NCBI RefSeq assembly: GCF_018304965.1
Contig: NZ_JAGQED010000024.1
Location: 1-64,000 of the forward strand
Source of the DNA: Collimonas antrihumi
Lineage (GTDB): Bacteria; Pseudomonadota; Gammaproteobacteria; Burkholderiales; Burkholderiaceae_D
DNA length: 64,000 nucleotides
Reading direction: 5' to 3'
Part shown: positions 1-64,000 of the stretch, in pieces
Position numbering within the stretch: the stretch's first letter is position 1
Layout of the letters: each line of letters opens with the position of its first letter
The notes under the pieces: generated by a model
What the model saw: only the letters and a program-made list of their open reading frames with translations
Told to the model about the DNA's origin: nothing
Databases searched by the model: none
Translations under genes and position numbers: made by a program

Positions 1-1
1 C

Positions 2-97
2 TGGAAACCGATTCAAGCCGTCACGCTCAATCCAGAACGGGATTCAGTCGTCGCAGCTGAATTGGCCAACCTTTCTATAGATCGATTGGCTGCATAA
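2..97 (+). CDS. 3' end of an unidentified gene (partial)
   Basis: Frame 2 is open from the window edge to a TAA at 95-97 and reads 31 residues ending ...NLSIDRLAA. The other plus frames stop early and this one has ordinary core-gene composition, so it is probably the C-terminus of a gene whose body lies upstream of the window. Nothing in the fragment identifies a family. The rest of the gap to 157 holds nothing I recognise. Confidence 0.35.
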   Translation, partial: WKPIQAVTLNPERDSVVAAELANLSIDRLAA

Positions 98-157
98 GTC
101 AGGCGACAACTATCTTGACACGCGCCGATTCCTTCTGGCTTTGACTCTGACATTATC

Positions 158-904
158 TTAAAACTGCTCGTCCGCCCCCAGGTAACGCCATTGCCCCTCA
201 GGCAAATTCCCTAGTTTCACACCACCAATCCGCACCCGTTTCAACCCCAGCACCTTAAGCCCAACCATATCGCACATGCGGCGAATCTGGCGCTTTTTCC
301 CTTCGCGCAAAGTAAAGCTCAACTGATCCTCATTCTGCCATTTGACGATAGCCGGCTTGAGTTTCTTACCGTCCAGCGTCAGGCCATGATTAAGACGCCG
401 CAACTCAGCATCGGGCAGCTTGTCGCCCTTGGTATAGCGCACCCGCACCAGGTACTCCTTGTCGACGCTGGTTTCTTCGCCGATCAGATGCTTGGCGATG
501 CGGCCATCCTGGGTCAGCACCAGCAAACCGACTGAATCGATATCGAGCCGGCCGGCTGGCACCAGGCTGCGCAGCTGAGTGGGGTGGAACAAGGTCGGTG
601 AGCGGTCTTCACTCCAGTGATTGGCTTCCTTGACCAGCGCCACAGCCGGTTGATAACCGTCTTCAGCCTGGCCGCTGACGTAGCCGACCGGTTTGTTGAT
701 CAGAATGGTGACGCGTTTCGATTGCTCGGCCGCGGCTTGTCGTTCTACGCTGATGCGCTGGCTCGGCAGTACTTTACTGCCGAGTTCCGATACGACGATA
801 CCGTCAACCCGGACCCAGCCGCGAGCTATCCACTCGTCGGCCTCGCGGCGCGAGCATAGCCCGAGTTCTGACATGCGTTTGGAAAGGCGTAATGGTTCGG
901 TCAT
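158..904 (-). CDS. RluF-type 23S rRNA pseudouridine synthase (S4 domain)
   Basis: An rRNA pseudouridine synthase of the RsuA/RluB/RluE/RluF family, which isomerises specific uridines in ribosomal RNA. The N-terminus has an S4 RNA-binding domain (RLSKRMSELGLCSRREADEWI, about residues 5-55). It is followed by the catalytic domain with the signature GRLDIDSVGLLVLTQDG, whose first Asp is the expected catalytic nucleophile, and the C-terminal family motif EGKKRQIRRM. At 248 aa the size suits the RluF/RluB group, but I cannot assign the exact target uridine. An in-frame TTG at 913 would add three residues; ATG at 904 is preferred because it begins MTEPLRLSKRM. The gene is last in the leftward map-glnD group, 64 bp after glnD. 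Confidence 0.85.
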   Translation of the reverse strand: MTEPLRLSKRMSELGLCSRREADEWIARGWVRVDGIVVSELGSKVLPSQRISVERQAAAEQSKRVTILINKPVGYVSGQAEDGYQPAVALVKEANHWSEDRSPTLFHPTQLRSLVPAGRLDIDSVGLLVLTQDGRIAKHLIGEETSVDKEYLVRVRYTKGDKLPDAELRRLNHGLTLDGKKLKPAIVKWQNEDQLSFTLREGKKRQIRRMCDMVGLKVLGLKRVRIGGVKLGNLPEGQWRYLGADEQF

Positions 905-968
905 GGAGTGCAAAAAATAAGAAAAATATAAAAAACAAAACTACAGGGCAGACTAGATATGTATGTAG

Positions 969-3521
969 TTAGATATGTAATGCATCCAGCAAATCCGTTT
1001 CAAGCTGGATCTGCAAGCGCGCATGATTAAGCGCATTACCGTCGACCAGGAACACGTCTTCGACCCGCTCGCCGAGCGTCATGATCTTGGCGGTGTGCAA
1101 ATTGATCTTGTGCTTGGCGAGCACGCTGGCAACCGAAAACAGCAGTCCGGTGCGGTCGTTGGCAGTAATCGACAGCAGGTAATACTGGCCGCGCTCGTCC
1201 GGCCGCAGATCGACCGTCGGCGTCACCGGGAAGGTGCGCGACAGACGCGACAGGCGGCCCTTGGATGGCGCCGGCAGGGGAGCGTCGGCTTGCAGCAACA
1301 GGGTCAGTTCATGCTCGATCAGATTGATGATGTCGCGATAATGCTTGGCAAACAGCGGTGCGCTGATCAGGAAAGAATCGAGCGCGTAGCCATGCTTGGT
1401 AGTCTGGATCTTGGCGTCGAGGATGCTGAAATTCTTGCTGTCGAAATAGCTGCAGATACGGATGAACAGGTCGCTCCGGTCCCTGGTGTAGACCGCAACC
1501 TGCAAACCTTCGCCGATCGGCGCCAGGCGGCATTTGACGATCGGCACGGCGCTGTCGGTCTGGTTGTAGAAGGAACGGGTTTGCCAGGCGATGTCGGAGG
1601 CGTCGTGGCGCAAAAAATAAGCGACGTCGAGTTGCTGCCACAAATGTTCGTGGGCATCCTGCGGCAAACCGTACAGGCGCAGGGTTTTCAACGCTTCTTC
1701 CTGGCGATTTTTCAATTCGCGATCGGCCGACGGCGTTTCACCGCCAAGTACCCGCAACGTCATACGGTACAAGTCTTCCAGCAACTTGCCTTTCCAGGCG
1801 TTCCACACTTTCGGGCTGGTGCCGCGTATGTCGGCCACGGTAAGCAAATACAGCGCAGTCAGATGACGTTCGTCCTTGACGGTATTGGCAAAGTTGAGGA
1901 TTACTTCGGGGTCCGACAAATCCTGCTTTTGCGCCACTTGCGACATGGTCAGATGATGCTCGACCAGGAACACCACCAGCCCGGTATCCTCCGCCGACAA
2001 GCCATGGTGCTGGCAGAAATGCAGGGCGTCGGTCATGCCCAGTTTAGAGTGATCGCCGCCGCGGCCCTTGGCGATGTCGTGGAACAAGGCGGCTACATAC
2101 AGCAGCCAGGAACGCGGGAAATTGGCGATCAGCTGGCTGCAAAACGGGTATTCATGCGCATGTTCGCTCATCGTGAAGCGCCGCACGTTGCGCACTACCA
2201 TCATGATGTGCTGGTCCACCGTGTAGACATGAAACAGGTCGTGCTGCATCTGGCCGACGATGCGCCGGAAGTTAGGCAGGTAACGGCCCAGGATACTGGT
2301 GTCATTCATGCCGCGCAGTGCGTGGGTAATTCCTTGCGGCGCCTGGATGATCTGGATGAACAGCGAGCGGTTCACCGGATCGCGCCGAAAACTGTTGTCG
2401 ATCTTTACGCGCGCATGCCACAGGGCGCGCCGGGTGCGCGCGGTCATGTCTTTCAGTTCGCTATGCTGGGCCAGCAACAGGAACACTTCCAGCATTGCCG
2501 ACGGCGTGGTTTTAAACAGGTTGTCGTGGGCGATGTCGATCAGGCCATTAAGCTGGTTGAAACGGTCATTGATGCGTTGCGGCACCATCGGCTGCGGAAA
2601 CAACTGTACTTCAATGTTCTGCAGCAAGATGGTGTTGAGCTGGGTCACTGCCTTGGCGGCCCAGTAATAGCGCTGCATCAGGTATTCGCTGGCGCGGCGG
2701 GTTTCCGTGGTCTCGAAACCCAGCGATTCGGCGATCGGTGTCTGGACATCGAACACCAGGCGATCTTCGCGGCGATTGGTGTAGATGTGGAGGCGAATCC
2801 GGATATCCTTGAAAGCGCGCTCCTGGCGCGACAGCTGCCGTGCTTCGGCCGCGGTGATCAGGCCGCGCTTGGCCAGCTTGGGCCACGATTCGCCAAGGCC
2901 GGCAGCCTTCGCTACCCACAGGATGACTTGCAGGTCGCGCAAGCCGCCCGGGCTTTCCTTGCAGTTCGGTTCCAGGCTGTATGGCGTATCTTCATACTTG
3001 ACGTGACGCTGGCGCATTTCCAGGATTTTTTCCTGGAAAAAGGCGCAGGGATCCATGGCGGCGTTGCAGCGTTCCTGCAGTTGCGAGAACAGCGGCTGAT
3101 TGCCGCTCACCAGCCGGGCTTCCAGCAAGCTGGTCTGGACCGTGATGTCGATAGCGGATTCGCTCAGACATTCGTCCACGGTGCGGATACTATGGCCGAT
3201 TTCGAGGCCGATATCCCAGAACAGCTGTACCAGTTGTTCCAGTGTTGCGCGTAATTCGGCGTCAGGGCTGGCATCCAGCAGTATCAGGACGTCAACGTCA
3301 GAATGCGGGAACAATTCGCCGCGGCCATAACCGCCAACTGCTACCAGCGCCGCGCTGGGCGGCATTTCCAGCATTTTCCAGGCTTGTGTCAGGGCGATGT
3401 CGACGCTGCGCCGTAACGCCGTTAACAGCTCACCTGGTTTGCCGTCTGCCAGGAAGGTAGAGATGATGGTTTGCCGCTCGGTCTTAAGCTGATTTTTGAG
3501 AGTCGCGGCAAGGGTCGTCAT
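969..3521 (-). CDS. glnD: Bifunctional uridylyltransferase/uridylyl-removing enzyme GlnD
   Basis: GlnD senses glutamine and uridylylates or de-uridylylates the PII proteins, controlling glutamine synthetase and nitrogen regulation. At 850 aa it has the family length. The N-terminal nucleotidyltransferase motif [19 protein letters not shown] is at about residues 63-81, with the DxD metal ligands. A central HD domain shows [13 protein letters not shown] and [13 protein letters not shown] (roughly 430-500), the uridylyl-removing site. Two ACT domains fill the C-terminal part (about 670-850). The gene starts 12 bp after the map stop, so the two are probably cotranscribed, an arrangement common in proteobacteria. 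Confidence 0.97.
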
Positions 3522-3533
3522 GTCTTCTTTGGC

Positions 3534-4352
3534 TTAGGCGGCGGTTGCTTGTTGGATAAAGGCAGGCGGTGGCGGCGTACCCGCGGATACGGTCAGTATT
3601 TCGTAGCCGGTTTCGGTGACCAGCACGGTGTGCTCCCATTGCGCCGACAGGCTGCGATCCTTGGTCTTGATGGTCCAGCCGTCGCCCATTTCGCGAATGT
3701 CGCGGCGGCCGGCGTTGATCATCGGCTCGACCGTGAAAATCATGCCGGCCTCAAGTCGTTCCAGCGTGCCGGGACGGCCATAGTGCAATACCTGCGGCTC
3801 TTCGTGGAATACCTTGCCGATGCCGTGGCCGCAGAATTCGCGAACCACGCTGTAGCCGGCTTTTTCAGCGTGCTGCTGGATCACATAGCCGATATCGCCC
3901 AGATGCGCGCCCGGTTTGATCTTGGCAATACCCAGCCACATGCACTCATAGGTGATGTCGCCCAGGCGCTTGGCCATGATCGATGGTTCGCCGACATAAA
4001 ACATGCGGCTGGTGTCGCCGTGATAGCCGTTCTTGATCACGGTGATGTCGAGATTCACGACGTCGCCGCTTTTCAGTACCTTGTCGCCAGGGATGCCGTG
4101 ACAGATGACGTCATTGACCGAAGTGCAGATGGCTTTCGGATAAGGCGTATAGCCAGGCGGACAATAATTTAGGGGAGCGGGGATGGTATTTTGCACATTT
4201 GTCATGTATTCGTGGCACAGGCGGTCCAGCTCGCCGGTGGTAACGCCGACTTTGACAAAGGGCGTGATGTAATCGAGCACTTCCGAAGCAAGCCTGCCGG
4301 CGACGCGCATGCCGGCGATATCTTCAGCAGTTTTTATGGAGATAGAGGTCAT
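3534..4352 (-). CDS. map: Type I methionine aminopeptidase
   Basis: Removes the initiator methionine from nascent proteins. The 272-aa product has the full pita-bread metalloprotease set: substrate His in ICHGIPGD, metal-binding Asp in NLDITV and in GDTSRM, metal-binding His in GHGIGKVFHEEP, and Glu in FTVEPMINAG and QWEHTVLVTE. No extra N-terminal zinc domain is present, so it is type Ia-like. It is transcribed away from rpsB, and map next to rpsB is a conserved bacterial neighbourhood. Start ATG at 4352 gives MTSISIKTAEDIAGMR, the usual N-terminus. Confidence 0.97.
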   Translation of the reverse strand: MTSISIKTAEDIAGMRVAGRLASEVLDYITPFVKVGVTTGELDRLCHEYMTNVQNTIPAPLNYCPPGYTPYPKAICTSVNDVICHGIPGDKVLKSGDVVNLDITVIKNGYHGDTSRMFYVGEPSIMAKRLGDITYECMWLGIAKIKPGAHLGDIGYVIQQHAEKAGYSVVREFCGHGIGKVFHEEPQVLHYGRPGTLERLEAGMIFTVEPMINAGRRDIREMGDGWTIKTKDRSLSAQWEHTVLVTETGYEILTVSAGTPPPPAFIQQATAA

Positions 4353-4489
4353 AAGATAGGGAAATCGAGAAAATTCGGTGAATTCTTTAGCAAAAGGCGC
4401 TGCAAAAGCGGCAAAAACGCCTGGATTCGGTCAGGAGACGATTATAAACGACGCCAACAAGATGCGCTTAAAGATATGCCTCGCGGCGC

Positions 4490-4519
4490 TTGAAGAAGTC
4501 CGGGGTTTTAGGGTACAAT
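4490..4519 (+). promoter_or_regulatory. Probable sigma70 promoter of rpsB, and map-rpsB intergenic region
   Basis: TTGAAG (4490-4495) and TACAAT (4514-4519) lie 18 bp apart in the 330-bp gap between map and rpsB. This would give an rpsB leader of about 155 nt. Long rpsB leaders are often sites of autoregulation by S2, but I could not recognise a specific leader fold here. The rest of the gap (4353-4489 and 4520-4682) holds no gene I can support. Confidence 0.55.
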
Positions 4520-4682
4520 CTTGGGTTAGCTCGAATTGTTGTTGGGCTATATCGTTGTTTGTGTTGTTAATTCTATGTTTTAAAAGCGCGAATCCGCTCG
4601 AAAAGGGTGCTGTTTTTTGCCAATGTGTAATACGGCAACTACGGTGACTGGGCGGGTTCCAGACCTAACCCTGGAGAAAATT

Positions 4683-5438
4683 ATGTCGTCAGTAACAATG
4701 CGTGAAATGCTGGAAGCCGGTGTCCATTTCGGTCACCAAACTCGTTTCTGGAACCCAAAGATGGCGCCGTTCATCTTCGGTCACCGCAACAAAATTCATA
4801 TCGTCAACCTGGAAAAGACCCTTGGCATGTACCAGGAGGCGATGAAGTACATTCGCCAATTGTCATCCAACCGTGGCAACATCCTGTTTGTCGGCACCAA
4901 GCGTCAAGCGCGCGAAATCGTTGCTGCCGAAGCAGCACGTTCGGGTTCGCCTTTCGTTGACCAACGCTGGTTGGGCGGCATGCTGACCAACTTCAAGACC
5001 ATCAAGACATCGATCAAGCGCCTGAAAGAAATGGAAGCTTCGATTGAAGACGGTTCGGTTGAGAAGCTGAGCAAAAAAGAAGGCCTGATGTTCCAGCGTG
5101 AGCTGATCAAGCTGCAAAAAGCTATCGGCGGCATCAAGGACATGGGCGGCATTCCTGACGCAATTTTCGTGATCGACGTCGGCTACCACAAGGGCGCAAT
5201 CACTGAAGCCGCCAAGCTGGGCATCCCGGTTATCGGCGTGGTCGATACCAACCACTCACCAGACGGCGTGACTTACGTTATCCCTGGTAACGACGACTCG
5301 TCCAAGGCAATCGCCTTGTACGCTCGCGGCGTTGCCGATGCGATCCTGGAAGGTCGTGCCAATGCAGTGAACGACGTGGTCGAAGCTATCAAAGGCGCGG
5401 CAGGCGACGAATTCGTTGAAGTTAACGATCAGGCTTAA
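4683..5438 (+). CDS. rpsB: 30S ribosomal protein S2
   Basis: Ribosomal protein S2 of the small subunit, 251 aa. The N-terminal [20 protein letters not shown] and the internal FVGTKRQA and [10 protein letters not shown] segments are S2 hallmarks. I use ATG 4683 rather than the upstream in-frame codons because GGAGA sits about 7 bases before it and the protein then starts at the family N-terminus. It is followed by tsf, as in most bacteria, but across an unusually decorated 341-bp gap. Confidence 0.98.
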
Positions 5439-5458
5439 ACCCTGAATCTGAGGTCTTG

Positions 5459-5600
5459 GAACCTGTTTAGGATCTGTAGCGAGCGGGCGTCAGTTGGTGA
5501 TAAACGGCGCGGAGAAACCGGAATGTACATCAGTACATGAGGATTTCGAGCACCGTTTAGCGCCAAATCACGTCCGCGCAGTAAGATCATGAACAGGTTC
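5459..5600 (+). repeat. Long imperfect palindromic element in the rpsB-tsf gap (copy 1)
   Basis: About 142 bp whose two halves are imperfect reverse complements: the ends GAACCTGTT...GATC (5459-5474) and GATCATGAACAGGTTC (5585-5600) pair, and pairing continues inward. The centre is a hairpin, ATGTACatcaGTACAT (5523-5538), bracketed by AAACCGGA (5515-5522) and GAGGATTT (5539-5546). The same two brackets around a different hairpin occur in the element at 34,943-35,102, so these are two members of one dispersed family. It has no coding capacity. It may be a non-autonomous mobile element or a structured 3' UTR. Confidence 0.75.
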
Positions 5601-5614
5601 TTATACTTCAGAAT

Positions 5615-5641
5615 AAAAAGGGGGCGTTGCCCCTTTTTTTG
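5615..5641 (+). terminator. Rho-independent terminator or attenuator between rpsB and tsf
   Basis: A GC-rich stem (AAAGGGGGC / GCCCCTTTT, loop about 3 nt) is followed directly by a run of T. It could end rpsB transcripts or reduce read-through into tsf. Positions 5642-5779 then hold the tsf leader, with AGGAGA just before its start codon. Confidence 0.75.
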
Positions 5642-5779
5642 TATCAGCATTACAGCATTACTTGCTTATTTTTTACCCGAATATATTTTGAATGATGGTG
5701 CTGGAAAACTGATGATTGGGCGCACTGTACAGCGGTGACCAGGTCGGCAGAACAGCATCAACTGAGCTAGGAGAATAGT

Positions 5780-6661
5780 ATGGCGGCAATTACAGCAGCA
5801 CTGGTAGGCGAACTGCGCGCAAAGACTGATGCGCCTATGATGGAATGCAAAAAAGCGCTGACCGAAGCTGGCGGCGACATGGACAAAGCAGAAGAAATTC
5901 TGCGCGTAAAACTGGGTGGCAAGGCTTCCAAGGCTGCTTCCCGTGTTACAGCTGAAGGCGTAGTTGCAGCTTATATCGCCGGCGGCGTTGGCGCCCTGGT
6001 CGAAGTTAACTGCGAAACCGATTTCGTTACCAAGAACGACGATTTCCTGGGCCTGGCAAATGCTTGCGCCAAGCTGGTCGCAGAAAACAACCCTGCAGAC
6101 GTAGCTGCCTTGTCGGCTCTGCCACTCGACGGCAGCACCGTTGAAGCAACCCGTGCTGCCTTGATCGGCCGTATCGGCGAAAACATGTCGATTCGTCGTT
6201 TCACACGTTTTGACACTACTGCCAAGCTGGTTTCCTACCTGCACGGCACACGTATCGGCGTGATGGTTGAGTTCGACGGCGCTGACGAACAAGTCGGTAA
6301 AGACGTAGCCATGCACATCGCTGCGATGAAGCCGGTTTCGTTGTCGTCGGATCAAGTACCTGCCGATCTGATCGAAAAAGAGCGTTCGGTAGCAACCTTG
6401 AAGGCAGCTGAATCCGGCAAGCCGGCAGACATCGCAGCCAAGATGATTGAAGGTTCGGTACAGAAATTCCTGAAGGAAGTTTCCCTGCTGAACCAGACTT
6501 TCGTCAAGAACGACAAGCAAACTGTTGAGCAAATGCTGAAGGCAACTAACACCAGCGTTAAATCGTTCACCATGTTTGTAGTCGGTGAAGGCATCGAGAA
6601 GAAACAAGATGACTTCGCTGCAGAAGTTGCAGCGACGGTTGCTGCGGCCAAGCAGGCGTAA
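5780..6661 (+). CDS. tsf: Translation elongation factor Ts
   Basis: EF-Ts exchanges GDP for GTP on EF-Tu. At 293 aa it has the normal length. The N-terminal UBA-like domain carries [16 protein letters not shown], and the core domain has [14 protein letters not shown], the EF-Tu contact motif containing TDFV. A good Shine-Dalgarno (TAGGAGA) precedes ATG 5780. The gene ends 8 bp before a strong terminator. Confidence 0.98.
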
Positions 6662-6669
6662 GCAAGAAT

Positions 6670-6693
6670 ACGGGCCGAAAGGCCCGTTTTTTT
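6670..6693 (+). terminator. Rho-independent terminator after tsf
   Basis: A perfect ACGGGCC / GGCCCGT stem with a GAAA tetraloop is followed by seven T. It closes the rpsB-tsf unit. The remaining gap to pyrH (6694-6909) has no gene I can support. Confidence 0.9.
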
Positions 6694-6909
6694 GGTTCTG
6701 AGGAATTTTCTTCCCAGGCCAAAGACTAAGGAATGCCCTGAATCTCCGCTCCATATCCGGCGCGGGGGAAGTCGCAGGAATCGGCGCCGATTATTCTAAA
6801 TCGCGCTGATAGTGGATTTTGCTGCGGTTTGGCCTGACAATGGCGCTGCAGTCCAGGCATTGACCAATACAAATGTGAATCAATCGGAAAGCCACAAGGG
6901 GCCCAGACC

Positions 6910-7626
6910 ATGACAAAACCAGCTTATAAGCGTGTTCTCCTGAAACTCTCCGGTGAGGCCCTGATGGGCGATGACGCCTATGGCATCAATCGGGCGACGA
7001 TCGACCGTATGGTTGCCGACGTCGCCGAAGTGGCCGAGTTGGGCGTTGAACTGGCGATCGTGATCGGCGGCGGTAATATTTTCCGCGGCGTAGCGCCGGG
7101 CGCCCAAGGCATGGATCGCGCCACCGCCGACTATATGGGAATGCTGGCAACCGTGATGAATTCGCTGGCATTGGCAGACGCCATGCGGCAAAAAGGCCTC
7201 ACGGCCCGTGTCATGTCGGCGATCAGCATCGAACAGGTAGTCGAGCCTTATGTGCGGCCTAAAGCCCTGCAATATCTGGAAGAAGATAAAATTGTCATCT
7301 TTGCAGCGGGTACCGGCAATCCGTTTTTTACAACCGATACTGCAGCGGCATTGCGCGGTTCGGAAATCGGCGCGGAAATCGTCTTGAAGGCGACCAAGGT
7401 TGATGGCGTGTATAGCGCAGATCCAAACAAGGATCCAACGGCAACCCGCTATTCGCACATCACTTTCGATGAGGCGATCACCAAGCATCTGCAAGTCATG
7501 GATGCCACCGCATTTGCCCTGTGCCGCGACCAGAAACTGCCGATCAAGGTATTCTCCATCGTCAAGCCGGGCGCGCTGAAGCGGGTCATCATGGGTGAAG
7601 ATGAAGGTACTTTGGTGCACGTTTAA
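6910..7626 (+). CDS. pyrH: UMP kinase
   Basis: Phosphorylates UMP to UDP in pyrimidine nucleotide synthesis. This is the bacterial hexameric amino-acid-kinase-fold enzyme, unrelated to eukaryotic UMP/CMP kinase. The 238-aa product shows the N-terminal [13 protein letters not shown], the glycine-rich [12 protein letters not shown], and the uridine-site region with [16 protein letters not shown]. The family length and its place between tsf and frr agree. Confidence 0.98.
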
Positions 7627-7649
7627 ATTATTTGTGTAATTTATAATGT

Positions 7650-7688
7650 TTACGTAAATAAGTTACGTAAATGAGTTACGCAAATAAG
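7650..7688 (+). repeat. Three tandem 13-bp repeats upstream of frr
   Basis: Three adjacent 13-bp units (TTACGTAAATAAG, TTACGTAAATGAG, TTACGCAAATAAG) with no spacing, in a markedly AT-rich pyrH-frr gap. Each begins with a palindromic TTACGTAA-like core (third copy degenerate). They may bind a regulator or may simply be slippage products. Confidence 0.8.
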
Positions 7689-7703
7689 TACGAAGTAATT
7701 AAT

Positions 7704-7742
7704 TTTTAAAGTTTGTTTTAAAGTTTCGTTTTAAAGTTTTCG
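7704..7742 (+). repeat. Second short tandem array upstream of frr
   Basis: Three copies of TTTTAAAGTTT followed by G, CG and TCG, with unit lengths 12, 13 and 14 bp, immediately before the frr Shine-Dalgarno (AGGAGAG). Together with the 13-bp array just upstream it makes the whole pyrH-frr gap repetitive and AT-rich in a GC-rich region. Confidence 0.75.
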
Positions 7743-7756
7743 ATTAGGAGAGCAGC

Positions 7757-8317
7757 ATGAGTATTGCTGATGTTAAAAAGAATACCGAATCAAGAATGCA
7801 AAAGTCGCTTGAGACTTTGCGCGCCGATCTGGCAAAAGTACGTACCGGCCGTGCCCACACCGGGATTCTCGACCACATCACCGTGGAGTACTACGGCAGC
7901 CCGACCAACCTGAGCCAGGTTGCCAATGTGACGCTGATCGATGCGCGTACTATCGGCGTGCAGCCATTTGAAAAGAAAATGATCGCAGTGGTCGAGAAGG
8001 CCATCCGTGAATCCGATCTGGGCCTTAACCCATCGACCCAAGGCGAGATGATCCGGGTACCGACACCGCCGCTGACAGAAGAGCGTCGCAAGGAAATGGT
8101 GAAATTGGTCAAAGGCGAAGCGGAAGATGCAAAAATTGCAATTCGCAATATCCGGCGCGATGCCAATGAAGGCTTGAAGAAACTGGTCAAGGACAAGGAA
8201 TGTTCAGAAGACGACGAGCGTCGTGCACAGGACGAAATCCAGAAACTGACTGACAAGGCCGTGGCGGAAATTGACAAGCAAGTGATCGATAAAGAAAAAG
8301 AGATCCTGACGGTGTAG
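7757..8317 (+). CDS. frr: Ribosome recycling factor
   Basis: RRF splits post-termination ribosomes with EF-G. The product is 186 aa, the standard length, with the family segments [20 protein letters not shown] near the N-terminus and [15 protein letters not shown] around residues 128-145. A clear Shine-Dalgarno, AGGAGAG, precedes ATG 7757. uppS begins 55 bp downstream. Confidence 0.98.
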
Positions 8318-8372
8318 TCGGAGCTGCGCTGCCGCTCTCCACGTCGTTCTCTATTTTTTTACTTCATTATTT

Positions 8373-9161
8373 ATGGCCCACACAAGTTCAACGCAAGCGC
8401 TGCCAGCCAGCCCGACGGTGCCACGGCACGTTGCCATTATCATGGACGGCAACGGCCGTTGGGCGACCAGTCGCTTTTTGCCGCGTGTTGCCGGTCACGG
8501 CAAGGGCGTCGAGGCAGTGCGCGCGGTGGTCGAAGCTTGTGCCGTGCGCGGTGTCGAATACCTGACGCTGTTCGCTTTCAGTTCTGAAAACTGGCGCCGG
8601 CCCGCCGACGAAGTATCGTTGCTGATGCGTTTGTTCATGGTGGCGCTGGAGCGCGAAGTCGGCAAGATGCACGCCAATAGCATTCGCCTGAAAGTCGTCG
8701 GCGATTTAAGCCGTTTCGATACCAAGCTGCAGGCAATGATCGACAACGCCGAACGTAAAACCGCCGGCAACACCGCAATGACAGTCACAGTCTGCGCCAA
8801 CTACGGTGGCCGTTGGGATGTGATGCAGGCGGTGCAAAAAATGCTGGCCGCCCGTCGTGCAGCAGGTGCAGCAGGGACTGCCGCCGCCGAACAAGATCCC
8901 GATGTGTTTTCCGAAGACGAACTGGCGCAGCACCTGGCCATGGCCTATGCACCTGAGCCGGATCTGTTTATCCGTACCGGCGGCGAGCAGCGTATTTCCA
9001 ATTTCCTGCTGTGGCAGCTGGCGTATAGCGAGCTGTATTTCACCGATACCTATTGGCCGGATTTCGGCGCTGAAGAGCTGGACAAGGCAATAGCCTCTTA
9101 TCAGCAACGGGAGCGCCGCTTCGGGCGCACCAGCGCGCAATTGCTGGAACAGGCTTCCTGA
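8373..9161 (+). CDS. uppS: Undecaprenyl diphosphate synthase
   Basis: cis-prenyltransferase that makes the C55 carrier lipid for peptidoglycan and O-antigen synthesis. Motif [13 protein letters not shown] carries the catalytic Asp; [11 protein letters not shown] and [19 protein letters not shown] follow in family order, ending near YWPDF. Length 262 aa. Its TGA stop overlaps the ATG of cdsA by one base, indicating coupled translation. Confidence 0.97.
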
Positions 9162-9985
9162 TGCTGAGGACGCGTGTCATCACGGCCTTACTCTTGTTGG
9201 CAGTCTTGCTGCCGATTTTATACTTCAATTATTTTCCGGCATTCGCCGTCGTCTCGACGCTCTTTTTTGCTGCGGCGATCTGGGAAAGCGCCAGGATCTT
9301 CGGCGCTTCCGGCAAAGCGGCTCTCGCCTGGGGACTAGCTGGCCTGGCCTTGTTCACGGCTATCATGGCCTTCGGCAGCGGCCCCGATATTCGTTTATTG
9401 TTTGTACTGTGCGTGGCCATCTGGTGCTTGCGCTTTGTGCCGTCGTTAGGCCTGGGCTTGCCGCCCCTGGCGAGCGTGGGCAACCGGCTGGTCGCCGGCA
9501 GTTACGCCATCGCGATTTTTGGCTGTTTCCTGGCGATTGTGGTGCTGTTTCATCATTCGCCCATGTATTTGTTGTCAGTCCTGGTGATTGTCTGGGTGGC
9601 TGATATCGGCGCCTATTTCTCCGGCAAAGCCTTCGGCCGCCATAAGCTCGCGCCTTCGATTTCCCCAGGCAAGTCCTGGGAAGGGGCGCTTGGCGGCTGG
9701 ATTCTGGTATTGCTCATGGCGTTCGGCTTCAGCCTGGCGCCGGCGCTGGCAGAGACTTTCCCGATGCGTTTGCTGGCAACCTGGGGCTGGGCCGGATTAC
9801 TGGCAGCGATGACCGTATTGGTGGCTGCCAGCGTGGCCGGCGATTTGTTCGAATCCCTGCTGAAGCGGCGGGCCGGCATCAAGGACAGCAGCAATCTGTT
9901 GCCTGGCCACGGCGGCGTGCTGGATCGCGTCGATGCATTGATCCCGGTGCTACCCTTGGCCGCGTTATTGAGTTTTTGGTTTTAG
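9161..9985 (+). CDS. cdsA: Phosphatidate cytidylyltransferase
   Basis: Makes CDP-diacylglycerol from phosphatidic acid and CTP, the branch point of phospholipid synthesis. The 274-aa protein is a polytopic membrane protein rich in Leu/Ala segments. The C-terminal CDS signature is intact: SISPGKSWEG, then RRAGIKDSSNLLPGHGGVLD with the metal-binding Asp residues. It sits between uppS and dxr as in many proteobacteria. Confidence 0.96.
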   Translation: MLRTRVITALLLLAVLLPILYFNYFPAFAVVSTLFFAAAIWESARIFGASGKAALAWGLAGLALFTAIMAFGSGPDIRLLFVLCVAIWCLRFVPSLGLGLPPLASVGNRLVAGSYAIAIFGCFLAIVVLFHHSPMYLLSVLVIVWVADIGAYFSGKAFGRHKLAPSISPGKSWEGALGGWILVLLMAFGFSLAPALAETFPMRLLATWGWAGLLAAMTVLVAASVAGDLFESLLKRRAGIKDSSNLLPGHGGVLDRVDALIPVLPLAALLSFWF

Positions 9986-9991
9986 GTCAGT

Positions 9992-11161
9992 ATGCAAAAT
10001 ATTACTATTCTCGGCTCCACCGGATCGATCGGCATGTCGACGCTGGATGTGCTCGCGCGCCATCCCGAACGCTATTCGGTGTATGCCCTGACTGCACACA
10101 GCCGGGTCGAGCAGCTGGCGGAGCAATGCCTGCAGTTCAAACCGCAGGTAGCGGTGGTCGGCAGCGCGGCAGCGGCCCGGCAGCTGAGCGCCTTGCTGCG
10201 CACAAAGGCGCCTGCGATTGAAGTGCTGTATGGCGAAGCCGCGCTATGCCAGGTTGCCAGCGCCGAGGCTTGTCATTCTGTGATGGCCGCTATTGTCGGC
10301 GCTGCGGGTCTGGCGCCTACGCTGGCCGCTGCCAGGGCCGGAAAAAAAATCCTGTTGGCCAACAAGGAAGCCCTGGTCATGTCCGGCCAACTGTTCATCG
10401 ATGCGGTGACGCAGAGCGGCGCTTTGTTGTTGCCTATCGATAGCGAGCACAATGCGATATTCCAGTGTTTGCCGCATGGCTATCAGCGCCAGCCGGCCGC
10501 GCTCGGCGTCGAGAAAATCCTGCTGACTGCATCTGGCGGCCCGTTTTTGAACAGGGCGGTGGAGACCCTGGAATCAGTTACGCCGGCGGAAGCGATCGCC
10601 CATCCGAACTGGGTCATGGGGCGCAAGATTTCAGTCGATTCGGCGACCATGATGAATAAAGGCCTGGAAGTCATCGAGGCGCATTGGCTGTTCGGCGCCA
10701 CTGCCAGCCAGATCGAGGTGGTGATCCATCCGCAAAGCGTGATCCACTCCATGGTTTCTTATGTTGACGGCTCGGTCCTGGCGCAATTGGGCAATCCCGA
10801 TATGCGCACGCCGATTGCCCATGCGCTGGCCTATCCGGAGCGGATGGCGTCCGGCGTCAGTCCGCTCGATCTGACCGTGATCGGCCAGTTACAATTTTCC
10901 CGTCCCGACTTGCAGCGTTTTCCTTGCCTGAAACTCGCGTATGATGCGTTGCAAGCCGGCGGTTCTGCCGCAACAGTATTGAACGCGGCGAATGAAGTTG
11001 CTGTCCAAGCTTTTCTAGATGGAAAAATCGGCTTCCGCATGATCGATCAACTGATAGCGCGTACCATGGATATGGTGCCGCTGTGTGCTGTAAGCGATAT
11101 TGATTTGTTGCTTGAGCAGGATCGTCTTGCACGCCAAACGGTACATTCCCTGATTTCCTGA
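9992..11161 (+). CDS. dxr: 1-deoxy-D-xylulose 5-phosphate reductoisomerase
   Basis: Second step of the MEP isoprenoid pathway, converting DXP to MEP with NADPH. N-terminal Rossmann motif [17 protein letters not shown], substrate/metal region [12 protein letters not shown], and the loop [20 protein letters not shown] are all present. Length 389 aa. It feeds the isoprenoid pool used by the nearby uppS product. Confidence 0.97.
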
Positions 11162-11196
11162 TTTCGTAGCAACTACCTGGCAACTCATAGTAATTA

Positions 11197-12564
11197 ATGG
11201 CCTTCCTGCAAACAATCCTCGCATTTGTCGTCGCACTTGGCTCTCTGGTCATCATCCATGAGCTGGGCCATTACTGGGTCGCACGTTTGTGCGGGGTCAA
11301 AGTGCTGCGTTTTTCGGTGGGCATGGGGAAGATCGTTTACTCGCGCCGTTTCGGTCCGGATCAAACCGAGTGGGCCGTTTCCATCCTGCCTTTGGGCGGT
11401 TATGTAAAGATGCTCGATGCTCGCGAGCAAGACGTAACCGGCTTGTCACCGCAAGAGCTGAAGCGCGAATTTACCAACCAGTCGGTATGGCGGCGCATGG
11501 CGATCGTGGCAGCCGGGCCTTTGGCCAATTTTGCCCTTGCCATTTTGTTATTTGCCGGTTTGTACATGTATGGCGAGATGGAGCCGACGCCAAGAGTACG
11601 CGCCGTTGCCGAGCAGACCGCGGCCTACCAGGCCGGTTTGCGCGGCGGCGAATTGATTACCGCCGTGAACGGCGAACCGATCCAGGCCTGGTCCGATCTG
11701 CGCTGGAAGGTGTTGCAGGGAGTGATCGACAAGACGCCGATCAAACTCGACGTCCGCCGCTCAAATCCCGGCCCTTCGGGCGGCGAACTGCTCGACACGG
11801 TCAGTTTGCCGATAGATGCTCTGGCGGCGCAAGATCTTGAAGGCGATTTTCTCGGCAAGCTAGGCATCAAGCTGGCGCGCGCCAAGGCGGTTTTGGGCAA
11901 AATCATCCCGGACGGCCCTGCCATGAAGGCTGGTTTGCATGAAGGGGACCTGATCACCAGCGTCGATGGCGAGCCGGTTGCCGATGGCATCGCCTTCATC
12001 GACAAGGTGAAGGCAGCGCCGGGCAAGGCGCTGAGCCTGACAGGTTTGCGCAACGGCGCTAGCTTCACCCTGAGCGTGACGCCGCAAGCGCAAGCAGGCA
12101 AAGATGAGCAAATCGGCGTGATCAAGGTCGAAATGCCTATGATGCCGGAAATGATCCTGGCCAGCAGTCCGCCGCTGCAAGCGCTTGCCAAGGGAGCAAT
12201 GAAGACCTGGGATAGCAGTATCTTGACCCTCAAGATGCTGGGTAAAATGGTGATTGGCGAGGTTTCCTGGAAAAATATCACCGGTCCCATTACCATCGCC
12301 GACTACGCAGGCCAGACTGCGCGTATCGGTGCATTCAGCTATCTGAGCTTTATCGCCTTCATCAGCATCAGTCTGGGCGTCATGAATTTGCTGCCCATTC
12401 CGGTTCTAGATGGTGGCCATTTGCTGTATTATTCGCTGGAAGTTTTGACTGGACGTCCCATTCCCGAGCGAGTTGGTGCAATTGCACAGCGCGCGGGTAT
12501 CGGTATTTTGATGACGTTAATGATAGTCGCCATGTTTAACGACATCGTTCGGCTCATATTTTAA
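11197..12564 (+). CDS. rseP: RIP metalloprotease RseP (site-2 protease)
   Basis: Inner-membrane zinc protease that performs the second cleavage of the anti-sigma-E factor RseA and clears signal peptides. The 455-aa protein has the HELGH zinc motif in the first membrane segment (about residues 22-26). Two periplasmic PDZ-like regions follow (about 120-190 and 220-290), and the C-terminal NLLPIPVLDGGH carries the third zinc ligand Asp. It lies directly before bamA, the usual order. Confidence 0.97.
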   Translation: MAFLQTILAFVVALGSLVIIHELGHYWVARLCGVKVLRFSVGMGKIVYSRRFGPDQTEWAVSILPLGGYVKMLDAREQDVTGLSPQELKREFTNQSVWRRMAIVAAGPLANFALAILLFAGLYMYGEMEPTPRVRAVAEQTAAYQAGLRGGELITAVNGEPIQAWSDLRWKVLQGVIDKTPIKLDVRRSNPGPSGGELLDTVSLPIDALAAQDLEGDFLGKLGIKLARAKAVLGKIIPDGPAMKAGLHEGDLITSVDGEPVADGIAFIDKVKAAPGKALSLTGLRNGASFTLSVTPQAQAGKDEQIGVIKVEMPMMPEMILASSPPLQALAKGAMKTWDSSILTLKMLGKMVIGEVSWKNITGPITIADYAGQTARIGAFSYLSFIAFISISLGVMNLLPIPVLDGGHLLYYSLEVLTGRPIPERVGAIAQRAGIGILMTLMIVAMFNDIVRLIF

Positions 12565-12624
12565 GTTCCGCTCTCTTGTCTGACAATCGTGGCAGACAAG
12601 GACATTGATAAAAAACGATCGCTA

Positions 12625-15003
12625 ATGAAATTACATTCCGAGCACTTCCCTTTGTCGATTCTTCCCCGTCGTTTGATTGCTGCTGCAGCCTTTGCCGTGT
12701 GTTCCGGCCAGGCGCTCGCGGTGCAACCGTTTGTGGTCAAGGATATCCGCATTGAAGGTATTCAACGTACCGAGGCAGGCACCGTTTTCAGTTACCTGCC
12801 AGTGCGCGTCGGTGAAACCTTCACCGACGAAAAAGGTACCGCGGCGATCAAGGCTCTGTATGCAACCGGCTTCTTCAAGGATGTCCGGGTCGAGTCTGAA
12901 GGCGACGTGCTGGTGGTCATGGTGGAAGAGCGGCCGTCGATTGCCGGTGTCGATTTTTCCGGCATCAAGGAATTCGATAAAGACCAGCTGACCAAGGCCC
13001 TGAAAGAAATCGGCGTTGGCGAATCGCGTATTTTCGATAAGGCGCAGGTTGATCGCGCTGAGCAGGAATTGAAGAAGCAATACCTGTCACGCGGACTGTA
13101 CGGCATGAAAGTGACCACTACCGTCACGCCTATCGAGCGTAACCGGGTCAATGTGACGTTTGCGGTGGATGAAGGCGAAGTATCGCGCATCAAGGAAATC
13201 CGCTTCGTCGGCAACAAGGCATTTTCCGATAGCACCCTGCGCAACCAGATAAAATTGCGTTCGCCAGGCTGGTTTACCTGGTACACCAAGGCCGACCAGT
13301 ACGCTAAAGAAAAACTCTCGGGCGATATCGAAACCCTGCGTTCGTATTACCTGAACCGCGGTTATATCGAGATGCAGGTGGAGTCGACCCAGGTCTCGAT
13401 TACGCCGGACAAGAAAGATATCTACATCACCGTCAATATCAATGAAGGTGAGAAATACACGGTTTCCGACATCAAGCTGGAAGGCGAGATGTTTGGCCGC
13501 GAAGCTGAACTGCGGTCGCTGCTTATGCTGAAAAAGGGCGATACCTTCAACGGCGAAAAACTCAACAACAGCACCAAGAAGATGTCGGAACGCCTGGGTA
13601 ATTTCGGTTACGCATTCGCCAACGTCAACGCCAATCCGGAATTGAACCGGGAAAAGAAAGAAGTGGCGTTTACCATTCTGGTCGACCCCGGCAAGCGCGT
13701 GTATGTACGCCATGTCAACGTTACGGGTAACACCAAGACGCGCGATGAAGTAGTGCGCCGCGAATTCCGTCAGTTTGAAGATTCCTGGTACGACGGCTCG
13801 AAGATCAAGCTTTCGCGCGACCGGGTTGACCGCCTTGGCTATTTCAAGGATGTGGCGATTGAAACGCCTGAAGTGCCAAACACTTCCGACCAGGTCGATA
13901 TCAACATGGCGGTCACCGAGAAACCGACGGGCAATATCCAGGTTGGCGCCGGCTTCTCACAGACAGATAAATTGAGCTTGTCAGGTTCGATCCAGCAACA
14001 GAATGCTTTCGGCAGCGGCAACACCATTGGCCTCGACGTCAATACCAGCAGCTACTCGCGGGTGATTGCGCTGTCGCAGACCAATCCGTACTTTACCGAT
14101 GACGGCATCAGCCGTACCTACGACGTTTACTACCGTACCGTGCGGCCATCGCAATACACGACCGGTGACTACAAAGTACGGACCATCGGTAGCGATATCA
14201 AATTCGGCGTGCCGTTCTCGGAACTGGATACGGTATTCTTCGGCGTCGGTGTGGAAAACACCAATGTCAAGGCCGACGCGACCAGCCCGCTGCTTTACCA
14301 GCAATTTGTCACCGACTTCGGTAACGGACATCTGGTCCCGAGCGGTTTGGGTTATAACGTGCTGGCCAACCCGGCATCGGCATCCACCAACAGTTTCCCG
14401 CTGACGGCAGCGTGGCAGCGCGATAGCCGCGACAGTGCGCTGGTGCCGACCAAAGGACGTTACCAGCGCGCCTCTCTCGAAGTTTCCGCAGTCGGGACCT
14501 TGCGCTATTACCGCGCCAGTTATCAGCACCAGTACTTCCAGCCGTTGTTCAGCAACGCCGTGACATTGGCGATGAACGGCGAACTCGATTATGGGCGCGG
14601 TATAGGCGGCAAGCCTTACCCTGTGTTCAAGAACTACTATGCAGGCGGCATTGGCACCGTACGCGGATTTGAAGGCTCGACACTGGGCGTCGGCACCAAC
14701 GTCGACCAGTACGGCGATTCGATGGGTGGCGCCTCGCGGGTATTCGGTAACCTGGAAGCGCAATTCCCGTTCCCGGGTTCCGGCACCGATCGTACCTTGC
14801 GCTGGTTCACCTTCCTCGATGGCGGCCAGGTGTATGCCGACAAGGCCCCGATGAAGTTGAACGAGTTGCGTTATTCTACCGGTATCGGTTTGAGCTGGGT
14901 GTCGCCTATCGGTCCTTTGAAGATCAGTTACGGTAAGCCTTTGAATGCAAAGCCGACTGACAAGCAGCAGTCGTTCCAATTCCAGTTAGGCACGGGCTTT
15001 TAA
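12625..15003 (+). CDS. bamA: Outer membrane protein assembly factor BamA
   Basis: Central subunit of the BAM complex that folds beta-barrel proteins into the outer membrane. I choose ATG 12625 (792 aa) over the in-frame GTG 12589 because MKLHSEHF... leads straight into a signal peptide ending ...SGQALA. Five POTRA domains follow (roughly residues 33-430). The 16-strand barrel includes the conserved GGIGTVRGFE (the VRGF loop-6 motif). The last residue is Phe, the usual barrel signal. Confidence 0.97.
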   Translation: MKLHSEHFPLSILPRRLIAAAAFAVCSGQALAVQPFVVKDIRIEGIQRTEAGTVFSYLPVRVGETFTDEKGTAAIKALYATGFFKDVRVESEGDVLVVMVEERPSIAGVDFSGIKEFDKDQLTKALKEIGVGESRIFDKAQVDRAEQELKKQYLSRGLYGMKVTTTVTPIERNRVNVTFAVDEGEVSRIKEIRFVGNKAFSDSTLRNQIKLRSPGWFTWYTKADQYAKEKLSGDIETLRSYYLNRGYIEMQVESTQVSITPDKKDIYITVNINEGEKYTVSDIKLEGEMFGREAELRSLLMLKKGDTFNGEKLNNSTKKMSERLGNFGYAFANVNANPELNREKKEVAFTILVDPGKRVYVRHVNVTGNTKTRDEVVRREFRQFEDSWYDGSKIKLSRDRVDRLGYFKDVAIETPEVPNTSDQVDINMAVTEKPTGNIQVGAGFSQTDKLSLSGSIQQQNAFGSGNTIGLDVNTSSYSRVIALSQTNPYFTDDGISRTYDVYYRTVRPSQYTTGDYKVRTIGSDIKFGVPFSELDTVFFGVGVENTNVKADATSPLLYQQFVTDFGNGHLVPSGLGYNVLANPASASTNSFPLTAAWQRDSRDSALVPTKGRYQRASLEVSAVGTLRYYRASYQHQYFQPLFSNAVTLAMNGELDYGRGIGGKPYPVFKNYYAGGIGTVRGFEGSTLGVGTNVDQYGDSMGGASRVFGNLEAQFPFPGSGTDRTLRWFTFLDGGQVYADKAPMKLNELRYSTGIGLSWVSPIGPLKISYGKPLNAKPTDKQQSFQFQLGTGF

Positions 15004-15084
15004 ATCGTCGGGATGCTGCACAATTGCAGATCCCGGCAAGCGTGGCATAATGCACAAGTTGCATCATTTGAATTGCGGAGAATA

Positions 15085-15615
15085 GTGTTGAAATCTCTAA
15101 TAAAACCATTTATTAAATTATTACCATCGGCCGGTTTGATGGCGATGTGCTTATTGTCGGCAGCGCCGGCGCATGCAGATGAAGGTTCAAGAATCGCCTT
15201 CGTCAGCAGCGAGCGCATTTTGCGCGAAGCGATTCCAGCCAAGACCGCACAAACCAAGATCGAAGCCGAGTTTTCCAAGCGCGACAAGGATCTGCAAGAT
15301 CAGGCTACCCGCCTGAAAAGCATGGCAGACAAGCTCGACAAGGATTCGGCCGTGATTTCGGAATCCGAGCGGATCAAGCGTCAACGCGAGTTGAGCGATC
15401 TGGACAAGGATTTTCAACGTAAGCAACGTGAGTTCCGCGAAGATCTGAACCAGCGCCGCAACGAAGAACTGGCGATTGTTCTGGAGCGCTCGACCAAGGC
15501 GATCAAGCAGATCGCTGAAGCCGAGAAATACGATATGGTGTTTCAGGAAGGCGGAGTGTATGTCAGCCCGCGTATCGATATCACCGATAAAGTATTGAAA
15601 ATCCTCAATAAATAA
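15085..15615 (+). CDS. skp: Periplasmic chaperone Skp/OmpH
   Basis: Holds unfolded outer-membrane proteins in the periplasm for delivery to BamA, encoded just upstream. The product (176 aa) has a signal peptide ending ...SAAPAHA, the family strand RIAFVSSERIL, and a long charged coiled-coil tentacle region (about residues 60-140). No ATG fits. GGAG at 15077-15080 serves either GTG 15085 (spacing 4) or TTG 15088 (spacing 7), so the start is uncertain by one codon. Confidence 0.93.
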   Translation: MLKSLIKPFIKLLPSAGLMAMCLLSAAPAHADEGSRIAFVSSERILREAIPAKTAQTKIEAEFSKRDKDLQDQATRLKSMADKLDKDSAVISESERIKRQRELSDLDKDFQRKQREFREDLNQRRNEELAIVLERSTKAIKQIAEAEKYDMVFQEGGVYVSPRIDITDKVLKILNK

Positions 15616-15647
15616 CCATTCTGAAGTGAGTTAATCAGGGCCACTAT

Positions 15648-16715
15648 ATGACCATTCAGCTAAAAGAACTGGTCGAAAGCTTGGGTGGCCAACTGATCGG
15701 TGATGCGGATACCCAGGTATCCGGCATCGCGCCGTTAAGCGACGCCAGCGCATCACAGATCACCTTCCTGTCCAATCCCAAGTTTCGCCCCCAGGTGTCG
15801 CAAACGCAGGCGGCAGCTATCATTTTGTCTGCGGCGGATGATGCCGTGGTCGGCGCCGACTTTCATGGTGTACGTATTGTTGCGGCCAATCCCTATGCGT
15901 ATTTTGCGCGGGCGGCGCAGTTTTTTGCTGCAAAAAATGCAATTCCTGTGATTCCCGGCATTCATCCCGCAGCCAGTGTCGATCCTGCCGCCCGAATTGC
16001 CGCGACCGCCTATATCGGCGCCAATGCGGTTATCGGCGCTGGCGCCTCGATAGGGGAGAACGTCCGGATCGGCGCCGGGTGCGTGATCGGCCGCGATGTC
16101 AGCATCGCTGCAGAAAGTTGTCTGTATCCTAACGTCACCATTTATGACGCTTGTCAGATTGGCCAGCGCGCCATCATCCACTCGGGCGTAGTGATCGGCG
16201 CCGACGGCTTTGGCTTTGCCAACGACGGTGGAACCTGGGTCAAAATTCCTCAGACCGGCCGGGTACTGATCGGCGACGACGTCGAAATCGGCGCCAATAC
16301 CACCATCGACCGCGGCGCTTTAGCCGATACCGTGATTGAAGAGGGCGTCAAGCTGGATAATCAAATCCAGATCGCTCACAATTGCCATATCGGCGCGCAT
16401 ACTGCGATTGCGGCGTGCGCCGGCATTGCCGGCAGCGCCCGGATCGGCAAATATTGCTCGATAGGCGGGGCTGCCATGATCCATGGCCACATTACCATCG
16501 TCGATCATGTGCACGTGTCAGCGGGTACGCTGGCGTTGCGCTCGATCTCCGAGCCGGGCCAATACACCGGCTTTTATCCGATCGCGAAACATGGCGATTG
16601 GGAAAAATCTGCCGCTTTGGTACGCAATCTGAATACAATGCGTGAGAAAATCCGGTCTCTGGAAAAATCCGTCAAACAATTGTCGCAACCGCTTACCCAA
16701 AAAGATAATGAATAG
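15648..16715 (+). CDS. lpxD: UDP-3-O-acylglucosamine N-acyltransferase LpxD
   Basis: Third committed step of lipid A synthesis. The N-terminal uridine-binding domain (about residues 1-100) is followed by left-handed beta-helix hexapeptide repeats. The catalytic His lies in [15 protein letters not shown], and a C-terminal helix carries a coiled segment. Length 355 aa. Its last 8 bp overlap the start of fabZ, so translation is probably coupled. Confidence 0.97.
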
Positions 16716-17211
16716 TCCAAACCAAACGCTAGATATCAATCAGATCAAAACCTACCTGCCGCATCGTTATCCGCTGTTGCTGGTTGATCGCGTATTGAAT
16801 TGGGAAAGTGGCAAGTCGATCACCGCGATCAAGAATGTCACTATCAATGAAGAATTTTTCAACGGCCATTTCCCCAACAAACCGGTAATGCCTGGCGTCC
16901 TGACCATCGAGGCGTTGGCGCAAACTGCCGCTTTGCTGTCGTTTCTGACCGAAGGCCGCAAGCCGGATGAAAATACCGTGGTGTACTTCCTTGGCATCGA
17001 CAAAGCCCGTTTCCGCCGACCGGTCGAACCTGGCGACCAGATCAAGCTGCAGGTCGAGATCGTGCGCGTAGTGCGCGGCATCTGGAAATACAAGGCGGTC
17101 GCCAGCGTTGACGGCGAAATGGCGGTGGAAGCCGAGTTCATGTGCACCATGCGTAGTGCTGTCAGCCCCGGCGCGGCACCGTCTGTCGTGGATGCCCCTC
17201 CGTCAGCGTGA
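16708..17211 (+). CDS. fabZ: 3-hydroxyacyl-ACP dehydratase FabZ
   Basis: Dehydrates 3-hydroxyacyl-ACP in fatty acid elongation, competing with LpxA/LpxD for the hydroxyacyl substrate. Hot-dog fold with [12 protein letters not shown], the catalytic His in [13 protein letters not shown], and Glu in TIEALAQ. ATG 16708 gives 167 aa. The C-terminus is somewhat longer than the ~150-aa norm, with a Ser/Ala/Pro-rich tail ([16 protein letters not shown]). Confidence 0.96.
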
Positions 17212-17215
17212 TTCG

Positions 17216-18004
17216 ATGACGCGCATTCATCCTACCGCAGTCATCGATCCTAAGGCGGCCCTCGACAGTTCAGTGGAAGTCGGCGCCTATGCGGTGATCG
17301 GACCGCATGTCGCCATCGGCGCCGGCAGCAAGATCGGTCCGCACGCCGTGATCGAAGGCCACACCACGATCGGACGCGATAACGCGATTTTCCAGTTCGG
17401 TTCAATTGGCGCCGCGCCGCAAGACAAGAAATATGCGGGCGAACCAACACGGCTGGAGATCGGCGACCGCAATACCATCCGCGAGTTCGTCACGCTCAAT
17501 CTCGGCACCGTGCAGGATGCCGGCGTCACCCGCATCGGCGACGATAACTGGGTGATGGCCTACGTCCACGTGGCGCATGATTGCCAAATTGGCAACAGCA
17601 CCACCATCGCCAACAACGCAACGCTGGCCGGACATGTCCATATAGGTGACTGGGTGCTGCTTGGCGGCTTTACCACCGTGCACCAGTTTTGCCGTATCGG
17701 CGCCCATGCGATGACGGCGTTCACCGCTGCGGTCAGCCAGGATGTGCCACCGTTCGTGACTGCTGCCGGCAACCGTGCCGAGCCCGCAGGGATCAATAGT
17801 GAAGGCCTGCGGCGTCGTGGCTTCAGCAGCGAGCAGATCATGGCGATCAAGCGCGCTTACCGGACCATTTATCGTTCCGGCCTGGCGCTGGAAGACGCCA
17901 TGGCCGCGTTGGCGCAGGAAGAGCTGAAAGTGCCTGAATCCGCTGCCTATCTGAAGCTGATGCGCGATTTCATCGCGGCCTCTTCGCGTGGCATCATCCG
18001 CTAA
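17216..18004 (+). CDS. lpxA: UDP-N-acetylglucosamine acyltransferase LpxA
   Basis: First step of lipid A synthesis, transferring a hydroxyacyl chain to UDP-GlcNAc. Starting at ATG 17216 the protein is 262 aa, the family length. Hexapeptide repeats form most of the N-terminal two thirds, with the catalytic His in [13 protein letters not shown] and the C-terminal family region [15 protein letters not shown]. The start follows the fabZ stop by 4 bp. Confidence 0.97.
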
Positions 18005-18005
18005 C

Positions 18006-19202
18006 GTGGCTAACGTAGCAGCCGTGGCCGACAACAATCCCGATATGGCAATCGCAATGGTCGCCGGAGAAAGCTCCGGCGATCTGCTAGCCAGCCGCCT
18101 GCTGTCCGGCTTGCGTCCGCACCTGCCAGATGCGCGCATGTATGGCATCGGCGGCGCCAAGATGGCGGAATACGGCTTTGTCAGCGGCTGGCCGATGGAA
18201 AAATTGTCGGTCCACGGTTTCTTCGAAGCGCTTGCCAACTATCGCGAGATCAAAGGCATCCAGATCGCATTGCGCGACAGGCTGCTGGCGGAAAAGCCGA
18301 GTGTGTTTATCGGCGTCGATGCGCCTGATTTCAATTTCGGCCTGGAAGCGCAATTGCGCGAGGCCGGCATTCCAACCGTGCATTTCATCGGCCCGTCGAT
18401 CTGGGCCTGGCGCGGCGGCCGTATCAAAAAGATCGCGCGGGCGGCATCGCACATGCTGGTCATCTTCCCGTTTGAAGAAGAAATCTATCGCAAAGCCGGG
18501 ATTCCGGTAACTTATGTCGGCCATCCGCTGGCGCAAGTGATCCCGATGGTGCCGGATGTTGCCGCGGCGCGTAGCGCGCTTGGTTTGCCTGCCGCTGGCA
18601 GGGTGGTGGCGATCTTGCCCGGCAGCCGCATGGGTGAACTGAAGCACAACACGATCGCCTTTGTGCAAGCCGCAAAGATGCTGGCGCAGCGCGATCCCGG
18701 CATGCGTTTCGTGGCGCCAATGGCGGGAGAGAAACAGAGCAAATTCTTTAGCGAGCTGGTCAGCCAGGCCGGCTTGCAGGATCTGCCGATCCAGCTGTTG
18801 AACGGCCAGTCGCACACCGCAATGGCGGCCGCCGACGGGGTACTGGTTGCCTCTGGCACCGCATCGCTGGAAGTCGCGTTGTACAAGAAACCGATGGTGA
18901 TCGCCTACAAGATGATGCGCGCCAGTTGGGAAATCATGCGCCACATGAGTTACCAACCGTGGATAGGCTTGCCGAATATCCTGGCGCGTGAATTCCTGGT
19001 GCCGGAGCTTTTACAGCACAACGCAACGCCGCAAGCGCTGGCGGATGCGCTCTGGACGCAACTGGAAGATCCCGCCCGCCAGGCTATGCTGCGGCAGCGC
19101 TTTACCGAGATGCACCATACTTTGCTGCGCGATACCGCCGGTGAAAGTGCGCAAGCCGTTTTGCAGGTTATTGAGCAACATAGTAAAAAGCATCAGCGCT
19201 GA
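18006..19202 (+). CDS. lpxB: Lipid-A-disaccharide synthase LpxB
   Basis: GT19 glycosyltransferase joining UDP-diacylglucosamine and lipid X. Family motifs: [15 protein letters not shown] at the N-terminus, [31 protein letters not shown], and [10 protein letters not shown]. Start choice is open: GTG 17988 overlaps lpxA, GTG 18006 gives 398 aa, and ATG 18045 gives 385 aa beginning right before the conserved block. None has a convincing Shine-Dalgarno. Confidence 0.95.
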
Positions 19203-19255
19203 TTTACAGCCTCTCGTGCTTCCATTTTGCCCCCATTTTCCAAGCCGCCGTGACC

Positions 19256-19879
19256 ATGTCTGATTCCAATTTTTCTCTTTTTAACTACGACGGCGAGATT
19301 ATCTGTGGCGTCGATGAAGCCGGCCGCGGTCCGTTGGCCGGCCCGGTGTTTGCCGCCGCGGTGATACTCGATCCGGAAAAACCGATCAACGGCTTGCGCG
19401 ATTCCAAGAAGCTGACCGCCGAACGGCGCGAAGCACTGGCCGGGCAAATCAAAGCCAATGCGCTGGCATGGGCCATCGCCGAATGCTCCGAAGCAGAAAT
19501 CGACACCCTGAACATTTTGCAGGCAACCATGCTGGCAATGCGGCGTGCGGTGGAAGGGTTGGCCATGACGCCGACGCTGGCGCTGATTGACGGTAATCGC
19601 TGTCCGCAGCTCAGCATCCGTTCCGAAGCCATCGTCAAGGGCGACGACAAGGTACAAGCCATTTCGGCGGCGTCGATTCTCGCCAAGACGGCGCGCGACG
19701 CCGCGCTGCAAGTATTGCACGCACAATATCCGCATTACGCTTTCGACCAGCACAAAGGCTATCCGACCGCATTGCACATGGAACGGCTGCGCCTGCATGG
19801 CGTGTCGCCGGTGCATCGCAAGTCGTATGCGCCGGTGCGGGCTTTGCTGGCAGCGGGCACCGACGGAGCAGCGACATGA
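19256..19879 (+). CDS. rnhB: Ribonuclease HII
   Basis: Cleaves RNA in RNA-DNA hybrids and removes misincorporated ribonucleotides. The 207-aa product shows the catalytic [16 protein letters not shown] motif (Asp-Glu), LRDSKKL, the central Asp in LIDGN, and [12 protein letters not shown] 19256 is preferred over GTG 19250. Its stop overlaps the next gene's start (ATGA), continuing the translationally coupled lpx cluster. Confidence 0.97.
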
Positions 19880-20664
19880 AAAGCATCACCTCGTCAGCCA
19901 ATCCTTTGTACAAGGAGTTGAAGCATCTCGCGACCAACGCGCATGCGCGGCGCAAGGCTGGCCGCACCTTGCTGGACGGGATTCATCTGACCGAAGCGTA
20001 TTTGCAGCATGGCGGCAAGCCGGTGTTGTGCGTCGCCAGCGAAACTGCGCTGACGCATGCCGAGGCTGCCGTAGTGATCCGCCAATGCCAGGCCGATGCA
20101 GTGCAATGCATCGTGCTGCCGGATGGCCAATATCACGCGCTGAGCCAGGTTGAGCATGGTGTCGGCCTGATGTTCGTGATTGAAACGCCGAAAACGGTCG
20201 CGCCGCCGGTGTTGACGCAATCCGCCGTGCTGCTCGATAACTTGCAGGATCCTGGAAATCTCGGCTCCATCTTGCGCAGCGCCGCCGCGGCCGGCATCAG
20301 GCAGATATATTGTTCCGAAGGCAGCGCATCGGCGTGGTCGCCGAAAGTTCTGCGGGCAGGGATGGGCGCCCATTTCATACTGGACATTTTTGAAGGTGTC
20401 GATCTCGCCGCGTTGATGGCGACGACACAGATCCCGGTGCTTGCCACCAGTTCCTATGCAACGCAAAGCATCTATCAGGCCGACTTGAGCGGGCCGCTGG
20501 CGTGGCTGTTCGGCCATGAGGGCCAGGGCGTTGCGGAGGATTTGCTGCGGCTGGCCAGCCAGCAAGTCGTGATCCCGCATCGCGGACAGATGGAATCATT
20601 GAACGCTGCCGCAGCGGCGGCGGTATGCATTTTTGAGCAGCTGCGCCAGTCGCAAGCAAAATGA
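19876..20664 (+). CDS. SpoU-family (TrmH/RlmB-like) RNA 2'-O-methyltransferase
   Basis: SPOUT-fold RNA ribose methyltransferase using S-adenosylmethionine. The N-terminus (about residues 1-95) resembles the substrate-binding domain of RlmB-type enzymes. The catalytic domain has [18 protein letters not shown] (motif 1 with Asn and the conserved Arg), WLFGHEGQG (motif 2), and [15 protein letters not shown] (motif 3, where many members have IPM). The target base cannot be read from sequence. It overlaps rnhB by 4 bp. Confidence 0.88.
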
Positions 20665-20669
20665 GTGCA

Positions 20670-20774
20670 CACGTGGGCACAAAAGCGTGCCCACCCTACC
20701 GATAAAATTTTGTTGCCCGCGTTGACAGTAACGCCAAAAACAAGAAAGAAGGGTGGGCATGTATGCCCACGCGG
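20670..20774. repeat. REP-like inverted pair between the SpoU gene and ppsR
   Basis: Two hairpin units of one type face each other: CACGTGGGCAC...GCGTGCCCACCCTAC (20670-20699) and GGGTGGGCATGTATGCCCACGCGG (20751-20774). Each is a short GTGGGCA/TGCCCAC palindrome. The same units recur at 32,498-32,524 and 32,610-32,636, again as an opposed pair, which matches the organisation of bacterial REP/BIME elements. They lie between convergent genes. Confidence 0.75.
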
Positions 20775-20787
20775 AACCTGAAAGCGC

Positions 20788-21636
20788 CTAGAAAGTCCGT
20801 ATATCCGGCTTGATATCCTGCAAAATCGTTGCAGCGATTTCTTCAATCGATTTCGTCGTCGACGACATCCAGCGAATCCCTTCGCGCCGCATGATCTTTT
20901 CCGCTTCATTCACTTCATAACGGCAATTTGCCAGCGCCGCATATTTACTGCCCGGACGACGCTCATTGCGGATTTCCGACAAACGGTCGGCGGCAATCGT
21001 CAGCCCGAAAATCTTTTGCTTGAACGGCAACAGGCCGCTTGGCAATTTGTCACGCTCGAAATCTTCCGGAATCAATGGGTAGTTGGCCGCTTTGACACCG
21101 AACTGCATCGCCAGGTAAAGACTGGTCGGGGTCTTGCCCGAACGCGATACGCCAACCAGGATGACGTCGGCATCGGCCAGGTTCTTGTGCGACTGGCCAT
21201 CGTCATGCGCCAGTGAAAAGTTGATCGCTTCGATCCGGTTCTTGTATTCGTCGGTGTTGGCGGTGTTATGGCTGCGGCCGATAGTGTGGGTCGATTTGAC
21301 CCCCAGTTCTTTTTCCAGAGGTTCGACAAAGGTCTGGATCAGATCCATGTGCATCGCCTTGGCGTGCTGGATGACTTTGGACAAGTCGGCTTTTACCAGC
21401 GTCGAAAAAACGATAGGCAATTTGCCGTCCGCGGCAAAAGCTTCGTTGATCTTGCGGGTTGCGTCGTATGCCTTGTCCAGGGTATCGATAAAGGGCAGGC
21501 GTACTTGTTTGAAGCGCAACTCGAACTGCGTCAGCACCGAGTGGCCGAAAGTCTCGGCGGTAATGCCGGTGCCGTCGGAAACAAAGAATACCGTGCGATT
21601 GGCAGGGACCAGTTGGACAGGAGCAGCATCTAGCAT
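20788..21636 (-). CDS. ppsR: PEP synthase regulatory kinase/pyrophosphorylase (PSRP)
   Basis: Bifunctional DUF299 enzyme that inactivates PEP synthase by ADP-dependent phosphorylation of a Thr and reactivates it by phosphorolysis. The 282-aa protein begins [19 protein letters not shown] and carries the P-loop [15 protein letters not shown] (about residues 155-170) followed by [11 protein letters not shown]. It is transcribed divergently from ppsA, its expected substrate, which supports the assignment. Confidence 0.95.
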
Positions 21637-21944
21637 GGTGTTATCAAAAAATTAAATAATTAAAATAAAGGAGCAAAAGCGAGGTGGCGCACTAAGGTGG
21701 AGTGCCAAAGTGGAACACAAGAACCTTGCGCGCGGCTATGCAGGTGCCCATAGCACCACAGAGCTTTTAACAGAGCGCCAACTCTGGCAAGAGTATCGCT
21801 TGTTTCCGTATACGCCTTTTAACGCCAAATTGGCATAAAATGGCAGCCAACTGAATATTTGAAGCTACCTGACGAAGAATAACAAAAAGCAAAGGGCGGC
21901 GATGGCAATTGTGAAGATTTCTTATCATCAAACTAGAGGTTGTT
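21637..21944. promoter_or_regulatory. Divergent ppsR-ppsA regulatory region
   Basis: A 308-bp gap from which both genes are read outward. It contains three roughly 13-bp related units (AGGTGGCGCACTA, AGGTGGAGTGCCA, AAGTGGAACACAA at 21,682-21,720). A possible -35 TTGGCA near 21,830 precedes ppsA, but I see no confident -10. No gene of its own is supported. Confidence 0.4.
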
Positions 21945-24371
21945 ATGTCCAATGCAATACAGATGGGTGCTACCCAGGGGGCGGCTTACGTCATCTCCTT
22001 TGAAAATCTGCGAATGACGGATGTCGATTCCGTCGGCGGCAAAAATGCATCACTGGGTGAAATGATCAGCCAGCTGGCCGGCGCCGGAGTACGGGTGCCG
22101 GGCGGCTTTGCTACAACTGCGCAAGCGTTTCGCGATTTCCTGTCGCACAGCGCCGATGGCGGCCCGGCCCTGGCCGACCGGATTGCCGATCGTCTGGCAA
22201 CCCTGAACGTTGAAGACGTACGGGCACTGGCGCAAGCCGGCGCCGAGATCCGTCAATGGATTGTGGAAACACCGTTCCAGCCGCGTCTGGAGCAGGAAAT
22301 CCACGCCTTCTACAAACGCCTGGTTGAAGATTCTTCCAGCGAGATGTCGTTCGCCGTGCGTTCCTCGGCTACGGCTGAAGATTTGCCGGATGCGTCATTC
22401 GCCGGCCAACAGGAAACCTTCCTCAACGTGGTCGGCATCGACAACGTGCTGGAAGCCATGAAACACGTGTTCGCGTCGTTGTATAACGACCGCGCCATCT
22501 CTTATCGCGTGCACAAAGGCTTTACCCACGCCGAAGTGGCATTGTCGGCCGGCGTCCAGCGCATGGTCCGTTCCGATGTCGGCGCCGCCGGCGTCATGTT
22601 TACGCTGGATACCGAATCCGGCTTCCAGGATGTGGTCTTCATCACGTCCAGCTACGGCTTGGGCGAAACAGTGGTGCAGGGCGCGGTCAATCCGGACGAA
22701 TTCTATGTCCACAAGCCGATGCTGGAACAAGGCAAGCTGCCTATCATCCGCCGCAATATCGGCTCCAAGCTGATCAAGATGGAATTCACCGGCGAAGCCA
22801 AGGCTGGCCGTTCGGTCAAGACTGTCGACGTCCCTATCGAGCTGCGCAACCGCTATTCGCTCAACGATACCGAAATCGTCGAGCTGGCCAAATACGCCAC
22901 CATCATCGAGAAACATTACGAGCGCCCGATGGATATCGAGTGGGGCAAAGACGGCCGCGACGGTAAGTTGTACATTTTGCAAGCGCGTCCGGAAACCGTT
23001 AAATCGCAGGAAAAATCGACTGACGCTCAGCAACGTTTCAAACTCAAGGGTATCGGCAATGTGTTGACCCATGGCCGCGCCATCGGTCAGAAAATCGGCG
23101 CCGGCCGGGTCCGCGTGATTCATGACGCGTCCGAAATGGAAAGAGTGCAGCCGGGTGACGTGCTGGTGGCCGACATGACCGATCCTAACTGGGAACCGGT
23201 AATGAAGCGCGCTTCGGCGATCGTCACCAACCGTGGCGGCCGTACCTGCCACGCTGCGATCATTGCGCGCGAACTGGGCGTGCCGGCGGTAGTCGGTTGC
23301 GGTGATGCCACCGATGTGCTGAAAGACGGCACGCTGGTGACCGTATCCTGCGCCGAAGGCGACGAAGGCAAGATTTACGACGGCCTGCTGGAAACCGAAG
23401 TCACCGAAGTGGCGCGTGGCGAACTGCCTAAGCTGCCGTTGAAGATCATGATGAACGTCGGCAACCCGCAACTGGCATTCGATTTCCAGTCGATTCCAAA
23501 TGGCGGTGTCGGTCTGGCGCGTCTGGAATTCATCATCAACAACAATATCGGCGTACACCCGCGCGCGATCCTGGAATATCCGAACATCGATGCCGACCTG
23601 AAGAAGGCAGTAGAGTCGGTAGCCCGTGGCCATGCGTCGCCAAAGGCATTCTACGTCGACAAGCTGGCCGAAGGGATCGCCACCATCGCCGCCGCATTCT
23701 GGCCGAAAAAAGTGATCGTGCGCTTGTCCGACTTCAAGTCGAACGAGTACAAGAAGCTGATCGGCGGTTCGCGTTATGAGCCGGATGAAGAAAACCCGAT
23801 GCTGGGCTTCCGTGGCGCTGCCCGTTATCTGGCGAGCGACTTTGCCGAAGCATTCGAAATGGAATGCCAGGCGATGAAGCGCGTGCGTAACGACATGGGC
23901 TTGACCAACGTCGAGATCATGGTGCCTTTCGTGCGGACCCTGGGTCAGGCAGAGAAGGTCATCGGCCTGCTCGGCAAGAACGGCCTGGTACGCGGCGAAA
24001 ACGATTTACGCGTGATCATGATGTGCGAAGTGCCATCGAACGCGATCCTGGCTGAGCAATTCCTGGAACACTTCGACGGCTTCTCGATCGGCTCCAACGA
24101 TCTGACCCAGTTGACCCTCGGCCTGGACCGCGATTCCGGCATGGAGTTGCTGGCTGCCGATTTCGACGAGCGTGATCCGGCGATCCTGGCATTGCTGGAG
24201 AAGGTCATTGCGACTTGTATCGCCAAGGGCAAGTATGTCGGTATTTGCGGCCAGGGCCCGTCGGACCATCCGGATTTTGCCGAATGGCTGATGAAGCAAG
24301 GAATCGAATCGATTTCACTGAATCCTGATTCGGTGATCGATACCTGGCAGAAGCTGGCGGCTGCGCAATAA
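21945..24371 (+). CDS. ppsA: Phosphoenolpyruvate synthase
   Basis: Converts pyruvate and ATP to PEP, AMP and phosphate for gluconeogenesis. The 808-aa protein has the N-terminal ATP-grasp/PPDK domain ([34 protein letters not shown]). The swivelling phosphohistidine domain has [17 protein letters not shown], whose His is phosphorylated and whose preceding Thr is the PpsR target. The C-terminal TIM barrel has [20 protein letters not shown] and a catalytic Cys in [10 protein letters not shown] terminator follows 21 bp after the stop. Confidence 0.98.
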
Positions 24372-24392
24372 TCTGGTGATTCTGCGGCACTC

Positions 24393-24432
24393 AAAAATCC
24401 TCCCCCGTTTGTAATCAGGGGGAGGATTTTTT
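24393..24432 (+). terminator. Rho-independent terminator after ppsA
   Basis: A perfect AAATCCTCCCCC / GGGGGAGGATTT stem with an 11-nt loop, flanked by A on the left and T on the right, so it could work in both directions. The next gene's start region begins immediately after it. Confidence 0.9.
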
Positions 24433-24455
24433 ATTTGAGAGGTTGGATCAACGCT

Positions 24456-25352
24456 ATGCCTAACGTAACTGTAGCACTCGTTCGCGTGACGTTCGGACTT
24501 GCTATTGCAAGCATGACCCCGCTTGGTCACGCGCATGCCATCGCAGGTAACCGAATCTTTCCGGCTACTATGGCAGTCGACGATCCTGGCGTCGGCGACG
24601 AACTGGATTTTCAGTTCGGCCACGTCAGGATATCCAACGATGACGGCAACGCTGTCAGTGTGAATACCTGGTCGGCCAACTATTCCAAAACCATCACGCC
24701 GAACCTTGCGTTCAGCGTCGGCGACAATTACACCACCCAGCGCGTCACCGGCAATCCTGCCGTCAAGGGTTTCGATAATGCCGGACTCGGCATCAAGTAT
24801 CTGGTGTACGTTAATCCCGTACACGAATTCATGTTATCGGTCGGCGTCAATGGCGCCGTCGGCGGCAGCGGCAGCAAGGCCATCGGCAGCAGCTATTCGA
24901 CCTATACGCCAACGGTCTATGCAGGCAAAGGCTTTGGTGATCTGCCGGATGCGTTGGGCTGGCTCAAGCCATTCGCGATTACCGGCACAGTTGGCCAGCA
25001 ATACGCAAGCGACAGCAGTGTTTCGAATACCCTGAACTGGGGTATGACGCTACAATACAGCTTGTCGTATTTGCAATCGTTCGTCAAAAACGTCGGGTTG
25101 TCGAAGCCTTTCTCAAACCTGATTCCGGTAGTGGAGCTGGCGATGAGCACCTGCACCAGCGGCAGTTGCTCGGGCCGCACCACGGGTACTATCAACCCTG
25201 GGATCATCTGGGAATCGCGTACCGCCCAGATCGGACTGGAAATGCAAATCCCCGCCAATCGCGCCAGCGGCCGCGGCATCGGGGTGTTGCTGCAAACTCA
25301 CTTTTTCTTCGACGACATTTTCCCCAAGTCGATTGGGAAACCAATTTTTTAA
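24456..25352 (+). CDS. Predicted outer-membrane beta-barrel protein
   Basis: A 298-aa protein with an N-terminal signal-like segment (VALVRVTFGLAIASM, cleavage likely after GHAHA). The rest has alternating polar/aromatic strands typical of outer-membrane barrels or the MetA-pathway/transporter-like families, and it ends in Phe. No enzymatic motif is visible. A short disulfide-type loop CTSGSC lies near residue 232. TTG 24435 would give a 7-residue longer N-terminus. It lies 27 bp before copC, so a role connected to copper or the envelope is possible but not shown. Confidence 0.6.
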   Translation: MPNVTVALVRVTFGLAIASMTPLGHAHAIAGNRIFPATMAVDDPGVGDELDFQFGHVRISNDDGNAVSVNTWSANYSKTITPNLAFSVGDNYTTQRVTGNPAVKGFDNAGLGIKYLVYVNPVHEFMLSVGVNGAVGGSGSKAIGSSYSTYTPTVYAGKGFGDLPDALGWLKPFAITGTVGQQYASDSSVSNTLNWGMTLQYSLSYLQSFVKNVGLSKPFSNLIPVVELAMSTCTSGSCSGRTTGTINPGIIWESRTAQIGLEMQIPANRASGRGIGVLLQTHFFFDDIFPKSIGKPIF

Positions 25353-25379
25353 AAGCCCATATTTTTTAAAGCCCTTATT

Positions 25380-25772
25380 ATGCGTAAATCACTTTTTCAC
25401 GGCTCTGTCATCCATGCTTTTTTGCGTTTGTCCGTCATCGCCGGCGTACTCAGCTTAGGCAGCATCGGCCAGGCATGGGCACACGCACAGCCTGAAACGC
25501 AGACTCCCGTCGCCGGTGCGGTAGTGAGTGCGCCGCAGGAAGTCCGCATCACCTACAACGAAACACTCGAACCGGCATTTAGCAGCCTGGTCGTCAGCAA
25601 TGCGCAGGGCAAGCAAGTCAACGGCGCCAAAGCCGAGGTCGACACCACCACTCACAAGACCATGCGCGTAGCGCTGCCAACCCTGCCAGCTGGCGAATAT
25701 CAAGTGAAATGGATCGCAGTCGCAAGCGATGGCCATCGTACTCAGGGGAGCTATAAATTCACGGTGAAGTGA
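25380..25772 (+). CDS. copC: CopC-family periplasmic copper-binding protein
   Basis: Small periplasmic copper chaperone. The 130-aa precursor has a signal peptide ending ...GQAWA. The mature protein starts HAQPETQTPV, giving the conserved N-terminal His copper ligand. A second ligand His lies in ASDGHRTQGSYKF at the C-terminus, and the Ig-like cupredoxin fold motif RITYNETLEPAFS is present. No Met-rich Cu(I) loop is obvious. The stop overlaps the start of the CopD gene. Confidence 0.9.
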   Translation: MRKSLFHGSVIHAFLRLSVIAGVLSLGSIGQAWAHAQPETQTPVAGAVVSAPQEVRITYNETLEPAFSSLVVSNAQGKQVNGAKAEVDTTTHKTMRVALPTLPAGEYQVKWIAVASDGHRTQGSYKFTVK

Positions 25773-26641
25773 TGAGCCTGGCCGCCGGCTGGATGCAACC
25801 GCTATTTGCGGGATTGCTGAATATGGCGCTGGCAGCGGCCGTCGGCGTCGCCGTGCTGCAAGGGGGAGTGTCGTCGGCAGCTGCCTCGGTGCGACTCGCC
25901 GGCATTGCCCGGATGGCTTGCGTGTTTCTCGGCGTCGGACTCGCGGCCTACTTGTGCGCCGGCGCCGTTGCCATGACCGAAGCCAGTATCGTCGAGCTGC
26001 CTGCGGCTCTCTGGTTGGTACTTACGCAGTCACATTTTGGCGGCATGGTCTGGGTCGCGTTGATTGCGTGGATCATGTTGATGGTGTCCACGGCCAGCTT
26101 TGCATCGCCAGTTAGAAGCGCCCTGTTCGTGACTGGCCTGGTTGGATTCGCGCTGGCACGGGCAGCAACCGGGCACGCGGCAGATCAGGGCTTCGCCAGC
26201 TTTTCCGTATTGATACACACTGCACATGTGCTGGCAGCCACAGCCTGGGCTGGCTCAGTCGGAATCTGCGTGCTGCTGACATCTGACTGGTCCACCTGGC
26301 CGTTGCAGCAGCGCAGCGCATTGGCACATCGCGTATCGAAAATCGCTACGCTGGCGCTGCTGTTGGTGGTCGGTAGCGGTATGTTTAATGTGGCACGAAC
26401 GCTTGGGCATGCCAGCAATCCCTGGGCTTCAGCCTATGCCTGGATATTGCTGGCGAAACTTTGTGCAGTTGGCATTGCTGCCGGGCTAGGGGCACGAAAT
26501 CGCTGGCATTGGTTAGCACGGCTGGATCATGATCAGGCGGCCGGCGCCAACGGGTTCAGGCTGGTGTTGCTGGTTGAAGCTGTGGTGCTGTTGGTTGTGC
26601 TGGCATTAGCCGCCAAGTTGGGGACTACCATGCCGGCGTAG
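25772..26641 (+). CDS. copD: CopD-family copper resistance membrane protein
   Basis: Polytopic inner-membrane protein paired with CopC in copper uptake or homeostasis. ATG 25772 (289 aa) overlaps the copC TGA; the alternative GTG 25769 is less likely. Eight or so hydrophobic segments are visible, with His residues in [21 protein letters not shown], the CopD domain's characteristic membrane His pattern, and [13 protein letters not shown] downstream. Translational coupling to copC supports a CopC-CopD pair. Confidence 0.88.
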
Positions 26642-26679
26642 GATGGAATACATTTCAATTCAACAAAGCGAGACTGGCG

Positions 26680-26949
26680 ATGGCTAAACGGCTGACGATA
26701 GAAGGACGAGTGCAGGGTGTCGGTTATCGCGCTGCCTTTGCCGACAAGGCGGTTGCCCTGGGCCTGTCGGGCTGGGTGCGCAATCTCCGGGATGGCTCAG
26801 TGGAAGCCTGCGTTCATGGCGAAGTGGCGGCGGTTGAGGCCATCATCCTTTGGGCACGGCAGGGGCCAGCCGCGGCCCGGGTACTTGATGTGACCATCGA
26901 AGACGTGGTAGAGCCGGCTCCTTCGGATGGGGCATTCAAGATTCGCTGA
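26680..26949 (+). CDS. acyP: Acylphosphatase
   Basis: Hydrolyses carboxyl-phosphate bonds. The 89-aa protein is a complete member: the phosphate-binding loop with catalytic Arg in [11 protein letters not shown], and the catalytic Asn in [13 protein letters not shown]. It ends in the usual ...FKIR strand. It stands alone, 38 bp after copD; no functional link is implied. Confidence 0.95.
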
Positions 26950-27034
26950 CGCGGTGAATCATTCAAATCAAGAACCGGGCCGCACGATCAGGCAGGCTGA
27001 GTCATTAGCCCAAGTATGGCTACGTTGTTGCTTT

Positions 27035-27325
27035 TCAATGAGCAGTGGGAACGATCGCGATTCTTACGCCGAGTGAGTTGATCAGTTTCGCGATGGTTTC
27101 AAAACGCGGCTTTGCACCCGGTGCGAGTGCCTTATACAAGCTCTCGCGGCCAAGTTTGGCATCCTTCGCAATTTGCGCTATCCCGCGTGCTTTCGCCACG
27201 TCACTTAGCGCAGCAATGAACACATCAGGATTGGCGTCCGCCAGTGCTTCTGTAAGATAGGCTGCGATGATCTCATCGCTGTCCAGAAATTCAGCCGCGT
27301 CAAATGGCGAAAATGTTTGTTTCAT
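27035..27325 (-). CDS. HI1420-type antitoxin with HTH
   Basis: A 96-aa putative antitoxin of the addiction-module family often annotated as HigA-like (COG3636). The N-terminal FDAAEFLDSDEIIAAYLTEAL is typical of the family. A helix-turn-helix follows (IAQIAKDAKLGRESLYKAL), probably binding its own promoter. It starts 3 bp after the toxin stop, so the order is toxin then antitoxin. Confidence 0.88.
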   Translation of the reverse strand: MKQTFSPFDAAEFLDSDEIIAAYLTEALADANPDVFIAALSDVAKARGIAQIAKDAKLGRESLYKALAPGAKPRFETIAKLINSLGVRIAIVPTAH

Positions 27326-27328
27326 GTT

Positions 27329-27625
27329 TCACTCCTTTAGTGATTTCGCCATTTGCCTGGCAAGCTTGATGTCCTTTTTCTGCGAGGATTTATCGCCGCC
27401 CACCAGCAGTAATATCAACGTTTTGCCGCGCCTGGTGAAATAGATGCGGTAACCTGGGCCGCAGTGAATGCGTAGTTCGCTAACGCCTTCGCCGACCGGT
27501 TCAACATCTCCAAGATTGCCGAGGCCGGCTGATCTGATGCGAGTCAGGATTTTAGCTTTACCTTGAACATCACGTAAATCAAGAAGCCAGTCTTTGAAGA
27601 CGTTCGAGAGCGAAATCTCAAGCAT
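27329..27625 (-). CDS. RelE/ParE-superfamily toxin (HI1419/HigB type)
   Basis: A 98-aa basic protein of the phage-derived Gp49-like/HI1419 killer family (COG3657). The region GDVEPVGEGVSELRIHCGPGYRIYF is the family core, followed by LILLLVGGDKSSQKKDIKLA. It probably cleaves mRNA on the ribosome, as characterised relatives do; this is inferred from the fold family. Together with the downstream HTH gene it forms a complete type II pair inserted in otherwise core sequence. Confidence 0.88.
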   Translation of the reverse strand: MLEISLSNVFKDWLLDLRDVQGKAKILTRIRSAGLGNLGDVEPVGEGVSELRIHCGPGYRIYFTRRGKTLILLLVGGDKSSQKKDIKLARQMAKSLKE

Positions 27626-27717
27626 GTCATGATTGTATCCAATCGGATACTTAAGTCAAGGATATTTCACTTTCTCGTGATCTTTGATGGTTGTCAAATT
27701 ATTACTTTTCCTTGACT

Positions 27718-29487
27718 CTATTTTGAGGTGATACTTAAAAAATCATTCAGTGCACCGGTCACGCGCTCAATCACCCCCTGCCAGTCCCCGGTCTGGTACT
27801 GCCTGAACAATCGCGCGCTCGGATACCAGGGACTGTCTTGGCGATCCAGCAACCAGCGCCAGTCAGGCGCCCACGGCAGCAGAATCCAGACTGGCGTGCC
27901 CAGAGCGCCGCTCAGATGGGCGACGGAGGTATCCACGCTGATCACCAGATCCAGGCTGGCGATGATGGCTGCCGTGTCGTCGAAATCTGCAATGTCATTT
28001 GCCACTTGCCTGAGCTTTGATGCTTGCAGCAAATATGCCTGATCCGTCTCCCTGATATCCTTTTGCACCAGAAAAAATTCCGCGCCGTCCAATTGCAGTA
28101 ACGGTGCAAATTCCTGCAGCGGCATGGAGCGCCGGTGATCGTTGGTATTGCCCGCATTGCCGGAACACGCAAGGCCGATTTTCAGTTTTCCGCTGGCGAA
28201 ATTCTGGCGGCTTTTCCAATTTTCCTTTTTCTTGCTATCGGCCTTGAAATAAAAGGGCGAGGCCGGAATGGTTGCCAAGTCGGTTTTGAATACCAGCGGC
28301 AGGCTCATCAACGGCGTTTGATAATCGACCAGTGGAATTTTTTCACCGATGGCGATGACCTTGAAATCCCCCATGGTCCGGGCGATTGTTTTCAGCGCGG
28401 GATCGACTTCCAGCACCACCTCAGCCCCTGACGCCGCGACCAGTGCGGCATAGCGGCAAAACTGGATAGTATCGCCCAGGCCCTGTTCCGACCAGAGCAA
28501 AATCCGCTTGCCGCTGATAGTTTGCTCGCCCAGCCACAATGGGATGTCGGTATGGCGCGGAAAGTCGGCATTACCTTTCTTCCACCGGTACTCGTAACTT
28601 TGCCAACCCGCTTCAAATTGCCCCAGCACCAGTTGCGACAGCGATTGATTCGAGAACACATCCGCGTAATCGGCGCGCAGGTCGAGAGCCCGCCGATAGC
28701 TGCCGAGTGCTTGCTCATGGCGTTTCATGCGGCTCAGGGTCAGACCGTGATCGCCCCAGGCTTCGGCATTGCCAGGAGCCAGCGCCAGCCCCATTTCATT
28801 GTCGATCAGAGATTCGGCATAGCGTTCCAGCTTATGCAGGATGACGGCGCGGTCCAGCAGGTAGGTGGCGGTTTTTGGCGCTATCGCCAAGGCGCGGTCA
28901 ATGCTGGTGAGCGCATCCGCATAGCGTTTCAGCTTATCCAGCGCCAGGCTCTTTTTATACCAGCTGTCGGCCGCTGCCGGCTGCAGCGATAGCGCCTTGT
29001 CAAAGCAAGCCACGGCCTCTTCAAAATGCCCCAGCTGGTACAAAATGCTGCCTTTGTGCGACCAGCCATCTGCGTACCCGGGCCATTCGGCCAGTGCCTG
29101 TTCGATGCAATCCAGCGCTTCCCGGTGGCGCTGCAAATTGATCAGGGCGGCAGTCTTGGCCAGCAGGATCTCCGGTTTGATATAACCCAGGGCAATAATT
29201 TTTTCATAGGCACGCAAAGCGGCCTCGAACTGACCCGATTCAAACTGTACCCGCGCAAGTTTGTAATGCAGCGATACGTTCTTGCCATCCAGCGCCAGGG
29301 CTTGCCGGAACAGCTGCGCAGCTTCGTCCCTTTGCCCGGTGGCGGCGCAGATTACGCCGAGAATATGCAAGGCATCGAAATTGTTCGGCTGGCTCTTCAA
29401 AATATCCTTGAGCGACCGTTCGGCGTGGCCGACATTTCCCTCTTGGAAATTCTTGTATGCTTGTTGGATAAGATTGATCGTGTTCAT
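27718..29487 (-). CDS. TPR protein with C-terminal glycosyltransferase-like domain
   Basis: A 589-aa protein. About eight tetratricopeptide repeats occupy residues 1-310, with repeated patterns such as AWGDHGLTLSRMKRHEQALGSYRRAL. The C-terminal part (about 330-580) includes RILLWSEQGLGDTIQFCRYA, KIGLACSGNAGNTNDHRRSM and VISVDTSVAHLSGALGTPVW. This pattern is shared with family 9-like glycosyltransferase domains (ADP-heptose transferase fold) in bacterial TPR proteins. The acceptor and donor are unknown. No signal peptide, so cytoplasmic. It stands alone. Confidence 0.8.
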   Translation of the reverse strand: MNTINLIQQAYKNFQEGNVGHAERSLKDILKSQPNNFDALHILGVICAATGQRDEAAQLFRQALALDGKNVSLHYKLARVQFESGQFEAALRAYEKIIALGYIKPEILLAKTAALINLQRHREALDCIEQALAEWPGYADGWSHKGSILYQLGHFEEAVACFDKALSLQPAAADSWYKKSLALDKLKRYADALTSIDRALAIAPKTATYLLDRAVILHKLERYAESLIDNEMGLALAPGNAEAWGDHGLTLSRMKRHEQALGSYRRALDLRADYADVFSNQSLSQLVLGQFEAGWQSYEYRWKKGNADFPRHTDIPLWLGEQTISGKRILLWSEQGLGDTIQFCRYAALVAASGAEVVLEVDPALKTIARTMGDFKVIAIGEKIPLVDYQTPLMSLPLVFKTDLATIPASPFYFKADSKKKENWKSRQNFASGKLKIGLACSGNAGNTNDHRRSMPLQEFAPLLQLDGAEFFLVQKDIRETDQAYLLQASKLRQVANDIADFDDTAAIIASLDLVISVDTSVAHLSGALGTPVWILLPWAPDWRWLLDRQDSPWYPSARLFRQYQTGDWQGVIERVTGALNDFLSITSK

Positions 29488-29668
29488 GGTTGTCTGGCTG
29501 GAAGGGGTGCAATAGCCCGCAGCCTATGGAGAAGTGGGGAGGATAGCACTGGATTGAATCGGTTTCAGCAGTTGGCGCTTTGAACGCGAGTTAAATGAGA
29601 AGCAAGTTATTGCAACATCAGTTGTCAAATAGATTACACTAGGTGCTCTACATAACGGAGAATGGCAT

Positions 29669-30130
29669 ATGGCCGGATGGGTGATGTGGATGTTGGCAGC
29701 TGGCGTACTGGTGATGGCAGAGCTATTCACTACTACCTTGTACTTGTTGATGGTGGCGATTGGCCTCGCCGTCGGCAGTGTCGTCGCGCTGCTGGGCTTT
29801 GGCGTGGAATGGCAATTGCTGGCTGCTGCCGTGGTAGCTTTGGCCGCCACCTATGTGTTGCGACGGAGTAAGTTCGGCCGCCGCACGAGAGTCAAGGCTG
29901 AGCGCGATCCCAATGTCAATCTGGATATCGGCCAGTCGATCACGGTCGAACAGTGGCAGCACGATGCCGGTACCAATGGTGCGGGGGCATATACAGCGCG
30001 CGTCAAGTATCGCGGCGCGATGTGGGATGTCGAGCTGGCGCCGGCGGCAAATGCCGATGCCGGTCTGTTTTTTATTCACGAAATACGCGGCAGCCGGCTG
30101 ATTGTAGGTAACAGCCCGGATCAGCACTAG
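29669..30130 (+). CDS. NfeD-family membrane protein
   Basis: A 153-aa protein with three N-terminal hydrophobic segments (MWMLAAGVLVMAELFTTTLY; LLMVAIGLAVGSVVALLGFG; WQLLAAAVVALAATYVL) followed by a soluble OB-fold NfeD-C domain (about 90-150). The start is ATG 29669, 8 bases after GGAG; the nearer ATG at 29662 is out of frame. NfeD proteins form membrane microdomain complexes with SPFH proteins, and the next gene encodes one. Confidence 0.88.
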   Translation: MAGWVMWMLAAGVLVMAELFTTTLYLLMVAIGLAVGSVVALLGFGVEWQLLAAAVVALAATYVLRRSKFGRRTRVKAERDPNVNLDIGQSITVEQWQHDAGTNGAGAYTARVKYRGAMWDVELAPAANADAGLFFIHEIRGSRLIVGNSPDQH

Positions 30131-30212
30131 CACGTATCCTGTCTTTCGCTCTGCAGTAGTGTGGCGATCGATCCTGCTTCGACTCTATTATCAATTCATA
30201 AGGAAAAAAATC

Positions 30213-31130
30213 ATGTTTGGAAGCGTCTCGTTAATTTTGCTGGTGATTGTTGTCATATTTATAGCCAAGACGATCAAAGTGGTGCCGCAGCAGCATGCGT
30301 GGGTAGTCGAACGTCTCGGTAAATATCATGCAACCTTGGGGCCGGGGCTGAGCATTGTGGTGCCGTTCATCGATCGCGTCGCCTACAAGCACATCTTGAA
30401 AGAAATCCCGCTGGATGTGCCGCCGCAGGTTTGTATCACCCGCGATAACACGCAGTTGCAGGTGGACGGCATCTTGTATTTCCAGATTACCGATCCGATG
30501 CGCGCTTCCTACGGTTCCTCCAACTATATTGCCGCTATCACGCAGCTGGCGCAAACCACCTTGCGTTCCGTGATCGGCAAAATGGAACTCGACAAGACAT
30601 TTGAAGAGCGCGATCACATCAACACCACGATCGTCAACGCGATTGATGAATCAGCCGCGAATTGGGGCGTAAAGGTGCTGCGTTATGAAATCAAGGATCT
30701 GACGCCGCCTAAGGAAATCTTGCATGCGATGCAGGCGCAGATTACCGCCGAGCGTGAGAAGCGGGCGCTGATTGCTGCATCCGAAGGCCGCAAGCAGGAA
30801 CAGATCAATATTGCGACCGGTGAGCGTGAAGCGTCGATTGCCAAATCGGAAGGTGAGAAGCAGGCTTCCATCAACCGCGCCCAAGGCCAGGCTGCAGCGA
30901 TCCTGTCGATTGCCGAAGCCAGCGCCGAAGCGATCCGCAAGACTGCGGCTGCGATCCAGTCGCCAGGTGGCTCGGACGCTGTCAATCTGAAAGTGGCGGA
31001 GCAGTATGTGGCTGCTTTCGGCCAACTGGCGAAGACGAATAATTCGATTATCGTCCCGGCCAATATGGGCGATATCAGCGGCTTGATTGCCACTGCCTTG
31101 CAGGTGGTCAAGTCCCAGACCAAATCGTAA
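30213..31130 (+). CDS. SPFH/stomatin-like membrane protein
   Basis: A 305-aa stomatin/prohibitin-family protein (QmcA-like paraslipin). One N-terminal membrane anchor (SVSLILLVIVVIFIAKTI) is followed by the SPFH domain starting VVPQQHAWVVERLGKYHATL. A long Ala/Glu-rich coiled coil covers about 185-270, and a conserved C-terminal segment follows. ATG 30213 is preferred over upstream codons because AAGGA precedes it. It forms an operon with the NfeD gene. Likely role: organising membrane protein quality control. Confidence 0.9.
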   Translation: MFGSVSLILLVIVVIFIAKTIKVVPQQHAWVVERLGKYHATLGPGLSIVVPFIDRVAYKHILKEIPLDVPPQVCITRDNTQLQVDGILYFQITDPMRASYGSSNYIAAITQLAQTTLRSVIGKMELDKTFEERDHINTTIVNAIDESAANWGVKVLRYEIKDLTPPKEILHAMQAQITAEREKRALIAASEGRKQEQINIATGEREASIAKSEGEKQASINRAQGQAAAILSIAEASAEAIRKTAAAIQSPGGSDAVNLKVAEQYVAAFGQLAKTNNSIIVPANMGDISGLIATALQVVKSQTKS

Positions 31131-31144
31131 TACTGGTACAAAAA

Positions 31145-31187
31145 AAACGCGGCCCCGGCGAAATTCACATTTCGCCGGGGCCGTTTT
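31145..31187. terminator. Bidirectional terminator between the SPFH gene and smpB
   Basis: A perfect 14-bp stem (CGGCCCCGGCGAAA at 31,150-31,163 and its complement at 31,170-31,183) with a 6-nt loop, preceded by a run of A and followed by T. It serves the convergent genes on both sides. Confidence 0.93.
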
Positions 31188-31209
31188 CTATTGTGTCTGA
31201 CTTAACGGA

Positions 31210-31659
31210 TTAGCGCCGATGCTGCTTCATCGCAGCCTGCACTTCACGTTCACCGTCGCGCTGACGCTCGGTATCGCGCTTGTCATGCTGCTTTTTACCC
31301 TTCGCCAGGCCGATTTCGCATTTGATGCGCCCGCGCAGATAGTGCAGGTTGATCGGCACCAGCGTGTAGCCGGAGCGCTCGACCTTCATGATCAGCTTCT
31401 TGATTTCCTCCGCGTGCAGCAGCAGCTTGCGGGTGCGCACTGCCTCCGGATGGACGTGGCTGGATGCGCTGAGGAGGGCGCTGATATGGGCGCCAAACAG
31501 GTAGATTTCGCCATTGCGGACAATGACATAGGATTCTTTCAGATTGGCGCGGCCGGCGCGGATGGACTTCACTTCCCAGCCGTGCAACTCCATGCCTGCC
31601 TCGAAACGCTCTTCGATGAAGTAGTCGTGGAAGACTTTTTTGTTGTCAATAATGCTCAT
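31210..31659 (-). CDS. smpB: SsrA-binding protein SmpB
   Basis: Partner of tmRNA in rescuing stalled ribosomes. The 149-aa protein contains [35 protein letters not shown], and the basic C-terminal tail beginning [15 protein letters not shown], which folds in the mRNA channel. Length is typical. The tmRNA gene is not in the window. It is divergent from ratA with a 67-bp gap. Confidence 0.97.
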
Positions 31660-31726
31660 GTATAAGGAAAATCGCGCAGGTCGGTTAAAATTTCAAGTTG
31701 TGATTCTATCAAACGGTTGATACTCA

Positions 31727-32167
31727 ATGGCAGTAGTGCATAAAACGGTACTTTTGGGATATAGCGCTGAACAGATGTTTGCGCTGGTCGATCGGGTCGA
31801 AGACTACCCGCAATTCCTGCCGTGGTGCGGCGGGGTGGACGTACGTGAACGGGCTGCCGGCAAGCTGGTAGCGACGCTGAACATACATTACCACGGTATC
31901 AAGCAATCGTTTACTACTGAAAACAGCAACGCGCCGCCCAGCGCGATGCAGATGCGCCTGGTCGAAGGGCCGTTCAAGCATCTCGACGGCAACTGGAGTT
32001 TCAAGGCGCTGCGGGCCGATGCCTGCAAGATCGAATTCGATTTGCATTACGAATTCTCCAGCAAGATCCTGGAAAAACTGATCGGACCGGTATTCAGCAT
32101 GATCGCCAACAGTTTCGTCGATTCCTTCTGCAAGCGCGCCGACGCGGTATATGGCCATCATGACTGA
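31727..32167 (+). CDS. ratA: RatA/Coq10-family START-domain protein
   Basis: A 146-aa START-fold protein. Family motifs MAVVHKTVLLGYSAEQMFALVDRVEDYPQFLPWCGG, then FKHLDGNWSFKAL and the C-terminal helix NSFVDSFCKRADAVYG. Relatives are described both as a ribosome association toxin (RatA) and as a ubiquinone-binding protein (Coq10); sequence alone does not decide. It overlaps rnfH by 8 bp, as is conserved in proteobacteria near smpB. Confidence 0.93.
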   Translation: MAVVHKTVLLGYSAEQMFALVDRVEDYPQFLPWCGGVDVRERAAGKLVATLNIHYHGIKQSFTTENSNAPPSAMQMRLVEGPFKHLDGNWSFKALRADACKIEFDLHYEFSSKILEKLIGPVFSMIANSFVDSFCKRADAVYGHHD

Positions 32168-32465
32168 CAAGGCCGCCCCCGAAACACTGATACGTATCCA
32201 GGTCTGTTACGCCAGCCCCGGTGTGCAGGCTCTGAAGCAGTTGTCGGTACCGGCTGGGACGCTGCTGCATGACGGCATCAAACGCAGCGGCTTGCTGGAG
32301 GAGATACGTGAAATCGACCTCAGCTGCTGGCGGGTCGGCATCTATGGCAAGCTGAAGACGCTGGATACCGTATTGCGCGATCAGGACCGGATTGAAATCT
32401 ATCGTCCGTTGATTGCCGATCCGATGGAGTCGCGCCGCAAGCGCGCTGATAAAAAAGCCCGCTGA
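32160..32465 (+). CDS. rnfH: RnfH family ubiquitin-like protein
   Basis: Small beta-grasp (ubiquitin-like) protein of unproven function. RIQVCYASPGVQALKQLSVP, then CWRVGIYGKLKTLDTVLRDQDRIEIYRPL, then the basic tail PMESRRKRADKKAR are diagnostic. I use ATG 32160 (101 aa), overlapping the ratA stop; ATG 32151 would add three residues. The ratA-rnfH pair is a conserved neighbourhood. Confidence 0.93.
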   Translation: MTDKAAPETLIRIQVCYASPGVQALKQLSVPAGTLLHDGIKRSGLLEEIREIDLSCWRVGIYGKLKTLDTVLRDQDRIEIYRPLIADPMESRRKRADKKAR

Positions 32466-32497
32466 GTGGCGCGGGCCTGTTCTCCGGTTATCGCGGT

Positions 32498-32636
32498 CCG
32501 CGTGGGCATTCGTGCCCGCCCTACGGCGGCGATTTCACGTCATATTCCATTGACAATCGTTCAGCGCCTCTTGAAAAAATGCCGCTGAACGACGGGTACG
32601 TAAATACCCGTAGGGTGGGCACGAATGCCCACGCGG
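32498..32636. repeat. Second REP-like inverted pair
   Basis: Units CGTGGGCATTCGTGCCCGCCC (32,500-32,520) and TAGGGTGGGCACGAATGCCC (from 32,611) face each other. They match the pair at 20,670-20,774 in core and orientation. Between them lies a fragment (about 32,540-32,574) that resembles the 3' end of the neighbouring DUF4124 gene. A weaker half-unit, AAGCCCACCCTGCGG, is near 32,678. Confidence 0.7.
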
Positions 32637-32719
32637 AATTCTCTCCATGCACATACCTGTTTCGGTGCTACGCAAGCCCACCCTGCGGCGGCGGTGGCAG
32701 GTTTACTTCACTTCTTATT

Positions 32720-33262
32720 TCATTGGCAGTCGTTCAGAGCCTCTTGGTTCTGCGCGTTTTGCTGCGCTCGCTGCTGATCGGTCATATATGAGCGATCGCC
32801 GTTGGCATCGGTCTGGGCAATCCGTGCACCGGAATCCAGGGCGCGCTGGTTAGCGCGGGCGCGGGCGCAATTTTCTGCCTTGTTAGAGGCCAGTTTGGCG
32901 TCCTGCTCGGCTTTCTTGCTCTTCTCTGCCAGATCAGCTTTGCGTTTTTGGAATGCGGCATTCTGCTCGGCGACGGTCGGCGCTGCTTTTGTATCCGGTT
33001 TGCTGTCGCCGGTAGCGTCCGCAGTCGCTGCGTTAGCTGCCGCATCTTCCGAGCCGACATAACCGGCATTGCGCGGCAGGGTCTGACCCGGTGCTTTCAG
33101 GATGCGCTTGTTCGGGACAGAAGGCGGCGGCGGCTGGTCTGAATATTGTTTGACGCCTTTATCATCCAGCCACACGAATTGCGCCAGGGCGGAAGTCGCC
33201 AGGCTGAGCAAGACCAGTGCCGCAGTGGCGGAGAAAACCTGTTTCAGGCGAGGTGCATTCAT
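32720..33262 (-). CDS. DUF4124 domain protein, exported
   Basis: A 180-aa protein with a signal peptide (MNAPRLKQVFSATAALVLL... cleaved after TSALA) followed at once by the DUF4124 motif FVWLDDKGVKQYSDQPPPP (about residues 28-48). The remainder is a charged, Ala/Lys/Gln-rich helical tail. I choose ATG 33262 over ATG 33283 because AAGGA lies 6 bases before it. The function of the domain is unknown; members are usually periplasmic. It is divergent from guaB. Confidence 0.85.
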   Translation of the reverse strand: MNAPRLKQVFSATAALVLLSLATSALAQFVWLDDKGVKQYSDQPPPPSVPNKRILKAPGQTLPRNAGYVGSEDAAANAATADATGDSKPDTKAAPTVAEQNAAFQKRKADLAEKSKKAEQDAKLASNKAENCARARANQRALDSGARIAQTDANGDRSYMTDQQRAQQNAQNQEALNDCQ

Positions 33263-33445
33263 TGCTTGTCCTTGGTGGCGCATTGGAAGTGGAAAAAGTC
33301 AAAGGTGGAAAGGTAGAACTAAAAACAGTGCGCAGATTTCGCCATGTTTTACCAGCCATGTCAATTGATGGATAGTGCTTTGTGGAAATATTTTACTTGT
33401 TGCGGCTAAAATCGCGCGGCGTTAGGCGACTTGCCTGGATTTCTG

Positions 33446-34938
<1,493 letters not shown>

Positions 34939-34942
34939 TTTG

Positions 34943-35102
34943 GTGCAGTGTTTCGCAAATGGTGAAACCATATAAGCGGCACCTTTTAGTGTCAGGCGTT
35001 GTTGCAAATCCTCGCGATAGTTCCACTATCGCTCCGGTTTACGCCTAGCCTGACACTAAAATGCACCACTTCTATGGCTCCTCCATTCACGAAGCACTAC
35101 AC
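34943..35102 (-). repeat. Long imperfect palindromic element in the guaB-guaA gap (copy 2)
   Basis: About 160 bp with halves that are imperfect reverse complements: ends GTGCAGTGTTTCG / CGAAGCACTACAC, and inner TTTTAGTGTCAGGC / GCCTGACACTAAAA. The centre CGATAGttccaCTATCG (35,014-35,030) is bracketed on the minus strand by AAACCGGA (35,033-35,040) and GAGGATTT (35,006-35,013). The brackets equal those of the element at 5459-5600, while the hairpin and outer arms differ. Confidence 0.75.
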
Positions 35103-35125
35103 ACGGTCTTGACTCTGTCTCATGA

Positions 35126-35160
35126 ACGCGCCACCTGCGGCATAGTCGCAGGTGGCGCGT
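35126..35160 (+). promoter_or_regulatory. Strong hairpin upstream of guaA
   Basis: A perfect 14-bp stem (ACGCGCCACCTGCG / CGCAGGTGGCGCGT) with a 7-nt loop, ending 50 bp before guaA. No T-run follows directly (GCAGTTTAAAAA), so it is not a textbook terminator. It could act as a transcript-stabilising structure or part of an attenuator. TTGACT at 35,109-35,114 might be a -35 for guaA. Confidence 0.5.
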
Positions 35161-35210
35161 GCAGTTTAAAAATTCTCATTTTTTGCTAAATCAGCTACCA
35201 GGCCTCCACC

Positions 35211-36791
35211 ATGCACTCAAAAATCCTCATCCTCGATTTCGGCTCCCAGGTAACCCAACTGATCGCACGGCGCGTGCGCGAAGCTGGCGTGTTTTCTGAG
35301 GTTTATCCTTACGACGTGTCCGACGAGTTCATCCGTAACTATGGTGCTGCCGGCGTGATCTTGTCGGGCGGCCCGAATAGCGTCACCGACGGCGATACCC
35401 CACGTGCACCGCAAGCAGTATTCGAGCTTGGCGTGCCGGTGTTCGGCATCTGCTACGGCATGCAAACCATGGCCGAGCAACTGGGCGGCAAGGTCGAGAT
35501 GGGCAAGGTCCGTGAATTCGGGTACGCCGAAGTCCGTGCGCGGGGTCATACAGCGCTGCTGAAAGATATCAGCGATTTCGTCACACCCGATTCGCACGCC
35601 ATGCTGAAAGTCTGGATGAGTCACGGCGACAAGGTCAATGAAATGCCGCCAGGCTTCAAGCTGATGGCATCGACCCCGAACTGCCCGGTCGCCGGCATGG
35701 CCGACGAAGAGCGTAAATTCTATGCGGTGCAGTTCCATCCGGAAGTCACCCACACCGTGCAAGGCGAAGCGATCCTGACGCGCTTTGTCATCGATATCTG
35801 CGGCTGCACACCAGACTGGAACATGCCGGACTACATCGCCGAGGCGGTTGAGTCGATCCGCAAGCAAGTCGGTAGCGACGAAGTAATCCTGGGTTTGTCC
35901 GGCGGCGTTGACAGCAGTGTCGCCGCAGCCCTGATCCATCGCGCCATCGGCGATCAGCTGACTTGCGTATTCGTCGACCACGGCCTGTTGCGCCTCGACG
36001 AAGGCAAGATGGTCATGGAGATGTTTGCCAAGAATCTCGGCGTCAAGGTGATTCATGTCGACGCCACGGCACAATTCATGGGCCACCTGACCGGCGTCAC
36101 CGATCCGGAAGCGAAACGCAAGATCATCGGCCGTGAATTCGTTGAAGTGTTCCAGGCCGAATCGGCCAAGCTGAAGAATGCAAAATGGCTGGCGCAAGGG
36201 ACGATTTATCCAGACGTGATCGAAAGCGCCGGCAAAGGCAAGAACGCCGCGCACACCATCAAGAGCCACCACAATGTCGGCGGCCTGCCGGAAACCCTGA
36301 ACCTGCAATTGCTGGAACCGCTGCGCGAATTGTTCAAGGATGAAGTGCGCAAGCTGGGCGTCGCACTCGGTTTGCCGCATGCGATGGTGTATCGCCATCC
36401 GTTCCCTGGTCCGGGTTTGGGTGTGCGGATCCTGGGGGAAGTCAAAAAGGAATTCGCCGACCTGCTGCGCCGCGCTGATGCCATCTTCATCGAAGAGCTG
36501 CGCAATACCAAGGACGACGAGGACGAGTCCTGGTACGACAAGACCAGCCAGGCGTTTGCGGTGTTCTTGCCGGTCAAATCGGTTGGTGTGATGGGCGATG
36601 GCCGTACTTATGAATACGTGGTTGCCCTGCGTGCAGTGCAAACGCAGGATTTCATGACCGCGCATTGGGCGCATTTGCCGCATGAGTTGCTGGGGCGGGT
36701 GTCTAACCGCATCATCAATGAGGTGCGTGGCATCAATCGTGTGGTGTACGATATTTCCGGTAAGCCGCCGGCGACGATTGAGTGGGAATGA
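35211..36791 (+). CDS. guaA: GMP synthase (glutamine-hydrolysing)
   Basis: Aminates XMP to GMP. The 526-aa protein has the class I amidotransferase domain with catalytic Cys in [17 protein letters not shown] and His-Glu in FHPEVTH. The ATP pyrophosphatase P-loop is [16 protein letters not shown]. The C-terminal dimerisation domain ends [17 protein letters not shown]. The last codons form a known integration target for genomic islands, and a tyrosine integrase gene follows, so the intact 3' end has probably been rebuilt by the insertion. Confidence 0.98.
36777..36787 (+). other. Candidate left attachment site (attL) at the guaA 3' end
   Basis: ATTGAGTGGGA spans the last codons of guaA (Ile-Glu-Trp-Glu-stop). 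The same 11 bases recur in the same orientation at 54,197-54,207. The 3' end of guaA is an established island integration site, and an integrase gene starts 312 bp away. Core boundaries are a guess from a two-copy match. Confidence 0.55.
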
Positions 36792-36838
36792 TTTGATGTC
36801 TGGCAACTGCTGGCACTCATAGGTAGTAAACTACACAT

Positions 36839-36867
36839 AAGCCCGTGATTTAGCGGGCTTTTTTGTT
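36839..36867 (+). terminator. Terminator after guaA (inside the element's left end)
   Basis: AAGCCCG / CGGGCTT stem with an 8-nt loop followed by six T. It would end guaA transcripts and shield the integrase. The rest of the 307-bp guaA-int gap contains the CATGGYAT repeats and the integrase Shine-Dalgarno (AGGAAGGA). Confidence 0.8.
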
Positions 36868-36919
36868 GTTTTGTTTGGCATTGACTGGCACGAGTTGGCA
36901 ACGGCAAGCAACATTTTTT

Positions 36920-37005
36920 CATGGCATTCTTGATGGTATGATAGCGAAGCGATGCCATGATCGGCACTCGATACCATGCCATGTGTCTCATGTGGCGCAT
37001 GGTAT
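36920..37005. repeat. Cluster of CATGGYAT motifs, possible integrase arm sites
   Basis: CATGGCAT or CATGGTAT, or their complements, occur at 36,920, 36,952, 36,971, 36,976 and 36,998, with GATGGTAT at 36,932, all between attL and the integrase start. Two more copies (54,118 and 54,130) lie 60-80 bp inside the candidate right site. Such placement fits arm-type binding sites of a tyrosine integrase or excisionase sites. Confidence 0.55.
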
Positions 37006-37098
37006 CAAAATTCAATAAACTGTTTGTAATCAGTAAGTTGCATTGTTTTGTCGTGCGATTTTCGATCATGGTATTTCTTGCCTAAGAGGAAGGAAGCC

Positions 37099-38307
37099 AT
37101 GCTCACTGATACCAAGTTGCGCAACCTGAAGCCGACAGAGAAACTTTACAAAGTGAACGACCGCGACGGCCTTTATGTAGCCGTCACCACCGGCGGGTCG
37201 ATCTCCTTTCGCTACAACTACTCGATCAACGGCAGGCAGGAAACCATCACCTTCGGGCGCTATGGCGTAGGCGGTATTACCTTGGCGGAAGCCCGCGAGC
37301 AGCTGGGCGAAGCCAAGAAGATGATCGCCGGCGGGAAGTCGCCGGCGAAAGAGAAGGCGCGGGACAAGGCGCGCACCAAGGACGCCGAGACGTTTGGAGC
37401 CTGGGCGGAAAAATGGCTGCGTGGCTACCAGATGGCCGACTCCACCCGCGACATGCGCCGGTCGATTTTCGAGCGCGAGTTGAAGCCGAAATTTGGCAAT
37501 CAAAAGTTGATCGAAATCACCCACGAAGACTTGCGAGCATTGACCGATGCCATTGTGGAACGGGGCGCTCCGGCGACAGCAGTACATGCTCGTGAAGTGG
37601 TGTTGCAGGTCTATCGCTGGGCCATCGAACGGGGCCAAAAGGTCGAGAATCCGGCCGAGCTTGTGCGCCCGACGACCATAGCCAAATTCGAGCCGCGTGA
37701 CCGTGCGCTGACGCCTGATGAAATCGGGCTGATGTACCAGTACATCGAGCGCATTGGCACCACGCCATCGATCCGTGCGGCGGCGAAGTTGCTGCTGTTG
37801 ACGATGGTCCGCAAAAGCGAGCTGACAAATGCGACGTGGAGCGAGATCAATTTTAGCGAGGCGCTGTGGACGATCCCAAAGGAGCGGATGAAGCGGCGTA
37901 ACCCACACCTGGTATTCCTGTCGCGCCAGGCGCTGGACATCTTCATTGCGTTGAAGACTTTTGCCGGCGGTTCGGAGTATGTGCTGCCGTCTCGGTACGA
38001 TTCTGATACGCCAATGAGCAGCGCGACACTCAACCAGGTGCTGACGCTGACGTACAGGCTGGCGCAGAAGGAAGGAAAACCACTCGCCAAGTTTGGGCCG
38101 CACGATTTGCGGCGAACGGCCAGCACGCTACTGCATGAGGCCGGCTATAACACCGACTGGATTGAGAAGTGCCTTGCGCACGAGCAGCGGGGAGTGCGGG
38201 CGGTTTACAACAAGGCCGAGTACCGGGAGCAGCGCACAGCCATGCTTCAGGATTGGGCCGACATGATTGACGAATGGGCGATCAAGCGGCCACGGCCGGC
38301 GGAGTGA
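37099..38307 (+). CDS. int: P4-type tyrosine integrase
   Basis: Site-specific recombinase that would integrate and excise the element at guaA. From ATG 37099 (after AGGAAGGA) it is 402 aa. The N-terminal DUF4102-like arm-binding domain has MLTDTKLRNLKPTEKLYKVND (about 1-90), and a core-binding domain covers about 100-190. The catalytic residues appear in order: Arg in MVRKSELTNATW, HxxR in GPHDLRRTAST, His in LAHEQRGVRAVY, and the nucleophile Tyr in the following YNKAEY region. It points away from guaA. Confidence 0.95.
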   Translation: MLTDTKLRNLKPTEKLYKVNDRDGLYVAVTTGGSISFRYNYSINGRQETITFGRYGVGGITLAEAREQLGEAKKMIAGGKSPAKEKARDKARTKDAETFGAWAEKWLRGYQMADSTRDMRRSIFERELKPKFGNQKLIEITHEDLRALTDAIVERGAPATAVHAREVVLQVYRWAIERGQKVENPAELVRPTTIAKFEPRDRALTPDEIGLMYQYIERIGTTPSIRAAAKLLLLTMVRKSELTNATWSEINFSEALWTIPKERMKRRNPHLVFLSRQALDIFIALKTFAGGSEYVLPSRYDSDTPMSSATLNQVLTLTYRLAQKEGKPLAKFGPHDLRRTASTLLHEAGYNTDWIEKCLAHEQRGVRAVYNKAEYREQRTAMLQDWADMIDEWAIKRPRPAE

Positions 38308-38515
38308 ACCCTGGACGTATTGGCTGGGCGCTTGATGACTTTCTCGACTCGATCCATTCCTCGATTTCGGCCAAATCCCAGGCTACGTTCCGGCTGGTGA
38401 GCACGATACGACGCGGGAAGTCGCCACGCTGTTCCATGTTGAAAATGGTTCGCTCCGAAAGCGGAATCATCGCCAGCAGCTTTTTTCGATTGATCAATGT
38501 CTTTTCTTTCCGCAT
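38282..38515 (-). CDS. AlpA-family HTH regulator / excisionase-like protein
   Basis: A 77-aa protein with an AlpA/MerR-like winged helix: KLLAMIPLSERTIFNMEQRGDFPRRIVL, then WDLAEIEEWI. AlpA-type proteins on P4-like islands act as excisionases or activate int. The gene converges on int, overlapping its 3' end by 26 bp. Its promoter region contains the left 57-bp inverted repeat. Confidence 0.88.
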   Translation of the reverse strand: MRKEKTLINRKKLLAMIPLSERTIFNMEQRGDFPRRIVLTSRNVAWDLAEIEEWIESRKSSSAQPIRPGFTPPAVAA

Positions 38516-38544
38516 TTCGTCTCATCCTTCCTGTTGATGCCAGA

Positions 38545-38601
38545 GGATGCCAAGGGATGCGGCATGCTTAAACTTATTAAGTTTTCAAAATGGTTGACAT
38601 G
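38545..38601 (+). repeat. 57-bp inverted repeat, left copy
   Basis: Runs from GGATGCC to GACATG and matches the reverse complement of 39,680-39,736 at 54 of 57 bases. It contains the near-palindrome AACTTATTAAGTT and, on the outward strand, a TTGAAA that could be a -35 for alpA. The two copies bracket the 340-aa gene, and each also sits upstream of an outward-facing gene. Confidence 0.9.
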
Positions 38602-38619
38602 AAGATTGCAGCGCAAAAG

Positions 38620-38639
38620 CGATGCGTGTACACGCATCG
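38620..38639. promoter_or_regulatory. Perfect 20-bp palindrome (site 1 of 3)
   Basis: CGATGCGTGTACACGCATCG is fully self-complementary, just inside the left 57-bp repeat. Near-copies occur at 44,292-44,311 (one position off) and 47,527-47,541 (core plus one arm). It looks like an operator for a dimeric regulator carried by the element. Confidence 0.65.
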
Positions 38640-38668
38640 TAATGAACTCTGCCAGGAGCGATTACACC

Positions 38669-39691
38669 TCAGTTGGCAACTTGGCAGTGAAGATCTAGCC
38701 GATAGTCTGCATGAATGGATTGAAGGGCTTTGGAAATTGCTTGGCGCGACTTCAGTCCAAGTTGTTTCGCTGCTTCAATCTGAGTTATTCCTGAACATAA
38801 GAGCGCAACAATTTCCTTTTTCCGATCAGTCATGCGTCGATCTACCATCATGCGGGCTTCCCATCGTAACTTTGTTTCGAGCGTGCCTAACTTTTCTGAA
38901 TGTTGCTCATGAGTTAAGCGACGATGTACTGACAGTCGCCAAATAAACTCATCTACCAGTGGATTCCCCGATTTTGCGTATGCTGATTTGATTCCCGCCC
39001 AGCTTTGGAAATCGAGTCGCTCCAATTCTTGGTCGAAAGCCCCTTGGCTCCGCCTCGCCTTTTGGTATTTTCCGCCAACCGCGTCAGAAAGCACCTTCTT
39101 GGGCTTATGTGCGCTGCAATAGAGCGAACTACGACCCAAGCCTGAGTCGTCGTCATTGGCGAGGGCTACTGCAAGCTCCGTCAGCTGGTCGCAGTACCGG
39201 CACTTTTCCTTGCCCGGTAATAGCCTCACTTTTCCCAGCCGCTTGGGCTGCTTCGTTCTGCAAGCAATCGCCAGCTCGCGCAGGCTGTCTAGTGTCGGGA
39301 TTAGGTCGATATCTCTCTCTGCGGCATTGCGTGCGACCGTTTTGAGAAACCAATCAAGCTCGTTGAAGCCAAGATATTGTGCCAGCAGGCTTGGTGGAGA
39401 TGCTCCCTTCAAGGGCAATTCCTGGCAACTCTGTTGGCCGCGGAAAGCTCGCCCATTCTGGTATCGCGCCCAAGCCTGATTCAATTTTTCGCAACTCAAT
39501 GCAGATGTGCGCTGGCAGAAGTCGAACCACACAGGGTCGAGCTGCTCGCGTAGTAGCCGAAAAATCGAAAAGCGACGCGATTTTGCCGAGTACGGCCCCC
39601 ACGCCTGTATGACGGCGTTGATAGCTTCCTCCACATCAGAATCACAGCCCGACCAGATCGTGATTGCTGTCGTCTTCGTCATGTCAACCAT
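38669..39691 (-). CDS. Unrecognised protein with zinc-finger-like motif and C-terminal HTH
   Basis: A 340-aa protein I do not recognise. Around residue 165 a CRYCDQ pair and then YCSAHKP suggest a CxxC...CxxH zinc site. Near the C-terminus (about 293-320) IVALLCSGITQIEAAKQLGLKSRQ looks like a LuxR/sigma-like helix-turn-helix. Start is ATG 39691 or 39682, both inside the right 57-bp repeat. It may be the regulator that binds the flanking repeats, which is inference from position. Base composition is more AT-rich than the surrounding genes. Confidence 0.6.
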   Translation of the reverse strand: MVDMTKTTAITIWSGCDSDVEEAINAVIQAWGPYSAKSRRFSIFRLLREQLDPVWFDFCQRTSALSCEKLNQAWARYQNGRAFRGQQSCQELPLKGASPPSLLAQYLGFNELDWFLKTVARNAAERDIDLIPTLDSLRELAIACRTKQPKRLGKVRLLPGKEKCRYCDQLTELAVALANDDDSGLGRSSLYCSAHKPKKVLSDAVGGKYQKARRSQGAFDQELERLDFQSWAGIKSAYAKSGNPLVDEFIWRLSVHRRLTHEQHSEKLGTLETKLRWEARMMVDRRMTDRKKEIVALLCSGITQIEAAKQLGLKSRQAISKALQSIHADYRLDLHCQVAN

Positions 39692-39736
39692 TTTGAAAAC
39701 TTAATAAGTTTAAGCATACCGCATTCCTCGGCATCC
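39680..39736 (-). repeat. 57-bp inverted repeat, right copy
   Basis: Reverse-complement partner of 38,545-38,601 with three mismatches. It carries the start codons of the 340-aa gene on the minus strand. On the plus strand it lies about 50 bp upstream of the small HTH gene that leads the trfA unit. Confidence 0.9.
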
Positions 39737-39786
39737 TGCAGCAATCGACCGCACGTTACGCAATCTTACGCAAGGGATGGGAAATC

Positions 39787-40008
39787 ATGACTATGGAAGA
39801 GAGTTTGGTTGAGCGTTTTGGGCCTTTGATCCCGCTGTCAGGGCTTGCCGTCCTGCTTGACCGCTCGCCGGAAGCCGTGCGGATGTTTCTCCGCACAAAT
39901 AGCGAACTGGCACAGCACATCAACACTGCCAAGGTGAAAATCGGTCGCCGGTTGTTTTTTCGGACATCGGACATCGCTCAGTTCTTGAGCCGCGACTTCA
40001 AGCAATAA
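39787..40008 (+). CDS. Small helix-turn-helix protein upstream of trfA
   Basis: A 73-aa protein: LIPLSGLAVLLDRSPEAVRMFLR followed by KIGRRLFFRTSDIAQFLSR has the layout of plasmid-associated winged-helix (AlpA/excisionase-like) regulators. It is 13 bp upstream of trfA and probably autoregulates or controls replication. ATG 39787 and ATG 39793 are both possible. Confidence 0.65.
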   Translation: MTMEESLVERFGPLIPLSGLAVLLDRSPEAVRMFLRTNSELAQHINTAKVKIGRRLFFRTSDIAQFLSRDFKQ

Positions 40009-40021
40009 GCGAGCGCTACTC

Positions 40022-40906
40022 ATGACCTTGCGTTCGGTAGGCGATGCTTTGCCTTCAAGTCGCACCGACCTTCTGGCGCTTGTCCAGGGCATGGCGGAGC
40101 GTGCGAAGGGTAAGCCACGGGCACAGGAGCCGCCGAAGCAACCTATCGCCGTGCAGCTCCCTCTGTGGGGCGACGAAATCCGCTGCATGCCGAACGAAAT
40201 CCTGCGTTCCGCGCTGTTCAACGCGAGGAATCGCAATCAGCCCCGGCGCTACTTCAAAAACGAAACGATTGCGATCATTGACCAGTCGGCGCGCATCAGC
40301 TTCACCGGGGAAGAGCTGCGCCAGACCGATGAATCGGTATGGCTGCAACTGATTCACCTGGCAAAAGAGGTGCCAATCGGCCGTCCGGTCGAGTTCACCG
40401 CGTACAGCATGGTCCAGGCGCTGCGGCTCACCAGGTCAAAGCCGAATCCGGGTCACATCGAGCGCTTGTGCGAGAGCCTGCGGCGCATGCAAGCGACATC
40501 CCTGGCGATCCATTCCAAACGCCTGGCGCGTGGCGTGAGCCTGTCCATGATCCCGAAATTCGAGTGGCAGGACGAGGCGACCGGCGCTCGATTGCCGAAG
40601 TGGCGCGTATTCATCGCACCGGAAATGGTCGAGCTGTTCGGCGACGTGCATTTCACGCATCTGCAATGGACGCAACGGCTCGCGCTGCCCACCGGCGTCG
40701 CCACCTGGTTACACGGCTACCTGGCCTCGCACCGCGAGCCGGTGCCGGTCAAGTTGGGCACCTTGCAGCGGGGATGCGGCTGCACTACCGAAACGCCGCG
40801 CAAATTCAAACAGCTGGTTGTCACAGCCCTGGCCGAGCTGGTCCATGTTGGCTTCCTCAAGCATGGCGAAATCCGGGGCGAACTGGTGCATACGGAGCGG
40901 CTATGA
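40022..40906 (+). CDS. trfA: TrfA-family plasmid replication initiator
   Basis: A 294-aa protein resembling the TrfA initiator of IncP (RK2/RP4) and related plasmids, which binds iterons and loads host replication proteins. Family-like segments include NEILRSALFNARNRNQPRRY, IDQSARISFTGEELRQTDE, and the C-terminal winged helix QRLALPTGVATWLHGYLASH. A run of iterons starts one base after its stop, the expected arrangement for an initiator next to its origin. Confidence 0.85.
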   Translation: MTLRSVGDALPSSRTDLLALVQGMAERAKGKPRAQEPPKQPIAVQLPLWGDEIRCMPNEILRSALFNARNRNQPRRYFKNETIAIIDQSARISFTGEELRQTDESVWLQLIHLAKEVPIGRPVEFTAYSMVQALRLTRSKPNPGHIERLCESLRRMQATSLAIHSKRLARGVSLSMIPKFEWQDEATGARLPKWRVFIAPEMVELFGDVHFTHLQWTQRLALPTGVATWLHGYLASHREPVPVKLGTLQRGCGCTTETPRKFKQLVVTALAELVHVGFLKHGEIRGELVHTERL

Positions 40907-41005
40907 ACTACCGACCTATGGAGTACGCCCGCGCACCGCCACTACCGACCTTTGGAGTACGCACTACCGACCTATGAAGTACGGACTACCGACCTATGGA
41001 GTACG
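40907..41005 (+). repeat. Iteron array, putative replication origin
   Basis: Four direct repeats of ACTACCGACCTATGGAGTACG (21 bp, one or two mismatches) begin at 40,907, 40,941, 40,963 and 40,985. The last three have a 22-bp period, two DNA turns, typical of initiator-bound iterons. The following 41,006-41,153 is more AT-rich (GTTAACCATGTTTTAACCATATATTTAACC), a plausible unwinding region, and leads into trbJ. Confidence 0.85.
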
Positions 41006-41153
41006 CCCCAAATCGCCGAAACCCGCATCAGGCTTGTCTTTCCGGCGAATTCGACGGGTCGTTAACCATGTTTTAACCATATATTTAACCCCGGCACCTG
41101 TGGACAACCTTCAGCCGAACCACAAGCCGGATGACACCAAAAAGGAAAAGCAA

Positions 41154-41906
41154 ATGATCCAAACAGCAAAGCGCAGGGCGGTGATTGCCGCCTTGGCATG
41201 CACCATGATTGTCTCGAACGCACAGGCCGGCAGCGTGGCCGGCAACGGCGGCGCAACCGAAGTCACGCAGATTCTGAATAACGGCGAGTTGGTCATTCAA
41301 TCGTCGCAACTGTACACGGAGGTTCAGCAGACGCTGCAGACGATGAACGACGTGCATACGCAGCTGCAAAACCTGATCGCGGCCCCGCAGCAGCTATGGG
41401 GCCAGGCGCAGCAGGATTTGACCCAGCTCACGCAACTGGTCAGCCAAACCACAGCCATCAGCTACGCGGCCGGCAACATCGACCAGCAGTTTCGCCAGGC
41501 ATACCCCGGTTACGCGCAAAGCGCTGGCGCGACCAACTACGGCAGTCAGTACAAGGCCCTGATCGGCAAAGCGTTCGACGGTCTGAATTCCGCCCTGCAG
41601 GCGGCCGGCTTGAACGCCAGCCAGTTCACCAGCGAGCGGGCCGCCATCCAGCAGATTCAAGGTATTTCCGCCGGCTCGCCTGGTGCGCTGCAGGCCGTCC
41701 AGGCCGGCAACATGATCGCCAGCCAGACCATCGACCAATTGCAGAAGCTACGCCAACTGATCGCCGCGCAGACGCAATCGCAGTCGAACTTCCTGGCCGC
41801 GCAGGCGCAAATCCAATCCAACCAGACCGACGCCACGCAAACGCTCATGAAGCAGGGCAACGGCACGGTGCGGCAATCCAACCAAAGCGGCTTCAAGAGC
41901 TTCTAA
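41154..41906 (+). CDS. trbJ: P-type conjugative transfer protein TrbJ (VirB5-like)
   Basis: Pilus-associated minor subunit of a P-type type IV secretion system. ATG 41154 (after AAAGGAAAA) gives 250 aa with a signal peptide ending ...SNAQA and a long Gln/Ala-rich helical body, typical of TrbJ/VirB5. Its C-terminus, GNGTVRQSNQSGFKSF, resembles that of the next gene's product. Exported to periplasm and pilus tip in characterised relatives. Confidence 0.85.
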   Translation: MIQTAKRRAVIAALACTMIVSNAQAGSVAGNGGATEVTQILNNGELVIQSSQLYTEVQQTLQTMNDVHTQLQNLIAAPQQLWGQAQQDLTQLTQLVSQTTAISYAAGNIDQQFRQAYPGYAQSAGATNYGSQYKALIGKAFDGLNSALQAAGLNASQFTSERAAIQQIQGISAGSPGALQAVQAGNMIASQTIDQLQKLRQLIAAQTQSQSNFLAAQAQIQSNQTDATQTLMKQGNGTVRQSNQSGFKSF

Positions 41907-41921
41907 CCAGGGGGAATCGAC

Positions 41922-42161
41922 ATGATGCACACGCTAAACAATCTGACCCGCAACCTCACGCCACCGCAGCGGAAATGGGGTGCGCTCACCGTCGCGGTTC
42001 TCATCGTCGCGCTGTTCTCGCTGCTGACTGGTTGCGATAGCAAAGCGGATCAAGAGGCAAGGCAACGCCAAAAAGAACAAGACGACGCCATGAAACAACT
42101 GACGCACCAGGGCGACGGCAAAGTACGCAAGCCCGGCGAGAGCGGCTTTAAGGGGTACTGA
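41922..42161 (+). CDS. Small lipoprotein, TrbK-like
   Basis: A 79-aa protein with an N-terminal membrane/signal segment and lipobox SLLTGC (Cys about residue 38). The short charged mature part ends GDGKVRKPGESGFKGY. Position between trbJ and trbL matches TrbK, the entry-exclusion lipoprotein of IncP plasmids. Sequence similarity to TrbK itself cannot be claimed. It starts 15 bp after trbJ and ends 1 bp before trbL. Confidence 0.7.
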   Translation: MMHTLNNLTRNLTPPQRKWGALTVAVLIVALFSLLTGCDSKADQEARQRQKEQDDAMKQLTHQGDGKVRKPGESGFKGY

Positions 42162-42162
42162 C

Positions 42163-43896
42163 ATGAAGAAATCCAAATGGCTCCTGATGCTCGCCAGCCT
42201 GGTCCTGGTGGCATCGCCGGCGTTTGCGACCGGCGAATACGACCTGGGTTCGATCATGACGCAGTACCAGACGGCGGCCACGCAGTTCGGGCAAAACATC
42301 ACCTCGATTGCGCTCAAGCTGACCTATACGCTGTTCACGCTCGACATCTGCTGGCTGGCGGCAAGCCGCACGCTCAAGAATGCCGACGCCGTTGAAATCG
42401 GCACCGCCGTCATCATGCGCCTGATGTGGGCCAGCCTGGTGATTTGGCTCATCAACAATCCCAGCGTGCCGCTCGCCTTCGTCAACAGCTTCATCCAGAT
42501 CGGCAAGACCGGAGCCGGCACCACGGCCATCAGCCCTAGCGACGTGTTCTGGCAAGGCGTAGACATGGTGAACCTGATGATGACGAAGTTTTCCGACAAT
42601 GCCACGGTCGCCGGCGTGCCGGTCCCGGCCGGCATCGCGGCGATGAGCAATCCGTTCGCCGCCATCCTGATCGGCATGGCACTGATCGTCATCATCGTTT
42701 GCTATTCGCTGCTGGCTGCGCAATTCGCCGTGGCGTGGGTACAGCTTTGGTTCTATCTGGCCGTGTACCCGATTGTGTTGGCCTTCGGCACGCTCAAATT
42801 CACGCGAGACATGGCGATGAAGGTCATCACGACGCCGATTGTGTACGGCGTTCGCTTCATGGCGATCTATTTCATCATCGCGGTCGGCACCACGCTCGCG
42901 GCTGCCTTCGGCACCGAGATCGGCAACCTATCGTTGACCAACCTCTCGCCAATTTGGACCGTGCTGGCCGGCTCGGTGCTGTTGTTGATGCTGACTTTGA
43001 AGGTTCCCACTTTGGCGTCGGACCTGTTGGGCGGGACCGCTTCCTTGTCGGCCGGCGACGGCGTTGGCGCGGGCCTGGTCGCCGGCGGCGCAATCGGAGC
43101 GGTGGCGGGTGGCGCATACGCCCTCGGGACCGGCGCGGCCAATGGTGTCGCCGGCGCGATCAAAGCAGGCCAATCCGCTATCGCCCAGGCGCGAGAAAAG
43201 GGTGCGACCGGCATGATGGCGACCACGGCCGGCGCTGCCGGCGCGATTGGCAGCGCGGTCGGCGAGGCCGCGATGGACGGGATCAAGGGGTTGGGTGCGG
43301 AATCCTCCGGCGGCAAGCTGGCGAACCGGATGGACGCCAAGACGGCAAGCATCCGAGAAGCGAAGGCGGCCGGAAGTCCGGCGGCATCCGTGCCGGGTGG
43401 TCAACCGCCAGCGCCGGCGTCGCCTGCAGGGCCAACAAGCCAGGTTCCGCCGGCGACCGATAGCGCCCAACCACAGGCCAGCGACGACACACCGCCGACA
43501 CCAACCCGCGACACGCCACCAGCGCCAAACAGTGACGCAACCAGCGGGGCTACGCCGGTCGCCGCACCCGCTGCGTCTGAATCGGACAAATCGGCCGCCG
43601 CGCCGACCGCGCCGGTGCCGACGACCACGAGCGCTGCAGCATCACCACCCGCACCAGTAGCCGACGCTACCAAGGGGACCGAAGGCGTAAATGCAAGTCC
43701 TGCGCCCGCTACGACAGCTTCGACAGTCACACCAGCAGCGGATGCAGCTAAAGGCCCTGAAAGCGCGAACTCTGGACCCGCTGCGCCGGCGGCATCGAGC
43801 AAAGCCACCGATGCGGCAAAACAGGTACTGACCGAGATGGAGAAAACCGGCGGCGCTGCAGGCGGTTCGATCCAGACGCACCACGGCGACGAGTAG
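42163..43896 (+). CDS. trbL: P-type conjugative transfer protein TrbL (VirB6-like)
   Basis: Polytopic inner-membrane subunit of the type IV secretion channel. The 577-aa protein has a signal peptide (cleaved after SPAFA) and about six membrane segments (residues 40-310). A Gly/Ala-rich region follows, then a long low-complexity Pro/Ala/Thr tail (about 400-560), as seen in TrbL proteins. No other channel subunits follow, so the transfer apparatus is incomplete in this element. Confidence 0.87.
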   Translation: MKKSKWLLMLASLVLVASPAFATGEYDLGSIMTQYQTAATQFGQNITSIALKLTYTLFTLDICWLAASRTLKNADAVEIGTAVIMRLMWASLVIWLINNPSVPLAFVNSFIQIGKTGAGTTAISPSDVFWQGVDMVNLMMTKFSDNATVAGVPVPAGIAAMSNPFAAILIGMALIVIIVCYSLLAAQFAVAWVQLWFYLAVYPIVLAFGTLKFTRDMAMKVITTPIVYGVRFMAIYFIIAVGTTLAAAFGTEIGNLSLTNLSPIWTVLAGSVLLLMLTLKVPTLASDLLGGTASLSAGDGVGAGLVAGGAIGAVAGGAYALGTGAANGVAGAIKAGQSAIAQAREKGATGMMATTAGAAGAIGSAVGEAAMDGIKGLGAESSGGKLANRMDAKTASIREAKAAGSPAASVPGGQPPAPASPAGPTSQVPPATDSAQPQASDDTPPTPTRDTPPAPNSDATSGATPVAAPAASESDKSAAAPTAPVPTTTSAAASPPAPVADATKGTEGVNASPAPATTASTVTPAADAAKGPESANSGPAAPAASSKATDAAKQVLTEMEKTGGAAGGSIQTHHGDE

Positions 43897-43978
43897 GCAA
43901 TTCCGATTGCTGAGTCATCGGAATTGAAAAAATAACGATTACTCAGTCATCACAATTCACGAACAGGAGTCAGAAAAA

Positions 43979-44266
43979 ATGAGCAAAGCACCAAAAATTG
44001 ACGGGTTCGCCGTTGAAGTCATCCCCACCTTTCGCCGTGGCAGCACCGTCTGGGCGGCCTGGCTGACCGAGCAGCCAACCGCCAAGGCGGAAGGTGGTGG
44101 CTACGACGAGGCATTGAAGGCACTGTCCGCCAGATGGGACGAAATCAAAGCCGCGCATCGAGCAGCGGGTCAGCCAATCCCGACGCCAGCGCGACGCAGA
44201 GGTAACAAGCGAATTCTCGATACGATCCGCCGGCTTGGGGAGCGGAAGACAGCGCCGATTTTTTGA
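43979..44266 (+). CDS. Hypothetical 95-aa protein
   Basis: Not recognised. A compact 95-aa protein; the N-terminal half has a beta-rich FAVEVIPTFRRGSTVWAAWL, and the middle helix GYDEALKALSARWDEIKAA is followed by a basic tail (PARRRGNKRILDTIRRLGERK) that could contact nucleic acid. AACAGGAG precedes ATG 43979, 9 bases upstream, supporting expression. Between it and trbL lies an 82-bp gap containing two similar CAATTC/CGGAATTG stretches. Confidence 0.55.
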   Translation: MSKAPKIDGFAVEVIPTFRRGSTVWAAWLTEQPTAKAEGGGYDEALKALSARWDEIKAAHRAAGQPIPTPARRRGNKRILDTIRRLGERKTAPIF

Positions 44267-44291
44267 GGCGCACATCGGTATGTCGCGCATC

Positions 44292-44311
44292 CGATACGTG
44301 TACACGCATCG
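44292..44311. promoter_or_regulatory. Palindrome, site 2 of 3
   Basis: CGATACGTGTACACGCATCG, one base from the perfect palindrome at 38,620. It lies 25 bp after the 95-aa gene and upstream of the repeat-rich gap leading to the RHH gene at 44,735. Confidence 0.6.
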
Positions 44312-44346
44312 GAATTCCGTGTGTTGGCAATATGAATCCGCTATGC

Positions 44347-44490
44347 GTCCAATGTGCATCCATTTTGTTCATTTTCTGTTTCGACCTGTTGCGCTTTGTT
44401 CCGTTCTTGTTCCGATTTCGGTCCAAAGTGCATCCAGGTTGCATCCGTTTTGTTCATTTCCTGTTGCGCTTTGTTGTCATCTTGTTGCGG
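44347..44490 (+). repeat. Two ~70-bp direct repeats in the 468-bp gap
   Basis: Segments 44,347-44,414 and 44,421-44,490 share GTCCAA.GTGCATCC, TTTTGTTCATTT, CCTGTTGCGCTTTGTT and TCTTGTT in order, with one small insertion, a period of about 74 bp. The gap 44,267-44,734 is more AT-rich than its flanks and holds no gene I can support on either strand. It could be an origin of transfer, a regulatory RNA or a recombination scar. Confidence 0.6.
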
Positions 44491-44734
44491 CGATAGTGCG
44501 GACTGTAGTGGATTCTCGCGTAAGCACAGCGTGGAATCAGATATTTGGCGTAGCGGGAAAATCGTACTGCACAACCCCTCATGATTTTTCTTAGTGGAAC
44601 ATAAAGGGGGTGTTGCGCTGCGCTGCTGTTTTTGTAGTTTTACGTTGCAGCATGCGGCCTTGCCGCGTACTGCGTTTATCAAAAATGTATTGCGATTGCA
44701 TGGCGCATTTGCAATACGAGTATCGGAGGTGCCT

Positions 44735-45319
44735 ATGGCAGCAAAACGGACATATTCCGTGCGCCTGGATGATGAGCAGCGACAACAGCTCGAAGCGAGG
44801 GCCGGCGGAAAGCTCGCGGTCGGGAATCTCATTCGCTGCGCAATCGACGCCTATCTGCGGCAGGAAGAGGAACGGGATTACCTGGCGGATGTGGAGGCGC
44901 GAATAGCTGCGACGATCAATCGGCTTGCGCGCCAGGTCGAGAAGGACCGCGCCGAGCAGCAGATCGTCGTTGCCATGCTGGACGGGTTGCGGGAATGGCT
45001 GGCCTTCACGCTACCGACGCCGGCCGACAAGCAAAAGGCGACCGAGCTGATGACGGAACGCAACGCGATGTTCCTGGATCGGCTGCCGGCGCTGTTCACG
45101 ACCTCCACCAAGGCCAAGGTCACGGCGTATATGGAAGCCAGCGACCGGACGGCGGAACCTTGCCCGCAATGCGGCACAGGGACGCTCAGGCGCAAGGAAG
45201 GACGAAAGGGCACGTTCTGGTACTGCACCAACTGGAATGCGACGCCAAAGTGTGAAGCGACGTTCAAGGACGACGGCGGCCGTCCGCTCATGCCGAGCGA
45301 GGAAGGGGCCGACGCATGA
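44735..45319 (+). CDS. Ribbon-helix-helix protein with C-terminal C4 zinc finger
   Basis: From ATG 44735 (GGAGG 5 bases upstream) the product is 194 aa. Residues 1-45 look like a ribbon-helix-helix DNA-binding domain (YSVRLDDEQRQQLEARA). A helical linker follows (about 50-130). Near the C-terminus CPQCGTGTLRRKEGRKG...WYC...KC is a topoisomerase-type C4 zinc finger. This fits a mobilisation accessory or plasmid regulator, but the exact role is unknown. Its stop overlaps the next start (ATGA). Confidence 0.75.
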   Translation: MAAKRTYSVRLDDEQRQQLEARAGGKLAVGNLIRCAIDAYLRQEEERDYLADVEARIAATINRLARQVEKDRAEQQIVVAMLDGLREWLAFTLPTPADKQKATELMTERNAMFLDRLPALFTTSTKAKVTAYMEASDRTAEPCPQCGTGTLRRKEGRKGTFWYCTNWNATPKCEATFKDDGGRPLMPSEEGADA

Positions 45320-45699
45320 AGCTGCCGACTACAAATTTCAACAGCAATGGAGAACGGGATATGAATGATCGAAGCAACGAGCTTACCCTGGCGCTGGCAG
45401 CTATGACGGAAGCCACGTCAGTCCATCACGTATTCGATGACTCGCTGTCGGAACGCGGCGCGGGGACAGTACGGTATGTCCTGGAGGCTGACGGCAGGCT
45501 GTTTTTAGCCTGGTGCGATGAGGATACGGCCGATATGGTGGTATCGCCGATTGACCTTTGGGATTTCGACAATCTGCTGGATGTCCTGGGCGATCCGCTG
45601 GCGGTATTGTCGTTCCGGGAAATCGACAGCGCGACCTTAGCGAAGGTGGCAGCGAGGACGTTTGCGGCGTCCGCACTGCCTGTCACGAAAACCCATTGA
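45316..45699 (+). CDS. Hypothetical 127-aa protein
   Basis: Not recognised. Acidic protein with predicted alternating strands (RYVLEADGRLFLAWCDEDTADMVV). It overlaps the preceding zinc-finger gene by 4 bp, so it is probably cotranslated. An internal ATG at 45,361 (MNDRSNELT, preceded by GGAGAACGG) is an equally good start and would give 112 aa. Confidence 0.55.
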   Translation: MKLPTTNFNSNGERDMNDRSNELTLALAAMTEATSVHHVFDDSLSERGAGTVRYVLEADGRLFLAWCDEDTADMVVSPIDLWDFDNLLDVLGDPLAVLSFREIDSATLAKVAARTFAASALPVTKTH

Positions 45700-45709
45700 G
45701 AGAGCAACC

Positions 45710-45775
45710 ATGACATTGCAAAGATACACCAAAGGCGGGAATTTGGGCCAACTTCACCAGCGCGGAGGGCAATAA
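45710..45775 (+). CDS. Possible 21-aa small protein
   Basis: ATG 45710 preceded by AGAGAG encodes MTLQRYTKGGNLGQLHQRGG plus one residue, stopping 2 bp before the next gene's ATG. Its close packing (10 bp after the previous gene) suggests a real small gene or leader, but the short length makes this weak. The next gene's Shine-Dalgarno (GGAGGG) lies within it. Confidence 0.3.
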   Translation: MTLQRYTKGGNLGQLHQRGGQ

Positions 45776-45777
45776 CG

Positions 45778-46056
45778 ATGTTCTACCTTGCCTATGTCCG
45801 AACCGATGCCCAAGGCGTAATCGGCGCGACGCTGCCGGATTTCGAGCTATCTGCGATGGCCGATTCTGTGAGCGAGCTGCCCGACCGGCTGGAAGAAACG
45901 ATTGCAGCGCACTATCGCGGCAACGCCCCAAAAACCTCCTATCTTGAAGACCTTCAAGATGACGATGCCTACCAGGGCGGCTGGTGGCTCTTCCTTAATC
46001 TCGACGTAGCCTTCCTTACCAGCCGGCGGGGACAGCAGCGGGGGCGTGCGCAATGA
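45778..46056 (+). CDS. HicB-like antitoxin-fold protein
   Basis: A 92-aa protein whose first half resembles the partial RNase H-like HicB fold: FYLAYVRTDAQGVIGATLPDFEL, then a helix SVSELPDRLEETIAAHY. There is no HicA toxin neighbour and no C-terminal DNA-binding domain, so it may be an orphan with another role. It overlaps traB by 4 bp. Confidence 0.55.
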   Translation: MFYLAYVRTDAQGVIGATLPDFELSAMADSVSELPDRLEETIAAHYRGNAPKTSYLEDLQDDDAYQGGWWLFLNLDVAFLTSRRGQQRGRAQ

Positions 46057-47234
46057 GCGCCAGGCGGCCGCTGTTGGTTGCCGGCGGGGCTCTATGCGGC
46101 TTCGCCTGGGGACATGAAGGCTTTACCTGGCTGATCGGCCTGGCGGCCGTTATGCCGCTCCTTTGGCATTGGTCTACATCGAGGCGATGGGCAGGCGTTA
46201 CCGTGCTGGCCTATTACCTGGCCGGCAGCCGGGGCCTGCCTTTCGGTGCCGGCATTTTTTTCGCTGAATCGGCCCCGGTCTGGTTTAGCTGGGCGCTTTG
46301 GCTGGCCGCCGGCTCGATCAATGCCTTGCCCTGGTTTCTCCTTTGGAGTCAAAACCCACGCCGACAGGCGTGGACCATGCCGGTTGCCCTGGCGCTGACG
46401 GCATTGCCTCCCCTTGGCTTTATCGGCTGGACTCATCCTCTGACGACCGCCGGCGTCGTTTTCCCTGAGCTGGGCTTCGTTGGCCTGGCGCTCCTGGTTA
46501 TCGGTCTGGTGGCCGTGGTGTTGAGTAGCTGGCCTGTGGTGGCAACGGTCGCCGGTGTCGCTGTGGTGGCGAATGTCTGCGCGGCACAGTGGCTCAAGCC
46601 TGCGCCCTGGGTGGCTACCTGGTCGGCGCAAAACACACACTTTGCGCGTCTGCAGACGGACGCCAAGCCCGATTTGTTGGGCGACGGAAAGCGCGTCATG
46701 CAGATTCTGATGATCGCCGGCCAGGTCGAACCTGGGCGGGTGGTAGTCTTGCCTGAAACGGTCTTGCCGCGTGTCCGCCAGGGCAACGAATTCGCCGCAA
46801 TGATGCTGGCCGATGTGTCGGCCAGGCTGAAAGCGAAGGGCAGCGCGATCCTGGTGGGTGCCGAAGTGGCCGTACCTGGTCGGCAGCTGCAAAATGCACT
46901 GGTTGCTCTGGGCGATGCCAGCGGTCCGCTGGTCCAGCGCGTGCCGGTGCCGATTGGCATGTGGCGGCCGTGGGCTGCGGAATCTATCGCGGCCGATCCG
47001 CTGGGCAGTGGTGTCGGCCAGGTCGCCGGCCGCAAGGTAGCTTACTCGATCTGCTATGAGCAGCTGCTAGTGTTTCCGTTCCTGGTCAGTATGACGCACG
47101 GCCCTGATTTGATTGTCGGCGCGGCAAATGACTGGTGGGCGCGAGATACCAGCATTCCGACGATTCAAGGGCAGGCACTTGACCTGTGGGGCCGTCTGTT
47201 TGATTTGCCTGTGGTCAGTGCTACAAACATTTGA
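46053..47234 (+). CDS. traB: TraB-like protein (Lnt/nitrilase-family, P-type conjugation)
   Basis: A 393-aa membrane protein with six or so hydrophobic segments in residues 1-185 and a nitrilase-superfamily domain after that: catalytic Glu in VVVLPETVLPR and catalytic Cys in AYSICYEQLLVF. This is the apolipoprotein N-acyltransferase layout, as in IncP TraB proteins. The protein stops right after DLPVVSATNI, where related domains usually continue for a few strands, so the C-terminus may be short. Role in transfer is not established. Confidence 0.8.
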   Translation: MSARRPLLVAGGALCGFAWGHEGFTWLIGLAAVMPLLWHWSTSRRWAGVTVLAYYLAGSRGLPFGAGIFFAESAPVWFSWALWLAAGSINALPWFLLWSQNPRRQAWTMPVALALTALPPLGFIGWTHPLTTAGVVFPELGFVGLALLVIGLVAVVLSSWPVVATVAGVAVVANVCAAQWLKPAPWVATWSAQNTHFARLQTDAKPDLLGDGKRVMQILMIAGQVEPGRVVVLPETVLPRVRQGNEFAAMMLADVSARLKAKGSAILVGAEVAVPGRQLQNALVALGDASGPLVQRVPVPIGMWRPWAAESIAADPLGSGVGQVAGRKVAYSICYEQLLVFPFLVSMTHGPDLIVGAANDWWARDTSIPTIQGQALDLWGRLFDLPVVSATNI

Positions 47235-47245
47235 GGTGCATCGTT

Positions 47246-47455
47246 ATGAGCGTAAGTCTGAAATTAATCCTGTCCGATGACCTGAACCGCGAAATTGACC
47301 GGGCAGCGACCGAAACCCAATCCAGCAAAGGCGAGATTCTGCGCAAAGCAATGCAGCTTTATCTGACGGCACGACACGGTAGTCGGCAAGGCTTAAAGCT
47401 GGGGTTGGTCGATCCCAAAACCGACATGCTGCATTCGGAAATTATCGGCCTGTAA
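47246..47455 (+). CDS. Ribbon-helix-helix (CopG-like) protein
   Basis: A 69-aa protein: SLKLILSDDLNREIDRAA followed by SKGEILRKAMQLYL has the strand-helix-helix pattern of RHH antitoxins and plasmid regulators. ATG 47246 follows GAGG at good distance. No partner toxin is adjacent: upstream is traB and downstream a phosphatase. Possibly the factor that recognises one of the element's palindromes, which is speculation. Confidence 0.7.
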   Translation: MSVSLKLILSDDLNREIDRAATETQSSKGEILRKAMQLYLTARHGSRQGLKLGLVDPKTDMLHSEIIGL

Positions 47456-47526
47456 TCATCTATGGCAAAACACAGATGATTGGACGGGGAAAATCTTCGG
47501 AAAAAGGCCCTGAGCCTTAATCGGCA

Positions 47527-47541
47527 GCGTGTACACGCATC
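47527..47541. promoter_or_regulatory. Palindrome, site 3 of 3
   Basis: GCGTGTACACGC (47,527-47,538) is perfectly self-complementary and is followed by ATC, as in the other two sites. It lies 19 bp before the phosphatase start, overlapping where its promoter would be, so binding could repress that gene. Confidence 0.6.
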
Positions 47542-47559
47542 CTATGCTACGCTTGGCGG

Positions 47560-48387
47560 ATGAAGAAACTGACCTTTATCCGTCATGCTGAAAGCGTGGC
47601 GAACGCGGGTGGCGTCACTATGCCACACGACGCTATCCCGCTGTCCGACCTGGGCCGCCTGCAGGCGCGTGAGCTTGCGACCGCGCTTGACGTGACGCCG
47701 GCGACTGTACTGGTGTCGAGTTTCATCCGAACGCACCAAACGGCGCAGCCATATTGCGAACGGTTTGACGTATGCCCGAAAGTGTGTCCTCATCTAAACG
47801 AGTTTTCCGTAATTGATCCTGCACTGATTGATGGACTGGACGGGGCGCAGCGCAAACCCTTCGTGAAGGCATATTGGGACGATCCTAATATCCATCGACG
47901 CATCGGTGCGAATGCTGACACATTTGCAGAATTTGATGCTCGCGTTATTGCGTTCATGGCCGGCATGGATGATTTACCTGATGCGTCCGTTATTTTCGGT
48001 CATGGCATTTGGTTCGGGCTGTTGCTATGGCGGTTACTGGGCTATACGGCGGACGACGCTGCAGGCATGCGTTCTTTCCGACACTTTCAGCTCGGCTTTC
48101 CTATGCCAAACTGCGCCGCTTTTACCCTGACACAGATCGAACGCGGGCACTGGAGCGTTCGGGCAAGCAGCAGTCTTGCTCTCCGAATTTCAAATGTACG
48201 ACTGGATATCGGCGCATTTCAGGAAGATGCACTGGCCGAAAGCGACGCTGCAGGAGCGCAGGAAGCCTTGACATCTTGGGCTGCATATCAGGAAACCGGC
48301 CGACACCTCACCGGCCAGGAAGTGCGCACCTGGTTGAGTGCCTGGGGCACCGAAGATGAAAACGCGGTGCCTGCGTGCCACCGGTAA
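47560..48387 (+). CDS. Histidine phosphatase superfamily protein
   Basis: A 275-aa protein beginning MKKLTFIRHAESVANAGG, the RHG-type phosphohistidine motif (His about residue 9). A second Arg lies in VLVSSFIRTHQTAQPY, and a distal catalytic His in SVIFGHGIWFGLLLW (about 148). So the core is a phosphoglycerate-mutase-like phosphatase. The last 80 residues are extra relative to minimal members. Substrate unknown; an unusual passenger on a mobile element. Confidence 0.85.
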   Translation: MKKLTFIRHAESVANAGGVTMPHDAIPLSDLGRLQARELATALDVTPATVLVSSFIRTHQTAQPYCERFDVCPKVCPHLNEFSVIDPALIDGLDGAQRKPFVKAYWDDPNIHRRIGANADTFAEFDARVIAFMAGMDDLPDASVIFGHGIWFGLLLWRLLGYTADDAAGMRSFRHFQLGFPMPNCAAFTLTQIERGHWSVRASSSLALRISNVRLDIGAFQEDALAESDAAGAQEALTSWAAYQETGRHLTGQEVRTWLSAWGTEDENAVPACHR

Positions 48388-48461
48388 CCACTATTGATCT
48401 AGGTTTGGCGGCTCTACGTTGAACCGTGGTTTCCCGGCTGTTCACAAAACGGTCATTTCTT

Positions 48462-48486
48462 GGGCAGCTCTGAGAGCTGCCCTTTT
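48462..48486 (+). terminator. Terminator before the resolvase gene
   Basis: GGGCAGCTC / GAGCTGCCC stem with a TGA loop, then four T. It separates the phosphatase unit from the resolvase. The downstream bases (48,487-48,549) would hold the resolvase promoter and possibly a res site; CGTTCAGTTTTC...GCGAAAACG near the start is weakly symmetric. Confidence 0.75.
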
Positions 48487-48549
48487 CATTGGCTGGAGGC
48501 TACCTTGAGTGTTAAAATACCCGTTCAGTTTTCTATGGAGCGAAAACGT

Positions 48550-49131
48550 ATGGGAAAGTTGCGTTTTGGCTATGCCCGAGTGTCAACTGACGATCAAACG
48601 ACTGCGCTTCAGGCGGATGCCTTGGAGCGCGCTGGGTGTCAGCGTGTCTACCAAGACACCGCGAGCGGTAAGTCCACGGTTGCCCGTCCTCAGCTCGAAG
48701 AGTGCTTGGCCGACCTGCGGGAGGGTGACACCCTTGTCGTCTGGCGGTTGGATCGCCTGGGGCGTAGCCTGCCCGACCTCGTGCGCATAGTGACCGAATT
48801 GGTCGAGAAGGGCATTGGCTTCGAGTCATTGACCGAGAAGATCGAGACGACGAACGCCTCGGGTAAGCTAATGTTTCACCTATTCGCGGCGTTGGCAGAG
48901 TTCGAGCGCAATCTGATTCGAGAGCGCACCCAAGCTGGCCTTGCCGCCGCTCGTGCCCGTGGCCGTGTGGGCGGCAGGAAGCCTAAGCTGGATGCGAAGC
49001 AGATTAGGCACATCAAGACGCTTTTGCGTGATCCGAATACCAGTGTCGCTGAGCTGGCGCGTGACTATGGAGTATCGCGCACCACGATCTATAAGCACTG
49101 TGGCGTAGTACAGCCGAGCATGGCAATTTGA
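48550..49131 (+). CDS. Serine recombinase (resolvase/invertase)
   Basis: A 193-aa small serine recombinase of the Tn3 resolvase/DNA invertase family. Catalytic Ser lies in FGYARVSTDDQT (about residue 10), with Arg-rich active-site segments VVWRLDRLGRSL and EFERNLIRERT, and a C-terminal HTH (SVAELARDYGVSRTTIYKH). ATG 48550 is chosen over the 30-codon longer form since it begins at the family N-terminus. It may resolve multimers of an excised circular form. It is 22 bp upstream of the nuclease-like gene. Confidence 0.93.
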   Translation: MGKLRFGYARVSTDDQTTALQADALERAGCQRVYQDTASGKSTVARPQLEECLADLREGDTLVVWRLDRLGRSLPDLVRIVTELVEKGIGFESLTEKIETTNASGKLMFHLFAALAEFERNLIRERTQAGLAAARARGRVGGRKPKLDAKQIRHIKTLLRDPNTSVAELARDYGVSRTTIYKHCGVVQPSMAI

Positions 49132-49153
49132 ACCTTGAAGGGATAACAAAAAG

Positions 49154-49972
49154 ATGACCAATAAGACCACCTGCTTCGACGTGTTCGAGCAATGCGTGTT
49201 AGCCGTACAAGCCGGGGAGCTGATCGAATCCGTATCCGCCAAGGACAAAGAATTTCACTTCCAAAACTGGTTTCAGCAGCGTCTGCAAAAGCTCGCGCTC
49301 CACTTCGAGGGGTCTGGTCGCAATACCTACCCCGACTTCTGCCTGGTCGAGTACACCGAGGGCTACGAAATCAAAGGGCTTGCATGGCCTGGCCGCGAGA
49401 AGGATTATGATTCGAACAGTCAGGTGCCGACCGGCTACCACAACGGCCGCCAAATCTTCTACGTGTTTGGCCGATACCCGGCTGACCTCTCTGTCTATGC
49501 CGACCAGAGCAGCGGTCGAAAGCAGTATCCTGTCGTTGACCTCGTGGTGTGTCACGGCGATTTCCTCAACGCCGACCATAACTATGTCCACAAGAACAAG
49601 AGCGTGAAGGGCTTTGGAACCTACGGGGACATCATGATCCGTGACCGGAAGATGTATGTCGCGCCCACACCATTTGCGTTGACTGAAGGCACCACGGGCC
49701 TGATGACCCTGATTCTGCCGGAAAACTTCGACACGGATGAACGCTACCAGGTGGTGGGCAACCTCACTCGTGTCGAGGCCGAGACACTGGTGGTTGGCTA
49801 CAACTTCGACCTACGCACGAACGAACTGCGTGCAGAGCGCGTGCCAAATCCCAGCGCAGGTACTCAGCACCGATTCGTGGCGTACCGTCTCAAGGGCCAG
49901 ACCAGCAAGCCTGTCGCAATGACCGGCACTCCTGTTCTGCCCGATGAGAACAACCAGCCGGACGAAGAATGA
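49154..49972 (+). CDS. PD-(D/E)xK nuclease-like protein of a defence cassette
   Basis: A 272-aa protein. The segment YPDFCLVEYTEGYEIKG (residues 59-75) has the PD-(D/E)xK nuclease pattern: Pro60-Asp61 and Glu72-x-Lys74. Upstream FHFQNWFQQRLQKLAL and downstream YVFGRYPADLS with VVDLVVCHGDFLN fit a restriction-endonuclease fold. Its stop overlaps the methyltransferase start (ATGA), so I infer a restriction-modification pair. No close family name is recognised. Confidence 0.7.
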   Translation: MTNKTTCFDVFEQCVLAVQAGELIESVSAKDKEFHFQNWFQQRLQKLALHFEGSGRNTYPDFCLVEYTEGYEIKGLAWPGREKDYDSNSQVPTGYHNGRQIFYVFGRYPADLSVYADQSSGRKQYPVVDLVVCHGDFLNADHNYVHKNKSVKGFGTYGDIMIRDRKMYVAPTPFALTEGTTGLMTLILPENFDTDERYQVVGNLTRVEAETLVVGYNFDLRTNELRAERVPNPSAGTQHRFVAYRLKGQTSKPVAMTGTPVLPDENNQPDEE

Positions 49973-52137
49973 ACACCATCACCGATAAGATCGGGCTTTC
50001 TCATGCGTCCGTCGCGACTGCACTGGAGTGCGACTTCCCACTGGTCGAGATTAGTCAGATCGCCGAGCAGGAAAGCTGGCGAAAGGAGATCAACCGGCCG
50101 ATTTACCACATCCACAAGTGGTGGGCGACCCGGCTCGGGTCGGTGTTTCGGGGCATCACGCTCGGGGCGTTGAGTCAGCCTGGCACGGACACCTGGGCGC
50201 AGTTTTATAAGACGCACGACCTGGCCGGGAAAGTGGTGCTCGATCCCTTTATGGGCAGCGGCACCACGCTCGGCGAGGCTGTGAAGCTCGGGGCAAAGGC
50301 CATCGGCTGCGATATCAACCCTGTCAGCACCTTCCTTGTCCGTCAGGCGTTCACACCGGCGTCGGAGGCTCAACTTCGGGCCGCTTTCGAGCGGCTGGAG
50401 CGCGACGTGGCCCCGGAGATTCGCCGCTACTACCAGACCCGCGATCCGCAGACTGGAGAGTTGATTCCCGTGTTGTACTATTTTTGGGTCAAGACAGTAA
50501 CGACTTCAGAAGGCGAGGTGATCCCACTCCTGTCGCGCTACGTTTTTTCCCAGGACGCTTACCCGAAGAAGAAGCCGCGAGCGCAGATTGTGTGCCCTGG
50601 CTGCTGGGGCGTGCTGGAGGATCGCTACGACGCAACCGAACTCCAGTGCCAGCACTGCGGCCATCAGTTCAACCCGCAGGAAGGTCCAGCCGCTGGACAG
50701 TACGTCACGACTAAGGGAGGCCAGCGCTACCGTATCAAGGAGCTGCTGCCCAAAGACGGCGCGCCGCCGCATCGTATGTACGCAATGATGGCGCTGCGCG
50801 CAGACGGCTCGAAGGTCTATCTACCTGTGCGTGACGAGGACTTGGCGCTCAACGAGGCAGCACAGGAACGACTTGCCAGCGAGACATTACCCTTGCCAGA
50901 AACTGGCGTTCGATCTGGTCACAACACTGACCAAGCGCGTGGTTACGGCTACACGCGGTGGCGTGACTTCTTCAATGCACGTCAATTGCTGTGTCTCGGC
51001 CTACTGCTGCGGGAAATCCTCCGCATCGACGACCTTATGGTGCAAGAGCAAATGCTTTGCCTATTCTCCAGCACCTTGGAGTTCAACAACCTGTTTTGCA
51101 GTTTCAAGGGTGAGGGCACTGGAGCTGTCCGGCATATGTTCTCGAATCACATCCTGAAGCCCGAGCGCACGCCGCTTGAAAACTCAGTGTGGGGCACCGA
51201 CAAGAGCAGCGGCACTTTCTGTACCTTATTTGAGTCGCGGCTGTTGCGCGCCAAGCGCTATCTTGATGAACCCTTTGAGATTGAATTCGTGTACGACTTA
51301 ATGGGTGACCGTGTAGGCTCTCGCAAGACAATAGCCAGCAACCCAATCAAGGCGCGCCGCGTCGAGACATGGGCTGAACTGAACGCGGCCGATCATGGTC
51401 TGCTGATCCTGAACGGCGATAGCTCCAAACTGCCAGTGCCTGCAGGGTCGGTGGATGCGGTTGTGACCGACCCGCCGTACTTCGACTTCGTTCATTATTC
51501 CGAGCTGAGTGATTTTTTCTTCGCTTGGCTGTCGCCAGTGCTGCGCGACCGCTACCAATGGATGGCCCGCGAGGACTCGTCAGACCAAGGCGAAGTACAG
51601 CACAAAGACCCCCGCGTGTTCGCGCGACAGCTTGCCGCCGTGTTCACCGAGGCGTGTAGGGTGCTCAAGGACGATGGTGTACTGGCGTTCAGCTTCCATC
51701 ACTCGCGGGCCGAGGGTTGGGCTGCGATCTACGAGGCGATTAACAAGTCGGGGCTGGCTGTGGTGGCTGTACACCCTGTACATGCCGAGCTGCGCGCAGC
51801 GAGTCCCAAGACGGCCGCGAAAGACCCAATCAGCCTCGATGCGATCCTCGTCTGTCGCAAAAGGGCTTTTGCACTCCACAAGCCGCCTGTCGTTCGGGAT
51901 GTTCGCACGGCCGTCGATGCAATGTCGGCCCGGCTGCAATCCGCTGGCATGTGCATCTCGGCCGGTGATCGCTTCGTGATTGGCGCGGCGCTGACTTTGA
52001 TCGCTCGTGCGGCCGATGACCTGAGCTTCGACGGCATTAAGATGGATCTCGACGCCATCCGCCTAGCCGTTGGGCCAAAAGCTGGCGAAGCTGACGACGA
52101 GTCGGTGATCACGGACGCCGAACTGGTGACTGTGTGA
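49969..52137 (+). CDS. DUF1156-like N6-adenine DNA methyltransferase
   Basis: A 722-aa methylase. Residues 20-66 (FPLVEISQIAEQESWRKEIN...HIHKWWATR) resemble the DUF1156 N-terminus of methylases found in defence systems. The SAM motif DPFMGSGTT is at 92-100. A zinc ribbon CPGC...CQHC lies at about 208-229. The catalytic DPPY is at 501-504 (VTDPPYFDFVHYSEL), and SFHHSRAEGWAAI and DAILVCRKR follow. It probably protects host DNA or marks targets for the linked nuclease. Confidence 0.85.
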   Translation: MNTITDKIGLSHASVATALECDFPLVEISQIAEQESWRKEINRPIYHIHKWWATRLGSVFRGITLGALSQPGTDTWAQFYKTHDLAGKVVLDPFMGSGTTLGEAVKLGAKAIGCDINPVSTFLVRQAFTPASEAQLRAAFERLERDVAPEIRRYYQTRDPQTGELIPVLYYFWVKTVTTSEGEVIPLLSRYVFSQDAYPKKKPRAQIVCPGCWGVLEDRYDATELQCQHCGHQFNPQEGPAAGQYVTTKGGQRYRIKELLPKDGAPPHRMYAMMALRADGSKVYLPVRDEDLALNEAAQERLASETLPLPETGVRSGHNTDQARGYGYTRWRDFFNARQLLCLGLLLREILRIDDLMVQEQMLCLFSSTLEFNNLFCSFKGEGTGAVRHMFSNHILKPERTPLENSVWGTDKSSGTFCTLFESRLLRAKRYLDEPFEIEFVYDLMGDRVGSRKTIASNPIKARRVETWAELNAADHGLLILNGDSSKLPVPAGSVDAVVTDPPYFDFVHYSELSDFFFAWLSPVLRDRYQWMAREDSSDQGEVQHKDPRVFARQLAAVFTEACRVLKDDGVLAFSFHHSRAEGWAAIYEAINKSGLAVVAVHPVHAELRAASPKTAAKDPISLDAILVCRKRAFALHKPPVVRDVRTAVDAMSARLQSAGMCISAGDRFVIGAALTLIARAADDLSFDGIKMDLDAIRLAVGPKAGEADDESVITDAELVTV

Positions 52138-52147
52138 GGACCGGTTG

Positions 52148-52246
52148 ATGCTAGACATCTTCTGCAGACGCGAACGCTGGAAACCGGAAAAGCTGCTCGG
52201 TATGGGTAGCGGTTACGCGCTGAATTTCTCCGACCACATGGGCTAA
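52148..52246 (+). pseudogene. 32-codon remnant between methylase and OLD genes
   Basis: ATG 52148 reads MLDIFCRRERWKPEKLLGMG and 12 more residues to a TAA at 52,246, 2 bp before the OLD start. The residues look like a structured protein N-terminus rather than random sequence. A third cassette gene may therefore once have followed the methylase and been deleted down to its first codons. It could also be an intact leader peptide for the OLD gene. Confidence 0.35.
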
Positions 52247-52248
52247 TC

Positions 52249-53970
52249 ATGAAGCTACGTGCAATCCAGATTCACAATTTCCGTTCGGTACTTGATGCGG
52301 ACGTGGAAGCGCACGACTACATGCTGTTGGTCGGTGCAAACAACGCGGGCAAAAGCACAATCCTCAACGCGCTGCGCGCCTTCTACGACGACGCCAAATG
52401 GTCAACTGAGGATTTTCCCAAGGCTGGGGCGACTGACAATGAATCATGGGTGCAACTCAAATTCCACCTTGACGGTGACGAGTGGGCTGGCCTGGCCGAT
52501 GAATACAAGGAGGGTGTGACCGACCAGAGTCTTATGGTTCGTCGCTACTTCAAGTCCGATGACAAGGCTCGAATTCAGAAAGATCAAAGCAATATCTTTG
52601 GTTTCGTAAAAGGACAGCTCAACGACGCTCTGTTCTATGGTGCGAAGAATGTAGGGACTGCCAAGGTCGGGCAGGTGCTTTACGTGCCAGCACTGACCAC
52701 GCCAGCCGAGCAGACGAAGATGAGCGGCCCTTCACCGCTTCGCAATATGCTCAACTTTCTGTTGAAAAAGGTGGTGTCCAAGAGCGATGCCTATAAGGAA
52801 ATCACTACGGCGTTTGAGAAACTGAACGTCGAGGCCCGCAAAGATGATGGATTCCTGAGCGAGATTTCCAAGCCGCTCAATACGGCAATTTCAAGCTGGA
52901 GTATCAAGATCGACCTCTCGGTGAACTCGGTCGCGCCCGAGGATATTTCGAAGTCCCTGGTCAAATTTGCTTTTGTCGATTCGTCGCTGGGAGATATTAG
53001 CTTTGATCTTGAGCGCTACGGGCACGGCTTCCAGCGCTCGGTGATCTATGAGCTGATCCGTTTGGCGCCGACCTTCAAGGATGAAAAGAAGGCCGACAAA
53101 AAGGAATTCAACCCGTCGTTTAACCTTGTGCTGTTTGAGGAACCCGAAGCGTTCTTGCATCCGAGTCAGCAGGAAAGTATGGCATACCATCTGCGCCGAC
53201 TCGGGGCAGAAGAGGGGCAGCAGGTCATCATAACCACCCATTCGCCAACATTTGCTGGGAAGGCCGCCGAACAGATTGGGCAAATTGTCCGTGTCCAGCG
53301 CTCTAACGGTGCAACGCTGACCTTCCAGCCCAAGGGAGTCAAGATCAAGGAAGTTTTCGACCAAGGCGGCGATCTGTTGGCGGCGTTGCAAGCCTTTGTC
53401 GCCGATGTGGGCATACAGGATGACCGGAAAAAGAACGCCAGGAAGATGATCGCTAACCCGCCGCAGGGCGATATCGCGACTCAAGAAGAGCAGTTCCGCT
53501 TCCAGCTCTGGCTTGATGGTGAACGTGCATCACTGTTCTTTGCCGATAAGGTGCTCTTGGTCGAGGGGGCTACGGAGCGCGGGCTGTTCAATTACCTGCT
53601 GGCCAACGACTGGCACGACCTAAGTGCGCAGCACATCTGTCTGGTTGATGTTCTCGGTAAGTACAACTTCCATCGCTATATGGCACTAATGGAAGCTTAT
53701 GGTATCCCGCACGGCGTCATGCTGGACGATGACAACGGCAAGGAACACCAGGGTGCTGTGAACGATCTGGTAGAGGCATGCGCGAACGGTCATACGCTCG
53801 CCGCGCCTGTGAAGTTCACGGATTGCTTGGAGACGTTCTTAGGTTTGCCGGTGCCTGCGAAGGAAAGGAAACCCATCGAAATTCTCAAGGCAATCATTGG
53901 CGGGCAAATTGCGGCCGACAAGTTACAAGCCCTCCGAGCCGAGTTCTGTAAGGCATTAGCAATCGCTTGA
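52249..53970 (+). CDS. OLD-family ATPase with TOPRIM nuclease domain
   Basis: A 573-aa overcoming-lysogenisation-defect (OLD) type protein. Walker A GANNAGKSTILNALRAF (about 29-45); Walker B FNLVLFEEPEAFLHPSQQ (about 295) with an ABC-like tail VIITTHSPTFAGKA. A C-terminal TOPRIM domain begins VLLVEGATERGLFNYLL (about 434), with MLDDDNGKEHQGA as the acidic metal motif. OLD nucleases act in phage defence, often with a partner. Here the neighbours are a nuclease-like protein and a methylase instead of a UvrD-like helicase (Gabija). Confidence 0.88.
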   Translation: MKLRAIQIHNFRSVLDADVEAHDYMLLVGANNAGKSTILNALRAFYDDAKWSTEDFPKAGATDNESWVQLKFHLDGDEWAGLADEYKEGVTDQSLMVRRYFKSDDKARIQKDQSNIFGFVKGQLNDALFYGAKNVGTAKVGQVLYVPALTTPAEQTKMSGPSPLRNMLNFLLKKVVSKSDAYKEITTAFEKLNVEARKDDGFLSEISKPLNTAISSWSIKIDLSVNSVAPEDISKSLVKFAFVDSSLGDISFDLERYGHGFQRSVIYELIRLAPTFKDEKKADKKEFNPSFNLVLFEEPEAFLHPSQQESMAYHLRRLGAEEGQQVIITTHSPTFAGKAAEQIGQIVRVQRSNGATLTFQPKGVKIKEVFDQGGDLLAALQAFVADVGIQDDRKKNARKMIANPPQGDIATQEEQFRFQLWLDGERASLFFADKVLLVEGATERGLFNYLLANDWHDLSAQHICLVDVLGKYNFHRYMALMEAYGIPHGVMLDDDNGKEHQGAVNDLVEACANGHTLAAPVKFTDCLETFLGLPVPAKERKPIEILKAIIGGQIAADKLQALRAEFCKALAIA

Positions 53971-54117
53971 TGCGGCGGATGAGGGGTTAGAACCAGGGAT
54001 GAAATCACGGCAAATTATACGTAACATGCTGATTTGTAATATAATTCCGCGTTTTGCCGTCGACCTATTGTGACCATCAACCGATCGCGAATTACCCCAA
54101 ACGGGCTAATGACTGAA

Positions 54118-54207
54118 CATGGTATTTTTCATGGCATCACATGGGGCGGTAAGTGCGAAAGCCCCGCCGTTATTGGTTTTTTTTCGGTAATTGATAATTG
54201 AGTGGGA
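54118..54207 (+). other. Candidate right attachment region (attR)
   Basis: Within the gap 53,971-54,253, CATGGTAT (54,118) and CATGGCAT (54,130) repeat the motif clustered near attL. ATTGAGTGGGA (54,197-54,207) repeats the guaA 3' end in direct orientation. A weak GGGGC/GCCCC hairpin with an eight-T run lies at 54,143-54,180. Nothing coding is supported in the gap. Confidence 0.5.
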
Positions 54208-54253
54208 GTAGCGGACTTTGAGTAATTACCCACCGGTTTTGCGGAGGGCATGA

Positions 54254-55483
54254 TTACTCGCTCTGCTGCGTGAGATCCTGAATCAGCAACTCAGCCACCA
54301 GTTCCTCGTCAATTGCCTGTTGCTCTGTGCGCATCGCTAAGGCAAGCATTGCATCCCACGACGGCTCGTCCTCAGCGCCTTGCAGCGGGCGACCTGGCCG
54401 TGGTGCGATGCCAAGTGCAGCCAGGTAGTCGGCAGCGCCGAAACGCCACGGTTGAGTACCATGTTCGCGCATCACGTGATTACCAATACGTATGCCGGGC
54501 CAGTCAAAATCGCCGTGGTAGCGCAACGTGGCGCCTGCTTGCGCGAGTTGGGTTAACAGGGTGCGCTGCGCTGCGGCCGGCATGCCGTCGGTGCAGACCA
54601 TCGGCGCGCAGTTTTCGCCCAGATGATCGGCTGCGATGGCGATCAGGTTGGGGTTCTCACACACGAAGACCGTTTGACCCTGCACGGCAAACTCGGGCGG
54701 TGAGCGCAGCAGGTTGCGCAGGGATAGGTAGGCGGGTTCGCCAAGCGTTGCGACACCTGGCAGGTTGAGCACCAAGGCCGGTCGCGCCAGTTCGTTCACC
54801 AACACACCTGCACTGGCCCAGAGTTCGCGATCGCTTGCTTCCTCGAACTCGGCATCTTCCGGATCGGGTGAAGGTTCTCGATTCAGGGTAGACCTCAACA
54901 CGGCCAGTACCAACGTCGCAACTGCGCAGCCATTGTCGAGTGCGTGTGCGTCACCAAGCTCTTGGGCTGCGAGTTGCGCGCGTGTAAGTCCACGGGCAGG
55001 CAATCGGTTGAGAACGGCTTGGGCACCTTCTAGAAAATGTGCCGCTGTTGCATGGTTACGCCCGGCAAGGCGTTTCAACAAACCGAGGTTGCTTGGCATC
55101 TGAAGCAGAGAGGCGAGAGCCGGGTGCACGCATGTGTCTCGCAGTTGCTGCCATTGGGTCTGTAAGGCCTCGCGCTCTACGGCGCGGTAGACGATGCAGC
55201 CATCAAGCTGTTCGAGTGCGGCGCGCAAGGAATCGGCCACGCCGGCTTGCCGCAAAACGGCATCAATCGCGGCTATGTCGATCTGCATCGAAGCGGCGAA
55301 GCGCGAAGACTTGCCTTGCAGCGCAGCTAACGCGGCGTGCTCGACGGCCGTCAATCGCTCGATGCGAAAAACTTGCAATGGCGCTTCTGTGGCTGCGCGC
55401 TCATAGCGCTGGCGCAACCGTCGCCGCAGAGCGGCAAGCGGCTCACCGCCGAGCAAGCGTTGTAGGCGATTGTCAGTGGTCAT
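54254..55483 (-). CDS. jetD: Wadjet type II JetD (DUF2399/TIGR02679-like TOPRIM nuclease)
   Basis: Nuclease subunit of the Wadjet anti-plasmid system, which cleaves plasmids extruded by the JetABC motor. The 409-aa protein has the type II JetD layout: an N-terminal DUF3323-like region and a C-terminal TOPRIM-like part. VFVCENPNLIAIA (about residue 275, catalytic Glu) and RYHGDFDWPGIRIG (about 323, Asp-x-Asp) are the metal motifs. It is last in the operon, overlapping jetC by 11 bp. Confidence 0.88.
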   Translation of the reverse strand: MTTDNRLQRLLGGEPLAALRRRLRQRYERAATEAPLQVFRIERLTAVEHAALAALQGKSSRFAASMQIDIAAIDAVLRQAGVADSLRAALEQLDGCIVYRAVEREALQTQWQQLRDTCVHPALASLLQMPSNLGLLKRLAGRNHATAAHFLEGAQAVLNRLPARGLTRAQLAAQELGDAHALDNGCAVATLVLAVLRSTLNREPSPDPEDAEFEEASDRELWASAGVLVNELARPALVLNLPGVATLGEPAYLSLRNLLRSPPEFAVQGQTVFVCENPNLIAIAADHLGENCAPMVCTDGMPAAAQRTLLTQLAQAGATLRYHGDFDWPGIRIGNHVMREHGTQPWRFGAADYLAALGIAPRPGRPLQGAEDEPSWDAMLALAMRTEQQAIDEELVAELLIQDLTQQSE

Positions 55484-58400
55484 TGCTCAATGTGGCCAAG
55501 CCATCGGGTTGTTGCTCAACGTTGCCCAGCGGTTGGAAGCGTCGGTCCGGATCGTTATCTTGACGTCGCGCACGGCCGTCCCAGGTCCAGCGCGAAACAT
55601 GCACGGCATCGATGCCCTCACGCCGCTGAAGCTGGCAGATCGCCACGCCGGGTAGTTCGGCATAACAAGCCCATTCGCGCTCGCTGGTGATGACAAAGTC
55701 AAGATCGAACTCGTCAATCAAACCCATGCAATGTGCCCGCGCAGCATCGTCGATGCCAGCGAAGGCTTCGTCGAGCAGCACCAGGCGAGGTGCGTGGGCA
55801 TAGCCGCTTTGGGTATAGTAGCTTGACACGGCGGCAAAGAGCGGCACCGTCAAGCCTAAAGCACGCTCGCCGCTCGATGCGGGACCCGACAGCGGGCGCC
55901 ATTGCCCATCCTGCCAGCGCTGTACGCGAAAGCGGTGCCAGCGCCGATAATCCAGCGCCCGAGCGAGCTGATCGAGCAGGCTGCCGCCGCCAGCTACATC
56001 AGCTCGGTTGCGCTCGATACCGATGCGCTGGTGCAGCATCTCACCAACGACGCGCCGGTCCTCAGCCGACCACAGATCGGTGCTGGTGTTAAGCAGCCGT
56101 TTGCGTGCGGCCTCCAAGCCGATCGGTGCGCCCTCGACGCCTTCGGGCAATGGCTGCCATTGCAGCCGAAAGCGCACACCCGTCGAGGTCGGGCGTTTGT
56201 CCAGCTCGACATTGATTGCGGTGACTTGCCGTTCGGCGTCTTGTAGCAACTTCTGCACTGCCGAAGCGATTTCGGCTTGAAGGTGGTTTTCGAGCACCTT
56301 GCGCTCACCAGCCGTCAGCAACTCCCGACGCTGCGCGATCTCTCCAGCCAGCCTCGCACTGAGCTGATCTGGTCGTTCGGGGCGGTTCTGGTAGACGATG
56401 GTGACAACGAGGCCATAGTCGTTGGTCTCGGCCTGCGCCTGGTGGTTGAGCGCGGCAAGTGCGCGGCCGAGCTCGTTATAATCCTGCGAGATCTGGTTTT
56501 GCATGCGGGTCCAGGTTTCGTCGTCATCCTTCACGTTGGCAAGTATCTGGTCGGCGCGGCGCGCGAGGGTCAGTGCAGGTTCGATGGTCCAGGGCGTGCG
56601 CAGGTCCGGGATATCTGTCTCAGGCATTGCAGACGTGAGGAGCCCGGTAGCGGCGAAGCCCTGAAGGAGGCTGACGGCGCTCTGCCGCGCCTCGGTTCTT
56701 TCCTTCAACGTGGTTTCGGCATCCTGTGTCTTCTGCTCGGCACGGGCCCGTTCTTCTCCGGTCAGGCGCAAGGCATTGGCGCAAATTTTGAGTGCATCTT
56801 CTCCATGGCTCACGCAGGTACGCGCATCTTTCAATCGCTGCTGTAGTTCTTCGACCTGGGCACCTACCGATTCGCGCAGTGTATCCAGGCGAATACGCGC
56901 TTCTTCCGCCAGAGCGCGGCGTTCGGCCCACTCTTGCTGAGACTGTTCAGCGTCGTGCTGTGCTTCCTGCTCGCGCTGCTGTTGGCGTGCGAGTTCGGAA
57001 AATGCGTCGCGCAACTCACGAACACTCTGAAACAGTGCAAGCGTCGATTCGACGAACTGTTGCAGAGCCTGTTCTATTGCTTGCAGAGCAGGGCGCGTGT
57101 CGGGCAGGCGCAGGTCTGCCGCATCGTTTGCCAGCGCCAAGCGAGCGGCTTGCCATTGCTGCTTGCAGATCAGTAGTTGCTGGTCTGCCTGTTCAAGCCG
57201 GGTACGCGCGGTCTGAAACTCACGGGCACGGGCGGCGGCTTCCACATGTGCGGAACGCAGCGCATCGTCATTGGGTGCGGTCTGCCATTCGGCTGCGGCC
57301 TGACGTTGATCATATGCCTGTTGTTCAAAACGCTGCTGCACCATGGCGAGTTCATTCGCGATGCTGTTAAGGCGTAGCGCGATCACTTCAAGACGGCGTG
57401 TGCGAGCCGCTGAACGCACTGCGAACCCAATGTAATCAGCCAAAGGCTTGTGCCAGGAACCGCCCAATGCACCGAGGCGAAAGCGGCCATCCACCGCTAC
57501 CCAGGCTTCGGCCACGCCGTCATCCGTAGCGGTGCAAGCCACGCCTTCGAGTAAGCGCTGAAGAGTTGCTGCGGGCACGGGCGCGACACCATGATGCGTC
57601 GGCTCGCTGGGAACCAACCATCCAGCGAGTGAATGGGGTTGATGCGGACGCTTAACCCAGCGTGTATCGTGCAGCGGGTCGCCATTTTTATCGAAGGTGT
57701 GCAATTCCCCATCGGGTGTGATCCAAGCATCAAGCAGGCCAGCGGCCTGCAGCGCCGCTTCGAGGCCGGCGCGCTGGCTGTTATCAACGCTTTCACGAAA
57801 TTCGACAAGTTGCCATAGCGGTGCGCCAGATCTATTGTCGCGAGCCTCCGGGGTACGGTAGATCGGGCTTGGCGGCGCTGCGTCAACGCCTTGCTCCAGA
57901 CGCATTCGTTCGGCGTGTAGTGCAGCCTGCTCTTCCTCGAACATGTGGCGTTGGTCCGATAGGTCTGCATGGCGTCGCGCCAGCCCTTCGCTGGCAACCT
58001 GCTGTGCCATTTGCAGAGTATCGCGGGCCGGGTTGTTGCCGTCCAGGTTTATGACCCAGGTTGCCAGCGCGTCAAGTACTGGCAGGTCGGCGTCGATGCG
58101 GAGTTGTTGCAGTCCGTCGAAATGAGCCTGCCACGAGGTCAATACGGTGCTTCCTTGGAGTTCTACGTTAGCATCAGCTTCTTCACGTTGCGCGGCGGCT
58201 TCTTCAGTTTCATCATGGCGTTCATCGCGTGTTTGCTGTTGACGCGTATAGGCTTGTTCAGTCAGAGCAACGTGATCGCAGTGATGCTGCATCACGACAA
58301 GTTGTTCCCGCCGTGTTGTGACGCCATGGCGCAAGTCGTTGCGGGCCGTGTCGACCGCCATCTGCTGCAAAGCCGTCAATTTTACGGCATCGAGCGCGGC

Positions 58401-59663
58401 AAGAGGATTGCTTTCGTAGATTGCTGCAATATGGGCACGCTCGGCGCAGCCCTTCGCGATTCCACGTGCTTCGGTCAATGCCTGTACGACGGCGACAGTG
58501 TGTTGGCTGCGGTCATGGGCCGCCTGGCGCTCGCGCTCGAACCGAGTCTGTGTCTCCTCGCGTTTGCGTTCCGCTTGTTCGACTTCTTTATGGCGCGCCT
58601 GCGCGTCGCGGTCGGCCTGTTCGAGCCGCTTTGCGTCTCCCATCGCCGGATCGTCCTGCAATTGTTCGAGTCGAGTGCGGCTGGCCACCAGCGCGGTCTC
58701 GGCATCGCCATGCGCGGTTTGCGCCAGCGCTTCACTCGTCTGCGCAGATGCCAGCGCCGTGCGCCCTTCGTTGAGTGTGCGGCTGGCTGTGTCGAATCCG
58801 GTCTGCGCACTGCGCAGAGTTCTTGCCTGGCGCCTGGCCTGGGTTGACGCATAGACCCGATATCGCTGGTTGAACTGGCCTACGGCGTGCTCCAATGCTT
58901 CGTATTCTTCAAGTTCCAGGCGGTACTCCTCCAACTGGTTCAGCGCTTCGGCCACGTCGCTCAGCAGGTCGACCGACATCGGCGGCAACGCTTCAGTCAA
59001 GGCGTTCGATAGATTGGATTCGTCCGGCTTCTTCGAGAGCTGTGGCTGGCGCAACTGGATCAGTGTGTCCATCAACGCGGCGTATCGCGCCGGGCCAAGG
59101 TGGAACAGGCGTTCGTCGACAGCACGACGGTAAGCGGCGGCCGTGTCAAAGACCTGGCCTCGCCCTTCAAGGGTGTCTCGCAAGCGTTCGCGTGTCAGCA
59201 CCACGCGTTGCGGACTGGTGAGCCATAGATCTTCGCCGATGCGCTGGTCTTCGAGCACGAAGAACCAACTGTCTACCTGCGGGCGTGCTGCGGTGGCGAA
59301 TAGCCCGCAACCCAGCGTCAGGTACTCAACGGCGCCGCTTTCCGAAATCCTGCCGAACTCAATCCATGCATAGCCCATGCGTCGTTCATGGCGGCCGAGC
59401 AGCAGGTTCCACGCCATTTTCTTGCCCGGGTCCCCATCGGGTTCAATGCGCGACGACTTTAATTGGGCGTCGAACAGGAAGGGTAGCGTGAGCGACAACA
59501 CTTTGGACTTGCCAGTGCCGTTGTTGCCGCGCAGCAGCAGATGGCCATCGCGAAACCAGAATTCTTCGCTATCGTAGTGGAAAAGTTCGACCAGGCCGAG
59601 CCTCAGGGGTTGCCAGCGGTTGCGGTCGGGTATGGGTAAAGTGGATTTTTTCGAGGTACTCAT
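55473..59663 (-). CDS. jetC: Wadjet type II JetC (TIGR02680-like SMC ATPase)
   Basis: SMC-family ATPase, 1396 aa, the DNA-extruding motor of Wadjet. Walker A GNNGTGKS is at residues 46-53. A long coiled-coil region covers about 240-1130 with a hinge-like interruption around 600-720. The ABC signature SSGERALGLTVPLF and Walker B RLVLLDEAFAGIDD (about 1290) follow near the C-terminus, with VITSERE after. Start ATG 59663 overlaps the jetB stop by 4 bp. Confidence 0.92.
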   Translation of the reverse strand: MSTSKKSTLPIPDRNRWQPLRLGLVELFHYDSEEFWFRDGHLLLRGNNGTGKSKVLSLTLPFLFDAQLKSSRIEPDGDPGKKMAWNLLLGRHERRMGYAWIEFGRISESGAVEYLTLGCGLFATAARPQVDSWFFVLEDQRIGEDLWLTSPQRVVLTRERLRDTLEGRGQVFDTAAAYRRAVDERLFHLGPARYAALMDTLIQLRQPQLSKKPDESNLSNALTEALPPMSVDLLSDVAEALNQLEEYRLELEEYEALEHAVGQFNQRYRVYASTQARRQARTLRSAQTGFDTASRTLNEGRTALASAQTSEALAQTAHGDAETALVASRTRLEQLQDDPAMGDAKRLEQADRDAQARHKEVEQAERKREETQTRFERERQAAHDRSQHTVAVVQALTEARGIAKGCAERAHIAAIYESNPLAALDAVKLTALQQMAVDTARNDLRHGVTTRREQLVVMQHHCDHVALTEQAYTRQQQTRDERHDETEEAAAQREEADANVELQGSTVLTSWQAHFDGLQQLRIDADLPVLDALATWVINLDGNNPARDTLQMAQQVASEGLARRHADLSDQRHMFEEEQAALHAERMRLEQGVDAAPPSPIYRTPEARDNRSGAPLWQLVEFRESVDNSQRAGLEAALQAAGLLDAWITPDGELHTFDKNGDPLHDTRWVKRPHQPHSLAGWLVPSEPTHHGVAPVPAATLQRLLEGVACTATDDGVAEAWVAVDGRFRLGALGGSWHKPLADYIGFAVRSAARTRRLEVIALRLNSIANELAMVQQRFEQQAYDQRQAAAEWQTAPNDDALRSAHVEAAARAREFQTARTRLEQADQQLLICKQQWQAARLALANDAADLRLPDTRPALQAIEQALQQFVESTLALFQSVRELRDAFSELARQQQREQEAQHDAEQSQQEWAERRALAEEARIRLDTLRESVGAQVEELQQRLKDARTCVSHGEDALKICANALRLTGEERARAEQKTQDAETTLKERTEARQSAVSLLQGFAATGLLTSAMPETDIPDLRTPWTIEPALTLARRADQILANVKDDDETWTRMQNQISQDYNELGRALAALNHQAQAETNDYGLVVTIVYQNRPERPDQLSARLAGEIAQRRELLTAGERKVLENHLQAEIASAVQKLLQDAERQVTAINVELDKRPTSTGVRFRLQWQPLPEGVEGAPIGLEAARKRLLNTSTDLWSAEDRRVVGEMLHQRIGIERNRADVAGGGSLLDQLARALDYRRWHRFRVQRWQDGQWRPLSGPASSGERALGLTVPLFAAVSSYYTQSGYAHAPRLVLLDEAFAGIDDAARAHCMGLIDEFDLDFVITSEREWACYAELPGVAICQLQRREGIDAVHVSRWTWDGRARRQDNDPDRRFQPLGNVEQQPDGLATLSNDH

Positions 59664-60922
59664 ATCGCGTTGTATAAGTCGGTTTGCGCTTTGCCTGATG
59701 GCCGCTTGATCTCTGTTTCGCCAACGGCAAAGCGGGCAAGCGCCGGCAAGGGCTGGACTGCATCACCGTCGCACGCTACGAGTTCTAGCTTTTGCAGGCG
59801 CTCCAATGCGTTGCTGGCGAGTTCCTGTTCTGCGCCGGGCTCCCTGGCTGATTTGCGCCAGTAGGTGCTGTAGCGTTTCTTGGCGTTTGCGACGAAGAGC
59901 GTGACATCGCTTACGGTAACCGAGGGAGGCGATGTGTCATCGCCGCCGTTCGCGCAGTGGCGGTTGGCGAGGAACTCGGCTACGAGTAGCGTCACATGCG
60001 CCTCGGTTCCTTCGGCCGGCATGCTTACATCGGTCAAGGCTCCGTCCTCATCGACCAGGGCGAGACCTTCGGCGCGCTGTTCGGCAATGAGATTGGTGGC
60101 CTCACATAACCGTGTTGCCATCGGACCACGCTGGTTGACGAAGTACGCACGTAGATCCGTATCGAGTGCGTCCAGATAGACCACGGGATCGTCTAGCAAA
60201 CGACGCGACAACTGGTGACGTAAGGCGGTGCGGCGACCATCATCGTTGTCAGGAATGTGTTCCGTGACGAGTGCCGACAACCGTTCATCAAGCGTCACCG
60301 GCGCTTCTTCAGGGTTCCAGGTTGATGGACCGCGCACGGCTGCCAGCATTCCGGCCAGCACACGGCGCTGTACGTCGTAGAGTGCGTCGGTAGCGCTGTT
60401 GTCCCCACCATTGCGTACGAAGCCTTCTTCGTCACCAGCTACGCGTAGCAGCACACCTAGCTCGAGCAGGCTGCGACACACCGCCACCAGTTCGCGGCGC
60501 TCATGCTGGGCTTGCAGCGTGAAGCTGAAGCCACGCGAATGCAAGCTTGACTCGGCGGCAAGCGCCAGCAGTCGATCACCCAACACGCGCAGTGTGATCT
60601 GCGGATCGGCACGTTCGAGTACCGCGCAGGCAAGACACAGTAATACGTAGCGTCGCCTGTCATAGCCGGGCAGACCACGGCTCGCGTCAATCAGATTGGC
60701 CGGGCGCTTGTAAAGTCGGGCGCAGTCGCGTTCGATGTGCAGCACCCAGCCAGTCTCTCGGGCAAACCAGGTGCGCAGATCGTCGGCATGGCGGCGCACT
60801 GCCGAGAACTCGGAATGGCCCGGTGTCATCAACGGGATCATCAGCAGAGCGCGTAAAGCCTGGCTGCGTTCCTCGTGTTGATGTTGGGCCTGTTGCAGGC
60901 CGATACTGCGGCTGTCTGCCAT
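59660..60922 (-). CDS. jetB: Wadjet type II JetB (DUF2398/TIGR02678-like)
   Basis: Kleisin-associated winged-helix (KITE, MukE-like) subunit of Wadjet. The 420-aa protein matches the TIGR02678 type: ERSQALRALLMIPLMTPGHSEF near the N-terminus, FARETGWVLHIERDCARLYK, and a winged-helix-like C-terminal half. Start ATG 60922 shares one base with the jetA stop, and its own stop overlaps jetC, so the operon is translationally coupled. Confidence 0.88.
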   Translation of the reverse strand: MADSRSIGLQQAQHQHEERSQALRALLMIPLMTPGHSEFSAVRRHADDLRTWFARETGWVLHIERDCARLYKRPANLIDASRGLPGYDRRRYVLLCLACAVLERADPQITLRVLGDRLLALAAESSLHSRGFSFTLQAQHERRELVAVCRSLLELGVLLRVAGDEEGFVRNGGDNSATDALYDVQRRVLAGMLAAVRGPSTWNPEEAPVTLDERLSALVTEHIPDNDDGRRTALRHQLSRRLLDDPVVYLDALDTDLRAYFVNQRGPMATRLCEATNLIAEQRAEGLALVDEDGALTDVSMPAEGTEAHVTLLVAEFLANRHCANGGDDTSPPSVTVSDVTLFVANAKKRYSTYWRKSAREPGAEQELASNALERLQKLELVACDGDAVQPLPALARFAVGETEIKRPSGKAQTDLYNAI

Positions 60923-62451
60923 TAGGTTGCGTCCCCGATCTGAGTGATGGTGATGAAGTGGTCTCGGCCGGCGAAGACACCGGTCGGTGTAGATACCTCA
61001 GCGAGCGACCCTGCATCAAGCGGTACGAGGCAAATGCTTAGCAGGCCATCGCCGCTTTGCAATTCGACCGCCTCATCGGGCGTTGCCTGCGCGGTCAGTG
61101 CTTCACCCAGCAAGCTCAGAAACAGCTGAAATGCATGTCCGTCGAGCTGGTCGAGCTCAGACAGCCGCGTCAGTTTCCCGGTCGCCAAACGCTCACGTGC
61201 GGCTTCGATCTGCGCATGTTCTTCGCGAAATTGAGCCGCCAGCAAGCGGCGTTCTTCATCGCGTTCCCGCACGCGCGGCAGCGCGCCACGTGCCGTGGCT
61301 ATGCCGTATTCACGCAAGCGTGGGTGGATGCGCAGCGGCGGCGCCTCAGCCCAGGGGGTGTTGGCAGGCAGATCCCGTGCCCCCGGTTCCAGCGCAGGGT
61401 TCAGCGAAAAGTGCCGCGCCGGGTTCAATGCGAAGGCAGCGCGCGCCAGCCGATGAGCCTGTGGGTCGTCAGCGCAGGCAGCGAACCAGCCGGCGAGCAT
61501 ACGGAAATCAGCGGAGCGGTCGCTGCGTCCGCTGCGTCGCTCGTTCAGTGCCGCAACGGCCGCTAATAGCTGCGGGATCGCCGAGCGCGCCTTCGATCGC
61601 AACAGTTCTGCCTGCGGTGGCTCAAAGCCGGTGCTAACGAACCAGCGGCGCAGCCCTTTCCAGCGCTCGCGCCACGCCTGCCATCGACGTGTTACAACAT
61701 CGGCCTGTTCGTAAGCGTCATCCGGCACGGCGTCGCGTGCTTCGCGTTGTGCTGCCTGCCACAGCAAGGGTTCGATGTGCAGCGACAAGGCGACAATGTG
61801 CTGTGCAATAGCACCGGAGCGCGCGACCAGGTCGCCGATGAAGCGTTCGAGGTAGTCGATCAGCCGCTTCTTGTAGGCCACCACAGCGCTGGCCTCGGCC
61901 TGCTGCAACTCGATGCTGCGCCCGATGCCGGCCATGAACGCCTGGGCGTTGTCGGCCAGACTTTCGAACACGCGAACCAGGTCGCGCAAGGTCTCGTGCA
62001 CTTTGGCCGCGTCGGGCAGAGATTCACTGGAAAGGGTTAGCAAGGTCTGTAGACGGTTGGCGATGTCTTCCAACGCTACGGTCTGAAGTTCGGCCCGGTG
62101 GCGCAGTGTTCGCTCGAACACCGCCAGTGCCGATTCCACGGCCTCGCCGCCCCGCGACAGGCGATACAGATAACGCGCCCGGTAGAAGTCGCTGATGCTG
62201 GCGACGCGGGCCGTATCGGGCTGGGATTCAAGGTTGCCCCACTCAGCGAGTTGAGCCAGTGCTGTCTGGACTTCTTCAATGCGCGGCGGCGGGCTTGCCC
62301 ACTGGCCTTCTGCAAGTACCTCGTCGGGACGCAGGTGCAGCCGGAACTGGCGTTTCGCGGCGGCGAAGCTGTCCATGATGTTGCGGTAGAGCGCAGACTT
62401 CTCGGCACTGACATGCCTGAATAGATCAGCCGAATCGTTCACGATTCTCAT
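60922..62451 (-). CDS. jetA: Wadjet type II JetA (DUF2397/TIGR02677-like)
   Basis: Kleisin (MukF-like) subunit of Wadjet, 509 aa from ATG 62451. The N-terminus VNDSADLFRHVSAEKSALYRN matches the DUF2397 family, followed by a winged-helix and helical domain and a C-terminal strand block (GLLSICLVPLD). An upstream in-frame ATG at 62,511 would overlap abiEii and lacks support. It starts 20 bp after the abiEii stop, suggesting one transcript. Confidence 0.88.
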   Translation of the reverse strand: MRIVNDSADLFRHVSAEKSALYRNIMDSFAAAKRQFRLHLRPDEVLAEGQWASPPPRIEEVQTALAQLAEWGNLESQPDTARVASISDFYRARYLYRLSRGGEAVESALAVFERTLRHRAELQTVALEDIANRLQTLLTLSSESLPDAAKVHETLRDLVRVFESLADNAQAFMAGIGRSIELQQAEASAVVAYKKRLIDYLERFIGDLVARSGAIAQHIVALSLHIEPLLWQAAQREARDAVPDDAYEQADVVTRRWQAWRERWKGLRRWFVSTGFEPPQAELLRSKARSAIPQLLAAVAALNERRSGRSDRSADFRMLAGWFAACADDPQAHRLARAAFALNPARHFSLNPALEPGARDLPANTPWAEAPPLRIHPRLREYGIATARGALPRVRERDEERRLLAAQFREEHAQIEAARERLATGKLTRLSELDQLDGHAFQLFLSLLGEALTAQATPDEAVELQSGDGLLSICLVPLDAGSLAEVSTPTGVFAGRDHFITITQIGDAT

Positions 62452-62470
62452 GAGGTGGCCGGGTTGCTTA

Positions 62471-63496
62471 TCATGGCACGATAGCCATGTTTGCCTGGGT
62501 CTCGACTTCACTGCAAGCCTGCATCAACTGATCGAAGCTGAGAGCTTCACCGAGCATGACCTGGTCGGCGCGCATGTTCGCGTAGTCATCGGCCAATGCG
62601 GTACGCGCATCGCCAGTGGGCACAATGTTCAGATGCCCCTTTACGGCCGGCAGGTAGTCGATGACGCTACCAGCACTGTCTTTTTCGATGAAAAAGAACG
62701 ATTTGTGTTGTGCGACGGAAGCGGCTACAGCGCGGTCTGCAATCACACCAGCAAAGTATTGGCTGCGTCCGAGTGCCGCCAAGTCGTGCCAATGCCGTGC
62801 GTAGCGTTCGCTGCGTATCCGGCCCTGAGCGCAGTAGACATGCGCGGCTGTTGCCTTTTCCCAAAAGGTTCGCGCCACACTCATGACCTGGGGTGATGCG
62901 GTGGGGAATGAAATATTCGGAACGTGCCCGTCCATGTCGCAGGTGATGGGCAGCACCTGATGCGGCTCGCCGGTATCACGGCCGCCGAACTCCAGCACCA
63001 CTACCGGAGGGACATAGCCGGTGCCGTTCTCGAGCGCAGGATAATGCAGCAGCAGTTTATCGTTCTCTGCGCCGCCGATTTCGAGCTTGGCATCCAGCTG
63101 TTCGCGGGTCAGCGCAGCCTCAATGATCGGGCGCACGTTTGTTTCGATCCAACCGGGCAGGCGCTCGCGCACCACCTTAGTCCATTTGTTGGCTTGGCTG
63201 CGGCTGGTTGGTAAAGTCTCTTCACCGTCAATCAAGTCTTCGATCAGCCTGCGGATGTCGTAGGTGAGGTCAATGTCTTCGGAGAACCGATCAATGACCT
63301 TGTAGGCCTTGGACAAGGAGGTGCCGCCCTTGAATGTAAGGTCGGCGGTCAGTGATGAATCGAATAGGGCGCCCAGTATCCAGACGACCCACACGTCCTT
63401 TTCGAGCAAATGCGTTGGGCGATTCGTTTTGGCACGAGCTTGTTCCAGGACTTCGCGCTGGTCGTCTCGGCTGAGGGCAAAGAAGGTTTCAGCCAC
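62471..63496 (-). CDS. AbiEii-type nucleotidyltransferase toxin
   Basis: Toxin of a type IV AbiE toxin-antitoxin system, of which some relatives pyrimidylate tRNA. From GTG 63496 it is 341 aa. The DUF1814 signature FKGGTSLSKAYKVIDRFSED with the following IDLTYD gives the GS...DxD nucleotidyltransferase motif (about residues 50-80). A longer open frame to 63,619 exists, but GTG 63496 overlaps the antitoxin stop by 8 bp and fits the family N-terminus (VAETFFALSRDDQREVL). Confidence 0.85.
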   Translation of the reverse strand: MAETFFALSRDDQREVLEQARAKTNRPTHLLEKDVWVVWILGALFDSSLTADLTFKGGTSLSKAYKVIDRFSEDIDLTYDIRRLIEDLIDGEETLPTSRSQANKWTKVVRERLPGWIETNVRPIIEAALTREQLDAKLEIGGAENDKLLLHYPALENGTGYVPPVVVLEFGGRDTGEPHQVLPITCDMDGHVPNISFPTASPQVMSVARTFWEKATAAHVYCAQGRIRSERYARHWHDLAALGRSQYFAGVIADRAVAASVAQHKSFFFIEKDSAGSVIDYLPAVKGHLNIVPTGDARTALADDYANMRADQVMLGEALSFDQLMQACSEVETQANMAIVP

Positions 63497-64000
63497 GAGC
63501 CGCTTCCTCACCGATCGCACGCGCCATCCAGGATGGTAGTGCCGCACGTGACGACGCCAGCGCGCGCCATTCCGACGGTGGCAGGGTCCTGCGCAGGGTC
63601 GCCAATGATTCGTCGGCATGTGTCGGCCCCATCCATGCCAGAGCGCGCACTGCCGCGCCAGCCGGGCCAGTGCCCAAGACTAGCATCCAGCGTGGCACGT
63701 GCTTCACCAGCACTTCAGAGCGGCCGAGTTTCAATTTTCGGGTGCGCCCCGAGGTCACGTAGACCTCGCGAATGGGCACTTGTTGGGTTAGCCCCAGAGC
63801 GTTGGCGGCGGAAGCGCCGTGTGTGGCAACAACTTCACCGCTTTGTGCTGCCAGCGACGCCACGACTTTTTCTGGCGCGGGGGGGCGCGTGCCGAACCGG
63901 CTGTATATCGGCGTGACATAGGTTCCGCGACCCACACGCAGCAGCTTACCTTCCTTGGTCATCCTGGAAAGGGCTTGATCGATGGCGGCCCGGCTACCCA
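63489..64000 (-). CDS. AbiEi-type antitoxin (DUF6088), 5' end outside window
   Basis: Partner antitoxin that binds its promoter and neutralises AbiEii. The 158-residue part from an internal ATG at 63,962 is not the true start: the frame stays open to the window edge and reads ...SRAAIDQALSRMTKEGKL, the usual N-terminal winged-helix segment. RVGRGTYVTP and GEVVATHGASAANALGLTQQ are family hallmarks. It probably lacks only a few dozen residues. It is the first gene of the leftward AbiE-Wadjet unit. Confidence 0.85.
   Translation of the reverse strand, partial: GSRAAIDQALSRMTKEGKLLRVGRGTYVTPIYSRFGTRPPAPEKVVASLAAQSGEVVATHGASAANALGLTQQVPIREVYVTSGRTRKLKLGRSEVLVKHVPRWMLVLGTGPAGAAVRALAWMGPTHADESLATLRRTLPPSEWRALASSRAALPSWMARAIGEEAARG

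Follow-up and report, generated by a model that had tools for sequence, protein, structure and literature searches.

In the window (the whole stretch of 64,000 nucleotides analyzed here), an island is inserted at the 3′ end of guaA. A motif search found GAGTGGGA in the guaA 3′ end (36780..36787, + strand), which is the probable attL core, and the second GAGTGGGA on the same strand (54200..54207) is inferred to be the probable attR. Since the sequence lies at the guaA end and occurs again at 54200, the island is inferred to be probably about 17.4 kb in size. GAGTGGGA is the core given for guaA islands in two reports (PMC9376610, PMC7775301). The island agrees with the known guaA islands in its insertion at the 3′ end of guaA with this core at both ends, as judged from the sequence without circular-form data, and in an alpA gene that adjoins the integrase gene. 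The latter gene, for a tyrosine integrase, comes after guaA (37048..38307, + strand; start codon uncertain; Pfam Phage_integrase, 3.9e-22) and has close relatives in related guaA islands. The alpA gene (38282..38515, − strand; Pfam Phage_AlpA, 7.7e-13) encodes a probable excision factor, a role inferred from GIsul2. For that island, PMC9376610 states that overexpressed AlpA supplied more circular form and that integration was not significantly changed by alpA deletion.

The replication unit, on the + strand, begins with a gene for a 73-aa HTH protein (39787..40008; weak match to Pfam HTH_17, 0.017), which is followed by trfA (40022..40906; Pfam TrfA, 3.4e-42). With this TrfA-type initiator the island has what marks the IncP TrfA replicons; the replication of the excised circle is inferred. 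Four 29-nt direct repeats with start spacings of 34, 22 and 22, found by a repeat search just after trfA (40902..41008, + strand), are possibly the iterons of an oriV, a function that is likewise inferred. As for the rest of the island, conjugation-type genes were recognized by eye, and the cargo at 49154-53970 contains a DNA methyltransferase gene (PADLOC DUF1156_MTase, 1.8e-25), a 272-aa ORF without a PADLOC match and a 573-aa ORF that by eye has the look of an OLD-type ATPase. This cargo is possibly a defence unit.

Between alpA and the HTH gene lies an ORF of 340 aa on the − strand (38669..39691), hereafter referred to as the regulator, and two inverted arms enclose it. The first-pass annotation had described two inverted copies with 54 of 57 identical positions (38545-38601 versus 39680-39736) that flank a zinc-finger/HTH-like gene, each copy lying upstream of an outward gene. 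All of this was confirmed, the outward genes being alpA on the left and HTH-trfA on the right. The full arms are 62 nt each and match at 58 of the 62 positions. The left arm (38544..38605, + strand) is upstream of alpA and is referred to as the OL region; the right arm (39676..39737, − strand), the OR region, is located between the regulator and the HTH gene and overlaps the regulator start. The same 26-nt motif forms the cores of OL (38573..38598, + strand) and OR (39683..39708, − strand), and both cores score 36.8 (36.3 for OL under a stricter grouping, with the matrix taken from the right sites of other islands). In the window, the regions upstream of alpA and HTH have an inverted score of 55 with each other, as compared with a maximum of 20 among 246 background windows of the same size in the surrounding 16 kb. 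No further arm copy was found in the window at up to 24 mismatches to the 62-nt arm, nor, at E ≤ 0.001, any copy beyond the two arms in the whole genome (4,722,432 bases, 83 contigs).

The regulator carries a zinc-type CxxC and YCxxH and a C-terminal HTH, as seen from the ORF, the alignment and profile searches. Its true start is probably the second ATG, at 39682, which gives 337 aa, because an in-frame stop precedes that ATG in one relative (L061) and another (L057) has TTG for the first ATG. The CxxC and YCxxH residues are invariant in 13 aligned relatives, and the family identity is 33-58% among 12 relatives aligned with the window regulator. The C-terminal HTH is weakly detected in the window regulator (Pfam HTH_3, 0.071; PHROG HTH, 0.0054). 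In the relatives it resembles sigma region 4 (NCBIfam TIGR02937 in 10 of 13 members, best 3.8e-08), a family that the window's own regulator did not match at 0.01, and the family profile resembles the LuxR-type response regulators (E 0.003). The library scans gave neither a curated full-length family nor a CI or Peptidase_S24 match for the regulator; its HTH matches were to several generic families. The predicted fold is confident only in parts (mean pLDDT 78, pTM 0.47), and a Foldseek search of the PDB with this model found no match below E 0.9. The 340-aa protein used as a lone query found no relative in the genome contigs collection, and no relatives of the regulator occurred in the plasmid collection at 1e-5. 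One regulator relative (L038, 7254-8411) has an extra N-terminal stretch which, by eye, looks like the helix-turn-helix of IS3 OrfA.

The best probe for related islands was an alignment of the 73-aa HTH protein, whose relatives were found at 47 loci in the genome contigs; loci from the genome search were added. After the duplicates were removed (L062 duplicates the L029 stretch, and L127 that of L063), the order int, alpA, regulator match and HTH was found in 26 islands including the window. These are 25 distinct sequences, L026 and L048 being different assemblies that are identical over 2370 nt. The strands agree in all 26: alpA is on the − strand, HTH on the + strand, and the regulator match between them on the − strand. 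A guaA gene lies beside 24 of them (none was seen in the L051 and L053 stretches), and a rep gene for a TrfA-type protein or a RepA-like ATPase was recognized in 23 (not in L030, L058 and L059). The regulators of 23 islands belong to the window's family. Those of L029 and L063 belong to another family, related to it in the C-terminal part alone (profile probability 97.6, 107 columns), and that of L030 matched neither the window's family nor Pfam. For L029, L030 and L038, the island's own ORF served as the regulator reference; L059 and L060 match the regulator, yet next to HTH neither has an ORF of 150 aa that is intact.

In these islands, the 261 nt on the 5′ side of alpA were compared with the reverse complement of about 170 nt on the 5′ side of HTH, with other windows of the locus as the background. 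The inverted score was above every background window in 17 of the 26 islands. In six others (L049, L050, L053, L054, L055 and L059), 2-13 background windows equalled or exceeded the score of the pair, and in L038, L042 and L044 the test failed. The score was at least 55 in six islands (the window, L029, L030, L057, L061 and L063), and the aligned arms were only 21-51 nt in many islands. Thus, the conservation of both copies, which had been proposed as a check on the first reading of the locus, was found in the form of paired inverted sites upstream of alpA and HTH. The arm sequences in the islands with other regulators are unlike those of the window; since the arms differ with the regulator type, they are not one inherited repeat. 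Another feature is that the arms extend into the HTH gene in L030, L057 and L061, and that alpA of L057 (start near 4364) opens with the HTH gene codons MQIEE, so that alpA here seems to have taken over a promoter and start codon that had been copied. From these two observations, the left arm is most readily understood as the promoter region of regulator and HTH, copied in inverted orientation. It was also observed that the outer arm half is common to L029 and L061 despite their different regulators; this half may belong to the HTH protein.

The sites themselves were searched for with a 26-nt matrix made from right sites only, all islands of the tested cassette type (see below) being left out each time. 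This test took 23 of the 26 islands, with L029, L030 and L063 excluded for their other regulators. A first grouping by hand, with L059 kept apart, gave ranks 1-3; the repeat used the cassette types of the exchange analysis. The left site ranked second in 18 and third in 5 of the 23 islands among the 6,340-32,002 positions of each. Rank 1 was the right site, and where the left site was third, rank 2 was a third site. The left sites scored 11.4-36.3, and they were found also in L038, L042 and L044, which had failed the pairing test. Apart from the left, right and third sites, the highest score was 10.5, close to the weakest left score. This hit, in L038, lies some 250 nt ahead of another HTH match, which in turn stands before a DUF5338 match, and it is perhaps a weak third site. 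Among the 12 control loci without the regulator family, the maximum with the full matrix was 8.1. The controls comprised the three islands of other regulator types, six loci that have int and alpA and lack the module, two loci with alpA and rep on one strand and without such a regulator, and L129, which has another regulator.

The core had been called near-palindromic in the first-pass annotation. In the window this is correct, the palindrome (AAACTTA-T-TAAGTTT) being perfect about its centre base; however, it is not common to all islands, and the conserved part of the site is a TATTA-like block and an invariant GTTGAC. The GTTGAC occurs in all 23 left regions, where no gene was recognized, and the ATG found after it in the right site persists in the left region of the window alone; therefore, GTTGAC is not merely a coding relic. 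Relatives of the regulator family also occur beside another integrase type, with the right site only (L074, 29.2; L028, 18.7; L031, 14.3), and no site was found with the family relatives outside guaA islands in L043, L039 and L040. Since the non-guaA relatives show no alpA match, they are uninformative on the pairing.

The third copy of the motif was found in nine islands, about 2.6 kb to the right of HTH and upstream of a DUF5338 match; the motif scan placed it at 8550 in L045, 8596 in L046, 8604 in L047, 8597 in L048, 8596 in L049, 8532 in L053, 8509 in L054, 8613 in L055 and 8603 in L056. All nine islands in which DUF5338 lies no more than 3 kb from HTH have it, and 19 of the 26 stretches extend that far. 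NikA-like or relaxase matches come after DUF5338 in eight of the nine, and the L054 stretch ends too soon. The DUF5338 matches in L038, L052 and L060 are further off, and no clear third site was found there. The window has no third site, its next score being 6.5. The position of these sites suggests that in the islands concerned mobilization may be under the same control.

The number of sites was also compared between layouts. In three stretches from IMG/VR (L091, at 5711-6969, L093 and L094), the regulator is opposite to alpA and rep, which are on the same strand and 24 nt apart, and there is no HTH match. One site lies between the regulator and alpA (30.7), the next best scores being 5.0 to 7.8. 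The three are near-identical in score and therefore count as one case. In the IMG/VR stretch L089, where the layout is split, both sites were found (36.8 and 17.4); L090 and L092 end at the match and were left out of this comparison. As far as these sequences go, one outward unit would have one site and two units two sites. The use of L091, L093 and L094 as evidence against pairing was dropped, as alpA and rep share one strand opposite the regulator there. Another arrangement is seen in the plasmid-borne L095, which has a guaA-type integrase (88%): alpA and repA are on one strand, 4 nt apart, and the 26-nt motif was not found in it. In both L095 and L130, alpA adjoins a repA-like gene on one strand, a hint that excision and replication functions belong together.

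For the analysis of exchange, the cassette was defined as the segment between the starts of alpA and HTH, and 325 island pairs were compared; these pairs share members and are not independent. In 91 pairs, both flanks have a DNA identity of at least 90%. Within these 91, the cassette was diverged or unrelated (less than 80%, or under half aligned) in 62, the same (at least 94%) in 23 and intermediate in 6. Twelve cassette types were found on ten backbones (L042, with its right flank cut at 445 nt, was counted as its own backbone), and four types occur on one backbone of 14 islands. The clearest group is L029, L061 and L063, whose flanks are 93-98% identical and which carry three cassette types; between L029 and L063, the identity ends 3 nt upstream of the start codon of alpA and returns at the first base of the HTH ATG. 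A sharp drop in identity at the cassette edges was seen in six of the eight profiled pairs and was absent in two pairs of equal type. Fast divergence could explain the pairs at 66-75%; it does not explain the change of regulator family among L029, L061 and L063. From these comparisons, the segment looks like an exchangeable cassette. This feature and the third site in nine islands go beyond what had been noted at first. The sample holds no island near-identical to the window with another cassette, and no close relative of the window was found.

In phage lambda, the immunity region places the regulator gene between two operator regions that face outward excision and replication units. We consider it probable that the window carries a module of this kind, its regulator using OL and OR to control excision and replication jointly. 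The anatomy, its recurrence, the co-occurrence of the sites with the regulator family and the exchange among relatives can be read from the sequences; binding, repression, the inducing signal and immunity are inferred, as there are no binding, transcription or excision data. The first suggestion for this locus, that one regulator switches the excision factor and the replication initiator through a shared operator/promoter, is thus supported by the paired sites in related islands, on comparative grounds alone.

The putative mechanism is as follows. Transcription of the regulator would run leftwards from the right intergenic region, and the protein would bind at two places: OR, directly next to the start codon of its own gene, and OL, the copy of opposite orientation before alpA. 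In the integrated state, it would most likely repress both outward units and itself, and this would block both excision, by AlpA with Int, and replication, by HTH-TrfA. When the regulator is lost, inactivated or absent in a new cell, both units would fire together, and the island would then leave and replicate as a circle. OL would have arisen when the promoter region of regulator and HTH was copied in inverted orientation, the L057 copy keeping the HTH start codon in frame with alpA. Finally, the regulator, OL and OR would be swapped between islands as one unit, giving different immunity types.

The regulator might instead be an activator, recruiting polymerase to both OL and OR and thereby switching on excision and replication at the same time. 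A scan of 38200-40100 found no sigma-70-like promoter (0 found, 1.2 expected), so this possibility is left open, and the likeness of the C-terminal HTH to sigma region 4 in 10 of 13 relatives (not in the window's own protein), as well as that of the family to LuxR-type proteins, would suit it. On the other hand, OR abuts the regulator's own start codon, a usual position for self-repression, and the exchange of a regulator with its sites is known for phage immunity repressors. We regard activation as unlikely, while keeping it in consideration. It is improbable that the arms serve the 73-aa HTH protein or AlpA as sites, with the regulator having another function. The outer arm half shared by L029 and L061 in spite of their different regulators speaks for such sites; nevertheless, the core tracks the regulator family: it is present in all 23 islands that have this family and in none of the 12 controls that lack it, L029, L030 and L063 being among the latter despite HTH and alpA there, and it is still found in L091, which has no HTH match.

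A little less credit still is due to a phase switch, in which recombination between the arms would invert the regulator gene, expressible in either orientation. Both window arms carry a regulator start, ATGGTTGACATG, and their identity could allow homologous recombination. However, the left ATG after GTTGAC is peculiar to the window, the aligned arms of many islands are only the 21-51 nt given above, and the regulator match has one orientation in all 26 islands, for which reason the invertible segment was set aside. A small transposon with 62-nt terminal inverted repeats, which the inverted ends around one gene would suit, is strongly disfavoured and was set aside, since the window's genome has one such unit only, which lies between alpA and HTH at a fixed place and strand in all 26 islands, with other end sequences where the regulator differs, arms that enter the HTH gene in three of them, and no duplication in the 9 nt outside the window arms; the ends of a known transposon, which would have refuted the first reading of the repeats, were thus not met with.

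In the lambda-like module that we favour, the regulator gene lies between two like sites facing outward units (a likeness of sequence, with operator activity inferred), and related elements carry different types, the regulator and its sites having been exchanged together in the relatives as in lambda immunity. Unlike lambda, the element has int, AlpA, TrfA and conjugation-type genes (the last by eye) and is not a phage, and the regulator is not a CI-type repressor, so far as its matches go; its repressor action is inferred. The operators and immunity groups of lambda-type phages are treated in PMC6550527. Two other systems are comparable. In SXT/R391, SetR with OL and O1-O3 keeps excision and transfer silent (PMC4542580), and an element-borne regulator with several sites is common to both cases; in contrast to the window, SetR is CI-like, a single intergenic region holds all four of its sites, and its control over int and xis passes through SetCD. 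In pSAM2 (PMC3218068), KorSA/Pra and the int-xis-repSA operon form one regulator chain that sets replication and excision together; this is one operon of an actinobacterial element, whereas the window has two divergent units with copied sites. The first-pass annotation knew of no described circuit of this form. This does not hold: the kind is known from lambda, SXT/R391 and pSAM2, and single circuits over excision, transfer or replication were already known in mobile elements. For paired inverted promoter copies around a non-CI regulator, exchanged in guaA islands, no paper was found in the open literature, most subscription journals being outside the search.

A wider proposal is that conjugation-type islands evolved lambda-like immunity independently of phages: a zinc-motif/HTH regulator would silence excision, replication and sometimes mobilization, the swapping of whole cassettes, including those with unrelated regulators, would let islands escape each other, and OL would be renewed by inverted copying of OR, sometimes giving the HTH start codon to alpA. 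This is offered tentatively, as we doubt it slightly more than we believe it. If it is true, the types of immunity and their exchange, so far examined mostly in temperate phages, would also influence which islands are able to share a cell or to enter one. Some of the guaA islands, a group that Song et al. in 2012 reportedly studied, carry resistance genes (GIsul2), and how excision in the group is held silent is an open question. The authors on GIsul2 speculated that its alpA is without an efficient promoter (PMC9376610). With GIsul2 and other guaA islands, the window shares the insertion site, the integrase-alpA adjacency, a rep gene nearby and an AlpA treated as the excision factor (PMC9376610, PMC7775301); L095, taken as the GIsul2 kind and not so named in its record, is unlike the window in its alpA and repA on one strand and the lack of the motif. 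The 26-nt motif and the cassette types give direct predictions for binding, cross-regulation and co-residence. As a minor observation, the contigs of L089 and L091, listed as viral in IMG/VR, hold matches to the guaA-type integrase, alpA, the regulator and rep, and L091 also has trb-like and phage-like genes by eye.
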